In this document: piece by piece, positions 1 through 64,000 of the stretch
Position numbering within the stretch: the first letter of the stretch is position 1
How the letters are laid out: every line of letters begins with the position of its first letter
NCBI RefSeq assembly: GCF_006542275.1
Contig: NZ_CP041217.1
Location: 4,838,501 to 4,902,500, forward strand
Direction of reading: 5' to 3'
Length of the DNA stretch: 64,000 bases
Origin: Saccharibacillus brassicae
GTDB taxonomy: Bacteria; Bacillota; Bacilli; Paenibacillales; Paenibacillaceae
Notes under the pieces: model-generated
The model's database searches: none
The model's input: the letters and a program-made list of their open reading frames with translations, nothing else
Told to the model about the DNA's origin: nothing
Translations under genes and position numbers: made by a program

Positions 1-453
1 GAGAACCGTCTGACCCGCAACAACATCAAGCTCGGCCAGCTGGAGATTCCCGTGCCGGGCGGCCGGGCGGGCGAGCAGGCCGTCGATATCCGCTTCACCT
101 ACGATATCAACGGCATTCTGGAAGTGGAAGTGACGACGCTGTCCACGAGCGAGACGCATCGGCTGCTTATTCGCGAAGACGCGAGCGGCATGTCGATGGA
201 AGAAGTCGAGACGCGGTTCCTGCAGCTGGAAGCGATCAAGATCCATCCGCGCGACAAATCCGAGAACCGGCTGCTGCTGGCCCGGGGAGACCGGATCTAC
301 GAAGAAGCGCTCGGCAGCGTGCGTACGCGGATCGCCGGCGCGCTTCGGCGGTTCGAGACGGTGCTGACGCGGCAGGACGAACGGGAAATTCGCAAGGAAG
401 CGGGCATGCTCAAAGAACTGCTGGAACTGGCGGAGAAGCAGCCGGAGGAATGA
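1..453 (+). CDS. hscC: HscC-like Hsp70 chaperone, C-terminal part
   Basis: The window opens inside this gene, so only the last 150 codons are visible and position 1 is not its start. The visible part holds the end of the Hsp70 substrate-binding beta-sandwich (RFTYDINGILEVEV near visible residues 30-45) followed by a short helical lid. It has no EEVD-like tail. The segment KIHPRDKSENRLLLAR resembles the C-terminus of HscC, the specialised Hsp70 of E. coli, more than DnaK; that subtype is from memory and is an inference. The J-domain gene starts 1 base after its stop codon, so the chaperone and its co-chaperone are probably translated from one message. The ATPase domain lies outside the window and cannot be checked. 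Confidence 0.85.
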   Translation, partial: ENRLTRNNIKLGQLEIPVPGGRAGEQAVDIRFTYDINGILEVEVTTLSTSETHRLLIREDASGMSMEEVETRFLQLEAIKIHPRDKSENRLLLARGDRIYEEALGSVRTRIAGALRRFETVLTRQDEREIRKEAGMLKELLELAEKQPEE

Positions 454-454
454 T

Positions 455-2935
455 ATGAACATTTGGGCGACGCTAGGCATCGAACCGACGACCGAAATCA
501 AACGGATCAAACGGGCTTACGCCCGCAAATTGAAAGAATGCCATCCCGAAGAAAATCCGGACGGGTTCCAGCAGCTGCGCCAGTCTTACGAGGCCGCTCT
601 GGAAGAAGCCAAGCTGCTGGCCGAACCCGATGCCAAGCCCGATCTAAGCGAACGCGAGCGGGAACGGCTGCGCAGCCCCGAACCGTCGGCGGCGCAGCCC
701 GGACCGGAATCGCCGGTCACGCTGTTTATGCTGCGCTGCAAGAGTACGTACGCGGACATCGCCAAGCGGATCGAGCCGGACATCTGGCAGGAACTGCTCG
801 ACGACGAGCTGTTCTGGCCGATCGAGACGCGCGAACGGATCGGACAGGAACTGTTCGGCTTTTTGCTGGGTCATCCGTTCCTGCCCAAACAAGTGCTGCA
901 TCTGCTCGACGGGCATTTCGAATGGACGCTGAGCGAACGCCGGCTGCAGGATCAATACGGCCAGGCCGAAGTCTCGCTGCTGCTGGAACGGTTCAATACG
1001 TTCTGGGAACTGCGCTACGATCGTCTGGAGACCGACGAACCGTACGATTACGACGCTTTTCTGCGCTTTCGCGAACAGGCGCATTACGCGCTGGTGCTGA
1101 ACGATCTGGAATTGGCGGAGAAAGCGCTCAAAGGCGCGGCCCAGCTGAACAACCGGGAGCCGGATTGCCTGCGCCTGATCGCGCTGTTCTACCTGCGGCA
1201 GGATCAGGCGGAATCGGCGCTGCAGGTGCTCGATCAATGGTTGAAGGAAGAACCGCACGAACCCGAAGTCCGGCTCATGCGCGGCGACGCGCGGCTGCGC
1301 CGGCAGGAATGGGCCGAAGCGCTGGCCGAATACGAAGCGCTGCTCGAACTGCTGCCCGGCAGCATCCATGCGCTGAGCGGAATCGCGGCCTGCCGCGAAG
1401 CGCTCGGACAGTCATGGGAAGCCAAAAAAGCATACGAAGAACTGTGTGCGCGCTATCCGGAAGACCTGGACGCCCAGATCCGGCTGCTGATGCTCAACGA
1501 CAAGCTGGCCGGAGACATGAAGACGGAAGACGGAACCGAACTGCGCAGCCTGCATACGCTTGCCGAACTGTATCTCGATACCGGCAGAGAGCGGGAATGC
1601 GCCGAACTGCTGCTTGAGACGGAACGCGCCCAAGACCTCGGGGCGGACCTGAATTTTCTGCTCGGCAAAGCGCTAGGCAAGCTGGAGCGCTACCCCGAAA
1701 GCGAAGAACGATTGAACCGCGCCGTACAATCCACGGAAGACCAACCGCTCAAGCAGGCGGACATCCTCAAGCTGCGCGGACTGATCCGCATCGCGCTCGA
1801 ACGGTTCGACGATGCCCGCTCGGACCTCAAGCGGGTACTGACGCTCAAGCCGTCCGATCCCGAAGCCCTGTACCGCTTCGGCGAGTCGCTGCGCATGCAG
1901 GGCCAGTACGAGGAAGCGCTGCAGCTGCTGAACCATGCGCTTGAGCTGTCCGCCCAGTGGTATTACCATTCTGCCCGCGGCGACTGCTTCTATTCGTTGA
2001 AACGATACCCGGAAGCGCTGCTCGACTATTTGCGGGTCATCCAGTACGACCGGACGCTGACCGAAGCCTGGTTCCGCGCCGGCTACTGTTTCCTGCGCAT
2101 CGGCGACTACGCCCACGCGCTCGAATACCTCGGCGAAGCCAAAGGCCGCGGATTCCCCGAAGCGATCGATCTGCTGATCGCCGAAGTGCATTTCCGGGCG
2201 GGCGATTTCGACCGCGCCGCCTCGATCGTCGAACGTTATAACGACGAGCGGCCGAACGATTATTACGGCCGGGTGATCGAAGGCGACCTGTATCGGGCCG
2301 AAGGCAAAAACGAAGAAGCGTTGGAGCGGTATCTCGGAGCGGCCCGGATCGCGCCGGGCGAATATTTGCCGATCCGGCTCGTGTCGGAGATGCTGCTGCG
2401 CCTGGACCGGCCGGGCGATACGGAGAAAAGCCTGACGCTGCTGGCGGAGCATTATCCGAAGCGCGGCTGGGCGTACCTCCAGTTGATTCGCCTGCTGGCC
2501 TTGCAGGAACGGTGGGAAGAAGCGGAGTCGGCGATCGTCCGGTACACCGACCGCATCGACGCGAACGAGCAGGAACCGCTCGTTCTGCTGTACGGCGGGT
2601 ATATCCTGTTCCGGCTTGCCGAGTACGAACAGGCGGCGGAATTTTTCGAAGCGGCCTGCAAAGTGGGGCTGCGGCGGGAAGCGGAAGAGTATCTGATTCG
2701 CTGCTGCTCGGCGCTCGGCCGTTATGAACAGGCGGAAGCGCTGATCGCCGAAGCGCTGGCCGCCGACCCCGACCGTCCGCAGCTTGCCGAGATCGGCCGG
2801 GTGCTGGAACGCCGCTCGGCGCGCAAATGGAAGCTGCTGCGCCGCCCGAGAGAGATCGAGCTGCCGGCTCCGGCGAAGCCTCCCGTGCTGCCCGAGACCT
2901 CGGGCGAACCGCTGCCGGACATTCACGGTTTTTGA
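455..2935 (+). CDS. J-domain protein with TPR repeats (DjlB/DjlC-like co-chaperone)
   Basis: An 826-residue cytosolic protein. Residues 1-50 form a J domain: helix II with KRIKRAYARKLK, then the loop tripeptide His30-Pro31-Glu32 in place of the usual HPD. The next residues, NPDGFQQLRQSYEAAL, resemble the short J domains of E. coli DjlB/DjlC, which work with HscC. From about residue 210 to 790 the protein is a run of TPR helical pairs (for example ALYRFGESLRMQGQYEEALQ), a scaffold for binding other proteins. J proteins stimulate Hsp70 ATP hydrolysis; HPD is normally essential, so HPE is notable, though several HscC partners also depart from it. The tight junction with the Hsp70 gene upstream supports a dedicated pair. 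The client proteins are unknown. Confidence 0.88.
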   Translation: MNIWATLGIEPTTEIKRIKRAYARKLKECHPEENPDGFQQLRQSYEAALEEAKLLAEPDAKPDLSERERERLRSPEPSAAQPGPESPVTLFMLRCKSTYADIAKRIEPDIWQELLDDELFWPIETRERIGQELFGFLLGHPFLPKQVLHLLDGHFEWTLSERRLQDQYGQAEVSLLLERFNTFWELRYDRLETDEPYDYDAFLRFREQAHYALVLNDLELAEKALKGAAQLNNREPDCLRLIALFYLRQDQAESALQVLDQWLKEEPHEPEVRLMRGDARLRRQEWAEALAEYEALLELLPGSIHALSGIAACREALGQSWEAKKAYEELCARYPEDLDAQIRLLMLNDKLAGDMKTEDGTELRSLHTLAELYLDTGRERECAELLLETERAQDLGADLNFLLGKALGKLERYPESEERLNRAVQSTEDQPLKQADILKLRGLIRIALERFDDARSDLKRVLTLKPSDPEALYRFGESLRMQGQYEEALQLLNHALELSAQWYYHSARGDCFYSLKRYPEALLDYLRVIQYDRTLTEAWFRAGYCFLRIGDYAHALEYLGEAKGRGFPEAIDLLIAEVHFRAGDFDRAASIVERYNDERPNDYYGRVIEGDLYRAEGKNEEALERYLGAARIAPGEYLPIRLVSEMLLRLDRPGDTEKSLTLLAEHYPKRGWAYLQLIRLLALQERWEEAESAIVRYTDRIDANEQEPLVLLYGGYILFRLAEYEQAAEFFEAACKVGLRREAEEYLIRCCSALGRYEQAEALIAEALAADPDRPQLAEIGRVLERRSARKWKLLRRPREIELPAPAKPPVLPETSGEPLPDIHGF

Positions 2936-2954
2936 AGAAAGGAAGTGGACAAGC

Positions 2955-3665
2955 ATGGGAACGCTGCGCATACGGGAAAACGACGAACAGACCATGCGTG
3001 CGTTTGCGATGGGAGCCGTTCTGTTCCAGATGAACGGCCTGCTCGAACAGACCGGCTTCGCCTGGCCGGCAGCGCGCAAGGAAGAACTGCGCAAACTGCT
3101 GGCGCATACGTGGTCCGTCAGCGACGAAGAAACGCTGGAGCGGCATTTGAACTGGCTGTGGGAAGAAGGCGGGCAAGCGTCTTACTCCAAAACGGAATCT
3201 TTTCTGGGCGCGCTGTCGTTTCGCGATCGGGAGCATTACTTCGAGCGCCTGAACGGCAACGCCGCTCTCTATAACCACGCCCGCCTCGTGCAGATGTACG
3301 CCGGCAAACTTCCCCGCGCGGGCATCGCCGCCTGGGATCTGGGCCAATACGTCTTCATCTGCCGGACCGCCCATTCGGCCGGATGGCTCGAAGCGGAACG
3401 CGCGCTGGAGCTGGCCGCGGCGGCTTCGCGCCGCGCGCAGGCGCTGTACGGCGATTGGACGCAATACGCGATCGCGTATTTGGCCGGCCGTCAGATCTGG
3501 ACCAACCAGCCGTCGGCGGAAGCGGCCAAGCCGTATATCGACTGCGTGTCGAAACTGCTGACGAATTCGCGCAGCCTGTGGCGGCGTCTGCCGTGGGATC
3601 TGCCGCTCGGCGAGCAAGCCGACGTGATGCGCAATCCGCTCGGCGCCGCCGGCGTCTTGGAGTAA
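2955..3665 (+). CDS. DUF1266 domain protein
   Basis: A 236-residue soluble protein. The start is set by an AAAGGAAG ribosome-binding site just upstream, although the frame is open further back into the preceding gene. The central stretch AAWDLGQYVFICRTAHSAG matches the core pattern of DUF1266 (an Ala/Trp-Asp-x-Gly motif followed by a helix ending in a Gly-Trp pair). No biochemical function is known for the family. In E. coli the DUF1266 proteins YbeR and YbeU sit beside djlB, djlC and hscC, the same partners as here, so a role in the HscC chaperone system is a reasonable inference. The gene lies 19 bases after the J-protein gene and probably ends the operon; a promoter for the next gene follows directly. 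Confidence 0.75.
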   Translation: MGTLRIRENDEQTMRAFAMGAVLFQMNGLLEQTGFAWPAARKEELRKLLAHTWSVSDEETLERHLNWLWEEGGQASYSKTESFLGALSFRDREHYFERLNGNAALYNHARLVQMYAGKLPRAGIAAWDLGQYVFICRTAHSAGWLEAERALELAAAASRRAQALYGDWTQYAIAYLAGRQIWTNQPSAEAAKPYIDCVSKLLTNSRSLWRRLPWDLPLGEQADVMRNPLGAAGVLE

Positions 3666-3668
3666 AAC

Positions 3669-3697
3669 TTGACGCCCTACTCGAACTATTATATATT
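3669..3697 (+). promoter_or_regulatory. Sigma-A type promoter of the 3751 gene
   Basis: TTGACG at 3669-3674 and TATATT at 3692-3697 are separated by exactly 17 bases, close to the vegetative consensus. The box lies right after the DUF1266 stop codon, 54 bases before the nitroreductase start, so that gene probably has its own transcript. Confidence 0.7.
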
Positions 3698-3750
3698 ATA
3701 TTACGAAAAGTTATTAAATATTTCGTGATTCGACGAGGAGGAGCTTTAAC

Positions 3751-4353
3751 TTGGCAAAAGAATTTTTCGAGGCTTTGGAATCCAGACGCTCCATCTACGC
3801 GATTGGCAAAGACGTCACCGTCAGCGACCAGAAGATTCAGGAAATCGTGGAGGAAGCGGTGAAATATACGCCGACTTCGTTCAATTCCCAAACTTCCCGC
3901 GCGGTCGTCCTGTTCGGCGAACAGCATGACCGACTGTGGGACATCACGCTCGGCGAATTGAAAAAGGTAGCCGTATCCGACGAAGCTTTTGCGGGCACGA
4001 CCGACAAAATCAATTCGTTCAAAAACGGCTACGGCACGATCTTGTTCTTCGAAGATCAGGACATCGTGAAGAACCTGCAGAACCAGTTCGCGCTGTACGC
4101 GGACAACTTCCCGATCTGGTCCGACCAGTCTTCGGGCATGCTGCAGCTCGTGATCTGGACGGCGCTGAGCAACGAAGGCATCGGCGCGACGCTTCAGCAT
4201 TACAACCCGCTGATCGACGCCGGTGTTCAGGAAGCCTGGAACCTGCCTGCGAGCTGGCTGCTGCGGGCGCAAATGCCTTTCGGCAATCCGCTGGCTCCGG
4301 CCGGGGAGAAGACATTCCAGCCGGTCGAAGAGCGCGTGAAAGTGTTCAAATAA
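3751..4353 (+). CDS. Nitroreductase family protein (Frm2/Hbn1-like)
   Basis: A 200-residue flavoprotein of the nitroreductase fold. It starts with TTG, 9 bases after a strong GAGGAGGAG ribosome-binding site. The N-terminus ALESRRSIYAI is the family's FMN-phosphate-binding start, and PTSFNSQTSRAVVLFG is the usual second flavin contact. Residues LQLVIWTALSNEGIGATLQHYNP and a C-terminus with QMPFGNP match the subgroup of yeast Frm2/Hbn1 and bacterial relatives, which reduce nitroaromatics and are linked to lipid or redox stress responses. The physiological substrate cannot be told from sequence. It stands alone between its own promoter and a strong terminator. Confidence 0.85.
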   Translation: MAKEFFEALESRRSIYAIGKDVTVSDQKIQEIVEEAVKYTPTSFNSQTSRAVVLFGEQHDRLWDITLGELKKVAVSDEAFAGTTDKINSFKNGYGTILFFEDQDIVKNLQNQFALYADNFPIWSDQSSGMLQLVIWTALSNEGIGATLQHYNPLIDAGVQEAWNLPASWLLRAQMPFGNPLAPAGEKTFQPVEERVKVFK

Positions 4354-4393
4354 ACCGACAGACAGGCGGGGCGATCGCCCTGTGCCTGCCCGA

Positions 4394-4425
4394 AGCGAAA
4401 CGGCTCTGCCGTTTCGCTTTTTTTT
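4394..4425 (+). terminator. Rho-independent terminator
   Basis: An 11-bp perfect stem (4394-4404 with 4408-4418) closes a TCT loop and is followed by eight T residues. It ends the nitroreductase transcript. Confidence 0.9.
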
Positions 4426-4661
4426 GCGTCCGAAATTCGTTGGGCAGCCGCAAAAACGAACGTTTTTCCCTGCATCCCCTTTCAAAGAAGTCGATTTTGT
4501 AAGAACTTCTTTATCGAATCGACACTCTTTCTTTATCACCAGGTCCTATAATGAACATATAAAGTAAATTTCCGAAAAAAGTTTGTGCAAGCTAGCTTTG
4601 GGGTAATTAGACTTACCGACAAGTTGCACAACAAGGGACCTCTGAAAGGGGAGAACAACTA
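4426..4661. other. Intergenic region with probable promoter
   Basis: This gap of about 235 bases is AT-rich compared with its surroundings. A TATAAT box lies at 4547-4552, but no good -35 box sits at the expected distance. The ribosome-binding site GAAAGGGGAG precedes the next gene. I see no other structure. Confidence 0.45.
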
Positions 4662-5228
4662 ATGAAAAAAACAACACTCGGCATGATCGGTACAGGTATC
4701 TTGGCCTTTATGATCGGATTCGGATACTTCCCGACTTCCAATGTCATTACTCCCGCTTCCGCCGCTCCGGCGCAGCAAACGACTAATACCAGCGACGAAA
4801 CTTCGAAGGAACAAACATATACGATTTTTATCAACTCGGTTGAGAAAGACGCAAACGGCGTCACTCAGCTCGAGACCGACCGTATCGGCTGGTACACCGG
4901 CGAAGCGGCGGACAAGCTGTTCTTGCAGGAAAACCCGGATGCCGCCGAAGAAATCGGAGGCGCACCGGACGGTTACTACATCGCCAACAACGATCTGACC
5001 GAAGAGAAACTGCCGGTTGCCGCGGACGCCGAAGTGCTGATGCAGATCTACGATCACACCGGCAACTACGAAGACGTAGAGATCAACTGGAACGAATCGA
5101 TCGGTCTGGACAAGTTCGATTCCCAGTACAACAACCCGCTCGGACTGCTTGACCTCAGCGGTTTCCCTTACCACGTTACCGTCAAAGACGGCGTTATCGT
5201 GAAGATCGTGCAGCAGTACATTCCTTAA
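4662..5228 (+). CDS. Small secreted protein of unknown function
   Basis: A 188-residue protein that I do not recognise. Residues 1-35 are a typical signal peptide: a KK basic start, a hydrophobic core LGMIGTGILAFMIGFGYF and a likely cleavage after PASAA. The mature part is acidic and Asn/Asp-rich with no cysteine, starting with a Gln/Thr/Ser-rich linker to about residue 50. The remainder looks like a small mixed alpha/beta domain (YTIFINSVEKDANGV and later FPYHVTVKDGVIVKIVQQY). It has its own terminator and looks like a single-gene transcript. It is probably released or held at the cell wall; the function is unknown. Confidence 0.8.
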   Translation: MKKTTLGMIGTGILAFMIGFGYFPTSNVITPASAAPAQQTTNTSDETSKEQTYTIFINSVEKDANGVTQLETDRIGWYTGEAADKLFLQENPDAAEEIGGAPDGYYIANNDLTEEKLPVAADAEVLMQIYDHTGNYEDVEINWNESIGLDKFDSQYNNPLGLLDLSGFPYHVTVKDGVIVKIVQQYIP

Positions 5229-5251
5229 ATCGAACACAGCATGCACTCCCG

Positions 5252-5286
5252 ACTCCGGACAGGCTCACGCCTGCCGGAGTTTTTTG
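5252..5286 (+). terminator. Rho-independent terminator
   Basis: CTCCGG at 5253-5258 pairs with CCGGAG at 5274-5279, with an inner CAGG/CCTG stem, followed by six T residues. It lies 24 bases after the secreted-protein stop codon. Confidence 0.88.
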
Positions 5287-5402
5287 CTGTTTTCCGAAGA
5301 AAACGCTCCCAAAAAGAAAAAATTTGATTTACTTCTTATGCAAATGCTTATATATTCAAAACAATAAGTATTTAGACCTTTATCAGGCTGGAGGATGGGA
5401 CG

Positions 5403-5561
5403 ATGTCATCAAAAATGAAAATCGCAGGCTGCGCGGCATTGATCGTGTTGTTCGAAGCGGCAGGAGTCCGTTCGTTCTTGTACCCGGATTACGTTCAGGG
5501 CATTTTATATGCCGGAGCGGGGATCTTGCTGGCGTCTTCGGTCGTACGCCGCAAAGTGTAG
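5403..5561 (+). CDS. 52-residue putative membrane protein
   Basis: A short open frame of 52 codons with a good ribosome-binding site (CTGGAGGATGGG) 8 bases before its ATG. The peptide has two hydrophobic stretches, IAGCAALIVLFEAAGV and VQGILYAGAGILLASSVV, separated by RSFLYPDY, and ends in RRKV. This fits a two-helix membrane hairpin with both ends in the cytoplasm. An imperfect hairpin with a T run follows. I recognise no family. The ribosome-binding site and hydrophobic pattern support a real gene, but nothing beyond sequence does. Confidence 0.6.
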   Translation: MSSKMKIAGCAALIVLFEAAGVRSFLYPDYVQGILYAGAGILLASSVVRRKV

Positions 5562-5605
5562 CCGACCGGCGGTTTGACCCGTTCCGGGCAGTAGGCAGGG
5601 CATAC

Positions 5606-5658
5606 ATGCAGAAAAGAGCGCTGCTACGAACCCCACGGGGTCGGAGCGCGCTTTTTTG
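5606..5658 (+). terminator. Imperfect hairpin terminator
   Basis: AGCGC near 5608 can pair with GCGCT before a run of six T residues at about 5651-5656, and a CCCC/GGGG stem lies inside. The stem is interrupted, so termination may be partial. Confidence 0.5.
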
Positions 5659-6030
5659 TGTGTTTTGCGGTGTCTGAAGAAGGGGGAACGTCAGTGTCCT
5701 CACCGGGAAAAAGAGCGGATTCACGACGCTTGAGAACTTGCGGCAGGTTTGACGTAATTTTTCTTTACATGCAGCTTCGGACAGGATAGACTATGAGGCA
5801 GACTCGAAAGAGATCCCGGCGCGCGCGGCGGGGAGAATGGAAGGACCGTTTTGCTGTTTTTTGAGCCGATTTTCACAAACTTCTGCGCTACGGGAGTTGG
5901 AACAGCGGCTTGACCATGCGGCAGGCGGTACCCGCGATTCTCTTCGTCGCTAGTTCTGCGGCCGGCGCGTTCCTTCGGAACGACGCTGCTGCTGGGCCGC
6001 GCCCAACAAGAGGAAATGGGGAGAAAAAGA
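5659..6030. other. Intergenic region upstream of the nicotinate transporter
   Basis: No convincing gene is seen in these roughly 370 bases. Just before the transporter start there is a nested hairpin at 5958-6000: CGTTCC-TTC-GGAACG (5968-5982) inside GCGGCC/GGCCGC arms (5958-5963 and 5995-6000). It could be a structured leader or an operator. I found no riboswitch consensus. Confidence 0.4.
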
Positions 6031-7257
6031 ATGGGAAATGTTAAAACACTCAGCAAGCCGAAACGGAGAAGTCTGCTCGTAAGCGTGGGGATGAGCTGGT
6101 TGTTCGATGCGATGGACGTGGCGTTGATCTCGTTCGTCGCCGCGGCGCTTGCGCTCGAATGGTCGCTCGGCCCGCAGCAGTTGGGCGTGCTGACCGCGAT
6201 CAACTCGGTCGGGATGGCGATAGGCGCCGCCTGTGCCGGCATTCTCGCGGACCGTTTCGGAAGAAAGTCGGTCCTGCTCTGGACGCTGTTGATTTTCTCG
6301 CTGGCGAGCGGATTGTCCGCCGTCGCGACCGGCTTCGTCATGCTGTGTATTCTGCGGTTTATTTCCGGGTTCGGCCTGGGCGGGGAACTGCCGGTCGCCT
6401 CGACGCTCGTATCGGAATCGGTCCCGGCGAACGAACGCGGACGGACCGTCGTCCTGCTGGAAAGTTTCTGGGCAGGAGGCTGGATTCTCGCCGCGCTGAT
6501 CGCCTACTTCATCATTCCGAACTTTGAATCCGGATGGCGTATCGCTTTCGCGCTTGGCGCGCTGCCGGCTCTGTATGCGCTCTACCTGCGCCGCAAAATC
6601 GACGATTCGCCAAGATTTCTCGCGCAAAAAAACAAGGTCGAGAAAATCAGCCTCAAACAGCGCTTCGCTCAGGTATGGGCGCCGGGATATCGCAAAACGT
6701 CGCTCATGCTCTGGATTCTCTGGTTCACGGTCGTCTTTTCCTACTACGGTATGTTTTTGTGGCTGCCGCAGGTCATGGTATACAAAGACTACAGCCTGAC
6801 CAAAAGTTTCGAGTACGTGCTGATCATGACGCTCGCGCAGCTGCCGGGCTACTTCACCGCCGCTTACTTCATCGAGAAGTTCGGCCGCAAATTCGTGCTG
6901 GTCGTCTATCTCGTGCTGACGGCGGCGAGCGCAATCTGGTTCGGCATGGCCGACACGACCGCGACGCTGCTGGCGGCGGGCATCTGCCTTTCCTTTTTCA
7001 ACCTCGGCGCGTGGGGCGGCCTGTACGCGTACACGCCCGAACATTATCCGACGAGCATTCGCACGACGGGGGCGGGACTTGCCGCTTCGTTCGGCCGGAT
7101 CGGCGGCATTATCGCTCCGTTCCTCGTCGGCTGGCTGATCTCGCAGGGCGTCGAGATCTCCGTGATCTTCGGCATGTTCTGCGGCATGATCCTGATCGGT
7201 GCGGCCGCCGTAGCTTTTCTGGGCAAAGAAACCAAAGGCACGGAATTGGCGGAATAA
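6031..7257 (+). CDS. niaP: MFS transporter of the NiaP/YceI type (nicotinate uptake)
   Basis: A 408-residue, 12-helix major facilitator. I start it at the ATG at 6031, which has GGGGAGAAAAAGA in front; an ATG 15 bases earlier is too close to its own ribosome-binding site. GWxxDAMDV-type residues at the start (SWLFDAMDVALISF), the loop DRFGRKSVL between helices 2 and 3, and GGELPVASTLVSE in helix 4 follow B. subtilis NiaP (YceI) closely, as do FSYYGMFLWLP and RTTGAGLAASFGRIGG. NiaP imports nicotinate, and sometimes nicotinamide, for NAD salvage. It is a single-gene unit with a terminator right after it. The substrate is inferred from family similarity. Confidence 0.85.
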   Translation: MGNVKTLSKPKRRSLLVSVGMSWLFDAMDVALISFVAAALALEWSLGPQQLGVLTAINSVGMAIGAACAGILADRFGRKSVLLWTLLIFSLASGLSAVATGFVMLCILRFISGFGLGGELPVASTLVSESVPANERGRTVVLLESFWAGGWILAALIAYFIIPNFESGWRIAFALGALPALYALYLRRKIDDSPRFLAQKNKVEKISLKQRFAQVWAPGYRKTSLMLWILWFTVVFSYYGMFLWLPQVMVYKDYSLTKSFEYVLIMTLAQLPGYFTAAYFIEKFGRKFVLVVYLVLTAASAIWFGMADTTATLLAAGICLSFFNLGAWGGLYAYTPEHYPTSIRTTGAGLAASFGRIGGIIAPFLVGWLISQGVEISVIFGMFCGMILIGAAAVAFLGKETKGTELAE

Positions 7258-7269
7258 GGCACGCTTACG

Positions 7270-7302
7270 GGCTCGGCTTCCTTACGGAAACCGGGCCTTT
7301 TT
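7270..7302 (+). terminator. Rho-independent terminator
   Basis: A 12-bp stem with one mismatch and one G-T pair (7270-7281 with 7286-7297) closes a TTAC loop, followed by five T residues. It ends the niaP transcript. Confidence 0.85.
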
Positions 7303-7329
7303 GCTGTCTTTTTTTCGTTTTGCGTTCTT

Positions 7330-7358
7330 TTGCCTCAAGTATCTTTTCCATTTATAGG
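7330..7358 (+). promoter_or_regulatory. Possible promoter of the GH5 cellulase gene
   Basis: TTGCCT (7330-7335) and TATAGG (7353-7358) are separated by 17 bases, about 80 bases before the start codon. The match to consensus is moderate. Confidence 0.4.
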
Positions 7359-7439
7359 GTAATTTAAAAGAGAAGGCCAACCAGCCCTACAAAATTTCGG
7401 CAAATCACTACATCCAAGAACCGCAATGGAGGGAAAAAG

Positions 7440-9353
7440 ATGCCAAATCGCTCATTTCGAAAAGGCCTGTGCCTGATGCTCGCCTGTCTGCTGGTCGCGG
7501 CGATCGCCGCCTGCGCCGGTGCGGGAGCTCCGGTCTCCGCCAAGGAATCGCAAAATCGGCCGCAAAAGCCCAAAGCGGAAACTTCCAACTCTCGCAAGCC
7601 CGCGTCCGTCGGCAAAACCGTGTCGGCTGCGGCGGCTTCTTTTGTCGGCACCCATGGCCAACTCGCGGTGCGCAGCGGCAAATTGACCGACGCCGCCGGC
7701 AAGCCCGTGCAGTTGAAAGGCATGAGTTCGCACGGTATTCAGTGGTACGGCGATTACGTGAACGAATCCAGCATGAAATGGCTGCGCGACGACTGGGGAT
7801 TGAACGTGTTCCGCGTCGCCATGTATACGGACTCGGGCGGGTACATCTCGAATCCGGCACTGAAAAACAAAGTCAAAGAAGCGGTCGATGCCGCGGTCAA
7901 ACTCGGCGTGTACGTGATTATCGACTGGCATATTTTGGCCGACGGGGATCCGAACCGATACAAGACGCAGTCCAAAGCTTTTTTCAAAGAAATGGCGCAG
8001 ACGTACGGCGACACGCCGAACGTGATCTACGAGATCGCGAACGAACCGAACGGGAACGTCAACTGGAAGACCCATATCAAACCTTACGCTGAAGAAGTGA
8101 TCCGGGTCATCCGGGCGGAAGACCCGGACAATCCGATCATCGTCGGGACCGGTACGTGGAGTCAGGATATTCAGGACGCGGCGGCTTCGCCGCTTGCCGA
8201 CGCCAACGTGCTGTACGCGGTGCATTTCTACGCGGGTACGCACGGAGCGTGGCTGCGCGACCGGATCGACGCGGCCATGAATAAGGGCCTGGCCGTGTTC
8301 GTCAGCGAATGGGGGACGAGCGACGCTTCGGGCGGCGGCGGACCTTACCTGACGGCGGCCAAAGAATGGACCGATTTCATGGCGGATCGGGGCATCGGCT
8401 GGGCCAACTGGTCGCTCGCGGACAAGCAGGAAGCTTCGGCCGCTCTCGCTCCGGGAGCGGGCGTTACCGGAGGCTGGACACAGGCGCAGCTCAGCGCATC
8501 CGGCAAATTCGTCCGCGAAGAGATGCGCCGGGGAGCGTCCGTCGGTATGGGCGGTACGGCGCCGGCCGTTCAAGTGCCGGGGCCGGTTACCGGACTGCGG
8601 GCTGCGGCCGGCAGCAACCGGGTGTCGTTGACGTGGACAGCCGTATCGGGCGCGGACACGTACCTCGTCAAGCGGGCCGAAGGCGGCGGCAGTTACGCGA
8701 TCTTGCAAAAAGGGATCGCCGGCACGTCGTATGCCGATCCGACCGCCGTCAACGGCAAAACGTACCGCTACAAAGTCGGCGCGGTCAACGCAAAAGGCGC
8801 GGGAGCCGATTCGGCGGAAGTATCCGCGAAGCCGGCCGCATCGGGCGGCAGTCCGTCCGTGCCGACGCCGGTTACGCCGACGCCGCCTGCGGGCGGCGGT
8901 ACGAAATCTCTGGTGCTGCTGCAGCGCAGCCTGGACGATAACCCGTCGGACAACGCGCTGCGTCCCGTATTCAATATCCGCAACGCCGGCTCGGCGGCCG
9001 TGCCGCTAAAAAATGTCAAAGTTCGTTACTATTATACGAACGAAGGCACAGGCGCGCAGCAGTATTTCTGCGACTGGGCGCAGCTAGGCGCTTCGAACGT
9101 CAAAGCCGTCTTCGGCAAAACGCCGGGTGCTCCGGCGGGTGCGACCGATTACGTGGAACTTGGTTTTGCGTCCGGCACCCTTGCGGCCAAAAGCGAGACG
9201 GGCGAAATTCAGTCGCGTATTCATCGAAGCGACTGGGGCGCCTATAACGAAAAGAACGATTATTCGTACAAAGCGGGATCTGCCGGGTTCGGGGAGTGGG
9301 ACCGGACGGTCGTGTACGTGAACGGCGAAGCGGTCTACGGCATCGAGCCGTAA
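7440..9353 (+). CDS. Secreted endoglucanase: GH5 + FN3 + CBM3
   Basis: A 637-residue modular enzyme. Residues 1-34 are an export signal; the end IAACAG also fits a lipobox, so membrane anchoring through Cys26 is possible. Residues 70-365 are a GH5 (subfamily 2-like) beta-glucanase with [10 protein letters not shown], the acid/base Glu202 in YEIANEPNG and the nucleophile Glu290 in VSEWGTS. Residues 380-466 are a fibronectin type III module, then a Pro/Thr linker, and residues 488-637 are a CBM3 cellulose-binding module. It should cut internal beta-1,4-glucan bonds outside the cell, probably while bound to crystalline cellulose. The start has GGAGGG at proper spacing. It appears to be transcribed alone. 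Confidence 0.93.
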
Positions 9354-9398
9354 AGCGCGGGGATTCAAAACTGACCGGACGTGGCATTTTGCAACGAT

Positions 9399-9434
9399 CG
9401 GGAGTCCGCGTTAGAATAAACAGGCGGACTCCCG
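9399..9434 (+). other. Inverted repeat after the cellulase gene
   Basis: A 10-bp perfect inverted repeat (9399-9408 with 9425-9434) lies between the cellulase and oligoendopeptidase genes. No T run follows, so it may be an RNA-stabilising hairpin or an operator more than a terminator. Confidence 0.45.
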
Positions 9435-9525
9435 AACGGGAGCGATACCGGATTGGCGCGAGCGTCGGCGGAGTATGGTTATCCGCCGGCGCTCGTGCCT
9501 TATTTTATGCAGAGGAGTGAGCGTC

Positions 9526-11343
9526 ATGAGTCATCAAGTATGGATGCGTTCGGAGGTTCCGGAGGAATCGACGTGGAATTTGGAGCATTTGTTTCTGAGC
9601 GAGGACGATTGGAACGAGGAACTTGAGCGGACCGCGCGGAGCGCGGAAGACGTCACCCGGTTCCGCGGACGCCTCGGCGAAGGCGCCGCGGTGCTGCTGG
9701 AGTGTCTGACGGCGCACGAGGCCGTTATGGAAAGAGCCCACAAAGTCGGGGCTTACGCGCATCTGCGCCAGACCGAAGACGGCACCGACGCGGACAATCA
9801 GGCCCGCTCGGCCAAGTCCGGCGATACGCTGACGAAGCTGTCGTCCGAATTCACGTTTATCGATTCCGAGCTGCTGGCGCTCGAAGACGGCACGATCGAG
9901 CGCTATTTGGCGGAAGAACCCGGACTTGCCGATTTCGAACGCCGGCTGAAGCTGCTGCTGGCGCAAAAGCCGCACCGTCTGTCGCCCGAGACGGAGAAAG
10001 TGCTGGCTTCGCTGTCCGAAGTGCACGGCGCGCCGTACCGGACTTACCTGCGCGGCAAGCTTGCCGATATGACGTTCGCGGGCGTCGAGGTGGACGGCAC
10101 CCGGTATCCGGTGTCTTTTGCCTCGTACGAAACCGATTACGAAATGCACCCGAATACGGAGCTGCGCCGCAGTTCGTTCGCTTCGTTCAGCCGCGGGCTG
10201 CACGCGTACCGCAATACGTTCGCGGAAGCGTACGCCGCCGAAGTGAAGCGTCAGGTCGTCATGTCCCGTCTGCGGAACTACGACTCGGTCACGCAGATGC
10301 TGCTTGAACCGCAGCAGGTCACGGAAGAGATGTACGAAGCGATTCTCGATACGATCCAGACGGAGCTTGCGCCGCATATGCGCAAATACGCCGAGCTCAA
10401 GAAAAAGGTGCTCGGGCTGGACACGATGTATTATTGCGACCTCAAAGCGCCGCTCGACCCGGACTACAGTCCGTCGATCACGTACGAAGAAGCGTGCAAA
10501 ACGGTACAGGACGCGCTGGGCGTACTCGGCGACGAATACGGCGAGATCGTCGAAGCGGCGTTCACGCAGCGCTGGGTCGATCATGCGTCGAACGTCGGCA
10601 AATCGACCGGAGCGTTCTGTGCGTCGATCTACGGCTCGCATTCCTACATTCTGATGTCGTGGGCCGACAATATGCGCGGCGCGTTCACGCTGGCGCACGA
10701 AGTCGGCCATGCCGGCCATCTCATGCTGGGCGCCCGCTACCAGCGGATGGTCAACTCGCGTCCGTCGCTCTATTTCATCGAAGCGCCGTCGACGATGAAC
10801 GAGCTGCTGCTCGCGGAGCATCTGCGCGCGCAGTCGGAAGACAAGCGGCTGCGCCGCTGGGTCATCATGCAGCTGCTCAATACGTATTACCATAACTTCG
10901 TCACCCATCTGCTGGAAGGCGAGCTCCAGCGCCGGGTGTATGCCCGTGCCATGAACGACCAGGCGATCACGGCCAAAGTGCTGAGCGAGCTCAAAGGCGA
11001 CGTGCTGTCTTCGTTCTGGGGAGAAACGCTGGAGTTGACCGAAGACGCGAAGCTGACGTGGATGAGACAGCCCCATTACTATATGGGCCTGTATCCGTAC
11101 ACGTATTCGGCGGGGCTGACGCTGTCCACGGCGATGATGCAGATCATCCGCGAAGAAGGACAGCCGGCGGTCGACCGCTGGCTGGACACGCTCAAAGCCG
11201 GCGGTTCGAAAACGCCGCTTGAGCTGGCCCGGATGGCGGGCGTCGACATGTCCGATAGCCGCACGATCCGCAGCGCGGTCGACTACGTCGGCTCGCTCGT
11301 GAGCGAATTGTGCGAACTGTTCGACGAAGAATCGGACCTGTAA
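9526..11343 (+). CDS. pepF: Oligoendopeptidase F (M3B)
   Basis: A 605-residue cytosolic zinc metallopeptidase. The start at 9526 follows AGAGGAGTGAGCGTC; the frame is open upstream but has no ribosome-binding site there. The zinc motif His391-Glu-Val-Gly-His395 sits in TLAHEVGHAGHLM, and the third ligand is expected in the downstream segment FIEAPSTMNELLLAEHL, where a Glu is conserved. The N-terminal helical region and total length match PepF of the Bacillus YjbG group. PepF cleaves oligopeptides of roughly 7-17 residues. No signal peptide is present. A second M3 peptidase lies near 28 kb, so the two may differ in substrate length. Confidence 0.93.
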   Translation: MSHQVWMRSEVPEESTWNLEHLFLSEDDWNEELERTARSAEDVTRFRGRLGEGAAVLLECLTAHEAVMERAHKVGAYAHLRQTEDGTDADNQARSAKSGDTLTKLSSEFTFIDSELLALEDGTIERYLAEEPGLADFERRLKLLLAQKPHRLSPETEKVLASLSEVHGAPYRTYLRGKLADMTFAGVEVDGTRYPVSFASYETDYEMHPNTELRRSSFASFSRGLHAYRNTFAEAYAAEVKRQVVMSRLRNYDSVTQMLLEPQQVTEEMYEAILDTIQTELAPHMRKYAELKKKVLGLDTMYYCDLKAPLDPDYSPSITYEEACKTVQDALGVLGDEYGEIVEAAFTQRWVDHASNVGKSTGAFCASIYGSHSYILMSWADNMRGAFTLAHEVGHAGHLMLGARYQRMVNSRPSLYFIEAPSTMNELLLAEHLRAQSEDKRLRRWVIMQLLNTYYHNFVTHLLEGELQRRVYARAMNDQAITAKVLSELKGDVLSSFWGETLELTEDAKLTWMRQPHYYMGLYPYTYSAGLTLSTAMMQIIREEGQPAVDRWLDTLKAGGSKTPLELARMAGVDMSDSRTIRSAVDYVGSLVSELCELFDEESDL

Positions 11344-11365
11344 GCCTGCGCGGCGAGCACGCCGG

Positions 11366-11463
11366 GCAGCGGCGTTGAAATAGCGGCGATTGCGGCGTGC
11401 GAATAGCGCCGGCATATGAGCAGCGGCGTTGAAATAGCGGCGATTGCAACGTCCGAATAGCAG
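11366..11463. repeat. 54-bp tandem repeat, about 1.8 copies
   Basis: The 28 bases at 11366-11393 recur exactly at 11420-11447, a period of 54, and the match continues with few changes through GAATAGC to about 11461. It lies in the gap after pepF. The unit has no stop-free meaning shared by neighbouring genes, so it appears to be non-coding. Confidence 0.8.
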
Positions 11464-11470
11464 AACCCAA

Positions 11471-11518
11471 AAAAGACCGTTCCGCGGGAATCTTCGATTC
11501 CTGGCGGGACGGTCTTTT
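11471..11518. terminator. Bidirectional terminator between convergent genes
   Basis: AAAAGACCGT at 11471-11480 pairs with ACGGTCTTTT at 11509-11518, with an inner GGAATC/GATTCC stem. T runs occur on both strands, so it can serve pepF and the convergent nitroreductase gene. Confidence 0.85.
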
Positions 11519-11566
11519 GGCTCTTGCGGATTCCGCGGCGATCGGATCAGAAGCGGTCAGAACCGG

Positions 11567-12193
11567 TCAGAACCGGTCGAAAGTCACGAACTCCGATACC
11601 GGCTTGCGGTAGCCGCGCGGGCGGCGTTTCGAAGTGTCTTCCTGGCCGATCGCGATTAGCATGACGGGCGTCAGATTGTCCGGAGCGCCGACGGCTTCGC
11701 GTACGGCATCGGGATCGAAGCCGATCATCGGGCACGTGTCCCAGCCTTTGTCTTTGGCGATCAGCATGAACATCATGGCGGACAAGCTGGCGTTGCGGAT
11801 CGCTTCGTCGCGTTGGAAAGTCTCGCCGCGCCGTTCGTAGAACTCGGTCACGTCGCGGACGGTCGTGTCGAACTCGGAACGATCGATGATGCCGAGCGCC
11901 AGAAAGCCTTCATTCATATCGGCGACATGGGTATGCGCCTGCGTGTCGCCGAATACGGCGATGACGGCCGAGGCGAGCTTGATTTTGTATTGGCCGCCGG
12001 AAGCCTGATATATGTTTTCCACAGTCGCTTCGTCGGTCACGGCGGCGTACCGGGTATGCTGAAGGTTAAAAGCCGAAGGCGCGAGCTTGACTCCTTCGAA
12101 GATCTCGGAAAGTTCCTGGCGGGAAATCGGCGTATCGGGCATAAATTTGATGGCGGAATGGCGATTTCGGATAAGGGTGGTCAGATCCTGCAT
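11567..12193 (-). CDS. Nitroreductase family protein
   Basis: A 208-residue flavoprotein on the minus strand. I start it at the ATG at 12193, preceded by CAGGTG; an in-frame TTG 14 codons earlier lacks a ribosome-binding site. TLIRNRHSAIKFMPD is the typical FMN-binding N-terminus, APSAFNLQHTRY the second flavin contact, and GWDTCPMIGFDPDAVRE the conserved C-terminal region of NfsA/NfsB- and YodC-like enzymes. These reduce nitro compounds or quinones with NAD(P)H. It is clearly different from the nitroreductase at 3.75 kb, which belongs to the Frm2 branch. The natural substrate is unknown. Confidence 0.87.
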   Translation of the reverse strand: MQDLTTLIRNRHSAIKFMPDTPISRQELSEIFEGVKLAPSAFNLQHTRYAAVTDEATVENIYQASGGQYKIKLASAVIAVFGDTQAHTHVADMNEGFLALGIIDRSEFDTTVRDVTEFYERRGETFQRDEAIRNASLSAMMFMLIAKDKGWDTCPMIGFDPDAVREAVGAPDNLTPVMLIAIGQEDTSKRRPRGYRKPVSEFVTFDRF

Positions 12194-12358
12194 GATAGGC
12201 ACCTGCGTTTCTGCGAATTTGGCTGCCGATGGCAAAGATGGAAAAGTAGTCGGCTGCTTGTGTGTTTATAATAATAGCTATGTAAAAGTAAGTCAACTCT
12301 CTTTTATAGGCTGCTGCGGTCTTAACGCATACTGCTTCGCCGGAGCGCGGGACAAGTC

Positions 12359-12541
12359 TAACGAATCCGGGTCACGCTATTTGTCGGCCAAGTCCGCTTT
12401 TCGCTTTGTTAACGAATCGTCATCACGCTATAAGCTCCGAATCGGCTCAAATACGCCAAATTGCGGCCGACAAGGACAGGACGATTCGTTGGATGTGAAA
12501 AAAGGCGGAATACCGGCAAATAGCGGGATAAGGATTCGTTA
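12359..12541. repeat. Nested inverted-repeat element (TAACGAATC family)
   Basis: The 29 bases at 12359-12387 match the reverse complement of 12513-12541 at 24 of 29 positions, both of the form TAACGAATCC-N6-CGCTATTTG. Inside this, AACGAATCGTC at 12411-12421 is matched exactly by GACGATTCGTT at 12480-12490. The four TAACGAATC-type boxes thus face each other in two nested pairs. It resembles the intergenic repeats that Paenibacillus genomes carry in many copies, but that family link is from memory. A MITE-like origin or an RNA structure are both possible. Confidence 0.7.
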
Positions 12542-12705
12542 CCGGACGGGCATGACAGGAAGGGCAGGAAGGGCAGACGTGAGGGGGAGGAAGGGCGGGC
12601 ACCATAAGCAAAGCGAGCGCAGCAGGTACGCCTGCTACGGCCGGCGAACCAAAAGACGCACCTTCCAAGCTGCGCCCGGACTGCCGCATAGGCAGCCCTG
12701 CACAC

Positions 12706-12736
12706 AAAAAAGCCGCCCTCAAAAGGGCGGCCTTTT
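12706..12736 (-). terminator. Terminator of the YjgB-like gene
   Basis: GCCGCCCT (12712-12719) pairs with AGGGCGGC (12724-12731) around a four-base loop. Read on the minus strand it is followed by a run of T residues. Confidence 0.82.
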
Positions 12737-12797
12737 CACGCGTCTAGCGGGATCGGCTACAAGCCGAACGTTCCCGATTCGCCGGAATTCCCGTCGA

Positions 12798-13388
12798 TCA
12801 ACCTTTGAGCAGGTTAATATGCGACAGCTCCAGCGAATTGTTGAAAATGAATTCGATCTTGTACTCGCCGCGTTTGTACGTCAGCTTGGTCTGGATCGAA
12901 GTGCCGTTTTTGATCGTGGCGGTCGAAGCCGGCGCGTACCACGTTTTTTTGACCATGGCCGTCGTCATGCCGCCGATATTCGTCTGGCGTTCGACGTTGG
13001 TGCCGAAATACCGGATTTCTTTGAGTACGCCGGACGCCGTGTAGGACATGGCGTAGCCCGGATTGCCCATATTGGCGGTGTAGCTGTCGAAGCCGGCGAC
13101 GGAAGTACGGGTCACGTCGGGCGAACCGAAAGCGTCGATGACTTCGCTGCGCGTCGTTTTGCCGACGGTGAAGCCGGATGCGCTGCCCGGGAATTCGCCC
13201 CGGAGCGCCGGCTTGTAGAACGAAGCCAGCTTCTGCAGCGCCATCGCGCTGTCCGAAGCGGTCGGTGCCTGCTCGGCCGAGGCGGCAGGCAGTGGAAGCT
13301 GCGCGGCGGCTCCCGCGGAGCCGATCGCGACAACGCTTGCGGCGGATAACGCGATCAGCGTCTTGCGTGCTCGGGTAGTGATGTTCAT
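12798..13388 (-). CDS. Secreted YjgB-like (DUF4309) protein
   Basis: A 196-residue exported protein. It begins with a signal peptide (ARKTLIALSAASVVAIGSAGA, with likely cleavage near AASA at residues 35-38). The mature part has the features of YjgB/DUF4309 proteins: GEFPGSASGFTVGKTTRSEV near the front, then AFGSPD, and a C-terminal YKIEFIFNNS segment. These proteins are found at the surface of Bacilli; their role is unknown, though YjgB is under sporulation/cell-wall control in B. subtilis. The ribosome-binding site AAGGAGG is ideal. It has its own terminator and is transcribed in the same direction as the AraC-type regulator upstream, 145 bases away. Confidence 0.78.
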   Translation of the reverse strand: MNITTRARKTLIALSAASVVAIGSAGAAAQLPLPAASAEQAPTASDSAMALQKLASFYKPALRGEFPGSASGFTVGKTTRSEVIDAFGSPDVTRTSVAGFDSYTANMGNPGYAMSYTASGVLKEIRYFGTNVERQTNIGGMTTAMVKKTWYAPASTATIKNGTSIQTKLTYKRGEYKIEFIFNNSLELSHINLLKG

Positions 13389-13533
13389 CGAAATCTCCTC
13401 CTTGCGGAACCTTGAAACGTTCCAGCGCTTCGAACCGCGTTGGAGCGGCCAGGATGATCGTCTTCTTCACCCATTTTACCCGATTCGAAGGGGAGGAAAC
13501 AAGCGAAGCCCCGAAGAGGCGGCTTCTTCCGGC

Positions 13534-15840
13534 CTACGCTTTTTCTTTCAGGCTGCCGTCCGCGTCGGAGAACAGCTTGCGGTATTGACCCGGCGTGTGT
13601 CCGGTTTCTTTTTTGAATTTGCGAATAAAATTGGGCGCGTCCTGGTAGCCGATCCGCTGGATGATTTCTTTGAGCGGCTCGTCGGTCGTCGTCAGTTCGA
13701 CGATCGCGGCAGCCATGCGCTTTTGCCAAATGTATTGGACGAAGTTGGTGCCGACTTTGTCTTTGAACGAACGGCTGAAGTACGACATGGAGATCGAGTA
13801 ATTGTGCGAGATCGTCTCCAGGCTCAGCGAATGGTCGGCGTAATGCTCGTCGATGTAAGCAACGATCGTATCCATCAGCGTATGGGTCTCGCATTCTTCT
13901 TTTTCTTCGACCTGCTCGCACAGCTTGTCCACGAGCTTCAGGAAGCCTTGTTCCAGCTCGTCCGGCGAAGAGAACGCTTCGATTGCCGGAATGCTGCCGG
14001 ACAAGTTGTCCACGCCGACTTCGTCGGCGGTCTTGAGAATGGTATTGAGGATATCGAAGCCGATGCAGCGCATGTATTTGGCGGACAATCCCGGCGCGCG
14101 CAGCGTCTGGGCCGCTTCGGCGACCGAACGGGCGGCGACGTCGGCGCTGCCCTGCTTGAGGCTCTGCGCCAGTTTGAGCAGAACCGTTTTCGGTACCCAG
14201 GACGCTTCGCCGCTCTCCGCGGTCAGATCGCTGAAGTAAGCCAGGCTGCCTTCGGCGGTGCGGGTGCGCGATTCGAACGCGGAACACGCTTCGATAAACG
14301 ATTGGCTGAGCCGTTCCGGGCCGTCCGCGCAGGTACCGATGCCGATCGACGGATTGAGGCGGCCGATCCCTTGCAGATGATCGTAGACGGCGCTTGCGAT
14401 CCGGCCGATCTGCGAAGTCTCGTCCGCGTCTTCGATAAGGTCGAAGCCGACGATCAGCGCAATCTGATCCGGCTTCGGCAGTTCGACGCCGTAGAGGCGC
14501 GCTCCGAGTTCCGGGTATTCGGCTTCCGACAGCAGGGTGAGCATCAGCTGCCAGTCGCGCGCTTCTTCGGCTGTGCCGCCGGTATGTTCGCGGCCGATCA
14601 GCATGGCGAAATAGCGCGAGCGGTCGAATTGGAGGCCAAACGATTCCGGCAGCCCGAGCGAAGGAACCGAATCGTCTCCGTGGCGCAGCAGCATGAGCAG
14701 GAAATGGTTGCGCGCATACGGCTCCTGCAGGTCGGCGCGCGCGCTGTAAGCCTGAAGCGCCGAGCGGATGCGTTCCAGCTCGCCCATCGGCGTATCGGGC
14801 GCCGGATCGGCCGCGGGACCCCGCGAGACCGGCTTCGATTCGGCGAATTCGGACAGTTGGAAAATCGGGCTGTACTGCCGGCGCGCGAGCAGCAGCGCGC
14901 CGATGCCCCCGAAAACGACGACGATCGAGAACAGGGCCACGATAAACGCCCGGATATGCAGCACGCTGCTGAAGAACTGCGCGCTCGGCATCAGCGTGAC
15001 GTATTCCCAGCCGTTCAATTCGGACTTGACGGAGACGACCGAATGCGGAACGCCGCCGATCTTCACGCTGTGCGTGCCGGTGGACAGCGAGACGAGCGAT
15101 TGCAGCGACTGATCGCCGAGCGCTTCATCCTGATTGCTTTTGACCGCGAGAACCCGGCCTTCGGCATCGAAAATGTAAGACGAGCCTTCGTAACCGCCGA
15201 GAATCGAATCGATCAGGCCGGTGAGACTGGATTCTTTGACAAAATACATTAACGTTCCGTGCGGATTCGGGCTGTTCGGCACCATCGGCACGAGGTAGAC
15301 GAGCGTGGACTGCGCATAGCCGGAAGCGCGCTCGACGCGGTCCGCCGGACGCATCGTCGTATAGCGGACTTCGTTGAGATCGCGCTCGACCGCGTCGGCT
15401 GTCCAGTTCTTGAACCGGTATTTGTCCGCGAACACGTCCAGATCGTACATGCCGACGCTGGAATAGATACGCGGATCGCCGCGGAAATACAGAAACATCT
15501 CGTCCACGATCGGGCTGGCCGCTTTGTAATTGCCCAGCGCGTCGATCGCTTCAAGGCTGTAATAGGCGTCATGGACCCGGTAGCGGCTGAGACTCGGATC
15601 GTACGCCGCGCGCGAAGCGATATCGTTCAACTGCTGCAGATGCGTGTCGACGATCGTCTCGGCCTGCGTCAGTTGATTGAGATGGGATTGCTCGATCTGC
15701 GCGCGAAGATTGGACGCCGTATTATGGTACAGAACGAAGGTCAGGCAGACGAGCGGAATCAGCAGAACGAACAGATAGGAAGAGATGTATTTCAGAAAAA
15801 GTCTGGATTTGAAATAGCTCGGTTTGACTGAGACTTTCAT
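13534..15840 (-). CDS. Membrane-bound AraC-type regulator with extracellular sensor
   Basis: A 768-residue regulator on the minus strand. A helix at about residues 18-38 (YLFVLLIPLVCLTFVLY) and another at 290-312 (IRAFIVALFSIVVVFGGIGALLL) enclose a roughly 250-residue extracellular domain of dCache-like design. The cytoplasmic part ends, after about 660, in an AraC/XylS DNA-binding domain with two helix-turn-helix units (LETISHNYSISMSYFSRSF, then IIQRIGYQDAPNFIRKFKKETG). Such one-component sensors are usual in Paenibacillus beside LplB/YtcP/LipO-type importers, as here, where the importer starts divergently 545 bases away. It likely senses a sugar outside and activates that operon. The ribosome-binding site is AAAGGAG. 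Confidence 0.9.
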   Translation of the reverse strand: MKVSVKPSYFKSRLFLKYISSYLFVLLIPLVCLTFVLYHNTASNLRAQIEQSHLNQLTQAETIVDTHLQQLNDIASRAAYDPSLSRYRVHDAYYSLEAIDALGNYKAASPIVDEMFLYFRGDPRIYSSVGMYDLDVFADKYRFKNWTADAVERDLNEVRYTTMRPADRVERASGYAQSTLVYLVPMVPNSPNPHGTLMYFVKESSLTGLIDSILGGYEGSSYIFDAEGRVLAVKSNQDEALGDQSLQSLVSLSTGTHSVKIGGVPHSVVSVKSELNGWEYVTLMPSAQFFSSVLHIRAFIVALFSIVVVFGGIGALLLARRQYSPIFQLSEFAESKPVSRGPAADPAPDTPMGELERIRSALQAYSARADLQEPYARNHFLLMLLRHGDDSVPSLGLPESFGLQFDRSRYFAMLIGREHTGGTAEEARDWQLMLTLLSEAEYPELGARLYGVELPKPDQIALIVGFDLIEDADETSQIGRIASAVYDHLQGIGRLNPSIGIGTCADGPERLSQSFIEACSAFESRTRTAEGSLAYFSDLTAESGEASWVPKTVLLKLAQSLKQGSADVAARSVAEAAQTLRAPGLSAKYMRCIGFDILNTILKTADEVGVDNLSGSIPAIEAFSSPDELEQGFLKLVDKLCEQVEEKEECETHTLMDTIVAYIDEHYADHSLSLETISHNYSISMSYFSRSFKDKVGTNFVQYIWQKRMAAAIVELTTTDEPLKEIIQRIGYQDAPNFIRKFKKETGHTPGQYRKLFSDADGSLKEKA

Positions 15841-16384
15841 TCCGGTAGGCTCCTTTCGCTATCGCTCGATAAACGTGCAGGGGGTACCCAAAGTGTACGG
15901 GGCGGCCGATTGTCAGGCAATATGTGGATTTTGACCACTTTGCAAACGCTTTAACGGCGTATCCGCGGCTTGTCGAATGTGTCGTTTTTTACTTTTCGTA
16001 TTCCGCAAGAGGCCGCAGCAGACACATTGTAATGAAAATCGGAAGTGCTTTTCATGAAAAAACCTCAGGATCTGTAATGTATTCTAACACATTTTCGCGA
16101 ACTTGCGATTGTCAAATTTACAGTCAGGACCAAAACCACATATTTACGCTTGGCTCCCCGTTCTGTAAACTCGCTGTAAACCCGAAACGACGAAAGCCGG
16201 AGTCAAGCCAATGGAAATGCTTACAAAAAAGTAGGCGCCTGCGTTTTCCGATCCGAAAGGTCGGTTGCGAAGGCGTTTCGGCGCACGGGAGGGAAGTGAG
16301 AGCAATCCGAAAGCCTGTCAGGTAACATGACTCACTAGTAACTTATACCTGATGCGCGAACAAACTACCGAGGGAGTGAAGACG
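15841..16384. promoter_or_regulatory. Divergent regulatory region of the first glycan transporter
   Basis: This 545-base gap has no gene. CTGTAAAC occurs at 16163-16170 and 16174-16181, 11 bases apart, and its reverse TTTACAG at 16117-16123; this spacing of one helical turn suits an AraC-type activator. Two weak cre-like boxes are visible: TGCAAACGCTTTAA at 15941-15954 and TGGAAATGCTTACA at 16212-16225, each with two mismatches to the CcpA consensus. Region 16050-16140 is AT-rich and is the likely promoter area. Confidence 0.55.
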
Positions 16385-17341
16385 ATGATGCAAGAAAGCG
16401 CAAAAGCGGTGCTCAACCCGCCTGCCCAACGAAAAAGCAAAAAGCTTCTAAAGAAAATCGTGCGCAACTGGCAGCTGTACATCTTCATGGCGCCCGCGCT
16501 GCTGACAGTCATTATTTTCAACTACGTGCCGATGTACGGAATCCAGATCGCTTTCAAAAACTATATTCCGGCTCTGGGCATGTCGGCCAGCAAATGGGTA
16601 GGCTTCGATCATTTTACCCGCTTCTTCGAATCCTACTATTTCTGGGACCTCATGTGGAACACGTTCAGTATCAGCCTGTACGGCCTGTTGATCGGATTCC
16701 CGCTGCCGATTCTGCTGGCGCTGGCTTTCAACGAACTGAAGACCGGCCCGTTCAAAAAAACGGTCCAAACCGTTACATACGCGCCGCATTTCATTTCGAT
16801 GGTCGTCATGGCCGGCATGATCATCACGTTCCTGACGCCGTCGAGCGGCATGATCGTCAATCTGCTCGAAGCGATCGGGGTTACGCCGCCGAGCTTCCTG
16901 ACCGATCCGCGCTGGTTCAAGACGATCTACGTCCTGTCCGACGTCTGGCAGGCGACCGGCTGGGGCACGATCATCTACCTCGCCGCGCTGACCGCCGTCG
17001 ATCCGGGGCTGCATGAAGCGGCGATTCTCGACGGAGCGTCGAGGCTGCAGCGTATCCGGCATATCAATTTCCCGGTGATCATCCCGACGATCACGATCCT
17101 GCTCATTTTGAACATGGGCGGACTGCTCGGGGTCGGTTACGAGAAAATTTTGCTGCTGCAAAATCCGCTCAATATGGAAGCTTCCGACGTGATCGCCACT
17201 TCCGTATACCGGACCGGCCTGTTGGAAGCCCAGTACAGTTATTCGACCGCGGTCGGTTTGTTCAACTCGATCGTCAACGCGATTCTGCTGATCGTCGTCA
17301 ACCAGGTCGTGCGGCGGACGAGCGAGAACAGCTTGTGGTAA
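16385..17341 (+). CDS. Sugar ABC transporter permease (LplB-like)
   Basis: A 318-residue inner-membrane permease with six predicted helices. The start at 16385 has GAGGGAGTGAAG in front. An N-terminal basic segment is followed by LYIFMAPALLTVIIFNYVPMYGIQIAFKNY, the signature start of the LplB group. The EAA loop that contacts the ATPase is EAAILDGASRLQRIRHINFP. It forms a heterodimer with the next gene's product and imports an oligosaccharide or a glycan fragment delivered by the lipoprotein encoded third in the operon. No ATPase gene is present; such systems commonly share a MsmX-type ATPase encoded elsewhere. Confidence 0.92.
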   Translation: MMQESAKAVLNPPAQRKSKKLLKKIVRNWQLYIFMAPALLTVIIFNYVPMYGIQIAFKNYIPALGMSASKWVGFDHFTRFFESYYFWDLMWNTFSISLYGLLIGFPLPILLALAFNELKTGPFKKTVQTVTYAPHFISMVVMAGMIITFLTPSSGMIVNLLEAIGVTPPSFLTDPRWFKTIYVLSDVWQATGWGTIIYLAALTAVDPGLHEAAILDGASRLQRIRHINFPVIIPTITILLILNMGGLLGVGYEKILLLQNPLNMEASDVIATSVYRTGLLEAQYSYSTAVGLFNSIVNAILLIVVNQVVRRTSENSLW

Positions 17342-17370
17342 CAGCCAGGAACGAACAGGAGGGATGAAGC

Positions 17371-18276
17371 ATGATCAGCTCGATCAAGGAAACGAAACAG
17401 GACAAAATTTTTCTCGCCTTCGTGTATTTGCTGCTGACGGTAGCCCTTATCGTCGTCGCTTACCCGCTGATCTACATTCTTAGCGCTTCGATCAGCAATC
17501 CGACCATCGTGGCCGCCGGAGAAATGTGGCTGCTGCCGAAAGACATCACGTTCGAAGGGTACCGGCGGGTGTTCCAGGACCCCAGCATCTGGAACGGCTA
17601 CCTGAACACGATCATCTACACCGTCGTCGGGACGCTGGTCAATCTGCTCGTGACGCTGCCGGCCGCCTATGCGCTCAGCCGCAGGGATTTTGTGGGCCGC
17701 AACCTGTTCATGATTCTGTTCATCGTCACGATGTTTTTCGGCGGCGGCCTCGTTCCGACTTATCTGGTCGTGCGCAATCTCGGCCTCGTCGACAGCATGT
17801 GGGCGTTGATTCTGCCGGGCGCGACTTCGGTCTGGAATCTGATCGTCTGCCGCACGTTTTTCCAGTCCTCGATCCCGAGGGAACTGCAGGAAGCGGCGGA
17901 AATCGACGGATGCAGCAATTTCCGCCTCTATTTCCGGATCGTGCTGCCGCTGTCGACCGCGCTCATCGCCGTTATGGCTCTCTTTTTCGGCGTCGGGCAC
18001 TGGAACAATTACTTCTCCGCGATGATCTACCTGAACCAGCAGGAGAAATATCCGCTGCAGCTGGTGCTGCGCCAGATTCTCGTCCTGCAGCAGATGTCGG
18101 CGCAGGCCGGCACGATCGACGCCACGATGGCGACTTCGCTCAACAACAAAGCCGAAGTCGCCGCGCTCGTCAAATACGCCGTCATCATCGTCGCGACGCT
18201 GCCGATCATTGCCGTCTATCCGTTCCTGCAGCGCTATTTTGTGCAAGGTGTCATGATCGGTTCCGTCAAGGGCTGA
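17371..18276 (+). CDS. Sugar ABC transporter permease (YtcP-like)
   Basis: A 301-residue permease with six predicted helices, the partner of the LplB-like protein. The N-terminus has AYPLIYILSASISNP, a motif typical of the YtcP group, and the EAA loop is ELQEAAEIDGCSNFRLYFRIVLP. The C-terminus ends FVQGVMIGSVKG, nearly the same as the second permease of the locus at 38 kb. The gene lies 29 bases after lplB-like with ribosome-binding site CAGGAGGGATG, so the two are co-translated from one message. Confidence 0.92.
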   Translation: MISSIKETKQDKIFLAFVYLLLTVALIVVAYPLIYILSASISNPTIVAAGEMWLLPKDITFEGYRRVFQDPSIWNGYLNTIIYTVVGTLVNLLVTLPAAYALSRRDFVGRNLFMILFIVTMFFGGGLVPTYLVVRNLGLVDSMWALILPGATSVWNLIVCRTFFQSSIPRELQEAAEIDGCSNFRLYFRIVLPLSTALIAVMALFFGVGHWNNYFSAMIYLNQQEKYPLQLVLRQILVLQQMSAQAGTIDATMATSLNNKAEVAALVKYAVIIVATLPIIAVYPFLQRYFVQGVMIGSVKG

Positions 18277-18339
18277 TCTTGCCATAGAGTACGGGACACC
18301 GTACAGTAGGGCCATTCAGAGAAAAGGGGAGGATTTTGT

Positions 18340-19944
18340 ATGAAAACGGGTCGTAGAAAAGGGGCAGCCGCGCTGTCCGGGGTATTGTTGTTCTCGATGC
18401 TGGCATCCGCCTGCCAATCCGGCGGAACGACGGAAACGGCGTCGGAGACCGGCGGAAGCGTAAGCAAGGACGGGTTCCCGATCGTGGAAGAACCGATTAC
18501 GCTGAGCGTGTTCTCGCCGAGCGCCGATATGGCGCCGTGGGACACGATGCCGGTCATCCAGGAGATGGAGAAACTGTCCAACATCAAAGTCGAGTTCCAG
18601 ACGGCGCCGATCGACAGCTTCCCGACGAAGAAAAATCTCGTGTTCGCAAGCGGCGATCTGCCCGACATGCTGTACGCCGCCGACATCACGCCGGCTGAGC
18701 AGGTCAGCTACGGCACGCAGGGGCAGCTTGTGCCGCTGGAAGATTTGATCGACAATTACGCGCCCAATCTCAAAAAAATCCTCGACGAAAACCCGAACGT
18801 GCGCAAATCGATCACGACGACGGACGGCCATATCTACGCGCTGCCGTTTATCGATACGACAGCGGTCTGGTACCGCGGCCCGATGTGGTACAACGGCGAA
18901 TTCCTGGAAAAGCTGGGCGTCGAAGAACCGAAAACGACCGACGAACTGTACGCTTACCTGAAAAAAGTCAAAACGGAAGATCCGAACGGAAACGGCAAAG
19001 CCGACGAAATTCCGCTGACTTCGGTCAAGCTGGACGATCTGCGCATGTACTTCCTCGGCTTCTGGGGCATGTACAACGAAGTGTATTACGCGGACAAAGA
19101 CGGCAAAGTGCATTACACGCCGCAGGAAGAAGGCTATAAAGGCTATCTGACCTTCCTGAACAAGCTGTGGAACGAAGATCTGCTGGACCACGAGACGTTC
19201 TCGCAAACGGACGAACAGAAAAAAGCCAAAGGCGCGAAAAACCAGCTGGCGCTGTTCAGCGATTACTACCCGTACTTCACGCTCGGCGGAACCGAAGAAA
19301 CGATGCAGGACCCGATGATGACGCCGGTAGCGAGCGAAATCGCCGGTACGCCGGTCTACGGCAAACATCCGGGCATGTCGTCCAACGGCAACTTCGCCAT
19401 TACGGTCACCAATCCGAATCCGGAAGCGAGCATGCGCTGGATCGATTACCAATACGGCTATGACGGCGCGACGCTGTGGACGCAAGGACCGCGCGGCAAA
19501 ATGTGGGACTACGTCGACGAAGCGACGCACGAGAAGAAATTCCTCGACGTGCCGGGCGGCGGCGACCGCGAAGAATACCGCGCGACGCTGACGCCGAACT
19601 ACGGCATCGTGACGCCGGGCGTCAACATTCCCGAACTGACGAACGGCCTGCGCAGCGAAGTCGAAGACTGGGTCGTGAAGCAAAACGAAGAGAAGCTGGT
19701 GCCGATCGCCAAAATTCCGTTCCCGAACGTGTATCTGACGAACGACGCGCAGACGGAAGTGTCCGCGCTGCTGTCCGACATGAATACGTATGTGGAGCAG
19801 ATGGAAGCGAAATTCGTAACCGGACAGGAACCGATGAGCAACTGGGACAGCTACGTGGCGCAGCTCAAAAAGATGGGCAGCGACCGCATCGTGGAAATTT
19901 ACCAGGAAGCGTACGACCAATGGAACAGCGAGAACGCGCAGTAA
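18340..19944 (+). CDS. Extracellular solute-binding lipoprotein (LipO-like)
   Basis: A 534-residue sugar-binding protein. The signal peptide ends in LASAC, giving lipid attachment at about Cys26. The mature protein starts with a Thr/Ser-rich linker, and the rest fits the family-1 extracellular binding proteins of the LipO type, which are larger than ordinary MalE homologues (about 500-550 residues). EDPNGNGKADEIPLT at about residue 210 is a calcium-binding-like loop common in this group. It belongs to the operon with the two permeases. The ligand is not predictable, though the fucosidase next door suggests a fucose-containing glycan. Confidence 0.92.
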   Translation: MKTGRRKGAAALSGVLLFSMLASACQSGGTTETASETGGSVSKDGFPIVEEPITLSVFSPSADMAPWDTMPVIQEMEKLSNIKVEFQTAPIDSFPTKKNLVFASGDLPDMLYAADITPAEQVSYGTQGQLVPLEDLIDNYAPNLKKILDENPNVRKSITTTDGHIYALPFIDTTAVWYRGPMWYNGEFLEKLGVEEPKTTDELYAYLKKVKTEDPNGNGKADEIPLTSVKLDDLRMYFLGFWGMYNEVYYADKDGKVHYTPQEEGYKGYLTFLNKLWNEDLLDHETFSQTDEQKKAKGAKNQLALFSDYYPYFTLGGTEETMQDPMMTPVASEIAGTPVYGKHPGMSSNGNFAITVTNPNPEASMRWIDYQYGYDGATLWTQGPRGKMWDYVDEATHEKKFLDVPGGGDREEYRATLTPNYGIVTPGVNIPELTNGLRSEVEDWVVKQNEEKLVPIAKIPFPNVYLTNDAQTEVSALLSDMNTYVEQMEAKFVTGQEPMSNWDSYVAQLKKMGSDRIVEIYQEAYDQWNSENAQ

Positions 19945-19980
19945 GCGGATAGACGGCGTCTCGCCTCGATCCTAAACGGC

Positions 19981-20023
19981 GGGGCGGAGAACGAAGCGGC
20001 TCGGGCCCTTCGTTCCCCGCCCC
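19981..20023 (+). terminator. Stem-loop between binding protein and fucosidase
   Basis: A 15-bp stem with one mismatch (19981-19995 with 20009-20023) lies between these genes. Only TTATT follows, so it is more likely a partial terminator or an mRNA-stabilising hairpin that lowers fucosidase expression relative to the binding protein. Confidence 0.55.
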
Positions 20024-20118
20024 TTATTGGGGAACAAGCGGCAATAACCCGATCGACAACGACAGATCGAACGCCTGCCGCGAAGGCCGTGGACAGGAGA
20101 TTCGAGAAGGAGGAGCAG

Positions 20119-21525
20119 ATGACGGAAGCGAAAATCGCGGAAGAAGCACGGGAACCGGAACCGGTCGTGCATGAAGGCGTGCACAATTACAGCAGCGAAG
20201 ACGAATGGGTGAAGCCGGAAGATCCGCTGCTGCTCGAACGCCTCGAATGGTTCAAAGACCAGAAGCTCGGCTTGATGATGCACTGGGGACCGTATTCGCA
20301 GCTCGGCGTGGTAGAGTCCTGGGCGCTGAGCGACGGAGACGCGGACTGGGCGAGAGACTGCATCGACTGGGGCGTCGAAGGCGAAGAATTGAAGCGGGAA
20401 TATTTCGACCTGAACCGAACGTTCAATCCGATCCGGTTCCAGCCGGAGCTGTGGGCCGATCTGGCCGCGGAAGGCGGATTCAAATATTTGACCTTCACGA
20501 CCAAACATCACGACGGCTTCTGCATGTGGGACACGCATACGACCGATTACCGCATTACCGGACCGGATACGCCGTTCCATCGGCACAAGTACGCGGACAT
20601 CTGCAAGAACCTGTTCGACGCTTTCCGCTCGCGGGGACTTGCGATCTCGGCCTATTTCTCCAAAGCGGACTGGCATACGCCGGATTACTGGGCGCCGGGC
20701 ATGGAGCGGGGCGAGAAAATGTGGCGCGGCCCGTCGTACGATCCTGCGGCGTATCCGTGGCTGTGGGAAAAGTTCGTTAAGTTCACGCACGAGCAGATTA
20801 CCGAACTGATGACCCGGTACGGCCGGATCGACATGCTGTGGCTCGACGCCGGTTGGGTGAACGCGGGCAGCGGACAGGATATCCGGCTCGGCGAACTGGT
20901 CGACGAGATTCGCCGGGAACACCAGCCGTGGCTGCTGAGCGCCGACCGGACCGTGGGCGGGCCGTACGAGAACCTGATCACGCCGGAACAGACGCTGCCG
21001 GAACGGCCGCTAAACGTGCCGTGGGAGAGCTGTATCACGATGGGCACTTCTTTTTCCTTCAATTATGAAGACCGGTACAAAAGCGTGCGCGAGCTCGTGC
21101 ACCTGCTCGTCGAGATCGTGGCCAAAGGCGGCAATCTGGCGCTCAACGTCGGCCCGCAGCCGGACGGCCGACTGCCGGCCGCGGCGATCCAAGGCATGAA
21201 AGGGCTCGGCGCCTGGCTTGCGGTCAACGGCGAGGGCATCTACGGCACGCGGGTGTGCGAAACTTACGCGTCGGCGGACAAGAAGATCCGGTTTACGCGC
21301 AAAGGAAGCGACGTGTACGCGATCCGGCTCTATGCCGAAGGAGACACGGTGGAAAGCGAACTGGAGATTCCGGCAGTCGGCGAGTTCCGGGGGGCCGAAC
21401 TGCTGGGAAGCGAAGAGGAACTTACGCTGCGGCAGACGAACGATGGGATCGTCGTGGAGCTGCCGGAATCGGTCCGCGGAGGCGAGACGCCGATCGCGCT
21501 CGTCATCCGGTTAAGCGAGGCGTGA
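20119..21525 (+). CDS. GH29 alpha-L-fucosidase
   Basis: A 468-residue glycosidase, started at the ATG at 20119 behind GAGAAGGAGGAG. FKDQKLGLMMHWGPYS is the conserved GH29 entry to the barrel, KYLTFTTKHHDGFCMWDT the conserved second strand, and Asp243 in MLWLDAGW is the catalytic nucleophile. Residues KGGNLALNVGPQPDGRLP belong to the family's C-terminal barrel end. No signal peptide is seen, so it hydrolyses fucosylated oligosaccharides inside the cell after uptake by the transporter just upstream. GH29 needs no cofactor. The linkage preference cannot be read from the sequence. Confidence 0.92.
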   Translation: MTEAKIAEEAREPEPVVHEGVHNYSSEDEWVKPEDPLLLERLEWFKDQKLGLMMHWGPYSQLGVVESWALSDGDADWARDCIDWGVEGEELKREYFDLNRTFNPIRFQPELWADLAAEGGFKYLTFTTKHHDGFCMWDTHTTDYRITGPDTPFHRHKYADICKNLFDAFRSRGLAISAYFSKADWHTPDYWAPGMERGEKMWRGPSYDPAAYPWLWEKFVKFTHEQITELMTRYGRIDMLWLDAGWVNAGSGQDIRLGELVDEIRREHQPWLLSADRTVGGPYENLITPEQTLPERPLNVPWESCITMGTSFSFNYEDRYKSVRELVHLLVEIVAKGGNLALNVGPQPDGRLPAAAIQGMKGLGAWLAVNGEGIYGTRVCETYASADKKIRFTRKGSDVYAIRLYAEGDTVESELEIPAVGEFRGAELLGSEEELTLRQTNDGIVVELPESVRGGETPIALVIRLSEA

Positions 21526-21638
21526 GCGAGGAAGCGCGCAGGCTTTGACAATCGCACAGCGGCGGGCGGCACCGGAAGCGGGAGCACCGCCGCTTTTTGC
21601 GCAGGCAGGAACGGAACGGAATCGGAGGAGGAAAAAAG

Positions 21639-22691
21639 ATGAATCTTGGCGGAATGCCGGAACCGGCGATCCCGTTTGCGCCGCGTTCGTACGTGTGCGG
21701 GCGGGCCCCGGGCAAGCTTGAATTGGACGGGCGGCTCGACAAGCCGTTCTGGGCGAATGCGCCGTGGACGGACAGCTTTGTCGATATCGAAGGCGATGCC
21801 AAGCCCCGGCCGGGCAAATTGACGCGGGCGAAGATGCTGTGGGACGACGAATATTTCTATATCGGGGCGCAGCTGGAAGAAGACGAGATCTGGGCGACGC
21901 TCACCGAGCGCGAATCGGTCATTTTTTACGATAACGATTTTGAAATTTTTATCGATCCCGACGGAGACAGCCACCAGTATTACGAATTCGAGATCAACGC
22001 GCTGAACACGGTCTGGGATCTCATGCTGGTCACCCCTTACCGGGACGGCGGGCCTCCGGTTAACGGCTGGGACATCCGCGGCCTGCGGACGGCGGTACAT
22101 ATCGACGGTACGCTGAACGATCCGGCCGCGGACAACCGGAGCTGGAGCGTGGAAGTCGCGATGCCGTGGAGCATTTTGCGCGAATGTGCCGAAGGGCAGA
22201 AGCCGCCGGAAGCCGGGCAGTACTGGCGCGTCAATTTTTCCCGCGTGCAGTGGCAGGTGGACAAAGACAGCGGCGAATACCGCAAGCGGATTAACCCGGA
22301 TAACGATCGTCCTTATCCGGAAGACAACTGGGTCTGGTCGCCGCAGGGCGTCGTCAATATGCACTACCCGGAAATGTGGGGATTTGTACGCTTTGCCGGA
22401 AAAGGCGAGGCGGAACCTGAACCGTTCGAGCTGCCGGCGGACGAGACGGTCAAGTGGAAGCTGAGACGATTGTATTACCGCCAGCGCAATCTGTACGAGC
22501 GGTCGGGAAGTTTCGCGTCCGAGCTGGCTCTGCTGCTGGAAGACGGCGATGCAGACGGGGAACTGTCGGCTCTGGACGGAGCGGGACTGTCGATCGAGAC
22601 GACGACGCATTCGTTCCGTATGCGTCTGCCGTCGGCGGACGACAGCGGGGCGTACTGGATACGCGAAGACGGCAAACTGTGGAAGGAGTGA
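21639..22691 (+). CDS. CBM9-like carbohydrate-binding protein
   Basis: A 350-residue protein that starts at the ATG at 21639, behind a GGAGGAGGAAAAAAG site. Residues 30-200 match the CBM9-like fold: LDGRLDKPFWANAPWTDSFVDIEG, then LWDDEYFYIGAQLEED, DNDFEIFIDPDGDSHQYYE and WSVEVAMPWS. The Trp and Asp residues of this set are conserved in xylan-degradation CBM9 modules. There is no signal peptide, which is unusual for a carbohydrate-binding protein, and no catalytic domain. It sits between the fucosidase and the transglutaminase-like protein, with both in the same direction. The C-terminal 100 residues look helical and unassigned. Confidence 0.72.
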   Translation: MNLGGMPEPAIPFAPRSYVCGRAPGKLELDGRLDKPFWANAPWTDSFVDIEGDAKPRPGKLTRAKMLWDDEYFYIGAQLEEDEIWATLTERESVIFYDNDFEIFIDPDGDSHQYYEFEINALNTVWDLMLVTPYRDGGPPVNGWDIRGLRTAVHIDGTLNDPAADNRSWSVEVAMPWSILRECAEGQKPPEAGQYWRVNFSRVQWQVDKDSGEYRKRINPDNDRPYPEDNWVWSPQGVVNMHYPEMWGFVRFAGKGEAEPEPFELPADETVKWKLRRLYYRQRNLYERSGSFASELALLLEDGDADGELSALDGAGLSIETTTHSFRMRLPSADDSGAYWIREDGKLWKE

Positions 22692-22697
22692 GCGGAC

Positions 22698-25600
22698 ATG
22701 CGAACGGACGAGAGCAAGGCTGAACGGGAACCCGGACAAGAACATGAACCCGGACAAGAACAGGAACAACAGGCGAACGGCTTGATGATGCAATCGGCAA
22801 AGCCGTCCTATCCGTTCTCGTTGGACGCGCCGCGCATGCAGGACATCTCGGCCGCGTTCGAACAGCAGAGAAAGCTTGCGGCCGCGCGGGAAAAAGAATG
22901 CTTTGGCGTATTCGCCGGGCCGCTGAGCGAAGAAGAACGGTTGGCGCTCGAATTCCTGTACGCGCATATGCCGATCAACGATCTGGCGGATTACGACGGC
23001 GAACTGTTCCTGACCCATGTGCGGCAGGCGCTGCGGATGCGCGAAGAGATGCCTTGGGGAGCTTCGGTGCCGGATGAGCTGTTTCTGCATTACGTGCTGC
23101 CGCCCCGGATCAACAATGAACGTATCGAAGATTATCGGGACGAGATCGCCGGAGAGCTGCGGGATCGGGTACGGGGGTTGTCGATGTCCGACGCCGTGCT
23201 GGAGACCAATTACTGGTGTTACGAAAAAGCGACCTATACCGGCAGCGACGCCCGGACGATCTCGCCGCTTGGCATGATTCGCAGCGCCAAGGGACGCTGC
23301 GGCGAAGAATCGACGCTTGCGACGGCCGCGCTGCGCAGCATCGGCATTCCGGCGCGCCAATGTTACACGCCGCGCTGGGCGCATGTGGACGACAACCACG
23401 CCTGGGTCGAAGCGTGGGCGGACGGGGCGTGGCATTTTATCGGCGCCTGCGAGCCGGAGCCGGCCCTTGACCGGGGCTGGTTCGACGGCCCGGCGCGCCG
23501 CGCCATGCTGGTGCACACGCGGGTGCCGGCCGGCTACGCCGGGCCGGAACCGGTGACGCATGGCGACGGCGTGCATACGGAGATCAATCTGCTGGCGAAT
23601 TACGCGCCGGTGCGGACGCTTGAAGTTCGCGTGACAGACGCGGACGGCCGCCCGGCGGCAGGCGCGGACGTGCAGTTCCAGCTCTACAATTATGCGGAGC
23701 TGCATCCGTTGTCTTCGATGGTGGCCGGCATGGACGGCCGGCTGCGGTTCGTGACCGGCTACGGCGATCTGGTCGTGCGCGCCTCGCAGGGCGGACTGTG
23801 GAGCGAGTGTACCGTATACGGAAGCCGGGCGGTTGCGCCGAATCACGGCGCCGGGCAGTCGGAAGATTCGTCTGCCGCGGAGACGGTGGAACTCGTGCTT
23901 GCGCATAGCGGCCAGCCTTCGGGCCGCGTCGATTTTGAACTGACGCCGCCGCCGGAACTTGCCGGCGCGGCCGAGGAGCCGCTGCCGGAAGAGCGGCTCG
24001 CCCGGCACCGGAGCCGCATCGCCGAAGGCGAGCGGATTCGCGCCGCTTTCGAAGCGGGCTTTGCCGGCGAGGCGGAAGCGGCGGCTCTGGCCGATTCGCT
24101 TGGATTGGACGCGGCGCGCGTCTTCAAGGTGCTGGGCGATGCCCGGGGCAATGCCGGGGAGATCGCGGCGTTTCTGCAACAGCACACGCCGCAGCGCGGC
24201 GAGTGGCCGCTGCGGCTGCTGGAGAGCCTGACGTCCAAAGACCTGATCGATACCGATCGGGCGACGCTGGACGATCATCTGCGCGGTGGGCTTGAAGCCG
24301 GTCGGGAAACCGGCATGCCTATCGGATGGGAAGCCGGAGCGGAATCCGAATGGAAGACCGGCACGGATGAAAGCGCCGAACCCGATCCTGCCGATGAGCA
24401 TTTCATTCCGTACGTGCTCTGTCCGCGCGTACGCTGGGAGAAGCTCGCGCCGTACCGCGCGCAGCTGCGCGGCGCGTTCACGGCCGAAGACGCCGAAGCT
24501 TACCGGGCCGATCCGCAGCGGCTGGCGAGAAAAGTCGCCGCGGACTGGAGCGTCCTGCCGCGCCGGACACCCGTGCCGGGCAAAGCGTCTCCGGCCGGGA
24601 CGTTCGCGCTGCGGGCCGGCGACCGCGAATCGGTCGAGATCATGCTCGTCGCTCTCTGCCGCAGCTTCGGCATTGCGGCGCGCCTGCATCCGGCGGCGCA
24701 GCACCCGCAGGCGTGGGTCGACGCCGGCGAAGGCTCGGGCTGGATCGATCTCGAACGCCCGATCGAAGCCGGAGCCGGAATCGACGCCGACCCCGATGCC
24801 GAGCGCGGAACCGGGGCCGAGCGCGGAACCGGGGCCGAGCGCGGAACCGGAATCCGCGCCGCGGAAACCGCGGAAGCCGCCGAAGCGGCGCAAGGCCGCG
24901 CGGCCTACGGCACGCTGCGCCTGCGGCGGCCCGAACCGGCTGCCGCGCCGCGTGAAATTTCCGCGCCGGCCGTCGAAGCGTCCTACCGCGAGAACTTTAC
25001 GCTTGCGCGGCTGGAACGCGGCTTCTATACGACGCTGAATTATCCGTTTCGACGTCAGGACGTCTACGACATTCCGTTCGAACTGGAAGCCGGCGATTAC
25101 CGGATGACTACCGGCATCCGGCTGCAAAACGGCCGCGTGCTGGGCCGCCTGTTCCATTTCGTGATCGAACCGGGCCGCGAAACGGAGCTTGAACCCGTTT
25201 TCCGCGAACCGGAACAATCGGTTCCGGTGCTGGCCGCCGCGGAAGGTCATTCCCGCCTGACGCTGCCAAGCGGCGAAGCGCGGACGCTCGCCGAACTGTC
25301 CGGCGGCAAGGGCGCGCTCGTCGCCTGGATCGATTACCGGCTGGAACCGACGCGGCATCTGCTGCGCGAAGCCGGCGAGCTTAAGGAGACGCTCGAAGCC
25401 GCCGAGGTGCCGCTGCTCTTTATCGTCCACGCCGGCCTCGCCGCAAGCGAAGCCGGCGCTGCGGTAGCGCCCGAAGCCGGCGGCGCTGCGGCCGACCGGC
25501 CTGCCGGAGCCGCCCAAGTGCCCGCCGCCGTGCGGCCGTTCGTGCCGAAGACGCTGCCGTCCGGCGCGGTCTTCGCCTACGACCATTCCGGCGAAGCGTT

Positions 25601-25754
25601 CGCGGCGATGAACGCGAACTGCCCGCCGCCCGGCGCGGAATACCCGCATCTGTTCGTGCTCGACGCCGATCTGAACGTCCGCTACGCGGAGTCCGGCTAC
25701 AAGCCGGGCAGCTGCGCCGAAGCGCTGCAAATTCTGCGCACCGTGCGCGGCTGA
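22698..25754 (+). CDS. Multi-domain transglutaminase-like protein with thioredoxin-like C-terminus
   Basis: A 1018-residue cytosolic protein. After a repeat-rich tail (EPGQ repeats, residues 11-25), residues 85-260 form a transglutaminase-like domain with Cys201 in GRCGEES and His234 in DDNHAWVEAW; the third site is probably at GACEPEP. Residues 300-400 look like a beta-sandwich domain (VRVTDADGRPAAGADVQFQLYN). A second transglutaminase-like domain at about 570-690 (GDRESVEIMLVALCRSFGIAAR, then QAWVD) has Arg643 and Gln where the catalytic Cys and His should be. A GTGAER tandem repeat lies near residue 705. Residues 850-1018 resemble a redoxin fold without CXXC. The function is unknown; it may act in glycan or peptide processing. 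Confidence 0.72.
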   Translation: MRTDESKAEREPGQEHEPGQEQEQQANGLMMQSAKPSYPFSLDAPRMQDISAAFEQQRKLAAAREKECFGVFAGPLSEEERLALEFLYAHMPINDLADYDGELFLTHVRQALRMREEMPWGASVPDELFLHYVLPPRINNERIEDYRDEIAGELRDRVRGLSMSDAVLETNYWCYEKATYTGSDARTISPLGMIRSAKGRCGEESTLATAALRSIGIPARQCYTPRWAHVDDNHAWVEAWADGAWHFIGACEPEPALDRGWFDGPARRAMLVHTRVPAGYAGPEPVTHGDGVHTEINLLANYAPVRTLEVRVTDADGRPAAGADVQFQLYNYAELHPLSSMVAGMDGRLRFVTGYGDLVVRASQGGLWSECTVYGSRAVAPNHGAGQSEDSSAAETVELVLAHSGQPSGRVDFELTPPPELAGAAEEPLPEERLARHRSRIAEGERIRAAFEAGFAGEAEAAALADSLGLDAARVFKVLGDARGNAGEIAAFLQQHTPQRGEWPLRLLESLTSKDLIDTDRATLDDHLRGGLEAGRETGMPIGWEAGAESEWKTGTDESAEPDPADEHFIPYVLCPRVRWEKLAPYRAQLRGAFTAEDAEAYRADPQRLARKVAADWSVLPRRTPVPGKASPAGTFALRAGDRESVEIMLVALCRSFGIAARLHPAAQHPQAWVDAGEGSGWIDLERPIEAGAGIDADPDAERGTGAERGTGAERGTGIRAAETAEAAEAAQGRAAYGTLRLRRPEPAAAPREISAPAVEASYRENFTLARLERGFYTTLNYPFRRQDVYDIPFELEAGDYRMTTGIRLQNGRVLGRLFHFVIEPGRETELEPVFREPEQSVPVLAAAEGHSRLTLPSGEARTLAELSGGKGALVAWIDYRLEPTRHLLREAGELKETLEAAEVPLLFIVHAGLAASEAGAAVAPEAGGAAADRPAGAAQVPAAVRPFVPKTLPSGAVFAYDHSGEAFAAMNANCPPPGAEYPHLFVLDADLNVRYAESGYKPGSCAEALQILRTVRG

Positions 25755-25769
25755 TCCGGACGGATACAC

Positions 25770-25831
25770 CTGAACCGGCCCGACCTGATCTGACCTGGAC
25801 TGACCCGAACTGACCCTGAACTGATCTGACC
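25770..25831. repeat. Short CTGACC/CTGATCTGACC direct repeats
   Basis: CTGATCTGACC occurs at 25785-25795 and 25821-25831, and CTGACC at 25800-25805 and 25810-25815, so a unit of about 10 bases recurs across 60 bases between two genes. It may be slippage-prone DNA or a set of protein-binding sites. Confidence 0.7.
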
Positions 25832-25869
25832 GTCAGCCGTCCCTATTTTACGAGAAAAGAGGAACCGAC

Positions 25870-27015
25870 ATGAACCGCGATTCTCACGACCGATCCGAAA
25901 TTTTTGCTGCCGATTCGACGCCTGCCGCCGGTTTCGCTCCGCGCGTAGTCGGCTATGTCGGCCATGCCGATCTGCCGGACCTCAAAACGGAAGACCTGCT
26001 CAAGCTGACACATATCAATATCGCGTTCGGCCATGTGCAGGATGATGTGATCGTTACGGAACATTTGCGCAACATGCACGAACTGAACCGAATCAAACAA
26101 GAACATCCCGACGTCTCGATCCTGCTGTCGGTCGGAGGCTGGAGCGCGGGCGGATTTTCCGAAGCGGCGTCGACGGAGCACGGACGCCGTTCTATGGCGC
26201 AGTCGTCGCTTGACGTCATCGCTCAATACGGCCTGGACGGGATCGACCTCGACTGGGAATATCCGTGCTACGCCGAAGCCGGCATTGCCGCAAGCCCGGA
26301 CGACCGGGGCAACTTTACCCTGCTGCTGCGCACGATTCGCGAAGCGCTGGATGAACGCGGCGCCGCGGACGAACGGCATTATCTGCTCACGATTGCCGCC
26401 GGAGCGGATCAATATTATATCGACGGAACGCAGATGGACGAAGTCCAGCTCTACCTTGATTACGTACAGCTGATGACGTACGATATGCGTGGCGGTTTTC
26501 AGATTCTGACGGGCCATCATACCAATCTGTATACGCCGACCGGCGATCTGTTTCGGATCAGCACGGAAGCTTCGGTCAATTTGTTCCTGAAAGCGGGCGT
26601 GCCCAGACACAAGATCGTAATCGGAGCCGCTTTCTATTCCCGAATGTGGAAAGGCGTGCCAAATGTCAACAACGGTCTGCACCAGATGGCGGCGACAAGC
26701 GGCGGCTACGGACCGGAATTTACCGATCTGCACGAAGCCTATATCGACCGTAACGGCTTCGTACGGTATTGGGACGACGAAGCCAAAGCGCCTTATCTGT
26801 ACGACGGCGGGCTGCATGACGGCGGCACGTTCATTACGTACGACGACGAGGAGTCGATCGCCTGGAAATGCCGGTATACGCTGGAGCAGCAGCTCGGCGG
26901 CGTCATGTTCTGGGAGTACCGCTGCGACCGGACGGGATTGCTGCTCGAAGCGATCCGGGCGGGACTGGAGACGCCAAAGCCGACCGCGAATAAGGTTTTC
27001 ATGTCCCCGTCTTAA
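25870..27015 (+). CDS. GH18 glycosidase (chitinase/ENGase-like)
   Basis: A 381-residue GH18 protein. The catalytic motif DGIDLDWEYP contains the acid Glu130, and SVGGWS is the second conserved motif. The C-terminal barrel part has GGVMFWEYRCD, the usual GH18 ending. There is no signal peptide, which distinguishes it from secreted chitinases and suggests action on imported chito-oligosaccharides or N-glycan fragments; GH18 includes both chitinases and endo-beta-N-acetylglucosaminidases. It follows the transglutaminase-like gene in the same direction, 115 bases away, with ribosome-binding site AAAAGAGGAA. Its place next to a fucosidase fits degradation of fucosylated N-glycan pieces, an inference. 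Confidence 0.9.
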   Translation: MNRDSHDRSEIFAADSTPAAGFAPRVVGYVGHADLPDLKTEDLLKLTHINIAFGHVQDDVIVTEHLRNMHELNRIKQEHPDVSILLSVGGWSAGGFSEAASTEHGRRSMAQSSLDVIAQYGLDGIDLDWEYPCYAEAGIAASPDDRGNFTLLLRTIREALDERGAADERHYLLTIAAGADQYYIDGTQMDEVQLYLDYVQLMTYDMRGGFQILTGHHTNLYTPTGDLFRISTEASVNLFLKAGVPRHKIVIGAAFYSRMWKGVPNVNNGLHQMAATSGGYGPEFTDLHEAYIDRNGFVRYWDDEAKAPYLYDGGLHDGGTFITYDDEESIAWKCRYTLEQQLGGVMFWEYRCDRTGLLLEAIRAGLETPKPTANKVFMSPS

Positions 27016-27102
27016 ACAAAGAAGGGGGCGAAATCGCAGCGAATCCAGTCGGAGCCGCGGCGTATCTTTTTCCAGAACGTTTCTTTTTAAAAAAGGATCT
27101 TA

Positions 27103-27143
27103 ATAAAGTCTCATCTCATAAAGTCTCATCTCATAAAAGTCTC
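27103..27143. repeat. 15-bp tandem repeat, 2.7 copies
   Basis: ATAAAGTCTCATCTC occurs at 27103-27117 and 27118-27132, followed by a partial copy to 27143. It overlaps the start of a hairpin. Confidence 0.85.
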
Positions 27144-27165
27144 GCGTGCTTCCGCACGCGGGATT
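27143..27165 (+). terminator. Hairpin after the GH18 gene
   Basis: CGCGTGC (27143-27149) pairs with GCACGCG (27154-27160) around TTCC and is followed by a short T run. It probably ends transcription of the GH18 operon. Confidence 0.55.
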
Positions 27166-27306
27166 TTCCATGTGCGACTGGACCACAACTTCGTTATGTC
27201 AACTAACCTGCCGCAAAAAGCGGAATATTTTACGTTTAATCTGGCGATCAAGCGGCGAATTCCGTATACTGGGGAAAGAGTCTGCCACATCAGAGGAGGA
27301 AAAGCA

Positions 27307-29004
27307 TTGACGACTTTTCAGCAGTTCGAATACGTACGACCCAATATTGACCAGTTGAAGATTAATTTCAAGGAATGTATCACCCGTTTTGAAGCCGCCG
27401 CCACGATCGGCGAGCAGGAGTCTGTCATGCACGAGATCAACGCGCTGCGCAACAGCTTCGACACGCAGCACCAGCTCGTCAGCATCCGTCATTCGATCGA
27501 TACGACCGACGAATTCTACAAAGCCGAGCAGGAATTTATGGACGAAGTGGGCCCGGTCGTGCAGGAGTACATCTCCGACTACTACCGCGCGCTGACCACG
27601 TCGAAATTCCGCGGCGAACTGGAAGCCAAATGGGGCAAGCAGCTGTTTGCTCTGGCCGAGAGCGCGATCCGCACGTTCAGCCCGGACATCATCGAAGATC
27701 TCCAACTGGAGAACAAGCTGTCCACCGAATACGACCAACTGATCGCGTCCGCGAAAATTCCGTTCGAAGGCGAAGAGCGCACGCTGCCGCAGCTGCTGCC
27801 GTTCGAGCTGTCGACCGACCGCGATATGCGCAAGAAAGCGTCGGAAGCCAGATTCGGTTTTCTGAACGAACAAGAACCGGAACTTGACCGCCTGTACGAC
27901 GAGCTGGTCAAGGTGCGTACCAAAATGGCGCACAAACTCGGCTACCCGAGCTTCGTCGAGATGGGTTACGACCGGATGATGCGCACCGATTACAACGCCG
28001 ACATGGTCGCGAATTTCCGCAAGCAGGTGCTGGAAGAAATCGTGCCGGCCGCGACGCGCCTGCGCAAGCGCCAGGAAGCGCGGATCGACGTCGATACGCT
28101 GCGTTATTACGATAACGGCTTCAGCTTCAAGAGCGGCAACCCGACGCCCAAAGGCGACCCGGAATGGATCGTGAAGAACGGCGAAGACATGTACAAAGAG
28201 CTGTCGCCGGAGACGAACGAATTTTTCGCATTCATGCAGGAGAACGAATTGATGGACCTCGTCAGCAAAAAAGGCAAAGCGGGCGGCGGTTACTGCACGT
28301 ATCTGCCGGACTACAAAGCGCCGTTCATCTTCTCGAACTTCAACGGAACGTCCGGCGATATCGACGTGCTGACGCACGAAGCCGGCCACGCGTTCCAGGT
28401 GTATTCCAGCCGCGGACACGAAGTGCCGGAATATCTCTGGCCGACGTACGAATCCGCCGAGATCCATTCCATGAGCATGGAGTTCTTCACCTGGCCATGG
28501 ATGGAGAAGTTCTTCGAAGGCGATACGGAAAAATACCGCTTCGATCATCTCGCTTCCGGCCTGCTGTTTATCCCGTACGGCGTATCGGTCGACGAATTCC
28601 AGCATTTCGTCTACGCCAATCCGGACGCGACGCCGGATGAGCGCAAAGCCGCCTGGAGAGACATCGAGAAAAAATATTTGCCGCACCTGAACTACGAAGG
28701 CAACGATTATCTGGAACGCGGCGGCTTCTGGCAGAAGCAGGGCCATATTTTCGGCGCGCCGTTCTATTACATCGACTACACGCTGGCGCAAATCTGCGCG
28801 TTCCAGTTCTGGAAACGCTCCAGAGAAGATTTCGCCGCTGCGTGGAAAGATTACGTGCATCTGTGCGGTCTCGGCGGCACGCAGTCGTTCACCGGTCTCG
28901 TGCGCGAAGCCGGCCTGATCTCGCCGTTCGAAGACGGCTGCGTCTCGTCCGTCATCGGCACGATCGAAGACTGGCTGAACGGCGTGGACGACAAAGCGCT
29001 GTAA
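27307..29004 (+). CDS. M3 family oligoendopeptidase
   Basis: A 565-residue cytosolic metallopeptidase with a TTG start at 27307, 7 bases after AGAGGAGGAAAA; no ribosome-binding site precedes the earlier in-frame codons. The zinc-binding HEXXH is His357-Glu-Ala-Gly-His361 in LTHEAGHAFQVY. The third ligand is likely the Glu in YESAEIHSMSMEFF. The short length and N-terminal helical region place it in the M3 pepF-like subgroup apart from the pepF at 9.5 kb. It should cut short peptides. It is likely transcribed alone, with a terminator right after it. Confidence 0.9.
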   Translation: MTTFQQFEYVRPNIDQLKINFKECITRFEAAATIGEQESVMHEINALRNSFDTQHQLVSIRHSIDTTDEFYKAEQEFMDEVGPVVQEYISDYYRALTTSKFRGELEAKWGKQLFALAESAIRTFSPDIIEDLQLENKLSTEYDQLIASAKIPFEGEERTLPQLLPFELSTDRDMRKKASEARFGFLNEQEPELDRLYDELVKVRTKMAHKLGYPSFVEMGYDRMMRTDYNADMVANFRKQVLEEIVPAATRLRKRQEARIDVDTLRYYDNGFSFKSGNPTPKGDPEWIVKNGEDMYKELSPETNEFFAFMQENELMDLVSKKGKAGGGYCTYLPDYKAPFIFSNFNGTSGDIDVLTHEAGHAFQVYSSRGHEVPEYLWPTYESAEIHSMSMEFFTWPWMEKFFEGDTEKYRFDHLASGLLFIPYGVSVDEFQHFVYANPDATPDERKAAWRDIEKKYLPHLNYEGNDYLERGGFWQKQGHIFGAPFYYIDYTLAQICAFQFWKRSREDFAAAWKDYVHLCGLGGTQSFTGLVREAGLISPFEDGCVSSVIGTIEDWLNGVDDKAL

Positions 29005-29038
29005 CGCTCCAAAGCTTCTCCGTACGACGCGTATGCAA

Positions 29039-29083
29039 CAAGCGATTCGGTCAGTCCTGCAGCGGACGCGGATCGCTTTTTTG
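29039..29083 (+). terminator. Rho-independent terminator
   Basis: AGCGAT (29041-29046) pairs with ATCGCT (29072-29077), with an inner GTCC/GGAC stem, followed by six T residues. It ends the M3 peptidase transcript. Confidence 0.8.
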
Positions 29084-29181
29084 CGTAGGGCGGGCAACAT
29101 CTGAATATTGTCCCACTCCGTTCTGATTATTGTCTGACACAGGTTGGCCGTTAGAACTGTTAAGTTAATAACGTTCCAAAT

Positions 29182-29195
29182 GTAATCGCTTTCTT
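29182..29195 (+). promoter_or_regulatory. Putative cre site (CcpA operator)
   Basis: TGTAATCGCTTTCT matches the catabolite-responsive element pattern TGWAANCGNTNWCA at all but the last base. It lies 26 bases before the glycosidase start, so CcpA would be expected to repress the locus when better sugars are present. Confidence 0.6.
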
Positions 29196-29220
29196 ATTTG
29201 ACGAAAAGGGGAGTTGCAGG

Positions 29221-31509
29221 ATGGGAAAAATGAAAAAAGGATGGTTGTCGGGCATGGTTGCGGTCTCGGTTCTGGCCGTATCGGCGTTTCCGGGATCTTC
29301 GATCCACGCGCAAACGGTCCCGGCAAATCCGCTGGTCGTCGATTTGTCTCAAAATACGGGCGATCTTCGTTACGGCGCGTCGGGCTTTCTGTACGGCCTC
29401 GGCAGCGAAGGTCTTCCGACGTCCAACGTGCTGGCCCCGCTGAGACCGCAGGCGATCGCGCAAAAAGCGCCTGACGGCCTGCAGCATCCGAACGGCGACG
29501 CGCTCAAAGTCGCTCCGGAATTCGTGGCGGCGGGAGGGCGCGAAGTTCAAATCTATATGCAGGACGTGTACGTAAACTGGCCGTACGAAAATTTGGGCAT
29601 CGCCGATTATTTGCAAAAGATCGACGTCATGATGGCCAAAGTGATGCAGGACCCCAATCGTTCCGCGTTCGTGTACGTGCCGTTCAACGAGCCGGACGGC
29701 AACTGGTACGGAGGCATGGTCGTACACAACGATCCTGCAAAGTACGACGATGCCGGCCGTGCCGAGACGCGGCAGCGCTTTTTCGAAGATTGGAAAACGG
29801 TATACCAGCATATGAAAAAGATCGACCCGAACGCCAAGATTGCAGGACCCAACCTGTCTTTTTACAGCGAGCGGCTGCACGAAGACTTTTTCAAATACGC
29901 CCAAGCGAACAACGTGCTGCCCGACGTGATGACGTGGCATGAACTGGGCAACGATTTCTTCACGGATTGGTACAAGCATTACGATCATTACCGCAAAGTC
30001 GAACGCGACCTCGGCATCGCGGAGCGCCCGATCTCGATCAACGAATACGGCAGACCCGAATGGGCCGGCGCCGATCTGGGCAATCCGGGCCAACTGATCC
30101 AATGGATGACCCGTCTGGAAAACAGCAAAGTGGACGGCATGCTCGCTTACTGGACCGCGGCGGGAACTTTAAACGATCTTATTACGACTAATAATCAAGC
30201 GACCGGCGGCTGGTGGCTGTACAAATGGTACGGCGAATTGACCGGGCACACCGTCAAGGTGACTCCGCCGTCGCTGACGGGACCTTTGCAAGGACTGGCT
30301 TCGCTGGACGAGAACAAACAGCAGGCGCGCATTTTGTTCGGAGGTTCCTGGCCGGCCAAAACGTACGCGACGAGCGTCGAGGTGAAGGGCTTCGACGAAG
30401 CCGACTATTTCGGGGACCGCGTGCACGTCTCGGTCTGGGGCACGGACGATAGCGGTACCCACCGCGCAAGCGGAGCACCATACGTCGTTCACGAAGGCGA
30501 TTACGATGTGACGAACGGGCAGATTCAAGTGCCGCTGAACAATCTGGTCGATTTGTCCGCGTACCAAATGGTCATTACGCCGGACACGGATACGTCGCCG
30601 CTTGCGGCAGGCAATCGCTACGAAGCCGAATACGCCAAGATCGACGGCAATGTCTCGGTCGAATACGGCGACGGACAAGCCGGATACACGGGTACCGGCT
30701 ACGCAATCGGGTACGACGGTCCGGCTTCCGGGCTGACCGAGTTCGTCGTGGATGTCCCGGCAGACGGCTATTACAAGCTGAATCTTCGGTACGCCCTTGC
30801 GGGCGGCGCAGCCGAATCTTCGTCGCTGGCGCTGCAGGTGGACGGTCGTTACGTGACGGACGTGCCGCTGCCCGCGGCGGAAGAGTGGGGCAGCGTTTCC
30901 ACGACCGTGTTCCTGATGAACGGCATCAACCGTGTTCAATTCGCGAATCCGCAGCAGGCGGAACTTGCGGAAGCCGTTCTGCTCGATTCGCTGGAAATCG
31001 CGGAAAGCGATCGGCGGACAGATACGTATGAAGCGGAAAGCCCGCTTAACCGGCTGAGCGGAACCGCCAAAGTCGAAAACGGCCCGGCGGCATCCGGCGG
31101 CCAATATGTGGGCTGGATCGGGAACGGCTCCGGCAATACGTTGACGTTCAACGAAGTGGCCGTGCCGCAGGCCGGTCGTTACCGAATGGTCGTATCTTTC
31201 GGCAACGGCGAACGCCGATCGGACCGCCAGCATGTGTACAATGCGGGATTCGTAGACCGGCGGGCGGACATTGAAGTGAACGGAAGCGCGGCGCAGACGC
31301 GCTACTTCTACAATACGATCGACTGGAGCCAATTCCGCACGATCGTATTCGAAGTCGAGCTTCGTGAAGGATCGAATTCGATCACCTTCTCCAATCCGAC
31401 CCTGCAGGACCCGGCGCAGCGTACGTACGGGTTCGCCCCGAATATCGATCGGATTCAGATCGCGGCTCCGGTCATCGACACGCCGGAACCGCAAGCGCCG
31501 CCGCAGTAA
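29221..31509 (+). CDS. Secreted clan GH-A glycosidase with CBM6/35-like modules
   Basis: A 762-residue exported enzyme. Residues 1-30 are a signal peptide ending at IHAQ. The catalytic part covers roughly residues 35-480: FVYVPFNEPDGNW with Glu157 and ISINEYGRPEW with Glu275 are placed as the acid/base and nucleophile of a clan GH-A barrel, closest in my reading to GH39. The C-terminal part has two CBM6/CBM35-like modules, starting at YEAEYAKIDGN (about 490) and TYEAESPLNRL (about 612), both ending in patterns such as IDRIQIA. The exact family and substrate are uncertain. The AAAAGGGGAG ribosome-binding site follows a cre site. It precedes a YesM/YesN pair. Confidence 0.78.
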   Translation: MGKMKKGWLSGMVAVSVLAVSAFPGSSIHAQTVPANPLVVDLSQNTGDLRYGASGFLYGLGSEGLPTSNVLAPLRPQAIAQKAPDGLQHPNGDALKVAPEFVAAGGREVQIYMQDVYVNWPYENLGIADYLQKIDVMMAKVMQDPNRSAFVYVPFNEPDGNWYGGMVVHNDPAKYDDAGRAETRQRFFEDWKTVYQHMKKIDPNAKIAGPNLSFYSERLHEDFFKYAQANNVLPDVMTWHELGNDFFTDWYKHYDHYRKVERDLGIAERPISINEYGRPEWAGADLGNPGQLIQWMTRLENSKVDGMLAYWTAAGTLNDLITTNNQATGGWWLYKWYGELTGHTVKVTPPSLTGPLQGLASLDENKQQARILFGGSWPAKTYATSVEVKGFDEADYFGDRVHVSVWGTDDSGTHRASGAPYVVHEGDYDVTNGQIQVPLNNLVDLSAYQMVITPDTDTSPLAAGNRYEAEYAKIDGNVSVEYGDGQAGYTGTGYAIGYDGPASGLTEFVVDVPADGYYKLNLRYALAGGAAESSSLALQVDGRYVTDVPLPAAEEWGSVSTTVFLMNGINRVQFANPQQAELAEAVLLDSLEIAESDRRTDTYEAESPLNRLSGTAKVENGPAASGGQYVGWIGNGSGNTLTFNEVAVPQAGRYRMVVSFGNGERRSDRQHVYNAGFVDRRADIEVNGSAAQTRYFYNTIDWSQFRTIVFEVELREGSNSITFSNPTLQDPAQRTYGFAPNIDRIQIAAPVIDTPEPQAPPQ

Positions 31510-31577
31510 GACTTTCCTCCGGCGATTCGCGCCAGGTCGCCCGGCAGCTCTTATCGGGCGGTTCATTCGAACCGAAG

Positions 31578-31625
31578 AAATGGATGCGTCCTGAAATAGG
31601 CGCATCCATTTGCTGTTCGGTTTTT
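31578..31625 (+). terminator. Hairpin between glycosidase and kinase genes
   Basis: AAATGGATGCG (31578-31588) pairs perfectly with CGCATCCATTT (31601-31611), with an inner CCT/AGG pair. A TTTTT run follows only after 8 bases, so it could be a partial terminator that lowers kinase expression. Confidence 0.6.
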
Positions 31626-31659
31626 GCTCGCCATACGTGCACGGGTTGGGGGGATCGAA

Positions 31660-33381
31660 GTGAAATTCAAAAAAATACGTACCAAGATCGTAACCGCGAT
31701 GCTGCTCACGACGCTGTTCCCGTTGGTTTTGACGTCTTCGATTATTTTGTATCAAGTCTCCCAGAGCACCCGGCAGGATTACACGATCGCGCAGACGCGT
31801 ATCGAACAGGATCTCAAGTTTCAAATCCGGCAGTACCTGGATGATCTCGGCGAGTCGGCGTATCCGATCTATTACGATTACGAGCTGCTGAGAAATTTAT
31901 TTCGCAACGTGAACGAACGCAGCGGCAAAATCGCGGATTACCAAACGCGCCAGCGCATGAAGCAGTTCTTTTTGAACACGTACGGCCGTTTCGAATCCAG
32001 TGACGTCAAAGGGATGTACGTTATCGATTTGGAAGGTAATCCGTATTCGGTATTTTCTCCGAACTATTATTTGAGCCTGAACCGGACGTATACGAAGTCG
32101 GTGCTCCGGGACTTCACATTTCCTTACGAAAATCCCGCTTTTGCCATAGACGACCGCAGCTTGTACGACGAACCTGTGGTGCGCTACCTGTATCCGCTCA
32201 AAATGCTCGGTACGCCTTTTGCGGTGCTCGTCATCGACTTGCGGCAGCAGTCGTTCGAGTCTTTGCTGGAGCGGTACAACACGTTCGAGCAGGGCAGAAT
32301 CGTCATGGTGAACCGCGATAACCGGATCATCTACCATTCCGACCATGCGCTGATCGGCCGCATGTACGAAAAAGACCGCGATCGCCGCACCCAGATCGTG
32401 CAGACACGGCTGGACGGCGGCGGGGAAACGTTGATCTACGAATTCCGCGTTTCTTCGCAGCTGATTTTCTATCGCGATTTCGCCGTGGGCATCATCATCT
32501 TTTCCCTGCTGATCAGCGCCCTGCTTTCGTTCGGGCTCAGCTACAATCTCACGCTTCCGGTGCTCAAGCTGCATGCCAAAATGCGGGCGCTCCGCGACGG
32601 CAATTACGAAGCCCGGGTCGAGATCACGACGTCCGACGAAATCGCGTTTTTGGGCATGCGGTTCAACGAAATGGCCCACCGCATTCAATGGCATATCGAT
32701 CACGAGCTGAATTTGCGCCTGCAAACGCAGGAAGCGCAGATCAAAGCGCTGCAATCGCAAATCTCGCCGCATTTTCTGTTCAATACCCTTCAGTTGATCT
32801 CGAATATCGCTTCCGTGAACCGGGTGCCGGAGATGCGTTCGATTTGTTTGGCCCTGAGCCATATGTATCGGTATAACATGGAGATCCGCAAAGAATGGGT
32901 CCAGGTCAAAGACGAAATTTCCCATGTACGCAATTATTTGCTCATCATTAACAAACGTCTGCCGGAAGGCATTCATATTCGCATATCCGCAAGTCCCGAA
33001 GTACGCGAGCTCAAGATGCCCAAGCTGATGCTGCAGCCGATCGTCGAGAACGCGGTGGAGCACGGCTTGATTCCTTTGATGCAGGGTCAGAAAAAAATGC
33101 GGATCAGCGTGTGCGTCGATGTTCCGGGCGAGCGGCTGATTGTGCGGCTGGCGGACAACGGAGTCGGCATGCCGGCATCCGAACTTGAACGGCTGCGCAC
33201 GGCGCTGGACGACCCGGACGTGTTCCCGGGTTCGCCGTCCGCCTCGATCGGGATGCCCAATATCCAGAAGCGGATCAAGCTGATCTGCGGCGAAGACTAC
33301 GGAATCAAGATGTTGAGCAGGCCGGGGCAGGGGACGTTGATCGTGTTGCATTTACCATTGAAGGAGGTTCATTCGGCATGA
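31660..33381 (+). CDS. YesM-type sensor histidine kinase
   Basis: A 573-residue membrane kinase. I start it at the GTG at 31660, with GGGGGGATCGAA in front. Helices at about 10-30 and 265-290 enclose an extracellular dCache-like sensor. Next come a HAMP linker and a His-kinase domain of the 5TM-LYT/YesM type, with His371 in QISPHFLFN, then an HATPase domain with NAVEHGL and NGVGMP. YesM kinases sense sugars or a sugar-loaded binding protein and phosphorylate YesN-type regulators. The gene overlaps the response-regulator gene by 4 bases (ATGA), so the pair is co-translated. Confidence 0.93.
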   Translation: MKFKKIRTKIVTAMLLTTLFPLVLTSSIILYQVSQSTRQDYTIAQTRIEQDLKFQIRQYLDDLGESAYPIYYDYELLRNLFRNVNERSGKIADYQTRQRMKQFFLNTYGRFESSDVKGMYVIDLEGNPYSVFSPNYYLSLNRTYTKSVLRDFTFPYENPAFAIDDRSLYDEPVVRYLYPLKMLGTPFAVLVIDLRQQSFESLLERYNTFEQGRIVMVNRDNRIIYHSDHALIGRMYEKDRDRRTQIVQTRLDGGGETLIYEFRVSSQLIFYRDFAVGIIIFSLLISALLSFGLSYNLTLPVLKLHAKMRALRDGNYEARVEITTSDEIAFLGMRFNEMAHRIQWHIDHELNLRLQTQEAQIKALQSQISPHFLFNTLQLISNIASVNRVPEMRSICLALSHMYRYNMEIRKEWVQVKDEISHVRNYLLIINKRLPEGIHIRISASPEVRELKMPKLMLQPIVENAVEHGLIPLMQGQKKMRISVCVDVPGERLIVRLADNGVGMPASELERLRTALDDPDVFPGSPSASIGMPNIQKRIKLICGEDYGIKMLSRPGQGTLIVLHLPLKEVHSA

Positions 33382-35018
33382 AAATTCTAATCGTCGACGA
33401 CGAAATCATGGTACATCGCCAATTGGAGCAGGTCATCCAATGGGAACGCTACGGCTGGGAAATCGTCGGACATGCGTACAGCGGAAGCGAAGCTTGCCGG
33501 CTGATCGAGGAGCAGCGTCCCGACGTGGTTGTCACCGATATCCGCATGCCCGGGATGGACGGGCTCGAACTGCTGAAATGGATGCAGGACTCTTCGTTCA
33601 AGGCGAAAATGATCGTCCTGAGCGGGTACGGCGATTACGAGTATTCCCGCAGCGCTTTTCTGCTGCAGGCGGTCGATTATTTGCTCAAACCGGTCAACGA
33701 AGCGGAACTGCTGAGCCTGCTGGGCCGGGTCGAGAACGACATCATCCAGGAATCCCGGGATCAGAGCGAGGTCCGGCGCCAGCGGGCGACGCTGCACCAA
33801 GGACTTCAGTTGATGCAGGACGAATGGGTCAGCTTTTTGCTGGAATCGCAGGACCGCGACGAGAACGAAATCATCGTCGAATCGGAGCAGCTGCAAATTT
33901 CGCTGCCCGAGCAGCCTTTTCGTATCGTCGTTGTCAAGCTGATCGACCTTGGCTCCAGCATGACGAGCCGTTACGAAGGCGACACATCGGCGGTCCATTT
34001 CGCTTCGCGCAACGTGATCCAAGAAAATCTTGCCGTTTACTGCGGCGGGATCGACGTGTTTCGCAACCTGAACGGCGTGAACGAATTCGTCCTGTTTTTC
34101 CCCGAAGATCGCGCTCAGGGATACTCGCTGGAATACATCGGCAGCCATATCCAGAAAACGTTGGCTTTATGTATGCGAATGGAGATCAAGATCGGCATCA
34201 GCAGCTGCAAGACCCGGATCGGCGCCGCGAGATCGGCCCATATGGAAGCGCTGCGGGCGATCGAGGAACTGAAGCTGTCCGAAACGGACAACGTCGCGTT
34301 CTATCTGGCCAAAAAGCCCGACTCGGCCGGCAACGAACGGGACGAGTGGGGCGAAGTGCACGTGCTGCTGCGCTTTTTTCTCGATACCGGGGCGCAGCAG
34401 AGCGGCATGCATTTTATGGCCAAGCTGGAACGCGAATTGAGCCGGGAACGATTGAACCGGACCAGCTCCCGTAAAATCCATGCCGAACTGGAACAAATGC
34501 TGTACAAGTTCGAAGCTTCGGTCCGGGAAGAGCAGGCTTCGATGCGGTTGGCGGAAATCAAGCGGGGCGTCCAGAAGATGGATATCGAACAGATCAAATC
34601 CGGATTCAGGCAGATCACGGACGATTACGCGGCAGGCATGTCGGCGCAAAACCGGTCCAAATCGGGCAAGCACCTGATCGAAGCGATCAAAGCGTACGCG
34701 GTCGAACATCACGACACGGTCACGCTCGATCAGATCTCCCGGCAGTTTTTTCTGAACAAAAACTACTTCTGCACTCTGTTCAAAGAATCGACGGGCGAAA
34801 ACTTTACGGAGTTTCTCAAAGGCGTTCGTATCGAACAAGCCAAAAAGCTGCTGAGCGGCACGAACCTCAAAACGTACGAAGTCGCGCTCAAAGTCGGGTA
34901 TACCGATGCGCGTTATTTTAGCCAACTGTTCAAAAAAGCGAACGGTATTCAACCGAGCCATTACAAGGAAGCGGCCCGAATCGAAGCGACCGGCCAAGCC
35001 GACGGAAAAGTCGAGTAA
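33378..35018 (+). CDS. YesN-type response regulator (REC + AraC HTH)
   Basis: A 546-residue regulator. Residues 1-120 are a receiver domain with Asp54 in VVTDIRMPGMDG as the phosphate acceptor and YLLKP as the conserved Lys loop. A long middle part of unknown detail is followed by an AraC/XylS domain at the end: LDQISRQFFLNKNYFCTLFKESTG and VALKVGYTDARYFSQLFKKANG are the two helix-turn-helix units. Partnered with the kinase upstream, it probably activates the importer operon 120 bases downstream. The 4-base overlap fixes its start. Confidence 0.93.
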   Translation: MKILIVDDEIMVHRQLEQVIQWERYGWEIVGHAYSGSEACRLIEEQRPDVVVTDIRMPGMDGLELLKWMQDSSFKAKMIVLSGYGDYEYSRSAFLLQAVDYLLKPVNEAELLSLLGRVENDIIQESRDQSEVRRQRATLHQGLQLMQDEWVSFLLESQDRDENEIIVESEQLQISLPEQPFRIVVVKLIDLGSSMTSRYEGDTSAVHFASRNVIQENLAVYCGGIDVFRNLNGVNEFVLFFPEDRAQGYSLEYIGSHIQKTLALCMRMEIKIGISSCKTRIGAARSAHMEALRAIEELKLSETDNVAFYLAKKPDSAGNERDEWGEVHVLLRFFLDTGAQQSGMHFMAKLERELSRERLNRTSSRKIHAELEQMLYKFEASVREEQASMRLAEIKRGVQKMDIEQIKSGFRQITDDYAAGMSAQNRSKSGKHLIEAIKAYAVEHHDTVTLDQISRQFFLNKNYFCTLFKESTGENFTEFLKGVRIEQAKKLLSGTNLKTYEVALKVGYTDARYFSQLFKKANGIQPSHYKEAARIEATGQADGKVE

Positions 35019-35134
35019 TTTCAACATTTGCCTGAATTTCGCCGCATAGGCAGTTGTCCCCGGCGCCTTTACAATAAAAGCAGGCACCAAACAAGCTGCT
35101 CGCAACATCAGACCGAATAAAGGGGGATTACGGG

Positions 35135-36439
35135 ATGACAAGATCAAAAACAGGGGGCGCGCTGCTGGCGGCGACCTTGGCGATCACGCTGCTGTCAGGC
35201 TGCGGAGGCGGCGGGTCTGCCGCTCCGGCGAAGAACGGGGACGCGCCGAAAGCAAACGAAACGGTGACGCTCGACGTTTGGGCGTCGCTGGACCCCAGCA
35301 CGGCTCAAGGCAAAGAAATTCAGGCGCAGGTCAAAACGTTCAACGAACAAAACAAAGACGTTCAGGTCAAGTTGCAGGTCATCTCGTACGACGCGATGCA
35401 CCAGAAGCTGATTGCCGCCGTGGCGGCGGGCGATGCGCCGGATCTCACCTGGGGCTTGGGCGAATGGTTTGGCGAACTCAATCAAATGAATGCGCTTCCG
35501 GATTTGACGTCCTACGTCGACCAATGGGCAGACAAAGACAAGCTCTATCCGAACGTAATGCAAGGTCTCAAAGTCGACGGAAAAATTAAAGCGCTTCCAA
35601 ATTATATCGGTATTCGGGCGCTGCTGTACCACGAGAAGATGCTCAAGGAAGCTGGCTATGACGCTCCTCCCAAAACGTGGGACGAGCTGATCGCGATGGG
35701 ACCGGCCATCAAAGCGAAATCGGGCAAAGACGCGTTCGGCATCGCCGGATCGGGCGTTCGCGCTCCGCAGGAACTGATGATGTATCTGGCGCAAAACGGC
35801 GTTGCCCTGGCAGAAGATCAGGGAGGCGGCAAATACAAAAACACGTGGGAACAAAATCCCGAGCAGCTGAAAAAAGCGGCCGAAGTGTTCCAATTTTACA
35901 AAGACCTGAACGATCAGGGCATCATCAATGCCAATGCCAAAACATGGGGATGGGAAGAAGAAGATCAGGGCTTCGTGCTTTCCCAGTATGCGATGGTCGT
36001 CAACGGTTCATGGATCGAAGGACGCACGTCCGAAAATCCGGAAGGCATGCAGGACGTCAAGATTGCCGCTCCTCCCTACAAGAAGACGCCGGCGACGTTT
36101 ATGGAAATCGCGCCGCTGTACCTGTTCAATTCCGAGCACCTCGACAGCACCTGGAAATTCGCTTCGTTCCTGATGAGCAAAGACTACCAGTCCAAAGTCA
36201 ATCCGTCTTCCGCTCCGCGCAGCGACGCGATCAGCGGCGCATGGGGCGAACAGTTCATGGCGCTGACTTCGCAGGGCGTCAATTTCCCTCCGGTATCGCT
36301 TGGCGGAATCACGCGGGCCATGGAAGATTCGTTGGCGCGCCTCATGCTCAAAGGCGACTCCACCGAAGCGACCGCCGTCTGGTTATCGCAATCCATCAAC
36401 GAAGCTTTGAAAGCAAGCGGACAGCTTAGCGAGTCATAA
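35135..36439 (+). CDS. Sugar-binding lipoprotein of the second glycan importer
   Basis: A 434-residue extracellular solute-binding protein, family 1. The signal peptide ends in LLSGC, giving lipid attachment at about Cys23, followed by a Gly-rich tether. The mature part starts with VTLDVWASLDPS and has the ligand-site segment DAPDLTWGLGEWFGELNQMNAL. It belongs to a three-gene importer with two permeases and lies 117 bases after the YesN gene, with ribosome-binding site AAAGGGGGA. The cargo is unknown; the alpha-galactosidase fragment downstream hints at alpha-galactosides. Confidence 0.93.
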   Translation: MTRSKTGGALLAATLAITLLSGCGGGGSAAPAKNGDAPKANETVTLDVWASLDPSTAQGKEIQAQVKTFNEQNKDVQVKLQVISYDAMHQKLIAAVAAGDAPDLTWGLGEWFGELNQMNALPDLTSYVDQWADKDKLYPNVMQGLKVDGKIKALPNYIGIRALLYHEKMLKEAGYDAPPKTWDELIAMGPAIKAKSGKDAFGIAGSGVRAPQELMMYLAQNGVALAEDQGGGKYKNTWEQNPEQLKKAAEVFQFYKDLNDQGIINANAKTWGWEEEDQGFVLSQYAMVVNGSWIEGRTSENPEGMQDVKIAAPPYKKTPATFMEIAPLYLFNSEHLDSTWKFASFLMSKDYQSKVNPSSAPRSDAISGAWGEQFMALTSQGVNFPPVSLGGITRAMEDSLARLMLKGDSTEATAVWLSQSINEALKASGQLSES

Positions 36440-36447
36440 CGCGGCAT

Positions 36448-36487
36448 AACGGGCGAACGACGATTCAAATCGCCCGTTTTGTTTTTT
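36448..36487 (+). terminator. Attenuating terminator between binding protein and permeases
   Basis: AACGGGCGA (36448-36456) pairs with TCGCCCGTT (36470-36478), followed by T residues broken by one G (36479-36487). A hairpin at this place lets the binding protein be made in excess over the permeases. Confidence 0.78.
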
Positions 36488-36517
36488 CTTAATCCAATCG
36501 TAAAAGTGGTGAATACA

Positions 36518-37405
36518 TTGACATTACGTGAGAAAAGATTGCGCCGGATCGCTTTATATTTTATCATTCCCGCCTCTTTGTTCTTCGTGGCGATGAACGC
36601 TTATCCGCTGCTCACCGTCATTCGGGACAGTTTTTATTTTAACAATATGCTCAATGCAAGCATGCAAGGATTCGCGGGCTTGCAAAACTACGCCTCCGTG
36701 CTGCAAAACGAAAACTTTCAGGCCGCGCTTCGCAACACCGTCGTATGGACGCTGCTGTCGGTAGCCGGCGAGTACGTGCTCGGCCTGATCTCGGCGTTGG
36801 CCTTGAATCAAAATATTCGTTTCAGAGCCGTGTTCCGCGGCATTGTCATCATCCCCTGGGTCGTGCCGATCGTGGTTGCCGGCATGACATGGAGCTGGAT
36901 GCTGGACCCGGACTTCGGCATCATCAACTATCTGCTCGTCAAAGTCGGCCTGCTGGAACAATCGTATTACTGGCTCGGCGAGATGGATACGGCGCTGCTG
37001 ACCGTCATCTTCGTCAATATTTGGCGCAGCTTCCCTTTCTTTACGATTAGCTTGCTGGCCGGCTTGCAGTCAGTATCGCGCGATACGCTGGAAGCGGCGG
37101 CGATCGACGGAGCGGGCGTGCGCAGACGCTTTTTCAGCATCGTGCTGCCGCAGCTCAAGACCGTATCGGTCACCATCGTGTTCGTTCACCTGATCTGGAC
37201 AGCGATCAACTTCGATTTCATCTGGGTCATGACCGAAGGCGGCCCGCTGTACGCGACGGAGACGCTTCCGATCCAGATTTACCGCTATGCCATGCAGGAC
37301 TACAATTTCGGCCAGGCGTCCGCTTTGGCTTCCATGATGCTTGGATTTATGATGATCGTGTTCCTGATTAACTTCATGAATACTTCCCGCAAAACGAAAC
37401 GCTGA
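36518..37405 (+). CDS. Sugar ABC transporter permease (first of pair)
   Basis: A 295-residue membrane protein with six predicted helices, MalF/UgpA type. The start codon is uncertain; I use the TTG at 36518, behind GTGGTGAATACA, since upstream codons overlap the terminator. The EAA loop is DTLEAAAIDGAGVRRRFFSIVLP. Segment ALNQNIRFRAVFRGIVIIPWVVPI is typical of the group. It pairs with the next gene's product in a sugar importer; the ATPase is not encoded here and is probably MsmX-like from elsewhere. Confidence 0.9.
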   Translation: MTLREKRLRRIALYFIIPASLFFVAMNAYPLLTVIRDSFYFNNMLNASMQGFAGLQNYASVLQNENFQAALRNTVVWTLLSVAGEYVLGLISALALNQNIRFRAVFRGIVIIPWVVPIVVAGMTWSWMLDPDFGIINYLLVKVGLLEQSYYWLGEMDTALLTVIFVNIWRSFPFFTISLLAGLQSVSRDTLEAAAIDGAGVRRRFFSIVLPQLKTVSVTIVFVHLIWTAINFDFIWVMTEGGPLYATETLPIQIYRYAMQDYNFGQASALASMMLGFMMIVFLINFMNTSRKTKR

Positions 37406-37430
37406 ACCGCAGGAAAGGAGAGGCCGCGCC

Positions 37431-38276
37431 ATGTTGATGGGTAAGAGCAAAAAAGCTTTTTTTCAAATCGTGACTTATGTCGTTCTGCTCGGGTTTGCTT
37501 TTTACAGCTTGTTTCCGTTTCTGTGGATGGTCTCCACTTCGTTCAAACCGGCGGCAGAGATCCGTTCGGTCACTCCAAGCTTTGTCGTCTCGCATCCGAC
37601 GCTGGAGCATTTCGTCAACGTGCTGACGCAGTCGAGCTTTTTGACCTTTTTCAAAAATAGCGTGTACGTAGCGGTCGCGGTGACGCTGCTGTCGCTGTTG
37701 ATTTCGGTGTTCGCCGGATACGCGCTGAGCCGGTTCACGCGGTTTCGCCTCGTCAAATCGTTCGGCGTGGCGATGCTGCTGTCGCAGATGATTCCGGGGG
37801 TGCTGCTGCTCATTCCGCTGTACCTGATCATGCAGCGCGTCGATTTGATCAACACGTATTCTTCGTTGATTCTGGCGTACACAACGTTTACGGTGCCGCT
37901 GTGCACGTTCATGCTAAAAGGGTTTTTCGATTCCGTACCGCTGGAAATGGAAGAATCGGCCGAACTGGACGGCTGCTCGCGGGTCGGCCTTATCTTCCGG
38001 ATCTTGCTGCCGGTCTCGCTGCCGAGTCTGGTAGCGGCCGCGATGTTCGCTTTTCTCAATGCGTGGAACGAATTCATGTTCGGCTTCGTGTTTATCAACG
38101 ACGAGGCGCATCGGACGCTAACGCCCGGAATCAACTTGTTCAAAGGGCTGTACCAGACCGATTGGGGCAGCCTGATGGCGTCCTCGGTGCTGAGCGTCAT
38201 TCCGGTGGTGCTCATGTTCTTGTTCATGCAGCGGTTCCTCGTGGAAGGAATGACGGCCGGTTCGGTCAAGGGTTGA
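37431..38276 (+). CDS. Sugar ABC transporter permease (second of pair)
   Basis: A 281-residue membrane protein with six predicted helices, MalG/UgpE type. The EAA loop is EMEESAELDGCSRVGLIFRILLP, and the C-terminus is FLVEGMTAGSVKG. It starts 26 bases after the first permease, with GGAAAGGAG ahead. The alternative ATG three codons on is also possible. The two permeases, binding protein and YesM/YesN form one uptake module. Confidence 0.9.
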   Translation: MLMGKSKKAFFQIVTYVVLLGFAFYSLFPFLWMVSTSFKPAAEIRSVTPSFVVSHPTLEHFVNVLTQSSFLTFFKNSVYVAVAVTLLSLLISVFAGYALSRFTRFRLVKSFGVAMLLSQMIPGVLLLIPLYLIMQRVDLINTYSSLILAYTTFTVPLCTFMLKGFFDSVPLEMEESAELDGCSRVGLIFRILLPVSLPSLVAAAMFAFLNAWNEFMFGFVFINDEAHRTLTPGINLFKGLYQTDWGSLMASSVLSVIPVVLMFLFMQRFLVEGMTAGSVKG

Positions 38277-38292
38277 TCTCAAGGAGGCACAC

Positions 38293-39186
38293 ATGACAAC
38301 GCAATCTTCATGGATCAAAATCGAAGAAAACGGACTGCACGTGCTGTTGGAAGTGACAGAGAGCGGGGACGTGCGTCTGCTGCATATGGGCCCCGACCGT
38401 GCCGAAGCAGCCCAATCGTGGCCCGAGAAGAAACGATCCAAGTTCAGACTGACGGAAATTCAGGCGAGCGGAGAAAATCACGACGATCATCACGGGTCGA
38501 AGCATACCGGTACGCTGCCCGCCAAACGGCTGACGTTCGGCCGGTTGGCCGATCGGCGGCATGCGCAGGGACGGCAGTTGACCGTGGAGCTGTCCGATCC
38601 GCTTACGCGGCTCGAAGTCCGCTGCCATCTTCAATTTTTCGACGGCCTGCCGGCGGTTCGCTGCTGGACCGAAATCTTCAACCCAAGCGATGCGGAGATC
38701 GGGCTGGAATACGTCTCTTCGTTTGCCTGCACGGGATTGTTGGACGACGATTCGGGCCGGCGCGAAGAAGTGGTCATGAATATGGTGAATACGCTGCTGC
38801 TTCGTATTCACCAAAGCGGCCATCTGGCGGAAATTTCGGACGATCGCTTCGAACTGATCCGCGAAGCGATCGCGTATTACAAAACGATCCGGCAAGATCT
38901 CAAACGCGGCCGTCCGTTCTGGCCGCTGGGTCTGCCGACGTTCGGCGACGGCTGGATGGCTTTCGGCATGCAGGGCGCCGAACGTACGTATCTGGCCGTG
39001 TGGCGAATGGGCGGAGCCGAGAGCATCGGCATTCCGCTGGAACGCTTCGGCGACAACGAGGTGAAGTTCCGGCAGGCGTATCCGAACGAGGCGGACAGCG
39101 CGGTAGAGTGGGACGCCGCCCTTCGGGAGCTGCGCGTCTCGCTGACTCATCCGGCCTCGGCCCGGTTATACGAACTGGATCTCTAA
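38293..39186 (+). CDS. GH36 alpha-galactosidase homologue lacking the catalytic barrel
   Basis: A 297-residue protein that is clearly related to GH36 but far shorter than the usual 690-740 residues. Residues 1-155 match the N-terminal beta-sandwich, with ASGENHDDHHGSKHTGTLPAK and LPAVRCWTEIFNP. From about residue 160 the sequence jumps to the C-terminal domain: NMVNTLLLRIHQSGHLAE, then YKTIRQDL, PFWPLGLP and YLAVWRM. The whole (beta/alpha)8 barrel of some 400 residues with both catalytic Asp residues is missing. The join near 38755-38779 is in frame with no stop. It may be a deletion relic, a sugar-binding protein, or an assembly error. It is the last gene of the operon. Confidence 0.82.
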   Translation: MTTQSSWIKIEENGLHVLLEVTESGDVRLLHMGPDRAEAAQSWPEKKRSKFRLTEIQASGENHDDHHGSKHTGTLPAKRLTFGRLADRRHAQGRQLTVELSDPLTRLEVRCHLQFFDGLPAVRCWTEIFNPSDAEIGLEYVSSFACTGLLDDDSGRREEVVMNMVNTLLLRIHQSGHLAEISDDRFELIREAIAYYKTIRQDLKRGRPFWPLGLPTFGDGWMAFGMQGAERTYLAVWRMGGAESIGIPLERFGDNEVKFRQAYPNEADSAVEWDAALRELRVSLTHPASARLYELDL

Positions 39187-39189
39187 ATA

Positions 39190-39240
39190 GGCAGCCCAAA
39201 AAGAAGCCTCATCCCTATGCAGGCTTCTTTTTGGGCTGCC
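39190..39240. terminator. Strong bidirectional terminator between convergent genes
   Basis: A 20-bp perfect stem (39190-39209 with 39221-39240) closes an 11-base loop; it contains A and T runs for both directions. It ends the alpha-galactosidase operon and the convergent AraC gene. Confidence 0.93.
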
Positions 39241-39247
39241 ACGCTCG

Positions 39248-40138
39248 TCAGGCCGGCAACGCCGGCGCCTGCTTGCGGTAATCCTGCGGCGTCTGCCCGA
39301 TCTGTTTGCGGAACACATGCGAGAAATAGCTGGAAGTCTGGAAGCCGCACGCCAGCGAGATTTCGGAGACGGGCCGGCTCGTCTCTTTGAGCATTTCGCA
39401 GCTTTTCCGAATGCGGTACCGGGTCAAGTAATGGTTCGGCGTCAGATGGACATGCCGTTTGAACAGTTCGCAGCAGCGGCTGCGGCATACGGAACCGGCG
39501 GCCGCGATCTCGTCGATCGTAAGCTTGGACTCGTAGCACTGGTGGATATAATCGGTCATGCGATGAATGATCGCCAACTGGTCGGCTTCGACCGGTTCGA
39601 CAGAGTTTTCCCGAATGCGGTCGGCCATGCAGGCACACAGGGAGACGGCCTGCGCCAGCAGATGCAGCAGATTGTCCGGAGCGCCGAGCATCGACTCGTG
39701 CATGCCGCCGAGCAGATTCAGCACGTTCTGCTGCCAGGGCACGTCGGGAGACAGGAACAGGAAATCTTCCGCCGTATGGCCGAATTTTTGGTCGAGATAG
39801 ACTTTGCCCGCGAACGTGTTCTCGCCGAGCAGCATCGGATGGACGGTCACGACGATGTATACGCAGTGTTCGCTGCCGGTCGAAGATCCGCGGTGCAGGC
39901 GCTTGCTGTTGACGAAGATGCCGTCTCCGCGGCCCAGATGGATCTCCCGGCCGTTCACGACATAGTCCATCGACCCTTCGAGAATCCTTACGAATTCCAG
40001 GTCCGTATGCCAATGGTAAGCGAAAGCGTTCGTATCGAAAAAGCGCAGCGAACCCCGATAGACGCAGATCGGAAAATCGGGCACGTTGTATTTCAGCCGT
40101 TCGGACAGGTCGGAAAACAGCTCAAGCCCTCCATACAT
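39248..40138 (-). CDS. AraC family transcriptional regulator with cupin domain
   Basis: A 296-residue regulator on the minus strand. I start it at the ATG at 40138, preceded by TTGGAGAG; an in-frame TTG five codons earlier sits on that same site. Residues 20-110 are a cupin-like sugar-binding domain (AYHWHTDLEFVRILEGSM, then IHLGRGDGIFVNSKRLHRG). The C-terminal 100 residues have two helix-turn-helix motifs (IDEIAAAGSVCRSRCCELFKRH and ISLACGFQTSSYFSHVFRK). It likely responds to a cytoplasmic sugar and controls the importer operon that it faces, or the receiver gene it diverges from. Confidence 0.92.
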   Translation of the reverse strand: MYGGLELFSDLSERLKYNVPDFPICVYRGSLRFFDTNAFAYHWHTDLEFVRILEGSMDYVVNGREIHLGRGDGIFVNSKRLHRGSSTGSEHCVYIVVTVHPMLLGENTFAGKVYLDQKFGHTAEDFLFLSPDVPWQQNVLNLLGGMHESMLGAPDNLLHLLAQAVSLCACMADRIRENSVEPVEADQLAIIHRMTDYIHQCYESKLTIDEIAAAGSVCRSRCCELFKRHVHLTPNHYLTRYRIRKSCEMLKETSRPVSEISLACGFQTSSYFSHVFRKQIGQTPQDYRKQAPALPA

Positions 40139-40273
40139 AAGGTCACTCTCCAAACTTTATACGATATTGATAGTATCATACCCGATTTTCGGAGCAAAAG
40201 AGAGCGTAATCTTATACAATTTTGATACATTAAATTTCAGGGCTGCTCATATCCCCTTAGGAGTGTGACCGAG
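40139..40273. promoter_or_regulatory. Divergent promoter region of AraC and receiver genes
   Basis: About 135 AT-rich bases separate the two divergent genes. GATATTGATAGTATC near 40169 has an imperfect GATA/TATC dyad that could be an operator. No clear promoter boxes are seen. Confidence 0.35.
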
Positions 40274-40684
40274 ATGAACGTTCTGATCATCGCCGACGAT
40301 CCTTATGTCAACGGGGCCATCGAAAAAGGAGTCCATCAATTCGATGCGGCGTGCACCATTTTTGAAGTATCTTCGCCGCAGGAAGCGTTGAATCTGATGC
40401 GCGCCGTGCCGATGCATATCGTGTTTTCGGAAATCGATATGCGTCAAATGAACGGCTTGACGTTTATCGAGCGGCACGGCAGTTTTTCTTCGAAAGCGAG
40501 CTGGGTCGTCATATCGGCCTGCAAAAATTTCCGCGATATTCAAAAAGCGATTCGTCTCGGCGCGGAAGATTATCTGCTCAAGCCGCTCGACGAGTCGGGC
40601 ATTTACGATCTGCTCAAACACCGGCTGATCCACAAATCAAATGCGTATGCGCACAGCGTCCATCCTTGCGCGTCTTGTACGTAG
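40274..40684 (+). CDS. Stand-alone receiver-domain protein with Glu at the phosphosite
   Basis: A 136-residue protein made only of a CheY-like receiver domain. The start at 40274 has TAGGAG 10 bases ahead. Where active regulators have Asp in the VVTDIRMPGMDG motif, this protein has Glu53 in VFSEIDMRQMNG; the Asp two places on is not at the same position. The conserved Lys of YLLKP and the Asp pair IADD are kept. Glu at this place often mimics the phosphorylated state, so it may be permanently active, though without an output domain. The C-terminal tail HSVHPCASC is unusual. Its resemblance to the receiver of YesN-type proteins suggests a truncated relative. Confidence 0.72.
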   Translation: MNVLIIADDPYVNGAIEKGVHQFDAACTIFEVSSPQEALNLMRAVPMHIVFSEIDMRQMNGLTFIERHGSFSSKASWVVISACKNFRDIQKAIRLGAEDYLLKPLDESGIYDLLKHRLIHKSNAYAHSVHPCASCT

Positions 40685-40715
40685 GCGCAAGGAATGGCCG
40701 GCGCCGTGGTCCGTT

Positions 40716-42098
40716 CTAGCGCTTCGCCGGCCGGGACGGTGTTTCTTCTTCTGCTTCTTTTTCTTCTTCTTCGGCCGCCTCCCGGCGGTCTTTTTGCCGA
40801 CTGCTGCGCGCGGATTCCAACGTCGTGCCCGGCGGAAAAGACAGGCCGCGGAACTTGGACACGCCGATACGCTGCGAAGGATAGATGCCGCCGTGTCCGG
40901 AAAAGGCGTAGCTGACGATGCAGGCGACAAACAGATAGATCGTCGCGTCCGCGCCGAACAGTTCGATGCCCATCAAGAAGCAGGCGATCGGCGTGTTCGT
41001 CGCTCCGCAGAAGACGGCGATGAAGCCGAGCGCCGCGAGAAACGGCGCATAGAGCTGAAGCAGTCCCGCCAGCGTATGCCCGAGCGTCGCGCCGATTGCG
41101 AACAAGGGCGTCACTTCGCCTCCCTGGAAGCCGGCGCCGAGACTGAGTGCCGTGAACACGAATTTGCCGAGAAAAGCAAGCGGGGACACGTCGCCGTGAT
41201 CGGCAAGCGAAGCCTGGATCAGCGGCAGGCCCAGTCCCAGATACTCCCGCGTGCCGAGCGCGTAGACGAGCCCGATCACGACCGTCCCGCCGACGGCGCT
41301 GCGCAGAACGGGGTTCTTCAGCAGGCGGGCAAAGCCTCGCTTGAGCGCGTGCGTGACTTCGCCGAACGCCCGGCCGATCAGGCCGAATACGATAGACGCC
41401 GCGACGACTTTCAGCAGCACGGAAGCGGACAGGTCGGGCACGGCGCCAAGCGAATAATGCGCATGCGTGACGCCCCACAGCGAGACGGTGACCAGATGGC
41501 CGGCGAAGCTGGCGACAAAAGCCGGCACGAGCGCTTCGTGGCGAATCAGTCCGATCGCAAGCACTTCCAGCCCGAACAGCGTCCCGGCCAGCGGCGTGCC
41601 GAAGATCGAGCCGAAGCCGCTGCTGATTCCGCAGATCAGCAGAAGGGTGCGGTCGGCGGAGCCGACCCGGAACAGCCGGCCGACCTCTTCGGCCAGGCTG
41701 CCGCCCATCTGCACCGCCGTTCCTTCCCGGCCGACGGACGCGCCGAGAAGATGCGAGAGCAGCGTGCCGAACAAGACGAGCGGCGCCATGCGCAGCGGAA
41801 TCGGATCGGGTCCGTTATCGTGGATACGATCCAGAATCAGGTTGTTGCCTCTGCCGCTGTCGCGGCCGTATTTCAGGTAGAGCCAGCTGACCAGCGCGCC
41901 GCCCGCGGGCAGCAGGAACAGCAGCCACGGATGGCCGAGCCGCAGTTCGGTCACCTGATCCAGGCTGGCGAGGAAAAAGGCGGACGCGCTGCCCGTCAAC
42001 AGCCCGACCGCGCTGCCCAGCACGATCCATTTCAATAAATCGGCCAGGCTGACGCCGAATCCGGTTCGGTTCGTTTGTTGTTTTTGCCGGAAATTCAT
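40716..42098 (-). CDS. CLC-family anion transporter
   Basis: A 460-residue membrane protein on the minus strand, started at the ATG at 42098 behind GAAAGGAC. It shows the CLC hallmarks: GREGTAVQMGG at the gating-glutamate site, where GREGP is usual, and GGEVTPLFAIGA, the GxFxP-type site. The GSGIP filter motif is replaced by GRGNNLIL. Loss of GSGIP and Thr after GREG are features that I recall for the fluoride-exporting CLC-F branch, so fluoride or chloride export are both possible; no fluoride riboswitch is visible upstream. The C-terminus ends in a charged Glu-rich tail. It converges with the receiver gene and is divergent from arsR. Confidence 0.85.
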   Translation of the reverse strand: MNFRQKQQTNRTGFGVSLADLLKWIVLGSAVGLLTGSASAFFLASLDQVTELRLGHPWLLFLLPAGGALVSWLYLKYGRDSGRGNNLILDRIHDNGPDPIPLRMAPLVLFGTLLSHLLGASVGREGTAVQMGGSLAEEVGRLFRVGSADRTLLLICGISSGFGSIFGTPLAGTLFGLEVLAIGLIRHEALVPAFVASFAGHLVTVSLWGVTHAHYSLGAVPDLSASVLLKVVAASIVFGLIGRAFGEVTHALKRGFARLLKNPVLRSAVGGTVVIGLVYALGTREYLGLGLPLIQASLADHGDVSPLAFLGKFVFTALSLGAGFQGGEVTPLFAIGATLGHTLAGLLQLYAPFLAALGFIAVFCGATNTPIACFLMGIELFGADATIYLFVACIVSYAFSGHGGIYPSQRIGVSKFRGLSFPPGTTLESARSSRQKDRREAAEEEEKEAEEETPSRPAKR

Positions 42099-42261
42099 CT
42101 GCACTGCGTCCTTTCGTCTCGATCTTGTACCGCGTTAGTGTACGGCGGAGGGGGGAGGCTGTCAATGACGCCAAGCCTGGAACTCGCCAAAGCCGGCCGG
42201 TTCGGGTAAAATGGCGGTAGAGAAACGCAAACGGCAAGCGACGGCGAAAGGAAGGATCGAC

Positions 42262-42585
42262 ATGTGGGTAGAAGAGATGGCGGAGAAATTGAAAGTGATG
42301 GGAGACAAGACCCGGCTGACTATTCTGATCCTGCTCCAGGAGCGGGAATGGTGCGTCTGCGACCTGGTCGACGTGCTGGAGATGAGCCAGCCCGCTGTCA
42401 GCCAGCATATGCGCAAGCTCAAGCTGCACGGCCTGGTGAGCGAAGCGCGGCGCGGGCAGTGGGTGCATTATTCGTTGAATGTGGCCGACAAGCCGTACGT
42501 GCAGAGCGTGCTGGATCAGGTGCCGCATACGGCCGAACTGCTGGCTGCTTTGCAAAAAGATCTATTGAAGTCGTGCTGCGACTAA
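42262..42585 (+). CDS. arsR: ArsR-family arsenic-responsive repressor
   Basis: A 107-residue winged-helix repressor, started at the ATG at 42262 behind AAAGGAAGG. KVMGDKTRLTILILLQEREWCVCDLVDVL has the Cys-x-Cys pair (WCVCD) in the DNA-binding helix region, where ArsR proteins bind As(III), and the DNA-recognition helix is MSQPAVSQHMRKLK. A CC pair at the C-terminus (KSCCD) could be a further ligand. It opens the arsenic operon, and the perfect palindrome just downstream is a candidate operator. Confidence 0.92.
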   Translation: MWVEEMAEKLKVMGDKTRLTILILLQEREWCVCDLVDVLEMSQPAVSQHMRKLKLHGLVSEARRGQWVHYSLNVADKPYVQSVLDQVPHTAELLAALQKDLLKSCCD

Positions 42586-42633
42586 CAGGGGCATCCTCGA
42601 TAAGAGTATGCCTGCTCGGTCATTCGTTATTGC

Positions 42634-42657
42634 GTATATAAGCATATGCTTATATAC
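42634..42657. promoter_or_regulatory. 24-bp perfect palindrome, candidate ArsR operator
   Basis: GTATATAAGCATATGCTTATATAC is a perfect inverted repeat that lies between arsR and arsB. Its dyad and AT content suit an ArsR-family operator. If ArsR binds it, arsB-arsC-arsN1 would be repressed until arsenite arrives. Confidence 0.7.
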
Positions 42658-42732
42658 TAATATCATGTCGCTTGAACGGACTGAAGCGAACAGGACTGCG
42701 CCTTTTTGGGCGGATAACGGAGGGGAACCGAT

Positions 42733-44028
42733 TTGTTTTTGACGATTGCGGCGAGTTTGATTTTTCTGGTGACGTTAACGCTGGTGATCTGGCAGCCAAA
42801 AGGGCTGTCGATCGGATGGCCGGCCTGCGGCGGGGCGCTTGCAGCCTTGCTGCTCGGCGTTGTTGATTTTCAGGATGTCCGGGACGTTACCCAGATCGTC
42901 TGGAACGCGACGCTAGCCTTTGTGGCGATTATTCTGATCTCCCTGATTCTCGATCGTATCGGATTTTTCGAATGGGCTGCGCTTCATATGGCGCGCGCCG
43001 CAGGCGGTAACGGGCTCCGAATGTTTATCTATATCAGCGTACTCGGTGCGCTGGTCGCCGCATTCTTCGCGAACGACGGTGCCGCGTTGATCTTGACCCC
43101 AATCGTACTCGCGATGGTAAGAGCGTTAAATCTGAACGAGAAGCAGATCTTCCCGTTTATTATCGCCAGCGGATTTATCGCCGATACGACGTCGCTTCCG
43201 CTCGTGGTCAGCAACCTGGTGAATATCGTCTCGGCGGATTACTTCGGGATTACATTTCTGGAATATGCGCAGCATATGATCGTGCCGAACTTCTTCGCTT
43301 TGGCGGCCAGTATCCTTGTGTTGTATCTGTTTTTCCGTAAAAGCATTCCAAAAACGTTCGATGCGAAGCAGCTCAAACGTCCGAGTGAAGCGGTTCTCGA
43401 TCCGAGAATGTTCAAGTGGTCGTGGCTGGTACTTGCTCTTCTGCTGATCGGCTACTTCGTCTGCGAGTTTTTCGAAATTCCGGTCTCGGTCGTGGCAGGC
43501 ATCATTGCGATTTTTTTCCTGCTGCTGGCTGTGAAAAGTCCGGTCGTGCCGGTTCCGCAGGTGGTCAAAGGCGCGCCGTGGTCAATCGTCTTTTTCTCCA
43601 TCGGGATGTACGTGGTCGTCTACGGACTGCGTAACGCCGGACTTACGGATACGCTCGCTGGAGTCATTCAGGGGCTGGCCGACGAAGGGCTGTTTATCGC
43701 CACGATCGGGATGGGCTTCCTGGCCGCCGTATTGTCTTCCGTCATGAACAACATGCCGACCGTGCTGATCGACGCGCTGGCGATCGACGCCACGACGACA
43801 TCGGAGAGTATCCGTGAAGCACTGGTCTACGCCAACGTCATCGGAGCCGATCTGGGTCCTAAGATTACGCCGATCGGCTCGCTCGCGACGCTGCTGTGGC
43901 TGCATGTACTGAGTACGAAAGGGATCAAAATTCCGTGGGGCGTGTACTTTAAGACCGGTATTATCCTTACGGTACCGACGCTGTTTATTACGCTGGTCGG
44001 TCTGTATTTGTGGCTGTTGGTCGTATAA
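42733..44028 (+). CDS. arsB: ArsB arsenite efflux pump
   Basis: A 431-residue membrane transporter with a TTG start 8 bases after GGAGGGG. Helix-rich sequence with the conserved ArsB segments [37 protein letters not shown] and [14 protein letters not shown], including the Asn-Asp and the Pro-rich pore regions. ArsB removes arsenite or antimonite, driven by the membrane potential. It is the second gene of arsR-arsB-arsC-arsN1. Confidence 0.95.
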
Positions 44029-44101
44029 TCGCAATTAGCTAACCGGCATGGCATATTAACGACTAGATCCGGCTTGGACCGGACAAAGGAGAGACTTACC
44101 C

Positions 44102-44521
44102 ATGACTCAAAAAACACTTTATTTTCTCTGTACCGGCAATTCTTGCAGAAGTCAGATGGCAGAAGCTTGGGGCAAAAAATACCTGGGCGAAGAATGGAAC
44201 GTACTCAGCGCGGGTATTGAAGCCCACGGCCTGAACCCGAACGCGGTCAAAGCGATGAGCGAAGTGGGTCTTGATATTTCCAATCAGACTTCCGACATCA
44301 TCGATCCGAAGATTATGCAAAGCGCTGATTTCATCGTCACGCTGTGCGGAGATGCTGCCGACAAATGTCCGATTACGCCGCCTCATATCCGCCGCGAACA
44401 TTGGGGGTTCGACGATCCGGCCAAAGCGCAAGGTACCGACGAAGAGAAATGGGCCGTTTTCCAACGCGTCCGCGACCAGATCGGCGAGCGGATTCATACT
44501 TTTGCCCGCACCGGGCAGTAA
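44102..44521 (+). CDS. arsC: ArsC thioredoxin-coupled arsenate reductase
   Basis: A 139-residue reductase of the low-molecular-weight phosphatase fold. [10 protein letters not shown] contains the nucleophile Cys10 and the P-loop with Cys15, and Cys82 and Cys89 in [10 protein letters not shown] form the relay disulfide of the B. subtilis/S. aureus type. It reduces arsenate to arsenite, which ArsB then exports, with thioredoxin as the electron donor. The ribosome-binding site is AAAGGAGAG. The full set of cysteines is present, so the enzyme should be active. Confidence 0.96.
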
Positions 44522-44541
44522 AAGAAAGGGGAAAACGGCTT

Positions 44542-45069
44542 ATGACTTCTTCTTCCACTTGGCCCGTCGCGATTCGCCTCGTTCGGGCAGAAGACCTGCA
44601 AGGCGTGCTGCGCATCTATAATGAAGGCATCGAAGATCGGCTCGCGACACTGGAGACGGAGCCGAAAGATTTTGCGTATATCGAAGAATGGTTCGCGGCG
44701 CACCAGAAGCGGTACAAAGCGCTCGCGGCCGAGCGCTCCGGGGAAGTGGTCGGCTGGGCGGCGCTCAATCCGTATTCGCCGCGCAGCGCCTACGACGGCG
44801 TAGCCGATCTGTCGATCTATATCGGGCGCGCGCATCGGGGAACCGGCGTCGGCACGCAGCTGCTTGCCGCTGTGGAACAACAGGCGCGCCGGGAATCTTT
44901 CCGCAAAATCGTGCTGGCGACGTTCCCGTTCAATCCGGCCGGCCAGCGGCTGTACCGCAAATCGGGCTATCGGACCGTCGGGACGTTCGAGAAGCAGGGC
45001 ATTCTGGACGGCCGGGAGATCGACGTGACGATTATGGAAAAGCTGCTGGGATCAAGCGGGAATGCGTGA
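44542..45069 (+). CDS. arsN1: ArsN1-type GNAT acetyltransferase (arsinothricin resistance)
   Basis: A 175-residue GNAT-fold enzyme, started at the ATG at 44542 behind AAAGGGGAAAA. It resembles phosphinothricin acetyltransferases: IYNEGIEDRLATLETE near residue 25, GWAALNPYSPRSAYDGVADLSIYI with the acceptor site, and the acetyl-CoA loop RAHRGTGVGTQLL. Proteins of this pattern in ars operons are ArsN1, which acetylate the arsenical antibiotic arsinothricin. Its place 20 bases after arsC supports that role. The exact substrate is inferred, since phosphinothricin-like compounds could also be acetylated. Confidence 0.82.
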   Translation: MTSSSTWPVAIRLVRAEDLQGVLRIYNEGIEDRLATLETEPKDFAYIEEWFAAHQKRYKALAAERSGEVVGWAALNPYSPRSAYDGVADLSIYIGRAHRGTGVGTQLLAAVEQQARRESFRKIVLATFPFNPAGQRLYRKSGYRTVGTFEKQGILDGREIDVTIMEKLLGSSGNA

Positions 45070-45080
45070 TGCTGATCAGT

Positions 45081-45353
45081 CTAAGTCTGTTTCTTGTTCC
45101 GTTTTGATGTAAGAACAGGTCCTGTCCATAAAAGGGCTACGGCTACAACACCACTCAAAAGCATGATCCAACTTGCACTTCCTCTTGAGCTAAAAAAGTA
45201 CATGATCAGAATAAAAAGAGTGAACAAGCTTAAAAGGATAGACAGGGTTCTCAAACTTGGAAGTCTTTTTAAAAACAAATAATGAATACCTACGAATAAA
45301 ATCAAACTCCCTACAGCTAGAAAAACAAGATGAAGCATCGAGAAATTATTCAA
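45081..45353 (-). CDS. Small membrane protein
   Basis: A 90-residue protein on the minus strand with three hydrophobic segments (LVFLAVGSLILFVGIHYLFL, LSILLSLFTLFILIMYFF and IMLLSGVVAVALLWTGPVL) and a basic tail RNKKQ. I start it at the TTG at 45353, because GGAGGG lies at proper distance ahead; an ATG 15 bases earlier overlaps that site. The gene is more AT-rich than its neighbours. I recognise no family. It lies between arsN1 and sulP, tail to tail with arsN1. Confidence 0.65.
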   Translation of the reverse strand: MNNFSMLHLVFLAVGSLILFVGIHYLFLKRLPSLRTLSILLSLFTLFILIMYFFSSRGSASWIMLLSGVVAVALLWTGPVLTSKRNKKQT

Positions 45354-45382
45354 TTCTTTTCCCTCCATTCATGTTCATGCGA

Positions 45383-46843
45383 TCAATGCGACTTCAACGA
45401 GGCCGTGGCGTCCCGATAGACGGCCAGCCTGCGCAGTATCTTCTCGCTGGACGCGTTCAGGCCCCGGATTTCGACCGCATGGCCGCGCGCCCGATAGCGG
45501 ATCATGACTTTGTCGAGCGCGCCTACGCCGGAATCGTCCCAGATCTGCGCTTCCGAGAAGTCCAGTACGATCTGTGTGTCCGCAAGTTCGAAATCGAAAG
45601 CGTCGACGAAAGAGGCCGCGGAAGCGAAAAACAGCTGGCCTCGGACGGCGTACACGGTCGTGCCGCCGGATACGTGCTGCGCAACCTGAATACGGGAAAT
45701 TTGGGCCGCGAACAAGATCGCGCTGAGCAGGACGCCCGCCAGTACGCCGAGTGCCAGATTGTCGGTCAGCACGACGATCGTCACCGTGACGAGCATGACC
45801 GAGACGTCGCTTTTCGGAGCTTTGCGCATATACGCGAACGAGCCCCAGTCGAATGTGCCGATCGACACCATAATCATGATTCCGGCGAGCACAGGCATCG
45901 GGATACGTACGACGACTCCGCCGAGGACGAGAATCAGGAACATGAGAAATACGCCGGCCACGAGCGTGGACAACCGGCCGCGTCCGCCCGACTTGACGTT
46001 GATGACGGATTGTCCGATCATCGCGCAGCCGGCCATGCCGCCGAAAAATCCGGTAACGAAGTTGGCGATGCCCTGTCCGCGGGCTTCTTTATTTTTGCTG
46101 CTGCCCGTTCCGGTCATGTCGTCGACGATCGAAGCGGTCAGCAGCGACTCGACCAGGCCGACGATCGCAAGCGAGACGGACACCGGCAGAATGATGCCAA
46201 GCGTCTCCAGATTGAACGGAACGTCCGGAATGAGAAACGAAGGAAGCGACTGCGTGATCAGGCCGAGATCGCCGACCGTGCCGATCTGCGCATGGCCGAA
46301 GATGGCGACCGCGGTCAGCAAGGCGATAGCGACTAGCGGCGAAGGCACGGCTTTGAAAAAACGCGGCAGTCCGTATACGATAAGAAGGGTGACCGCGACG
46401 AATACATAGGTTAAGGTAGAGATACCGAAGAAATGCGGAACCTGCGCCATGAAGATCAGAATGGCCAAGGCGTTGACGAAGCCGATCATGACGGCTCTGG
46501 GGATGAATTTCATCAGCTTGGCGATCTTTAGTACCCCAAGCAGGTACTGGATAACGCCGGTCAGCAGCGTAGCGGCCAGCAGGTACTGCACGCCGTGGTC
46601 GCGAACGAGCGGAACCATGAGCAGCGCCATCGCGCCGGTAGCGGCGGAGATCATGCCGGGCCGGCCGCCGATGAAGGCGGTAATAACCGCGATACAGAAC
46701 GAGGCGTATAGTCCGACCATCGGATCGACGCCGGCGATGATCGAGAACGCGATCGCTTCGGGAATAAGGGCCAGCGCGACGACGATGCCGGCCAGCACGT
46801 CGCCTCGGACGTTGGAGAACCATTCGGTTTTGATCGTAGACAT
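45383..46843 (-). CDS. SulP-family anion transporter with STAS domain
   Basis: A 486-residue inner-membrane transporter on the minus strand. Residues 1-370 hold the SulP transmembrane core, including [26 protein letters not shown] near the start. A cytoplasmic STAS domain occupies about residues 400-480 ([39 protein letters not shown]). Bacterial SulP proteins of this length import sulfate or bicarbonate, usually with sodium or protons. The ribosome-binding site AAGGAGGG is ideal. It diverges from a recombinase-like gene. Confidence 0.9.
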
Positions 46844-46893
46844 GGGGTTAAGGCCCTCCTTTTTATACTGATCGTAGCATGGAATGTCCCAAA

Positions 46894-46914
46894 ATGGAAC
46901 CTTTTTGGTTCTTA
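46894..46914. promoter_or_regulatory. Small dyad in the sulP/recombinase divergent region
   Basis: GGAACC-TTTTT-GGTTC forms a short inverted repeat, 5-bp arms around 5 bases, midway between the two divergent genes. It could be an operator bound by the inactive recombinase homologue. The evidence is thin. Confidence 0.35.
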
Positions 46915-46973
46915 TTTGAGTACATTTATTTTTGGATATGGAATTTTGGGTAGGGAACGAGGAGAGAATGAGA

Positions 46974-47516
46974 ATGAAAATAGGCTATATCCGACCTTAT
47001 TCGGACGACGAATCGGGTACGCGTCAGCGCGAGCTTCTGGACGCCGAAGGCTGCGATATTATAGCCGCGGAAGAACAGGCTTCGGCCAAGCGCAGGATCG
47101 AATTGGAAAAAGTGCTGGACGGTTTGCGCGAAGAAGACGTACTCGTTGTGGCCCGGCTGTTCGCGCTTGCGGACTCCACCCGGCATCTGGTCGAAGTGCT
47201 GGATACGCTGGATGACAAAAAAGCCCGGTTGGTCGCGCTGCATGAACGGATCGATACGCGCGAGGCGGCCGGCGAGGCGTTTCGTGCCCATGCGCACGCG
47301 CTGCTGGAGCTCCAAGCGGACGTGGTCAGCGAACATACGAAGCGGGGCATGTACGAAGCGAAGCAAAAAGGCATCAAATCGGGCCGGCCGCGCAAACTGG
47401 ACGATAATGTGAGAAAAGCGATCCAGATGTACGAAAGCCGGCAGCATACTCTGGCGCAGATCAAGGAAGAGACCGGCATCAGCAAGTCGACGCTGTACCG
47501 CTATCTGGAAAATTGA
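46974..47516 (+). CDS. Serine-recombinase homologue with lost catalytic residues
   Basis: A 180-residue protein, started at the ATG at 46974, 9 bases after GAGGAG. It aligns to the resolvase/invertase fold: residues 1-115 the catalytic-type domain ([14 protein letters not shown], later [22 protein letters not shown]), a linker helix and a C-terminal helix-turn-helix ([16 protein letters not shown], then [20 protein letters not shown]). In active members the motif is GYARVST with catalytic Ser; here it is GYIRPYS, with Tyr at that position. The Arg-rich motif DRLGRS reads FALADS, so both key Arg residues are lost. It probably binds DNA without cutting. It neighbours sulP. Confidence 0.82.
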
Positions 47517-47604
47517 ACGTCCACCTTCGCCGCAAACGTCGGGTTTCGCGGTTCTTTTCTTTGCGTGCCATCTATGGAATGATAGAAGGCGAGGAGTTGA
47601 GCGA

Positions 47605-49092
47605 ATGTTTAACGATTTCAGAACGGACGGCGACAGTCCCGCTTATATGCAGTTAAAAGGATATATCGAAACGCTGATCGCGCAGGGCTTGATGCCGCTG
47701 CATCACAAGCTGCCTTCCACGCGCGAATTGGCCGGCCAGCTCGGCGTCAGCCGCACGACGGTCATCAGCGCGTACGAAGCGTTGGAGCGTACCGGCTGGA
47801 TCGAAGCGGTTAAGGGACGCGGCAACTTCGTCTCGCGCGCCGCGCTGCATCCGGCCGAGCCGCCGGACTTGATCCGCTGGCGCGACCGGCTTAGCCCGCA
47901 AGCTTTTTTGTCGGAAGAAATGGACTTGATGAAGCACGGCATCCGCTGGGAAAAAGGGATGATCGCGTTCACGAGCATCGCGCCCGACGAGCGTCTGTTC
48001 GACGTGAACGGGTTCAAGCGCGCTTTTCTCGACCGGATGGCGCTCGAAGGAGACGTGCTGCTGAATTACGGCTACGCGCAGGGATATCGGCCGCTGATCC
48101 AATATTTGACGGCTTACATGGGCGGCAAAGGGGTCGAGACCGAAGGCAAAGACCTTTTGATCACGAACGGGTTCACCGAAGGGTTCGATCTGATGCTGAC
48201 AGCGATCGGCCGGCGCAGCGGGCGAATCCTGTGCGAGAATCCGACGCACCAGACGGCGATCAAGCTGATGAAGCTGCACGGCTTCGAGCCGGTCGGCGTG
48301 ACGCTTGAGCCGGACGGAATGGATATGGAGGAGTTGGAGCGGACGCTCGGCGAAGGCGGCTTCGATCTCGCCTATCTCACGCCGTCCTACCACAATCCGA
48401 CCGGAATCGTCACTTCGCCGGAGAAACGGATGGAACTGCTGCGCCTGCTCGGCGAGCACGAAGTGCCGATCGTCGAAGACGGGTTCAACGAGGAACTGCG
48501 CTATTCCGGCGCGCATGCCGCTCCGCTGATCGCCTGCGCGGGCGTCGGCAACTCCGTCGCGTATATCGGGAGCTTCTCCAAGATTCTGTTCCCCGGCATT
48601 CGGGTCGGCTGGATCGTGGCGGACCGCGAGCTGATCGGCTATCTGGAAAGTCTCAAGCGCGCCCGGACCATTCATACGTCGACGCTCGACCAGGCGCTGC
48701 TATTCCAATATTTGCACAACGGCAATTTCGAACGGTACCTGAAGCGGGCGCGCACCGAATACAAACGCAAATACGAGTTGGCCGTGCAGGGCTGCCGGGA
48801 GCATATTCCGATGAAAAGCATGAGCGGCGAAGGCGGCCTGCACGTGTTCGTCGAACTCGACGAACGGCTGAATGCCCGCGAAGTGCTGGCAGCCTGCCAG
48901 GTTCGCGGAGTGGTGTTTACGCCCGGCGATATTTTTTTTACCGACGGCAAAGGACACAATACGATGCGGATCGGCTTTTCGCGTGTGCCCGAAGAACGGA
49001 TCGAGGAAGGGCTTCGAACGATCGGCGACGTGGTAAAAGAACAGATGGAGCCATGGAGCCGCGAAGCAAAGCGCGGGGAAGGAGGAGTGTGA
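47605..49092 (+). CDS. MocR-family regulator (GntR HTH + aminotransferase domain)
   Basis: A 495-residue PLP-dependent regulator. Residues 10-75 are a GntR-type winged helix (HHKLPSTRELAGQLGVSRTTVISAYEAL). The rest is a type-I aminotransferase domain with the PLP lysine Lys326 in IGSFSKILFPGIRVGW. MocR proteins such as PdxR and GabR use PLP as an effector to control vitamin B6 or amine metabolism genes. Its target is not clear here: the next gene encodes a lipoprotein and no pdx or gab gene is near. It is 1 base from that gene, so they are co-translated. Confidence 0.93.
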   Translation: MFNDFRTDGDSPAYMQLKGYIETLIAQGLMPLHHKLPSTRELAGQLGVSRTTVISAYEALERTGWIEAVKGRGNFVSRAALHPAEPPDLIRWRDRLSPQAFLSEEMDLMKHGIRWEKGMIAFTSIAPDERLFDVNGFKRAFLDRMALEGDVLLNYGYAQGYRPLIQYLTAYMGGKGVETEGKDLLITNGFTEGFDLMLTAIGRRSGRILCENPTHQTAIKLMKLHGFEPVGVTLEPDGMDMEELERTLGEGGFDLAYLTPSYHNPTGIVTSPEKRMELLRLLGEHEVPIVEDGFNEELRYSGAHAAPLIACAGVGNSVAYIGSFSKILFPGIRVGWIVADRELIGYLESLKRARTIHTSTLDQALLFQYLHNGNFERYLKRARTEYKRKYELAVQGCREHIPMKSMSGEGGLHVFVELDERLNAREVLAACQVRGVVFTPGDIFFTDGKGHNTMRIGFSRVPEERIEEGLRTIGDVVKEQMEPWSREAKRGEGGV

Positions 49093-49093
49093 G

Positions 49094-50104
49094 ATGAAGA
49101 AGCATGCCAACGTGGCGAAATCGAAAAGAGATCGGACGGCGCAGGCTGCGCCGTCGGCCGCAGCAGATGCGCCCCTGCGCCTGCGTACACTCAAGCCGTG
49201 GGCGGCCGGCACCGCGCTGTGTACGGTGCTGCTGCTCGGAGGCTGTATCCGGTTCGGGCCGCAGGCGGACGAAATGGAGCAAACGGCCAGCCGGCAGGCG
49301 GAGCAGCAGGAATCGGCAGCTACGGGCGAAGACGGACAAGCGGGCGGCGCAGGCGAGGCCGGGGCGGATTCTTCGGCAGGAAACGCCGAGCAAAGCCTAT
49401 CTTCCGATCCAGCTTCCGATCCGGCTTCCGAAGAAGTTTCCAATGAAGCTTCCAATGAAGTTTCCGGCGAAACTTCCGGGCAGGCCGACGGTACCGAGCC
49501 CGGCACCGCCGGCAGCGGCGAAGCGGCGGAATCGTCCGGCGAATCGTCCGATTCCGCTTCGCCGGACGATTCGGCTGACGGAGCGGACGCCGATCCGATC
49601 GAAGTGAGCGTCACGCGGACCGACTCGGAGCGGACAGTGCGCTTCGACCTGCTGCGGCTGCCGTCCGGCTATTCGCTCTCCAGCCTGACGTGGGAGCCGG
49701 ATGCCGAAGACGATACAGCCGGCACGGGGCCTGTCGTCTCCGGCGTGCCGGCCGCAGGCGGACTGCCCGGCGGATCGGCTGATTCGCCGGATGAAGCGGG
49801 CGCGGCAGGGACCGCATCGGGTTCGACTTCCGGCAGCGAGGCCGCTCCGGCGGTCGACGCGAATCGCGTCACGTCGACTTACCACGATGCGGTTCTGGCC
49901 GGCGAGTCGGGCACGAACGGATTTTTCGTCGATATGGACGGACAGCGCATCGGGTATCGCTACGGGGAAGCACAGACAGGCCGCACGGGAACGGTCCGGC
50001 TTGATTTTCGCGACGGCGAAGGCGGCTCGGCCAGCTGGGAATCGAGGGTGACGCTCGGCATGGCGAGCACGCAAAATCCGGCCGAAGCGGAAGCCGCGGA
50101 GTAA
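49094..50104 (+). CDS. Acidic lipoprotein with low-complexity linker
   Basis: A 336-residue protein of unknown function. Residues 1-35 are basic and disordered, then a hydrophobic stretch ends in LLLGGC, giving a lipobox at about Cys51, which is a long N-terminal extension for a lipoprotein. Residues 60-170 are an Ala/Gly/Ser/Glu-rich tract with repeated SDPAS and SNEAS units. The C-terminal 160 residues have no recognisable domain, but end in a beta-rich segment (GFFVDMDGQRIGYRYGE). It is transcribed with the MocR gene, and a strong terminator follows it. The start overlaps the MocR stop region, with GAAGGAGG ahead. Confidence 0.75.
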   Translation: MKKHANVAKSKRDRTAQAAPSAAADAPLRLRTLKPWAAGTALCTVLLLGGCIRFGPQADEMEQTASRQAEQQESAATGEDGQAGGAGEAGADSSAGNAEQSLSSDPASDPASEEVSNEASNEVSGETSGQADGTEPGTAGSGEAAESSGESSDSASPDDSADGADADPIEVSVTRTDSERTVRFDLLRLPSGYSLSSLTWEPDAEDDTAGTGPVVSGVPAAGGLPGGSADSPDEAGAAGTASGSTSGSEAAPAVDANRVTSTYHDAVLAGESGTNGFFVDMDGQRIGYRYGEAQTGRTGTVRLDFRDGEGGSASWESRVTLGMASTQNPAEAEAAE

Positions 50105-50112
50105 GAACGACG

Positions 50113-50145
50113 CAGCCGGAAGCCAGCCGCTTCCGGCTGTTTTTT
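50113..50145 (+). terminator. Rho-independent terminator
   Basis: CAGCCGGAAG (50113-50122) pairs with CTTCCGGCTG (50130-50139) around seven bases, followed by six T residues. It ends the MocR-lipoprotein transcript. Confidence 0.9.
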
Positions 50146-50355
50146 CGTCGTTTCAAGCCGCGTCAAAGTGGATAAAGATTCAATACGAGCCGGCTCTGAC
50201 GGCTCTTGCGCATACCAGGCGGAAAGTAGCCGCCGACGGTTCACGATTCGGTAAGCCAGACCGATATAAATAGATGGGGTACCGCCGAAAAGAATAGGGG
50301 CATACCCATAAATGGAAGCGGTATCAAGCGATTACACAAAAGAGGAGAGTCACCT

Positions 50356-50631
50356 ATGAGAGTACACGAATTCAAGATCGAGGGCGACTTCGATCGTGAC
50401 GAACTGCTCCGAATTTCATCGCAGGCTTCGCAGTTCGCTTCGGACATCAAGCTCGCGTTCGGAGACGAGAACAATCAGCGGATCGTGGACGTGAAAAGCC
50501 TGCTCGGCATGATGCTGCTGCCGATCCACGACGGCAGCACGGTCCGAATCAGCGCGCGCGGCAAAGACGAACTCGAAGCGCTCGAATATATGTGCGGCCT
50601 GTTCCAGCATCACGGCTGCGCCCCCCATTAG
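50356..50631 (+). CDS. HPr-like protein without the active-site histidine
   Basis: A 91-residue protein of the HPr fold. SSQASQFASDIKLAFGDENN, then DVKSLLGMMLLPIHDG and VRISARGKDELEAL follow HPr closely. The Ser46-type site is present (Ser48 in DVKSLLG), but where HPr has GIHARPA with His15, this protein has DRDELLR, with Asp15. It therefore cannot carry phosphate from enzyme I, but may be phosphorylated by HPr kinase on the serine, like Crh, and act with CcpA in catabolite control. It starts behind AGAGGAGAG. It stands alone. Confidence 0.8.
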   Translation: MRVHEFKIEGDFDRDELLRISSQASQFASDIKLAFGDENNQRIVDVKSLLGMMLLPIHDGSTVRISARGKDELEALEYMCGLFQHHGCAPH

Positions 50632-50716
50632 GCGCAGGCCGGGAACAAGGCGCGTGATCGCGGCGGATTCAAGCGAAGCGGACTTCGTTCGGCCTCGGCC
50701 GAACGTGCCGGATGAC

Positions 50717-50770
50717 GCGAAGAACCGGGGCTCCATAGGGAGGCCCGGTTCTTCGCGTGCTTTTCTTCTT
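50717..50770 (+). terminator. Strong hairpin terminator
   Basis: GCGAAGAACCGGG (50717-50729) pairs with CCCGGTTCTTCGC (50744-50756), with an inner CTCC/GGAG stem, followed by TTTT. It ends the HPr-like gene transcript. Confidence 0.82.
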
Positions 50771-50880
50771 CTGCTCGCCCCGGCAGGGCTTGCGATTCGT
50801 ACGCAAAATGCCGATATTAAAAGATGCATATCGGCCGTGAGTTTCACAAAACGGTCCGATTCGGAGGGGGCTTGGTTATC

Positions 50881-52638
50881 ATGTTTCAAACGTTGTTCAA
50901 TTTCGCCGGCATGGAACAATTCGGCGCTTGCTTGAAAGATCCGGAACTGTTGGCGCATGCGCGGCGCAGCCGTTCCGTCCTGATCCAATTTTTCGCGTCT
51001 GCCCTCGATCCGGCCGTATCGGAGCCGCTGCATGCCGAAATTTGCCGCAGTTTCCCGGGCGCGATCGTCACGGGCATTACGACGTCGGGAGAAATTTACG
51101 AAGGGCAGTTCGTATTTCATCGGACGGTCGTCGTTTTTTCTTTTTTCGAAACGTCCGAACTGCATCTCTTGTCCGAGCCGTGCCGCAAAGGGGAAGAAGC
51201 GGAAGTGGGGCGCCGTCTGGGCCTCGCCATAGCGGAACGGGTCGGGAGTTCGTCTGTCAAAGGGCTGCTGCTCTATGCGACGTCGCAGCGCATGGACGGC
51301 GCGGAACTGCTGGGCGGCATGCGCGGCAGTCTCGGCAGCGTGCCCGTGTTCGGAGCCGGAGCCGCCTCGTACGACAATAACGGCGCATCGTGGGTCATGG
51401 CCGGCGGCAAAACGTATTGGGACGGAGCGGCGGTCGTAGCTTTCTCGGGGGACGAGCTGGAGATCAAAGTCCGCGATTATATGGGCTGGGAGCCGCTCAG
51501 CCGCAAGATGACGGTGACAGAGATCGGAGATCCCAAATGGATCAAAACGCTGGACGGGGTTCCGGCGGCAGAAGTGTACGAGAAATATCTCGGCATCCGC
51601 AACGACGAAAATTTTTTCCAGCATATGCTTGAGTTCCCTTTGATCCTGCAGCGCGGCGACAAGCTGGTTGCCCGGGTGCCGGTCTCCCGCGGCGAAAACG
51701 ATTCCCTGCATGTGGCGGCAGACGTGCGCGTGGGCGAACAGGTTCGGCTCGGTTACGGAACGCCCCATCATATTATGATCGCGCCGGAAGACATCCGGAA
51801 CGATCTGGGCGGTTTTGAGCCGCAGGGGATTATGTTGTTCTCCTGCTACTGCCGCCAGGTGTATCTGCAGGAAGCGGTAAATTTGGAAACGAAAGCTTTC
51901 CAGCAGTTTGCGCCTGCTGCGGGGATGTACACGTACGGCGAGTTTTACGGTCAGGGCGAAGAGGTACAGATGCATAATGCGAGTCTGGTCGCCGTGGCGA
52001 TGCGCGAAGGGCGGCAGACCGAGTCTTCCGCCGCGCTGCCGGAGTCTTCGGACCGGCCGACCGGAACCAAACAGATGGAGATGACGAGCCGGCTGGCCAA
52101 GTTCGTCGGCGTCGTGGTCGGGGAGCTGGAGCAGGCCAACCGCGAGATGCAGCAGCTGATGCAGACCGACCGGCTGACCGGACTGCATAACCGGGGTAAA
52201 ATGGAAGATCTGCTGAGCGGAGCGATGCAGCGCGCGGAAAGCGGCGAAGAAGCGTTTGCGCTCATTCTGCTCGATCTCGACCGGTTCAAAGATATCAACG
52301 ATACGCACGGCCATCTGAGCGGAGATGCGGTGCTGCGCCGTACCGCGCAGCTGCTGCAGGGTCATGCGGGCGGAACCGTCGCCGCCGGACGCTGGGGCGG
52401 CGAAGAATTTTTGATTCTGATCCGCGCTGCCGACGCGCAGCAGGCGGGGCGCTTGGCCGAGCAGATTCGGGCCGAGCTGGAGCAGACCGATTTCCAAGAA
52501 GCCGGCACGGTGACCGCAAGCTTCGGCGTCACCGCATCCGCTGCGGGCGAGCCGGTGCGGCAGCTGTTCAAGCGCGTCGACGACGCGCTCTACGCCGCCA
52601 AGCGCGGCGGGCGCAACCGCGTCGTGGTCGCGGAATAA
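50881..52638 (+). CDS. FIST-domain diguanylate cyclase (GGDEF)
   Basis: A 585-residue cytosolic protein. Residues 20-370 match FIST_N and FIST_C, a sensory domain pair suggested to bind small molecules such as amino acids (SVLIQFFASALDPAVSEPL, then GIMLFSCYCRQVYLQEAVN). Residues 420-585 are a GGDEF domain: DRLTGLHNRGKMEDLL at its start and GGEEF at 506-510, the active-site loop. With GGEEF intact it should make c-di-GMP. No membrane segment. The ribosome-binding site is GGAGGGGG. An alternative TTG three codons upstream is possible. The signal is unknown. Confidence 0.92.
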   Translation: MFQTLFNFAGMEQFGACLKDPELLAHARRSRSVLIQFFASALDPAVSEPLHAEICRSFPGAIVTGITTSGEIYEGQFVFHRTVVVFSFFETSELHLLSEPCRKGEEAEVGRRLGLAIAERVGSSSVKGLLLYATSQRMDGAELLGGMRGSLGSVPVFGAGAASYDNNGASWVMAGGKTYWDGAAVVAFSGDELEIKVRDYMGWEPLSRKMTVTEIGDPKWIKTLDGVPAAEVYEKYLGIRNDENFFQHMLEFPLILQRGDKLVARVPVSRGENDSLHVAADVRVGEQVRLGYGTPHHIMIAPEDIRNDLGGFEPQGIMLFSCYCRQVYLQEAVNLETKAFQQFAPAAGMYTYGEFYGQGEEVQMHNASLVAVAMREGRQTESSAALPESSDRPTGTKQMEMTSRLAKFVGVVVGELEQANREMQQLMQTDRLTGLHNRGKMEDLLSGAMQRAESGEEAFALILLDLDRFKDINDTHGHLSGDAVLRRTAQLLQGHAGGTVAAGRWGGEEFLILIRAADAQQAGRLAEQIRAELEQTDFQEAGTVTASFGVTASAAGEPVRQLFKRVDDALYAAKRGGRNRVVVAE

Positions 52639-52749
52639 GCGCTGCCGGCGCTGCCGCGCGGAGCCGGCTTCCGGCACACGGTCCGTGCTCGCGACCGGCG
52701 GCCAGCGGGCCGTGCCCCGCATGTGCCCCGCACCTGCGTTCATACGCCA

Positions 52750-52786
52750 AAAAAGACTTCCGGCGCAAGCGGCCGGAAGTCTTTTT
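52750..52786. terminator. Bidirectional terminator
   Basis: AAAAAGACTTCCGG (52750-52763) pairs with CCGGAAGTCTTTTT (52773-52786) in a 14-bp stem with a 9-base loop. It separates the cyclase gene from the convergent GNAT gene. Confidence 0.9.
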
Positions 52787-53374
52787 CTAACGTGCAAAAC
52801 TTGATTGATGGAACGCTTCGATGTAAGCGAACAGCGCCCGGCCGTCTCTTGGCAGCCGGTCCGCCGGCGGAACATCCGCGCCCTGCAGGTCAAGCAGCAT
52901 GGCGCGGTACCGCTCCGGCACCCATACGTAATGGTGCACGTATTCCGTCGAGACGAAGCCGCAGTTTTCCCAGAAGCGCACGCGGCCGCGGCCTTCTTCG
53001 CTGTCGTCCGCTTCGGCTTCGATCAGCAGGCCGTGCACGCCGTACGTCTCCCGGGCCCACTGCGCCAGCGCTTCGACCGTACGCCGGCCGATGCCGCTCT
53101 CGCGCCGATCCGGCGATACCGCGAGGTAATCGACGATCAGCCGCCGCCGGTCGGTGCTCAGTCCGGTCAGCGCCATCGAACACGGAACGCCGCCGAGGCT
53201 GCCTTCGTGTAGGAAAGCGTCCATGCGCTCCAGCATGCGGCGGACGATCCGTTCCGGCTTGCGAATATGCGCGGGAAAAGAAGCTTCGTAAATAGGACGG
53301 ACTTCCGTCCACCGTTCTTCGTTCCACGACTGTAGGGTGAGCAGCCGCAAAGAAGGGGGGAGAGAATCGGGCAT
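52787..53374 (-). CDS. GNAT family N-acetyltransferase
   Basis: A 195-residue acetyltransferase on the minus strand. DYLAVSPDRRESGIGRRTVEALAQWA holds the acetyl-CoA-binding motif (R-x-x-G-I-G-R), and RVRFWENCGFVSTEYVHHYVWVPE the family's C-terminal strands. The acceptor substrate is not known; none of the neighbours suggests one. The start has AGAAGG ahead. A chemoreceptor gene follows upstream on the same strand. Confidence 0.85.
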   Translation of the reverse strand: MPDSLPPSLRLLTLQSWNEERWTEVRPIYEASFPAHIRKPERIVRRMLERMDAFLHEGSLGGVPCSMALTGLSTDRRRLIVDYLAVSPDRRESGIGRRTVEALAQWARETYGVHGLLIEAEADDSEEGRGRVRFWENCGFVSTEYVHHYVWVPERYRAMLLDLQGADVPPADRLPRDGRALFAYIEAFHQSSFAR

Positions 53375-53398
53375 GCGGACTACCTTCTTTCCGATTGA

Positions 53399-55522
53399 TT
53401 ATTGGGCGGCCGACAGCTTGAAGAATCCGAGGTCTTCCTGCAGCCCGGCGGCCATATCGCTCAATTCGCCGGCTGCGCTGCCGATCTCTTCCAGAGCGGC
53501 CAACTGCTGCTGCGTGGCCGCCGCCATCGTCTGCGATTCTTCCGACGAATGCTGCGCGACGCGGGCCACTTCCGATACCGAAGCCGTGACTTGTTCCACG
53601 CCGGCGGAGATTTCCTGGGAAGCCGCGGAAATTTCCTGCACCTGGTCGTTCACGAGCCGGGCCGACTGGCCGATCTCCCCGATCGCGCTGCTGGCGCGGT
53701 CGATAAACGTCAGCCCTTCGGCCGTCTCGGCGTCGGTCCGCTGCATCAGCTGGACCGTCTCGCCGATCAGGCCGCGAATATCGCCGATGCGCAGAGAGAT
53801 CGTCTCGACCGAACCACGGGTCTGCTCCGCGAGCTTGCCGACTTCGGACGCGACGACGGCGAAGCCCCGGCCGTGCTCGCCGGCCCGAGCCGCTTCGATA
53901 TTGGCGTTCAGCGACAGCAGCTGCGTCTGCCGGGCGATTGTCTTGATCGACTCGACGATGTCGTCGATCTGCTGTGAATGCGCGTCGAGGCGCGAGACGC
54001 TGCCGGCCGACAGGCTGACCGATTCGCGAATGCTGCGCATCTGCCCGACGGCGGCCGTAAGTTCCCGGTCGCCGGCATCGGCGCGCTGCGACGTCTCGGC
54101 GGCCGATTCGGCGACCGCAGCGGACGATTCCGCGATCCGGGCGATGCCCGTCGCCATCTCGCCCATGGCGAGCGCCGTGTCTTCGGTCATGCGCCGCTGA
54201 TTCTCGGACCCTTCGGCGACGGCCTGCACGGCCGAAGCGACCTGGCGCATGGCCAGAGACGACTCGCGCGACACTTCGCTCAGCTGCTCCGAAGAAGCGG
54301 CGGACTGTTCGGAAGCTTCCTGGCTGCCGCGCAGCGTCTTGTTCAGCGCTTCGATCATCCGGTTGAACGAGTCGCCGACCTGGCCCAGCTCGTCGCGGGT
54401 GCCGATCGTGATCCGCCGCGACAAATCGCCACTGGCCATATCGGCGGAATGTTCGCGCAGCAGGCGAACGGTCGAGCTTACGCTGACGTAGAACGCTGCG
54501 TAGAACAGCAGCACGAGCAGCAGGGCCAGCGCGATGACGGCAACGACGAGATTGCGCTGCGTCTCCAGGCGGTCGATCCGCTGATCGAACAGCAGATCAA
54601 GCGTCGCGGTCGACTGCCCGAACAGCGCGTGCGCTTCGTCGATCGTCGAAGTTCCCGCCGAGAAGAAGGCGGCCGGGTCCGAAGACAAGGTCGGATCGTC
54701 GAACAGTTGGCTCTGCGTCAGGGACAGGAACGAGTCGATCGAAGCGGCAGACGTCTGCGCCGCAGCTTCGATCCGTGCTTCCGCTTCGGGGTTCAACGTC
54801 GCAAACTTCGCGAGCGCCGCGTTGAGCTGCTTCAGTTCAGCCGCCGCCTGGGCCTTCTTGACGGCCGTGTCGGTCCGCGCTTCCGGCGAAGCCTGGCGCT
54901 TGGTCAGTATGCCGTTTCCGCTGCCGCGGATTTGGGCGGTCCCTTCGATCAGAGTCGGCAGCCGTTTGACGACGATGTCCATCAGATAGAACGAATCGAT
55001 TTCCGTATCGAGCGACAAGCCGGATTCGTCGGCGCTTTTGATCATGAAGTCGAGCAGCTGCCCGACCAGTTCGCTGTGGCGGGCGAAGCTGTCCGCGGCA
55101 GACAGAGAAGCGGTCTCGGCTTCGAGCGCCGTCCACTCGCCGGAGAGCCGCTGCCATTCGGCGGCCGAGCCGGGCAGGCCCGATTGTCCTTCGGCCTGCG
55201 TGACAAGCGCGGCGTTGGCGTCGGTCTGGGCGGAGATTTCGTCCAGCTTGCGCTGGCTGTCGGCTCCGCCTCCGCTGAGCAGCGCATTGGCCTGGCCGCG
55301 GTGCTGCTGGATCGACAGCATAAACGGCAGAGCGGCTTCGATCTGCGTCAGTCCTTTTTTCTCCAGTTCGGTCGCCTGGATTTTGGACTGGGTAGCGCTG
55401 AACCAGAGAGCAAACAGCAGCGCGAGCGGAACGGCGAACAGCACGCTGATCAGCACGAACTTCTGGGCATATTTCAATCGGGACAGCACGGACGTGAACG
55501 GGTACAGCACTTTCGACAGCAT
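53399..55522 (-). CDS. Methyl-accepting chemotaxis protein
   Basis: A 707-residue chemoreceptor on the minus strand, started at the ATG at 55522, 6 bases after GAGGAGG. One helix lies near residues 20-42 ([19 protein letters not shown]) and another near 335-357, with a helical extracellular domain of about 280 residues between them that looks like a NIT-type bundle ([20 protein letters not shown]). HAMP follows, then a signalling domain with the conserved hairpin tip ([23 protein letters not shown]). The protein feeds CheA. The ligand is unknown; nitrate or similar is only a guess from the domain. Confidence 0.92.
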
Positions 55523-55763
55523 AAGCATCCTCCTCGGACGTTCCGGTTGCGGCAAAAACCGGGAACGGCATACATTTGTAGGTTATGACTGTTATATCGG
55601 AAAAAAGCCTGCAAATGATATGTGTCCGAGAAAAACAAATAAACTTAAATAAACGACGCATAAAGACCCCGCCGGCGCAGCATGCGTCGACGGAGTCCGG
55701 AATGATCGAATCGAGTGTATGGCATAAAGCCAAACATGAAAAATCTATTTAGAATCGAAAGAG

Positions 55764-55955
55764 TCAGTGCAGACGTTCGAAACGTTTGACCGCCCAATAA
55801 GGAAGCGAAAATGTTTTTTCGGAAGTGCTTATTTTGAAAAAGCTGTTGTTGGTCAAATCGGGATAACACGGCCCCGTATAAAATTCTCCGCTAATCAGAT
55901 GCAGACGAAGGACCTCTTCCTTGAATACGGCCTTTTTGATTTCATGTCCTGCCAT
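55764..55955 (-). CDS. Small conserved-looking protein (63 residues)
   Basis: A short gene on the minus strand. The ribosome-binding site AAGGGGG lies 9 bases before the ATG at 55955. The peptide (VLRLHLISGEFYTGPCYPD, then FFKISTSEKTFSLPYWAVKRFERLH) has alternating charged and hydrophobic residues like a small beta-barrel, with one Cys. I recognise no family. The good ribosome-binding site supports it. Neighbouring genes face the same way, but it is separate from the chemoreceptor. Confidence 0.6.
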   Translation of the reverse strand: MAGHEIKKAVFKEEVLRLHLISGEFYTGPCYPDLTNNSFFKISTSEKTFSLPYWAVKRFERLH

Positions 55956-56130
55956 GATGCCGGCCCCCTTGCTGCTTATTCTTTATACCTTATACTTATA
56001 TTATTGAGATTATAGGTTATATTACCCCAACATGGACGTTTCCAATCATATGACAGACAATATTATTAAACAATGGAAAAAGAATTTCATACCTGACGCC
56101 GCCGCGGTACGGAGCGGCTTTTTTTGTACC

Positions 56131-56190
56131 TGTTCCGTGTCTTTTTCGTGCTTTTTCCGTGACCGATCCGTGCTCTTTCCGTGGGCGTTT
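56131..56190. repeat. Imperfect TTCCGTG repeats
   Basis: TTCCGTG, TTTTCGTG, TTTCCGTG, ATCCGTG and TTTCCGTG follow each other over 60 bases at irregular spacing of about 10-17. This looks like degenerate direct repetition in non-coding DNA. Confidence 0.5.
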
Positions 56191-56300
56191 TGCGTCTGCT
56201 GCGTGTCTGTTTCGGCTCCGAATATGCAGGGGAATCGGCCCGCGGACGGTATCCGGTTTCCCTTTTTTATAGACGCGAAATTTTTGGCCTGCTATACTGT

Positions 56301-56317
56301 TGATAACGAATCTCATT
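56301..56317 (+). promoter_or_regulatory. Possible Fur box
   Basis: GATAACGAATCTCATTT keeps most of the GATAATGATAATCATTATC consensus in its first half and less in the second. It lies about 300 bases upstream of two siderophore-type permease genes, which is far but plausible for their promoter. The match is partial. Confidence 0.4.
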
Positions 56318-56500
56318 TAGGTGGGGCAATGGGACCGGGTTCGAGCGAAGGCGGGAAGCCGAAATCCGCATGAAGGCATACATAACCGGCTGCCGCGCGA
56401 CCGCCGGACCGGAAGCTCGCCGCCCGCCTGAAGATCAAGCAAGAATGTCCGTACGGCCCGTCGAACAGGCGTTGGCGTGCATTCGGAAAAGGGTGATGTC

Positions 56501-56605
56501 GTGAAATACATGCAAAACGAAGTAACCACGCGGCCGCAAAACGAAATAGACAGCGGCCGACGCGTCGCGCGCAGCCTGCGCAGCGGGGAGGACGAACCGC
56601 GATGA
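56501..56605 (+). CDS. Possible 34-codon leader ORF coupled to the permease
   Basis: A GTG-initiated frame of 34 codons with AAAAGGG 7 bases ahead. Its TGA stop overlaps the ATG of the next gene (ATGA), the layout of translational coupling. The peptide (VKYMQNEVTTRPQNEIDSGR and on) is hydrophilic and contains two QNE repeats. It has no known relative. It may be a real leader peptide or chance; high GC makes short open frames common. Confidence 0.35.
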   Translation: MKYMQNEVTTRPQNEIDSGRRVARSLRSGEDEPR

Positions 56606-57657
56606 GACCGTCCGCTTTGCCCGAAACGCCTCAGAAAGCCGTGGAGAAAGTCAAAGTCCGTTCGCGGCCGTGGGCTGCTTCGCTGATTTTGGTCGGCGGG
56701 GTCATCCTGCTTCTCCTCGGCATGGCGGTCGCGATTGCGATCGGGGCCAAAGATATCGCGCTGCCCGACGTCTGGAACGCGCTGTTTCATTTTAATCCGG
56801 AGTTGACGGAGCACCAGATTATCCGGGAACTGCGTATGCCGCGCGTCATCGGCGCGGCGATCGTCGGCGCGGCGTTCGCCGTCGCCGGCGCGATCATGCA
56901 GGGCATGACCCGCAATCCGCTTGCCGATACCGGCCTGCTCGGGCTGAACGCCGGAGCCAGCTTTGCGCTGGCTTTATGTTTCGCTTTTTCCCCGGGACTG
57001 TCGTTTCTCGGCCTCATGTTGTATTCGTTCGTGGGCGCCGGAGCCGGCGTCGGGATCGTGTACGGCATCGGCTCGCGTTCCAAAGGCGGCCTGACGCCGA
57101 TTCGCCTCGTCTTGGCGGGAGCGGCGGTGAGCGCGCTGTTCACCGCGCTCAGCGAAGGCGTGGCGCTGTACTTCAAGATCGGCCAGGATTTGGCGTTCTG
57201 GTATGCCGGCGGCGTCGCCGGCACGCAGTGGCTGCAAATCCAGATCATTCTTCCGGTCGTCGCGGCCGCCCTGCTCGGCGCGATCGCGCTGTCGCGTTCG
57301 ATCACGCTGCTCAGCCTGGGCGACGATATCGCGACCGGCCTCGGCCAGCGCACCGGCCTCGTCCGGCTGCTGGGCGTGCTGATCGTGCTCGTGCTGGCCG
57401 GTACGGCCGTCTCGGTCGTCGGTTCGGTCGGCTTCGTCGGCCTGATCATTCCGCATTTGACGCGTAAACTCGTCGGCGTCGATTACCGCTGGATCATTCC
57501 GTGTTCCGCGGTGCTCGGCAGCCTGCTGATCGTATTCGCGGATCTGGCCGCGCGCATGATCAATCCGCCGCAGGAGACGCCGATCGGCGCGCTCGTCGCG
57601 CTGATCGGCGTGCCGTTCTTCCTGTATCTCGCGGTCAAAGAAAGGAGGAGCCTGTAA
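56602..57657 (+). CDS. FecCD-family iron-siderophore ABC permease (first)
   Basis: A 351-residue membrane protein with about 10 helices. GAAFAVAGAIMQGMTRNPLADTGLLGLNAGAS is the conserved FecCD/BtuC motif, and GSVGFVGLIIPHLTRKLVG the conserved loop that meets the ATPase. It starts behind GGGGAGG. It is probably one half of a ferric-siderophore importer; the partner follows. No binding protein or ATPase gene is visible nearby, so those parts must be supplied from elsewhere. The likely product also overlaps the next gene by 1 base. Confidence 0.9.
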   Translation: MRPSALPETPQKAVEKVKVRSRPWAASLILVGGVILLLLGMAVAIAIGAKDIALPDVWNALFHFNPELTEHQIIRELRMPRVIGAAIVGAAFAVAGAIMQGMTRNPLADTGLLGLNAGASFALALCFAFSPGLSFLGLMLYSFVGAGAGVGIVYGIGSRSKGGLTPIRLVLAGAAVSALFTALSEGVALYFKIGQDLAFWYAGGVAGTQWLQIQIILPVVAAALLGAIALSRSITLLSLGDDIATGLGQRTGLVRLLGVLIVLVLAGTAVSVVGSVGFVGLIIPHLTRKLVGVDYRWIIPCSAVLGSLLIVFADLAARMINPPQETPIGALVALIGVPFFLYLAVKERRSL

Positions 57658-58688
57658 TGGAATCGATGATTCACCAGGCCGAGCGCCGCAAGCGCAGCCG
57701 GGGGCTCCTGGTTATCGTTATTTTTATCGTGTTGATCATTGCCGCGTTTATCGTCAGCATGAACACCGGCTTTATCCGGCTGTCGCCGATGGATGTCATG
57801 CGGACGCTATTCGGCCAGGGCACGGATCAGCAGCATCTGATCCTGTTCGAGTTCCGGCTGCCGCGTATCGTCATATCGATCCTGATCGGGGCGGGGCTGG
57901 CCGTATCGGGCTGCGTCATGCAGGGATTGTCGCGCAACGCGCTGGCCGATCCCGGCATTCTCGGCGTCAACGCCGGGGCGGGCCTTATGGTCATGCTGTA
58001 CGTCTCGTTCTTCTCGTCGACGGTCAGCGGCTCCGTGTTCCTGCTGCCGGTGCTTGCCCTGATCGGCGCGGGCGCCACGGCGGTGCTGATCTACGCGCTG
58101 TCTTACAAAAAAGGCGAAGGTCTCGTGCCGACGCGGATGCTGCTCGTGGGCATCGGGGTCGCGGCGGGCATCAGCGCGGCGATGATCGTGCTGACGCTGC
58201 GCCTCAATCCGGAAGAGTATCAGTTCGTCGCTTCGTGGCTGGCCGGACGGATCTGGGGCACGAGCTGGAAGTTCGTCGTGGCGCTGCTGCCGTGGCTGAT
58301 CCTGTTCCTGCCGTTCGTGTTCTACAAAGCCAAAGTAATGAACGTGCTCAACATGGGCGATCAGACGGCGACGGGACTCGGCACGGCGATCGAGCGCGAA
58401 CGGCTGCTGCTGCTCGCCGCGGCGGTCGGCCTGGCCGGCGCCTGCGTCGCGGTCAGCGGCGGTATCGGCTTCGTCGGCCTGATCGGCCCGCATCTGGGCC
58501 GCCGGCTCGTCGGGCCCAAGCACCAGATTCTGCTGCCCGTATCGGCGCTGGCCGGCGCGCTGCTCGTCCTCGTGGCCGATACGCTCGGACGCTGGATTTT
58601 GCAGCCGACCGATATTCCGACCGGCGTCGTCGTTGCCGTGATCGGCGCGCCTTATTTCCTCTATTTGCTGGCCAAGACCAAAGTGTAA
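57657..58688 (+). CDS. FecCD-family iron-siderophore ABC permease (second)
   Basis: A 343-residue membrane protein with about 10 helices, started at the ATG at 57657, whose first base is the last base of the preceding stop, behind AAAGGAGGAG. It repeats the family signature GAGLAVSGCVMQGLSRNALADPGILGVNAGAG and GGIGFVGLIGPHLGRRLVG. It pairs with the first permease. The two are related but not identical, as is usual in FhuB/FhuG- or YfiZ/YfhA-type siderophore systems, where binding proteins are encoded separately. A strong terminator follows. Confidence 0.9.
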   Translation: MESMIHQAERRKRSRGLLVIVIFIVLIIAAFIVSMNTGFIRLSPMDVMRTLFGQGTDQQHLILFEFRLPRIVISILIGAGLAVSGCVMQGLSRNALADPGILGVNAGAGLMVMLYVSFFSSTVSGSVFLLPVLALIGAGATAVLIYALSYKKGEGLVPTRMLLVGIGVAAGISAAMIVLTLRLNPEEYQFVASWLAGRIWGTSWKFVVALLPWLILFLPFVFYKAKVMNVLNMGDQTATGLGTAIERERLLLLAAAVGLAGACVAVSGGIGFVGLIGPHLGRRLVGPKHQILLPVSALAGALLVLVADTLGRWILQPTDIPTGVVVAVIGAPYFLYLLAKTKV

Positions 58689-58714
58689 AGTTTCATCCGG
58701 TCACGTTCTGCCCA

Positions 58715-58756
58715 AACAGCCGTCTTCCTGCGGGAAGACGGCTGTTAGACGTTTTT
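58715..58756 (+). terminator. Strong rho-independent terminator
   Basis: AACAGCCGTCTTCC (58715-58728) pairs perfectly with GGAAGACGGCTGTT (58733-58746) around TGCG, followed by TTTTTT. It ends the permease pair. Confidence 0.9.
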
Positions 58757-58892
58757 TGCATCGAACGCACAGAAAGGGATTGAAAAAAGTCCGGCGATCC
58801 CCTATCATGGAAGCGCTATCCGGAAAAGGTCATCCAAGCCGGCTGCGCGGGACGCCCGGCGTCCCGAAAACATCATGAAGAGGTGAGCGGAA

Positions 58893-59780
58893 GTGAAATA
58901 CAGAAGATTGGGCAGTACCGAATTGAACGTATCCGTCGTAGGCGTAGGCACGTGGCAGTTCGGAGGCGATTGGGGTCAGGATTACAAGCAGCACGACGTC
59001 GATGCCATTTTGAACCGGGCGCAGGAGCTGGGCATCAACCTGATCGACACGGCCGAGTGCTACGGACCGCATCATCTCTCGGAAAGCCTGATCGGCGATT
59101 ACCTGTCGCGCGGCAAGCGGGAAGACTGGATCGTCGCCAGCAAATTCGGCCATCAATGGCATGACCACTGGACGAACGCCTGGGATACGGATCAGATCCG
59201 TCTCCAGCTGGAAGAATCGCTCAAATCGCTGCGCACCGATTATATCGATCTGTATCAATTCCATTCCGGTTCGGACGAAGTGTTCGACAACGACGATCTG
59301 TGGACGATGCTGGACAAGCAGATGCAGGCCGGCAAGATCCGCAATCTGGGCATCTCGATCGGCAGCAACGACAATCTGTACCAGACCGACAAAGCGACCC
59401 AGGTGAACGCGAAAGCGATTCAGGTCGTCTACAACCGGATCGACCGCGTGCCGGAAGAGCGCGTCTTCCCGTCCTGCGAACGGCAGGATCTCGGCGTGCT
59501 GGCGCGCGTGCCGCTGGCAAGCGGTTTCCTGAGCGGCAAATACAAGCCGGGCGCCGTGTTCGAAGACAATGTGCGCAAAGGGCGCGAACGCGCGGAAGTC
59601 GACGAGAAATTGAAGCAGGTCGAAGAGATTCGCCGCAGCGAAGTGCCGGAAGGCGTAGGCATGGCGGAATGGGCGCTGGCCTGGTGCCTGAAGAACCCGG
59701 CTGTCAGCTGCGTCATCCCGGGCTGCAAAAGCGTGGAGCAGGTCGAATCGAACGCCCGCGCGGCCGAGATCGAGCTGTAA
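58893..59780 (+). CDS. Aldo/keto reductase
   Basis: A 295-residue NADPH-dependent oxidoreductase with a GTG start after AGAGGTGAGCGG. The barrel has the catalytic Asp in NLIDTAECYG (Asp about 50, Tyr 55), the Lys in VASKFG (about 84) and a His in YIDLYQFH. The C-terminus VSCVIPGCKSVEQVESN is the cofactor-phosphate-binding motif. The protein resembles IolS/YhdN-type bacterial members. The substrate is unknown. It is likely a single-gene transcript. Confidence 0.93.
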   Translation: MKYRRLGSTELNVSVVGVGTWQFGGDWGQDYKQHDVDAILNRAQELGINLIDTAECYGPHHLSESLIGDYLSRGKREDWIVASKFGHQWHDHWTNAWDTDQIRLQLEESLKSLRTDYIDLYQFHSGSDEVFDNDDLWTMLDKQMQAGKIRNLGISIGSNDNLYQTDKATQVNAKAIQVVYNRIDRVPEERVFPSCERQDLGVLARVPLASGFLSGKYKPGAVFEDNVRKGRERAEVDEKLKQVEEIRRSEVPEGVGMAEWALAWCLKNPAVSCVIPGCKSVEQVESNARAAEIEL

Positions 59781-59840
59781 ACGGGTTCCGCGTAAAAGCT
59801 GCATGACTTTTTCGCAGTAGTGGTGTAAAGTGTATGCAGG

Positions 59841-59880
59841 ACGGTTCCCGCGATGAGTTGAGGCGCGGGGGCCGTTTTTA
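59841..59880 (+). terminator. Probable terminator
   Basis: ACGGTTCCCGCG (59841-59852) pairs with CGCGGGGGCCGT (59864-59875), including two G-T pairs, and is followed by TTTTT. It ends the aldo/keto reductase transcript. Confidence 0.75.
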
Positions 59881-59982
59881 TGTGAAAAAAGGAAGCAGCA
59901 GACGCCGCATCGGGCGCCTAAGCTTCGCGGCACCGGGCAGTCGGCGTTATTTGACGTGCTTTTTACGAGAGGAGTTTTCCCC

Positions 59983-60606
59983 ATGCCCAATCTCGATCCG
60001 CAGCAGCTGGACAGCAAGCTTGTGTATAAACTGATGACCGGCACGATCGTGCCGCGTCCGATCGCCTGGGTGACGTCGCTGTCGAGCGAGACCGGCATCG
60101 TCAACGCGGCGCCGTTCAGTTATTTCAACATGGTGAGCTCGGACCCGCCGCTCGTCGCGTTCTCCGTCGCCCGCCGCCCGGACGGCGGCATGAAGGACAC
60201 GGCGCGCAACGTGACGGACACCGCCGAACTGGTCGTGCATATTTGCGACGAGAGCCTCGTCGAAGAGATGAACAAGACCGCGGCGCTGCTGCCGCCCGGC
60301 GAGAGCGAGATCGACCTGACGCGCCTGACGCTCGTCGACAGCGACGCCGTGGCGGTGCCGGGCATCGCCGAAGCGAAAGTGCGGCTGGAATGCCGCCTGG
60401 AATCGCATCTGCCGCTCAAGGCCGACGACGGCCGCGTGACGCACGATCTGCTGATCGCGCGCATTGTGCGCTTCCGGCTCGACGAGTCGATCTACGACGA
60501 AGAGCGCGGCTACGTGCGGACCGAGCAGCTGCGTCCGGTCGCCCGTCTGGCCGGCAGCGAATACGCGGAACTCGGCCGGCTGTTCAAGATCGACCGGCCG
60601 ACCTGA
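59983..60606 (+). CDS. Flavin reductase family protein (FMN-binding split barrel)
   Basis: A 207-residue flavoprotein, started at the ATG at 59983 behind GAGAGGAG. PRPIAWVTSLSSETGIVNAAPFSYFNMVSSDPPL is the FMN-binding segment of the flavin reductase-like family, and KDTARNVTDTAELVVHI the usual second motif. Members reduce FMN or act as small flavin oxidoreductases. Its partner oxygenase is not in the window. It likely has its own promoter, since a terminator precedes it. Confidence 0.88.
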   Translation: MPNLDPQQLDSKLVYKLMTGTIVPRPIAWVTSLSSETGIVNAAPFSYFNMVSSDPPLVAFSVARRPDGGMKDTARNVTDTAELVVHICDESLVEEMNKTAALLPPGESEIDLTRLTLVDSDAVAVPGIAEAKVRLECRLESHLPLKADDGRVTHDLLIARIVRFRLDESIYDEERGYVRTEQLRPVARLAGSEYAELGRLFKIDRPT

Positions 60607-60635
60607 CCGGGCCCGGCTTCGGTCCTGCGCTGGGC

Positions 60636-60668
60636 GAATATGCGGCGGTCGGGGCCGCCGCGTATTCG
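60636..60668 (+). other. GC-rich hairpin after the flavin reductase gene
   Basis: GAATATGCGGCGG can pair with CCGCCGCGTATTC with one mismatch. No T run follows directly. It may help the terminator just downstream. Confidence 0.4.
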
Positions 60669-60686
60669 ATGCCGCCTACACGCACG

Positions 60687-60733
60687 AAAAATCCGCTGCA
60701 ATCGCCGGAGTGGCGAGAACAGCGGATTTTTTT
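60687..60733. terminator. Bidirectional terminator
   Basis: AAAAATCCGCT (60687-60697) pairs with AGCGGATTTTT (60721-60731), with an inner TCGCC/GGCGA stem. It serves the flavin reductase gene and the convergent cardiolipin synthase gene. Confidence 0.88.
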
Positions 60734-60770
60734 GACGGACAAAAAGGTTTGGACGACGACGGAGCGTCTC

Positions 60771-62219
60771 TTACAGGATCGGCGACAGCAGCCGCGTGAA
60801 CGACTCCAGCGCTTTGCGGACCAGCGGACGCAGCTTGTACTGCTCCACCGTCAGAATCTCGCTGTCTTCCATGTCGGCGCGGAACAGTCTCTCCAGCTCG
60901 CCGGCTTTGCCGGAATCGTACAGGATCGCGTTGACTTCGAAGTTCAGCTTGTAGCTGCGAATGTCCATGTTGGCGGTGCCGACCGACGCGAGGCGGCCGT
61001 CGACGACCATCGTTTTGGCGTGCAGAAATCCTTTTTTGTACAGATAGCAGTTGACGCCGAGATCGAGCAGTTCGCCGAGGTACGAATACGACGCCCAGTA
61101 GACCATTTTGTGATCGGGCACTTTGGGAATCATCAGATGCACTTCGACGCCGGACAGAATCGCCATCTTCAGCGCGGTCATCATGCTCTCGTCCGGGATA
61201 AAATACGGCGTCTGGATCATGATCGTCTCGCGCGCTTCGTCCATCATCTTGATGTAGGACAGCTTGATCGTCTCCCGGCTCTGGTCGGGGCCGCTGGAGA
61301 TGATCTGCGCGCCGACCTTGCCTTCGAACGGACGGGTGACGGACAGGAACACGTTCTCGGGCAGCTTCTGGCGGACAGACAAGCTCCAGTCGTGCAGGAA
61401 GATCGCGTGCATCTGGATCAGCGCCGTACCTTCGATCCGCAGATGCGTATCGCGCCAGTAACCGAACTTTTTCACTTCGCCGAGATATTCGTCCCCGACG
61501 TTGAACCCGCCGATGTACCCGCACGAGCCGTCGATGATGACCAGCTTGCGGTGGTTGCGGTAATTCATCTTGAAGTTGATAAACGGAATACGCGACGGGA
61601 AAAAGGGAGCCGCCATGCCGCCCGCTTCGCGGAAGTCGTGCAGGAAGCGGCGTCCGATCTTTTTGCTGCCCCATGCATCGTACAGGACGCGCACTTCGAC
61701 GCCCTGCTTCGCTTTTTCGGTCAGCGCGTCGATCAGGCGGCGTCCGAGCTTGTCGTTCTGCCAGATGTAATACTGGACATGGATATACGTCTGCGCGCCG
61801 GCGATGTCCGCGAGCAGCGCGTCGAATTTCTCGGTGCCGTCCGCGTAGACGGTCACGTCGTTATCCTGTGTGTACAGGGAAAAGTCGCCGACCATGTTCA
61901 TATGCAGCAGCTCGCGGTAGCGCGCCGTGCGCGGATCGTTGAAATGCAGTTCTTCGTCGAGCAGCTGCTGCCGCTGGACAGAGATGCCGGGCAGCAAAAT
62001 CTTTTCCTGTTCCCGGAATTGATAACGTTTGACCCGGCTCAGGTTCTGTCCGAAGAACAGATACAGGATGAACCCGGCGATCGGCAGGAAAAAGAGGACC
62101 ATCAGCCAGGCCCAGGTCACGCCGATGTCGCGCCGCTCGAGGAAAACGACGGTGAGCGCCAACAATAAATTCAGGACGAGCAAAAACCAGGGGGCTTGAC
62201 CGAACCAATACAATTCCAA
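60771..62219 (-). CDS. cls: Cardiolipin synthase (phospholipase D family)
   Basis: A 482-residue membrane enzyme on the minus strand. I start it at the TTG at 62219; a TTG three codons earlier touches the ribosome-binding site GGAGG. Two helices lie in the first 60 residues (WFLLVLNLLLALTVVFL and WLMVLFFLPIAGFILYLF). The two HKD motifs are NHRKLVIIDG and LHAKTMVVDG, the double active site. It joins two phosphatidylglycerols to make cardiolipin and glycerol. The full length and both motifs suggest an active enzyme. Confidence 0.94.
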   Translation of the reverse strand: MELYWFGQAPWFLLVLNLLLALTVVFLERRDIGVTWAWLMVLFFLPIAGFILYLFFGQNLSRVKRYQFREQEKILLPGISVQRQQLLDEELHFNDPRTARYRELLHMNMVGDFSLYTQDNDVTVYADGTEKFDALLADIAGAQTYIHVQYYIWQNDKLGRRLIDALTEKAKQGVEVRVLYDAWGSKKIGRRFLHDFREAGGMAAPFFPSRIPFINFKMNYRNHRKLVIIDGSCGYIGGFNVGDEYLGEVKKFGYWRDTHLRIEGTALIQMHAIFLHDWSLSVRQKLPENVFLSVTRPFEGKVGAQIISSGPDQSRETIKLSYIKMMDEARETIMIQTPYFIPDESMMTALKMAILSGVEVHLMIPKVPDHKMVYWASYSYLGELLDLGVNCYLYKKGFLHAKTMVVDGRLASVGTANMDIRSYKLNFEVNAILYDSGKAGELERLFRADMEDSEILTVEQYKLRPLVRKALESFTRLLSPIL

Positions 62220-62474
62220 TTGCTGCAACCTCCGCTTTCGATTAAAAGTGCGTTAAAGGGATTCCACGGATGGAACCATATTCATATAGGACAATAGAAG
62301 CACTTTAGCCAGTTTACCCGATTGTGATCAATAAGTGAACAATTCAAGGCTGCTGGGACGCGAAAAAGTCAAAAAAGCGTCAAACGTAGCCCGAACGGGC
62401 CATTTGAAGACGGACGGTTTTGGTTAAAATTTAAGAGGAAAGCCATGCCGTCAAAACGGAAAACAGGAGGACGC
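62220..62474. other. Divergent intergenic region
   Basis: About 255 bases separate the cardiolipin synthase and kinase genes, which face away from each other. The middle is AT-rich (62265-62350), the expected place for both promoters. No repeat or operator is obvious. Confidence 0.5.
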
Positions 62475-63455
62475 ATGAGTTATAAGCAGATCAAATGGCT
62501 GATTTTGTTCGTGCCGACGGTCGTTGTCGGCTTGTGGGAATACGTCCGGCATCAATTCCTGATGCCGGTCTTGTCCATGGACGCCGGCAATGTGCTGACG
62601 CCGATTCTCGTGTTTCTCGTCAGCGTGACGCTGCTGCGCCGGCTGTTCGCCATGCTGGAGCGTATGCAGCTTGAGCTGACGCAGGCGCGCGGCATGAAAG
62701 CGAGCCTCGAAGCGCGCGAAGAACTGGCGCGCGAACTGCACGACGGGATCGCGCAGTCGCTGTTCCTGCTGTCGGTCAAGCTTGACCGGATGGAGCGGGG
62801 CGCCGATGAAGCGGGACTCGGCGACCAGCTCGGCGCGGTGCGCCGCACGGTCCACGAAGTGGACCGGTACGTTCGCCAGGCGCTGGCGAACCTCAAAGAG
62901 CCGGCGCGCGCCGGCACGCCGCAGGCTGCGGCCGCCGGGGGAGCGCCGGCTCCGGGCGCAGCGGCGTACGCGGGCGAAGAAGCGGCGAAGCCGGAAGCGC
63001 CGCCCAAGCGCGGCGCGAGACAGCCGGGCGAAGCCGCTGCCGCAGGCGCGCCCGGCTCGGCCTATGCGGCCGAGGAATCGATGGCCGCGCGCGTCGGGCG
63101 GCTGGCGGTCGAGGCGATGATCGACGTGAGTGTCGATTGGAGCCTGCCCGACGAAGCGCTGGCGACGCGCGAGAAGGCGGAGCTGCTCGCCTGCATCCGC
63201 GAAGCGGTCATCAACGTGCGCAAGCATGCGCATGCGACGCGCACGGAAGTGACCGGCCGGGGTTCGGCTGCCGGCTGGACGGTCGAGATCGCGGACGACG
63301 GACGCGGATTTGAGGGAGATCCGCTGGCGGCGCCCGGCCGCTACGGGCTGAAGATCATGGCCGACCGGGCCGCCGAAATGGGCTGGACATTCGAGCTGGA
63401 CAACAAGCCGGGACGGACTTCGGTTCGTCTGGGCAGAGGGGAGGCGAGCGTATGA
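62475..63455 (+). CDS. Sensor histidine kinase (HisKA_3, NarL-type partner)
   Basis: A 326-residue kinase, started at the ATG at 62475, 4 bases after AGGAGG. Two short membrane helices lie at about 8-20 and 40-57. The HisKA_3 motif contains His89 in ELHDGIAQSL. The usual HATPase domain starts at about residue 225 (REAVINVRKHAHATRTEV). Between them, residues 140-205 are an Ala/Pro/Glu-rich tract (PARAGTPQAAAAGGAPAPG and more) that is uncommon in this family. It works with the LuxR-type regulator that starts within its stop codon (ATGA). Confidence 0.9.
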   Translation: MSYKQIKWLILFVPTVVVGLWEYVRHQFLMPVLSMDAGNVLTPILVFLVSVTLLRRLFAMLERMQLELTQARGMKASLEAREELARELHDGIAQSLFLLSVKLDRMERGADEAGLGDQLGAVRRTVHEVDRYVRQALANLKEPARAGTPQAAAAGGAPAPGAAAYAGEEAAKPEAPPKRGARQPGEAAAAGAPGSAYAAEESMAARVGRLAVEAMIDVSVDWSLPDEALATREKAELLACIREAVINVRKHAHATRTEVTGRGSAAGWTVEIADDGRGFEGDPLAAPGRYGLKIMADRAAEMGWTFELDNKPGRTSVRLGRGEASV

Positions 63456-64000
63456 ACCGGTGCCGCGTATTGGTCGTGGACGACCACAAGCATGCGCAGG
63501 AAGCGATCTGCGACATTTTGTCGCTCGATCCGTCGTTCGAAGTGGTCGGCGTCGTCTCGGACGGCGCGGCAGCGATCTCTTTTACCGAACAATGGATGCC
63601 CGACCTCATTCTTATGGATATCCGCATGAGCGGCATGGGCGGGCTGGAAGCGACGGGGCGGATCAAAATGTCTTATCCGTACGTCAAAATCGTCATCATT
63701 ACCGTATCCGACGATATTGCCTACCTGCTGGAAGCGCTGAAGCAGGGCGCGCAGGGATATCTGCTCAAAAATCTCGCTCCGTCGACCTGGATCGAATATT
63801 TGCGGGCGATCGTCAGCGAAGAAGCGCCGCTCAGCCGTGAACTCGCTTTTCAGATTCTCAAGGAATTTTCGGCGCCGGCCGCCGAACCCGAAAGCGGCGA
63901 TACGCTGACCGGTAGGGAACGCGAAATTTTGCGGCAGGTCGCTTCCGGGCTGACCAACCGCGAAGCGGCCGAAGTGCTCGGCATTTCCGAACATACGGTC
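63452..64000 (+). CDS. LuxR/NarL-type response regulator, cut by the window end
   Basis: The gene starts at the ATG at 63452, overlapping the kinase stop by 4 bases, and runs off the end of the window after 183 codons. Residues 1-120 are a receiver domain with Asp56 in LILMDIRMSGMGG and YLLKN as the Lys loop. A helix-turn-helix begins at about residue 150 (LTGREREILRQVASGLTNRE), the typical LuxR/NarL start. It is the partner of the kinase directly upstream. The stop codon and remaining residues, about 15-30, are not visible. Confidence 0.92.
   Translation, partial: MNRCRVLVVDDHKHAQEAICDILSLDPSFEVVGVVSDGAAAISFTEQWMPDLILMDIRMSGMGGLEATGRIKMSYPYVKIVIITVSDDIAYLLEALKQGAQGYLLKNLAPSTWIEYLRAIVSEEAPLSRELAFQILKEFSAPAAEPESGDTLTGREREILRQVASGLTNREAAEVLGISEHTV

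Follow-up and report, generated by a model that had tools for sequence, protein, structure and literature searches.

A gene trio for an HscC-type Hsp70, an HPE-type J protein and a DUF1266 protein in Saccharibacillus brassicae: a candidate chaperone machine

Introduction

Does a DUF1266 protein encoded directly after an Hsp70 and a J-domain protein belong functionally to a specialised Hsp70 system? The question, raised by the first-pass annotation of the sequence, concerns the start of a 64,000-nucleotide stretch of the Saccharibacillus brassicae genome (NZ_CP041217.1, positions 4,838,501 to 4,902,500), hereafter the window. HscC, which has a Cd2+/UV phenotype, has been an orphan among the Hsp70s since 2002, and we know of no client for it. 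A third component that accompanies HscC in both Bacillota and Proteobacteria offers a practical starting point for studying this orphan. As E. coli K-12 carries the full set (hscC, djlB, djlC, ybeR, ybeU), the role of DUF1266 can be tested there.

Results

Organization of the locus

The three genes follow each other on the forward strand as originally described, with gaps of 1 base between Hsp70 and J and of 19 bases between J and DUF1266. The window opens on the 3' end of the Hsp70 gene, i.e., its last 150 codons and the stop (1-453, TGA at 451-453); the complete gene encodes 569 aa (G000:C1:4837244-4838953) and starts 1,257 bases upstream of the window. The J gene (455-2935) encodes an 826 aa protein with an HPE-class J-domain, a helical middle region (residues 87-180, positions 713-994), and a TPR solenoid (residues 199-795, positions 1049-2839). 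The DUF1266 gene (2955-3665, ATG at 2955) encodes 236 aa and has its PF06889 domain at residues 49-214 (3099-3596). Two Shine-Dalgarno-like motifs can be read from the sequence: GGAGG (444-448), within the 3' end of the Hsp70 gene, for the J gene, and AAAGGAAG (2938-2945) for the DUF1266 gene. Genome-wide we counted three Hsp70 genes of full length, four genes for J proteins, and two for DUF1266, among which is a second, diverged Hsp70-J-DUF1266 trio. Since both DUF1266 genes of the genome sit in such trios, a chance association is excluded.

The Hsp70 belongs to the HscC family

Indels and phylogeny identify the upstream Hsp70 as HscC. In the tree, the trio Hsp70s of the genome fall with E. 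coli HscC into a single clade that excludes DnaK and HscA (SH-aLRT of 100, 76 HscC rows). At 569 and 565 aa, the two copies are within the 550-580 aa range of HscC-type Hsp70s (PMC8215388). Both copies, like E. coli HscC, have a six-column gap at the GrpE signature (DnaK 290-295), which the genome's own DnaK keeps. Lid gaps of 3 and 11 columns match the HscC helix B deletion of about nine residues, and the insertion in the SBDbeta loop L1,2 is 9 columns longer than in DnaK (4 in E. coli HscC), slightly above the 4-8 aa described. The gap in NBD lobe I at DnaK 76-101 is also present, but the genome's own DnaK has it too and it is thus not discriminating. The copies score 433.9 and 462.9 bits with the DnaK model (NCBIfam TIGR02350, cut-off 822.55), which together with the indels and the tree leads us to reject plain DnaK, and 398.2 and 405.8 bits with the HscA model (TIGR01991, cut-off 708.55), which we reject as well.

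Linkage of DUF1266 with HscC and with the J protein

We surveyed the neighborhoods of these genes and found DUF1266 to be strongly enriched with HscC in the two groups analyzed (Fisher exact p of 3e-36 in Paenibacillaceae and 3e-5 in Pseudomonadota, both computed ignoring genome relatedness). Among 297 Paenibacillaceae genomes, HscC and DUF1266 are both present in 52, one or the other alone in 14 and 8, and neither in 223. In this family, a J gene lies within 1.5 kb of 73 of the 77 HscC genes, and DUF1266 lies within 6 kb of 58 of the 77. Of 62 complete loci, 55 have the order Hsp70, J, DUF1266. The partners are also retained, often reordered, in E. coli, Gilliamella, Pseudomonas, Marinobacter, and Pectobacterium; in the first four we found DUF1266 before J, with HscC convergent or downstream. 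One Bacillota genome encodes a J-TPR-DUF1266 fusion as a single 672-aa ORF (L126). We found no recurrent fourth gene, as flanking genes repeat among close relatives only, and a defence system was discarded because PADLOC matches only a generic TPR.

A sample of HscC genomes was identified by the HscC linker motif. Among the matches listed, DUF1266 is present in 16 of 50 HscC-bearing genomes and missing from the other 34. Hence, DUF1266 is dispensable to HscC in general. Its distribution follows that of J more closely than that of HscC: we counted 32 J-DUF1266 pairs without a nearby HscC and hardly any HscC-DUF1266 pairs without J, and HscC was not detected in two genomes with J-DUF1266 pairs (G531 and G547). 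These pairs outnumber HscC genes in many genomes, often with 2-5 pairs per HscC and a maximum of 5. The pairwise divergences of J and DUF1266 are correlated (Mantel r of 0.84; swapping partners within genomes lowers it to 0.49, and 0 of 2000 swaps reach the observed value). This result reflects co-inheritance and not contact, because adjoining genes that are inherited together also co-diverge.

One might regard DUF1266 as a bystander, held in the operon by co-expression only. Its absence from most HscC lineages would fit, yet the linkage persists in Bacillota and Proteobacteria although the genes are ordered differently, other flanking genes show no such persistence beyond close relatives, and J and DUF1266 co-diverge as pairs within genomes and are fused once. 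We consider this reading very unlikely. Taken together, linkage, fusion, and co-inheritance support the association of DUF1266 with a specialised Hsp70 system, with qualifications to its initial formulation: DUF1266 goes with J rather than with HscC itself, is missing from most HscC lineages, and occurs in a minority of cases as a solitary protein with no tie to HscC.

A relaxed HPD motif beside HscC

The J-domain of the window protein spans residues 3-56 (461-622), with model helices at 3-7, 15-28, and 35-56, and has His-Pro-Glu in place of His-Pro-Asp at residues 30-32 (542-550), as noted in the initial annotation. Its match to PF00226 (DnaJ) is borderline: the two J copies of the genome score 25.5 and 25.0 bits with hmmscan (cut-off 27.8) and reach 28.9 and 28.8 bits when the genome is searched. 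Because it can be aligned with DjlB and DjlC, and because the model folds it into a helical hairpin whose loop carries HPE, the domain appears to be divergent but real. The N-terminal HPE J-domain is common to both J copies, DjlB, and DjlC. The middle region is partly common to DjlB and DjlC, with the DjlC alignment extending to residue 157. No hydrophobic or transmembrane segment, and no C-terminal tail anchor, was predicted in either J protein of the genome. As the tail anchor is absent, we refer to the window protein as an HscC-linked J protein and do not class it as DjlB or DjlC.

The HPE of the window is one instance of a broader loosening of the HPD motif among J-domains linked to HscC. 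Among the best-matching J-domains beside HscC (n=143, keeping the best-scoring where several matches lay within 1.5 kb), none has HPD, 88 have HPE, 17 NPE, 17 RPD, and the rest other motifs. The zero refers to the best-matching partner, as two loci (L210 and L341) have a second J of the HPD type within 1.5 kb of HscC. The motif was read in all J proteins but one. HPE-type proteins served to build the HMMs, with which canonical HPD domains are still detectable at 18-25 bits. Several of the non-HPD J-domains fall under the Pfam DnaJ cut-off or are not picked up by the Pfam model. Along the HscC tree we count at least 7 changes of the motif's His, and the motif around the site, P-E-x-D-P-x-G-F-x-x-L-R-x-A-Y, is tightly kept. 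We also asked whether keeping the His goes with having DUF1266, and rejected such a link: the raw counts (66/70 vs 23/73) reduce to about six independent tree pairs, none of them decisive, and are confounded by descent.

The departures from HPD are systematic here and associated with a single Hsp70 lineage. A 2026 review describes HPE as the only tolerated change of HPD and poses the question of whether departures are accidental or selected (PMC13254874). This spectrum beside HscC may be new here, and the motifs may have been noticed earlier. It predicts functional J-domains without the His, which would change the annotation of J proteins.

These domains might alternatively be degenerate "type IV" J-domains, which would hold HscC in place without stimulating it. 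The repeated changes of the His agree with this, as does the loss of stimulation upon H-to-Q or D-to-N changes in those systems where this has been examined (PMC8215388). However, the surrounding motif is conserved, and the ATPase of E. coli HscC is stimulated by the HPE-type J protein DjlC only, not by DnaJ (PMC8215388). We therefore find degeneration unlikely. A code of their own for HscC-J docking, x-P-(E/D)-x-D-P-x-G-(F/Y)-x-x-L-R-x-A-Y instead of H-P-D, is plausible, if just short of probable in our judgement. Under such a code the supposedly essential His could freely be replaced by Asn, Arg, Ser, Pro, or Asp, and balancing changes may be those fixed in HscC only (DnaK L392 to T, T395 to C, D477 to T/S, and I478 to Y), with R167 to K/S as a possible further one in some RPD pairs.

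DUF1266 proteins

Both DUF1266 copies of the genome are clear members of PF06889 (117.7 and 94.4 bits, cut-off 27). The structure model of the protein is all-alpha (pLDDT 84.5). We found no sequence relative in the PDB. In fold searches with the model, the best Foldseek E was 1.1, the best VIA-align Z was 3.9, among short helical bundles, and BFVD had no match. No relative that would point to a role emerged from these searches of PDB and viral folds, although missing matches do not establish a new fold. A phage or virus origin was rejected, since the window protein has no relative in phage records or IMG/VR. The family also has solitary forms, a minority, which include E. coli YnjI as well as lipoproteins, proteins fused to Cu_amine_oxidN1, and tandem-domain proteins.

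DUF1266 could also be a dedicated client, which the HscC-J chaperone would exist to fold or remodel and which would do the real work. HscA-HscB with its client IscU is a precedent (PMC8215388), and the divergence of J as a pair with its neighboring DUF1266 would be expected. We nevertheless doubt it: solitary DUF1266 proteins occur in genomes without HscC, so that the fold is independent of it, HscC-J is more widely distributed than DUF1266, and it would be unusual for a client to be fused with its co-chaperone, as DUF1266 is with J in L126.

Discussion

A candidate chaperone machine

We consider it fairly probable, from sequence comparisons, that the trio is an HscC-type chaperone machine in which J and DUF1266 form an exchangeable targeting pair. 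HscC would be the ATPase that binds and releases clients, and the J/TPR protein its dedicated co-chaperone, docking on it by the divergent HPE J-domain. Selection of the client or the place would fall to the TPR solenoid, a role that a membrane anchor would take in many relatives. DUF1266 would be an all-helical partner that contacts the J protein, probably as an adaptor, and one HscC could serve several exchangeable pairs. If true, the docking code and the DUF1266 adaptor would make this a third, mechanistically separate bacterial Hsp70-J system.

Comparison with known systems

In DnaK-DnaJ-GrpE, as in the trio, Hsp70 and J protein adjoin, and the genome also has its own dnaK-dnaJ. The HscC trio differs by the missing GrpE signature, the short lid, the TD(V/I)CP(Y/F) linker, and HPE instead of HPD. 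HscA-HscB, involved in Fe-S cluster assembly, likewise pairs a specialised Hsp70 that lacks the GrpE signature with a J protein of its own, but HscC is on a different branch, isc genes were not found nearby, and HscA models score far under the cut-off. The solitary DUF1266 proteins share PF06889 with the window protein, but have no J or Hsp70 neighbor, and many have an N-terminal membrane segment or a signal peptide.

The closest system is the E. coli cluster (ybeR-djlB, ybeU-djlC, hscC), which the first-pass annotation had named and which is indeed present in NC_000913. The two have in common HscC (46-49% identity), the N-terminal HPE J-domain, and a DUF1266 gene adjoining the J gene. In E. 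coli, DUF1266 precedes J twice, with 4-base overlaps, and hscC is convergent, whereas the order in the window is Hsp70, J, DUF1266. Finally, DjlB and DjlC have a tail anchor and no long TPR solenoid, while the J proteins of the window's genome are soluble TPR proteins.

Two HscC-J-DUF1266 trios in Saccharibacillus brassicae

The window begins with genes for an Hsp70, a J-domain/TPR protein and a DUF1266 (PF06889) protein, and the order and the 1- and 19-base gaps read in the first-pass annotation were borne out on the window and on the whole genome (a single contig of 5.62 Mb). The window starts inside the Hsp70 gene, whose complete product, read from the genome, has 569 aa. One base separates the Hsp70 gene from the J/TPR gene (455-2935, 826 aa), and 19 bases lie between the latter and the DUF1266 gene (2955-3665, 236 aa); each of these last two has a good ribosome-binding site. 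The next gene, about 85 bases downstream and nitroreductase-like as judged by eye, is outside the set. A second, diverged trio (L004 6582-10912, i.e., G000:C1:50582-54912 of the same genome) has the same gene order and also an HPE tripeptide replacing the canonical HPD of the J-domain. Identity between the two trios is 61% for the Hsp70s and about 31% for both the J and the DUF1266 proteins. Both DUF1266 genes of the genome sit in these trios, outside of which it has one ordinary dnaK-dnaJ and one further J gene. A small ORF of about 116 aa lies upstream of the Hsp70 gene (L003 6671-7020), and it recurs upstream of HscC in members of the genus and in a single further genome of the Paenibacillaceae. 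Elsewhere in the window, a 637-aa ORF (7440-9353) resembles by eye a secreted endoglucanase carrying fibronectin-like as well as cellulose-binding parts.

The DnaK and HscA models both scored far under their cut-offs on the two Hsp70s. Aligned to E. coli DnaK, the copies lack the GrpE signature and have a longer L1,2 loop and a shortened lid, and at 565-569 aa they fit the distinguishing features of HscC given by Mayer 2021 (PMC8215388). A tree built from 76 HscC-like proteins plus DnaK and HscA places both copies in the clade of E. coli HscC (support 100). Judged from its sequence, the window Hsp70 is HscC, in agreement with the earlier reading of an HscC-like protein and not plain DnaK. The linker TD(V/I)CP(Y/F)(T/S)LG occurs in nearly all HscC-like Hsp70s found next to the surveyed J proteins.

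Distribution of HscC, J and DUF1266 genes

Among 297 Paenibacillaceae genomes, HscC was found in 66, DUF1266 in 60 and both in 52 (Fisher p 3e-36, ignoring relatedness); the window's own genus contributes 12 genomes with both and 5 with neither. Six of the eight genomes with only DUF1266 have no J-linked copy (solitary, or none in the fetched stretch), and the other two (G531 and G547) carry a J-DUF1266 pair. A J gene lies within 1.5 kb of 73 of the 77 HscC genes, and a DUF1266 gene within 6 kb of 58. The four HscC genes without a near J (L327-L330) come from one Paenibacillaceae genus and have an HPE J-DUF1266 pair far off in the genome. Of 299 Pseudomonadota genomes, 13 carry HscC, 11 carry DUF1266 and 5 carry both, and a J gene adjoins all 14 HscC genes. 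Across a sample from many groups, 16 of the 50 HscC-bearing genomes among the matches listed have DUF1266. Thus the core is HscC plus J, with DUF1266 as an optional third part. The proposal that DUF1266 belongs to this Hsp70 system is supported by its co-occurrence with HscC in Paenibacillaceae; 34 of the sampled HscC genomes lack it. Genes flanking the trio are conserved only among close relatives. On an Erwinia persicina plasmid (NZ_CP082142.1), the HscC next to a DUF1266-J pair is broken into several overlapping ORFs (L170 11378-13066); it looks frameshifted and is not among the listed genes.

DUF1266 as a probable partner of the J protein

Of 121 DUF1266 ORFs in the neighbourhoods, 62 are with J and Hsp70, 32 with J only, 25 with neither and 2 with Hsp70 only. 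J-DUF1266 pairs are found far from HscC, whereas HscC and DUF1266 hardly ever occur together without J. The pairs outnumber HscC genes, by as much as 5 to 1, in over a dozen genomes of Paenibacillaceae. Over 95 pairs, the distances among J proteins track those among DUF1266 proteins (matrix correlation r 0.84); swapping partners among same-genome paralogues lowers this to 0.49, and none of 2000 swaps reached 0.84. In one Bacillota genome, a 672-aa ORF immediately downstream of HscC (L126 8236-10254) carries J-domain, TPRs and DUF1266 together. By its linkage and co-inheritance, DUF1266 belongs with the J protein. The trio's gene content, order, families and co-inheritance are direct observations.

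The structure model of DUF1266 is all-alpha (pLDDT 84.5), with no recognisable relative in the structure libraries searched. A ten-sequence alignment has invariant L, V, A, W, D, W, G and W; because just one of these is charged, a binding domain would suit better than an enzyme. On the DUF1266 tree, solitary DUF1266 proteins (L050, L054, L107, L122, L124, L128-L130, L144-L147, L153-L156) fall into a small number of coherent groups. They are often membrane-anchored or lipoproteins, most having a lipobox, a signal peptide or a membrane segment at the N-terminus; Cu_amine_oxidN1 is fused to two of them and TPRs to others. Some proteobacterial proteins of 480-820 aa (L346-L349) have two DUF1266 domains and no HscC/J neighbour.

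Relaxation of the HPD motif

The J-domain models were derived from HPE proteins, and each locus was represented by its highest-scoring J. On this basis the 143 distinct J-domains adjoining HscC comprised 88 HPE, 17 NPE, 17 RPD, 4 SPE, 4 PPE, 13 others and no HPD; two loci have an additional J of HPD type near HscC. In HscC-linked J-domains the HPD motif is relaxed, with at least 7 changes of the His state on the HscC tree. A 2026 review (PMC13254874) describes HPE as seemingly the sole tolerated replacement. What is conserved is P(E/D)xDPxG(F/Y)xxLRxAY and the preceding basic helix. At the J-contact residues of DnaK, HscC has L392->T, T395->C, D477->T/S and I478->Y, and the D211 loop is missing. 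R167 is retained in all HPE and NPE pairs and replaced by K or S in 7 of the 15 RPD pairs, a link that is only suggestive, as the Hsp70s involved are related.

Proposed mechanism and comparison with E. coli

The best-fitting picture is one where a shared ATPase, HscC, would be served by exchangeable J-DUF1266 targeting pairs, in which DUF1266 would contact J and take part in client choice. A hydrophobic segment is present in 66 of 121 J proteins, many C-terminal, and such anchored proteins would target at the membrane. In S. brassicae, targeting would be cytosolic, the TPR solenoid (residues 199-795) standing in for the anchor. A Pseudomonas HPE J protein is fused C-terminally to the membrane domain DUF805 (L185 1185-3881), and on the E. 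persicina plasmid DUF805 and a short J protein are encoded by separate genes (L170 8678-11337).

DUF1266 is named in just three open papers. The two HscC reviews used are not known to cover it; the word is absent from one of them (PMC8215388), which reports that DjlC stimulates HscC in E. coli. PMC6469107 lists ybeU-djlC as an operon in the Crl regulon, PMC6935094 records the cassette in Salmonella, and PMC13254874 remarks on DjlB and DjlC as HPE proteins, as our alignment finds for both. The E. coli cluster named in the first-pass annotation (hscC, djlB, djlC, ybeR, ybeU) is present in NC_000913 as ybeR(DUF1266)-djlB and ybeU(DUF1266)-djlC, each with a 4-base overlap, followed by convergent hscC. 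E. coli thus has two J-DUF1266 pairs to one HscC, and a number of Paenibacillaceae genomes likewise have pairs in excess of HscC genes. Pectobacterium has two HscC loci, one with the E. coli arrangement and the other with that of the window.
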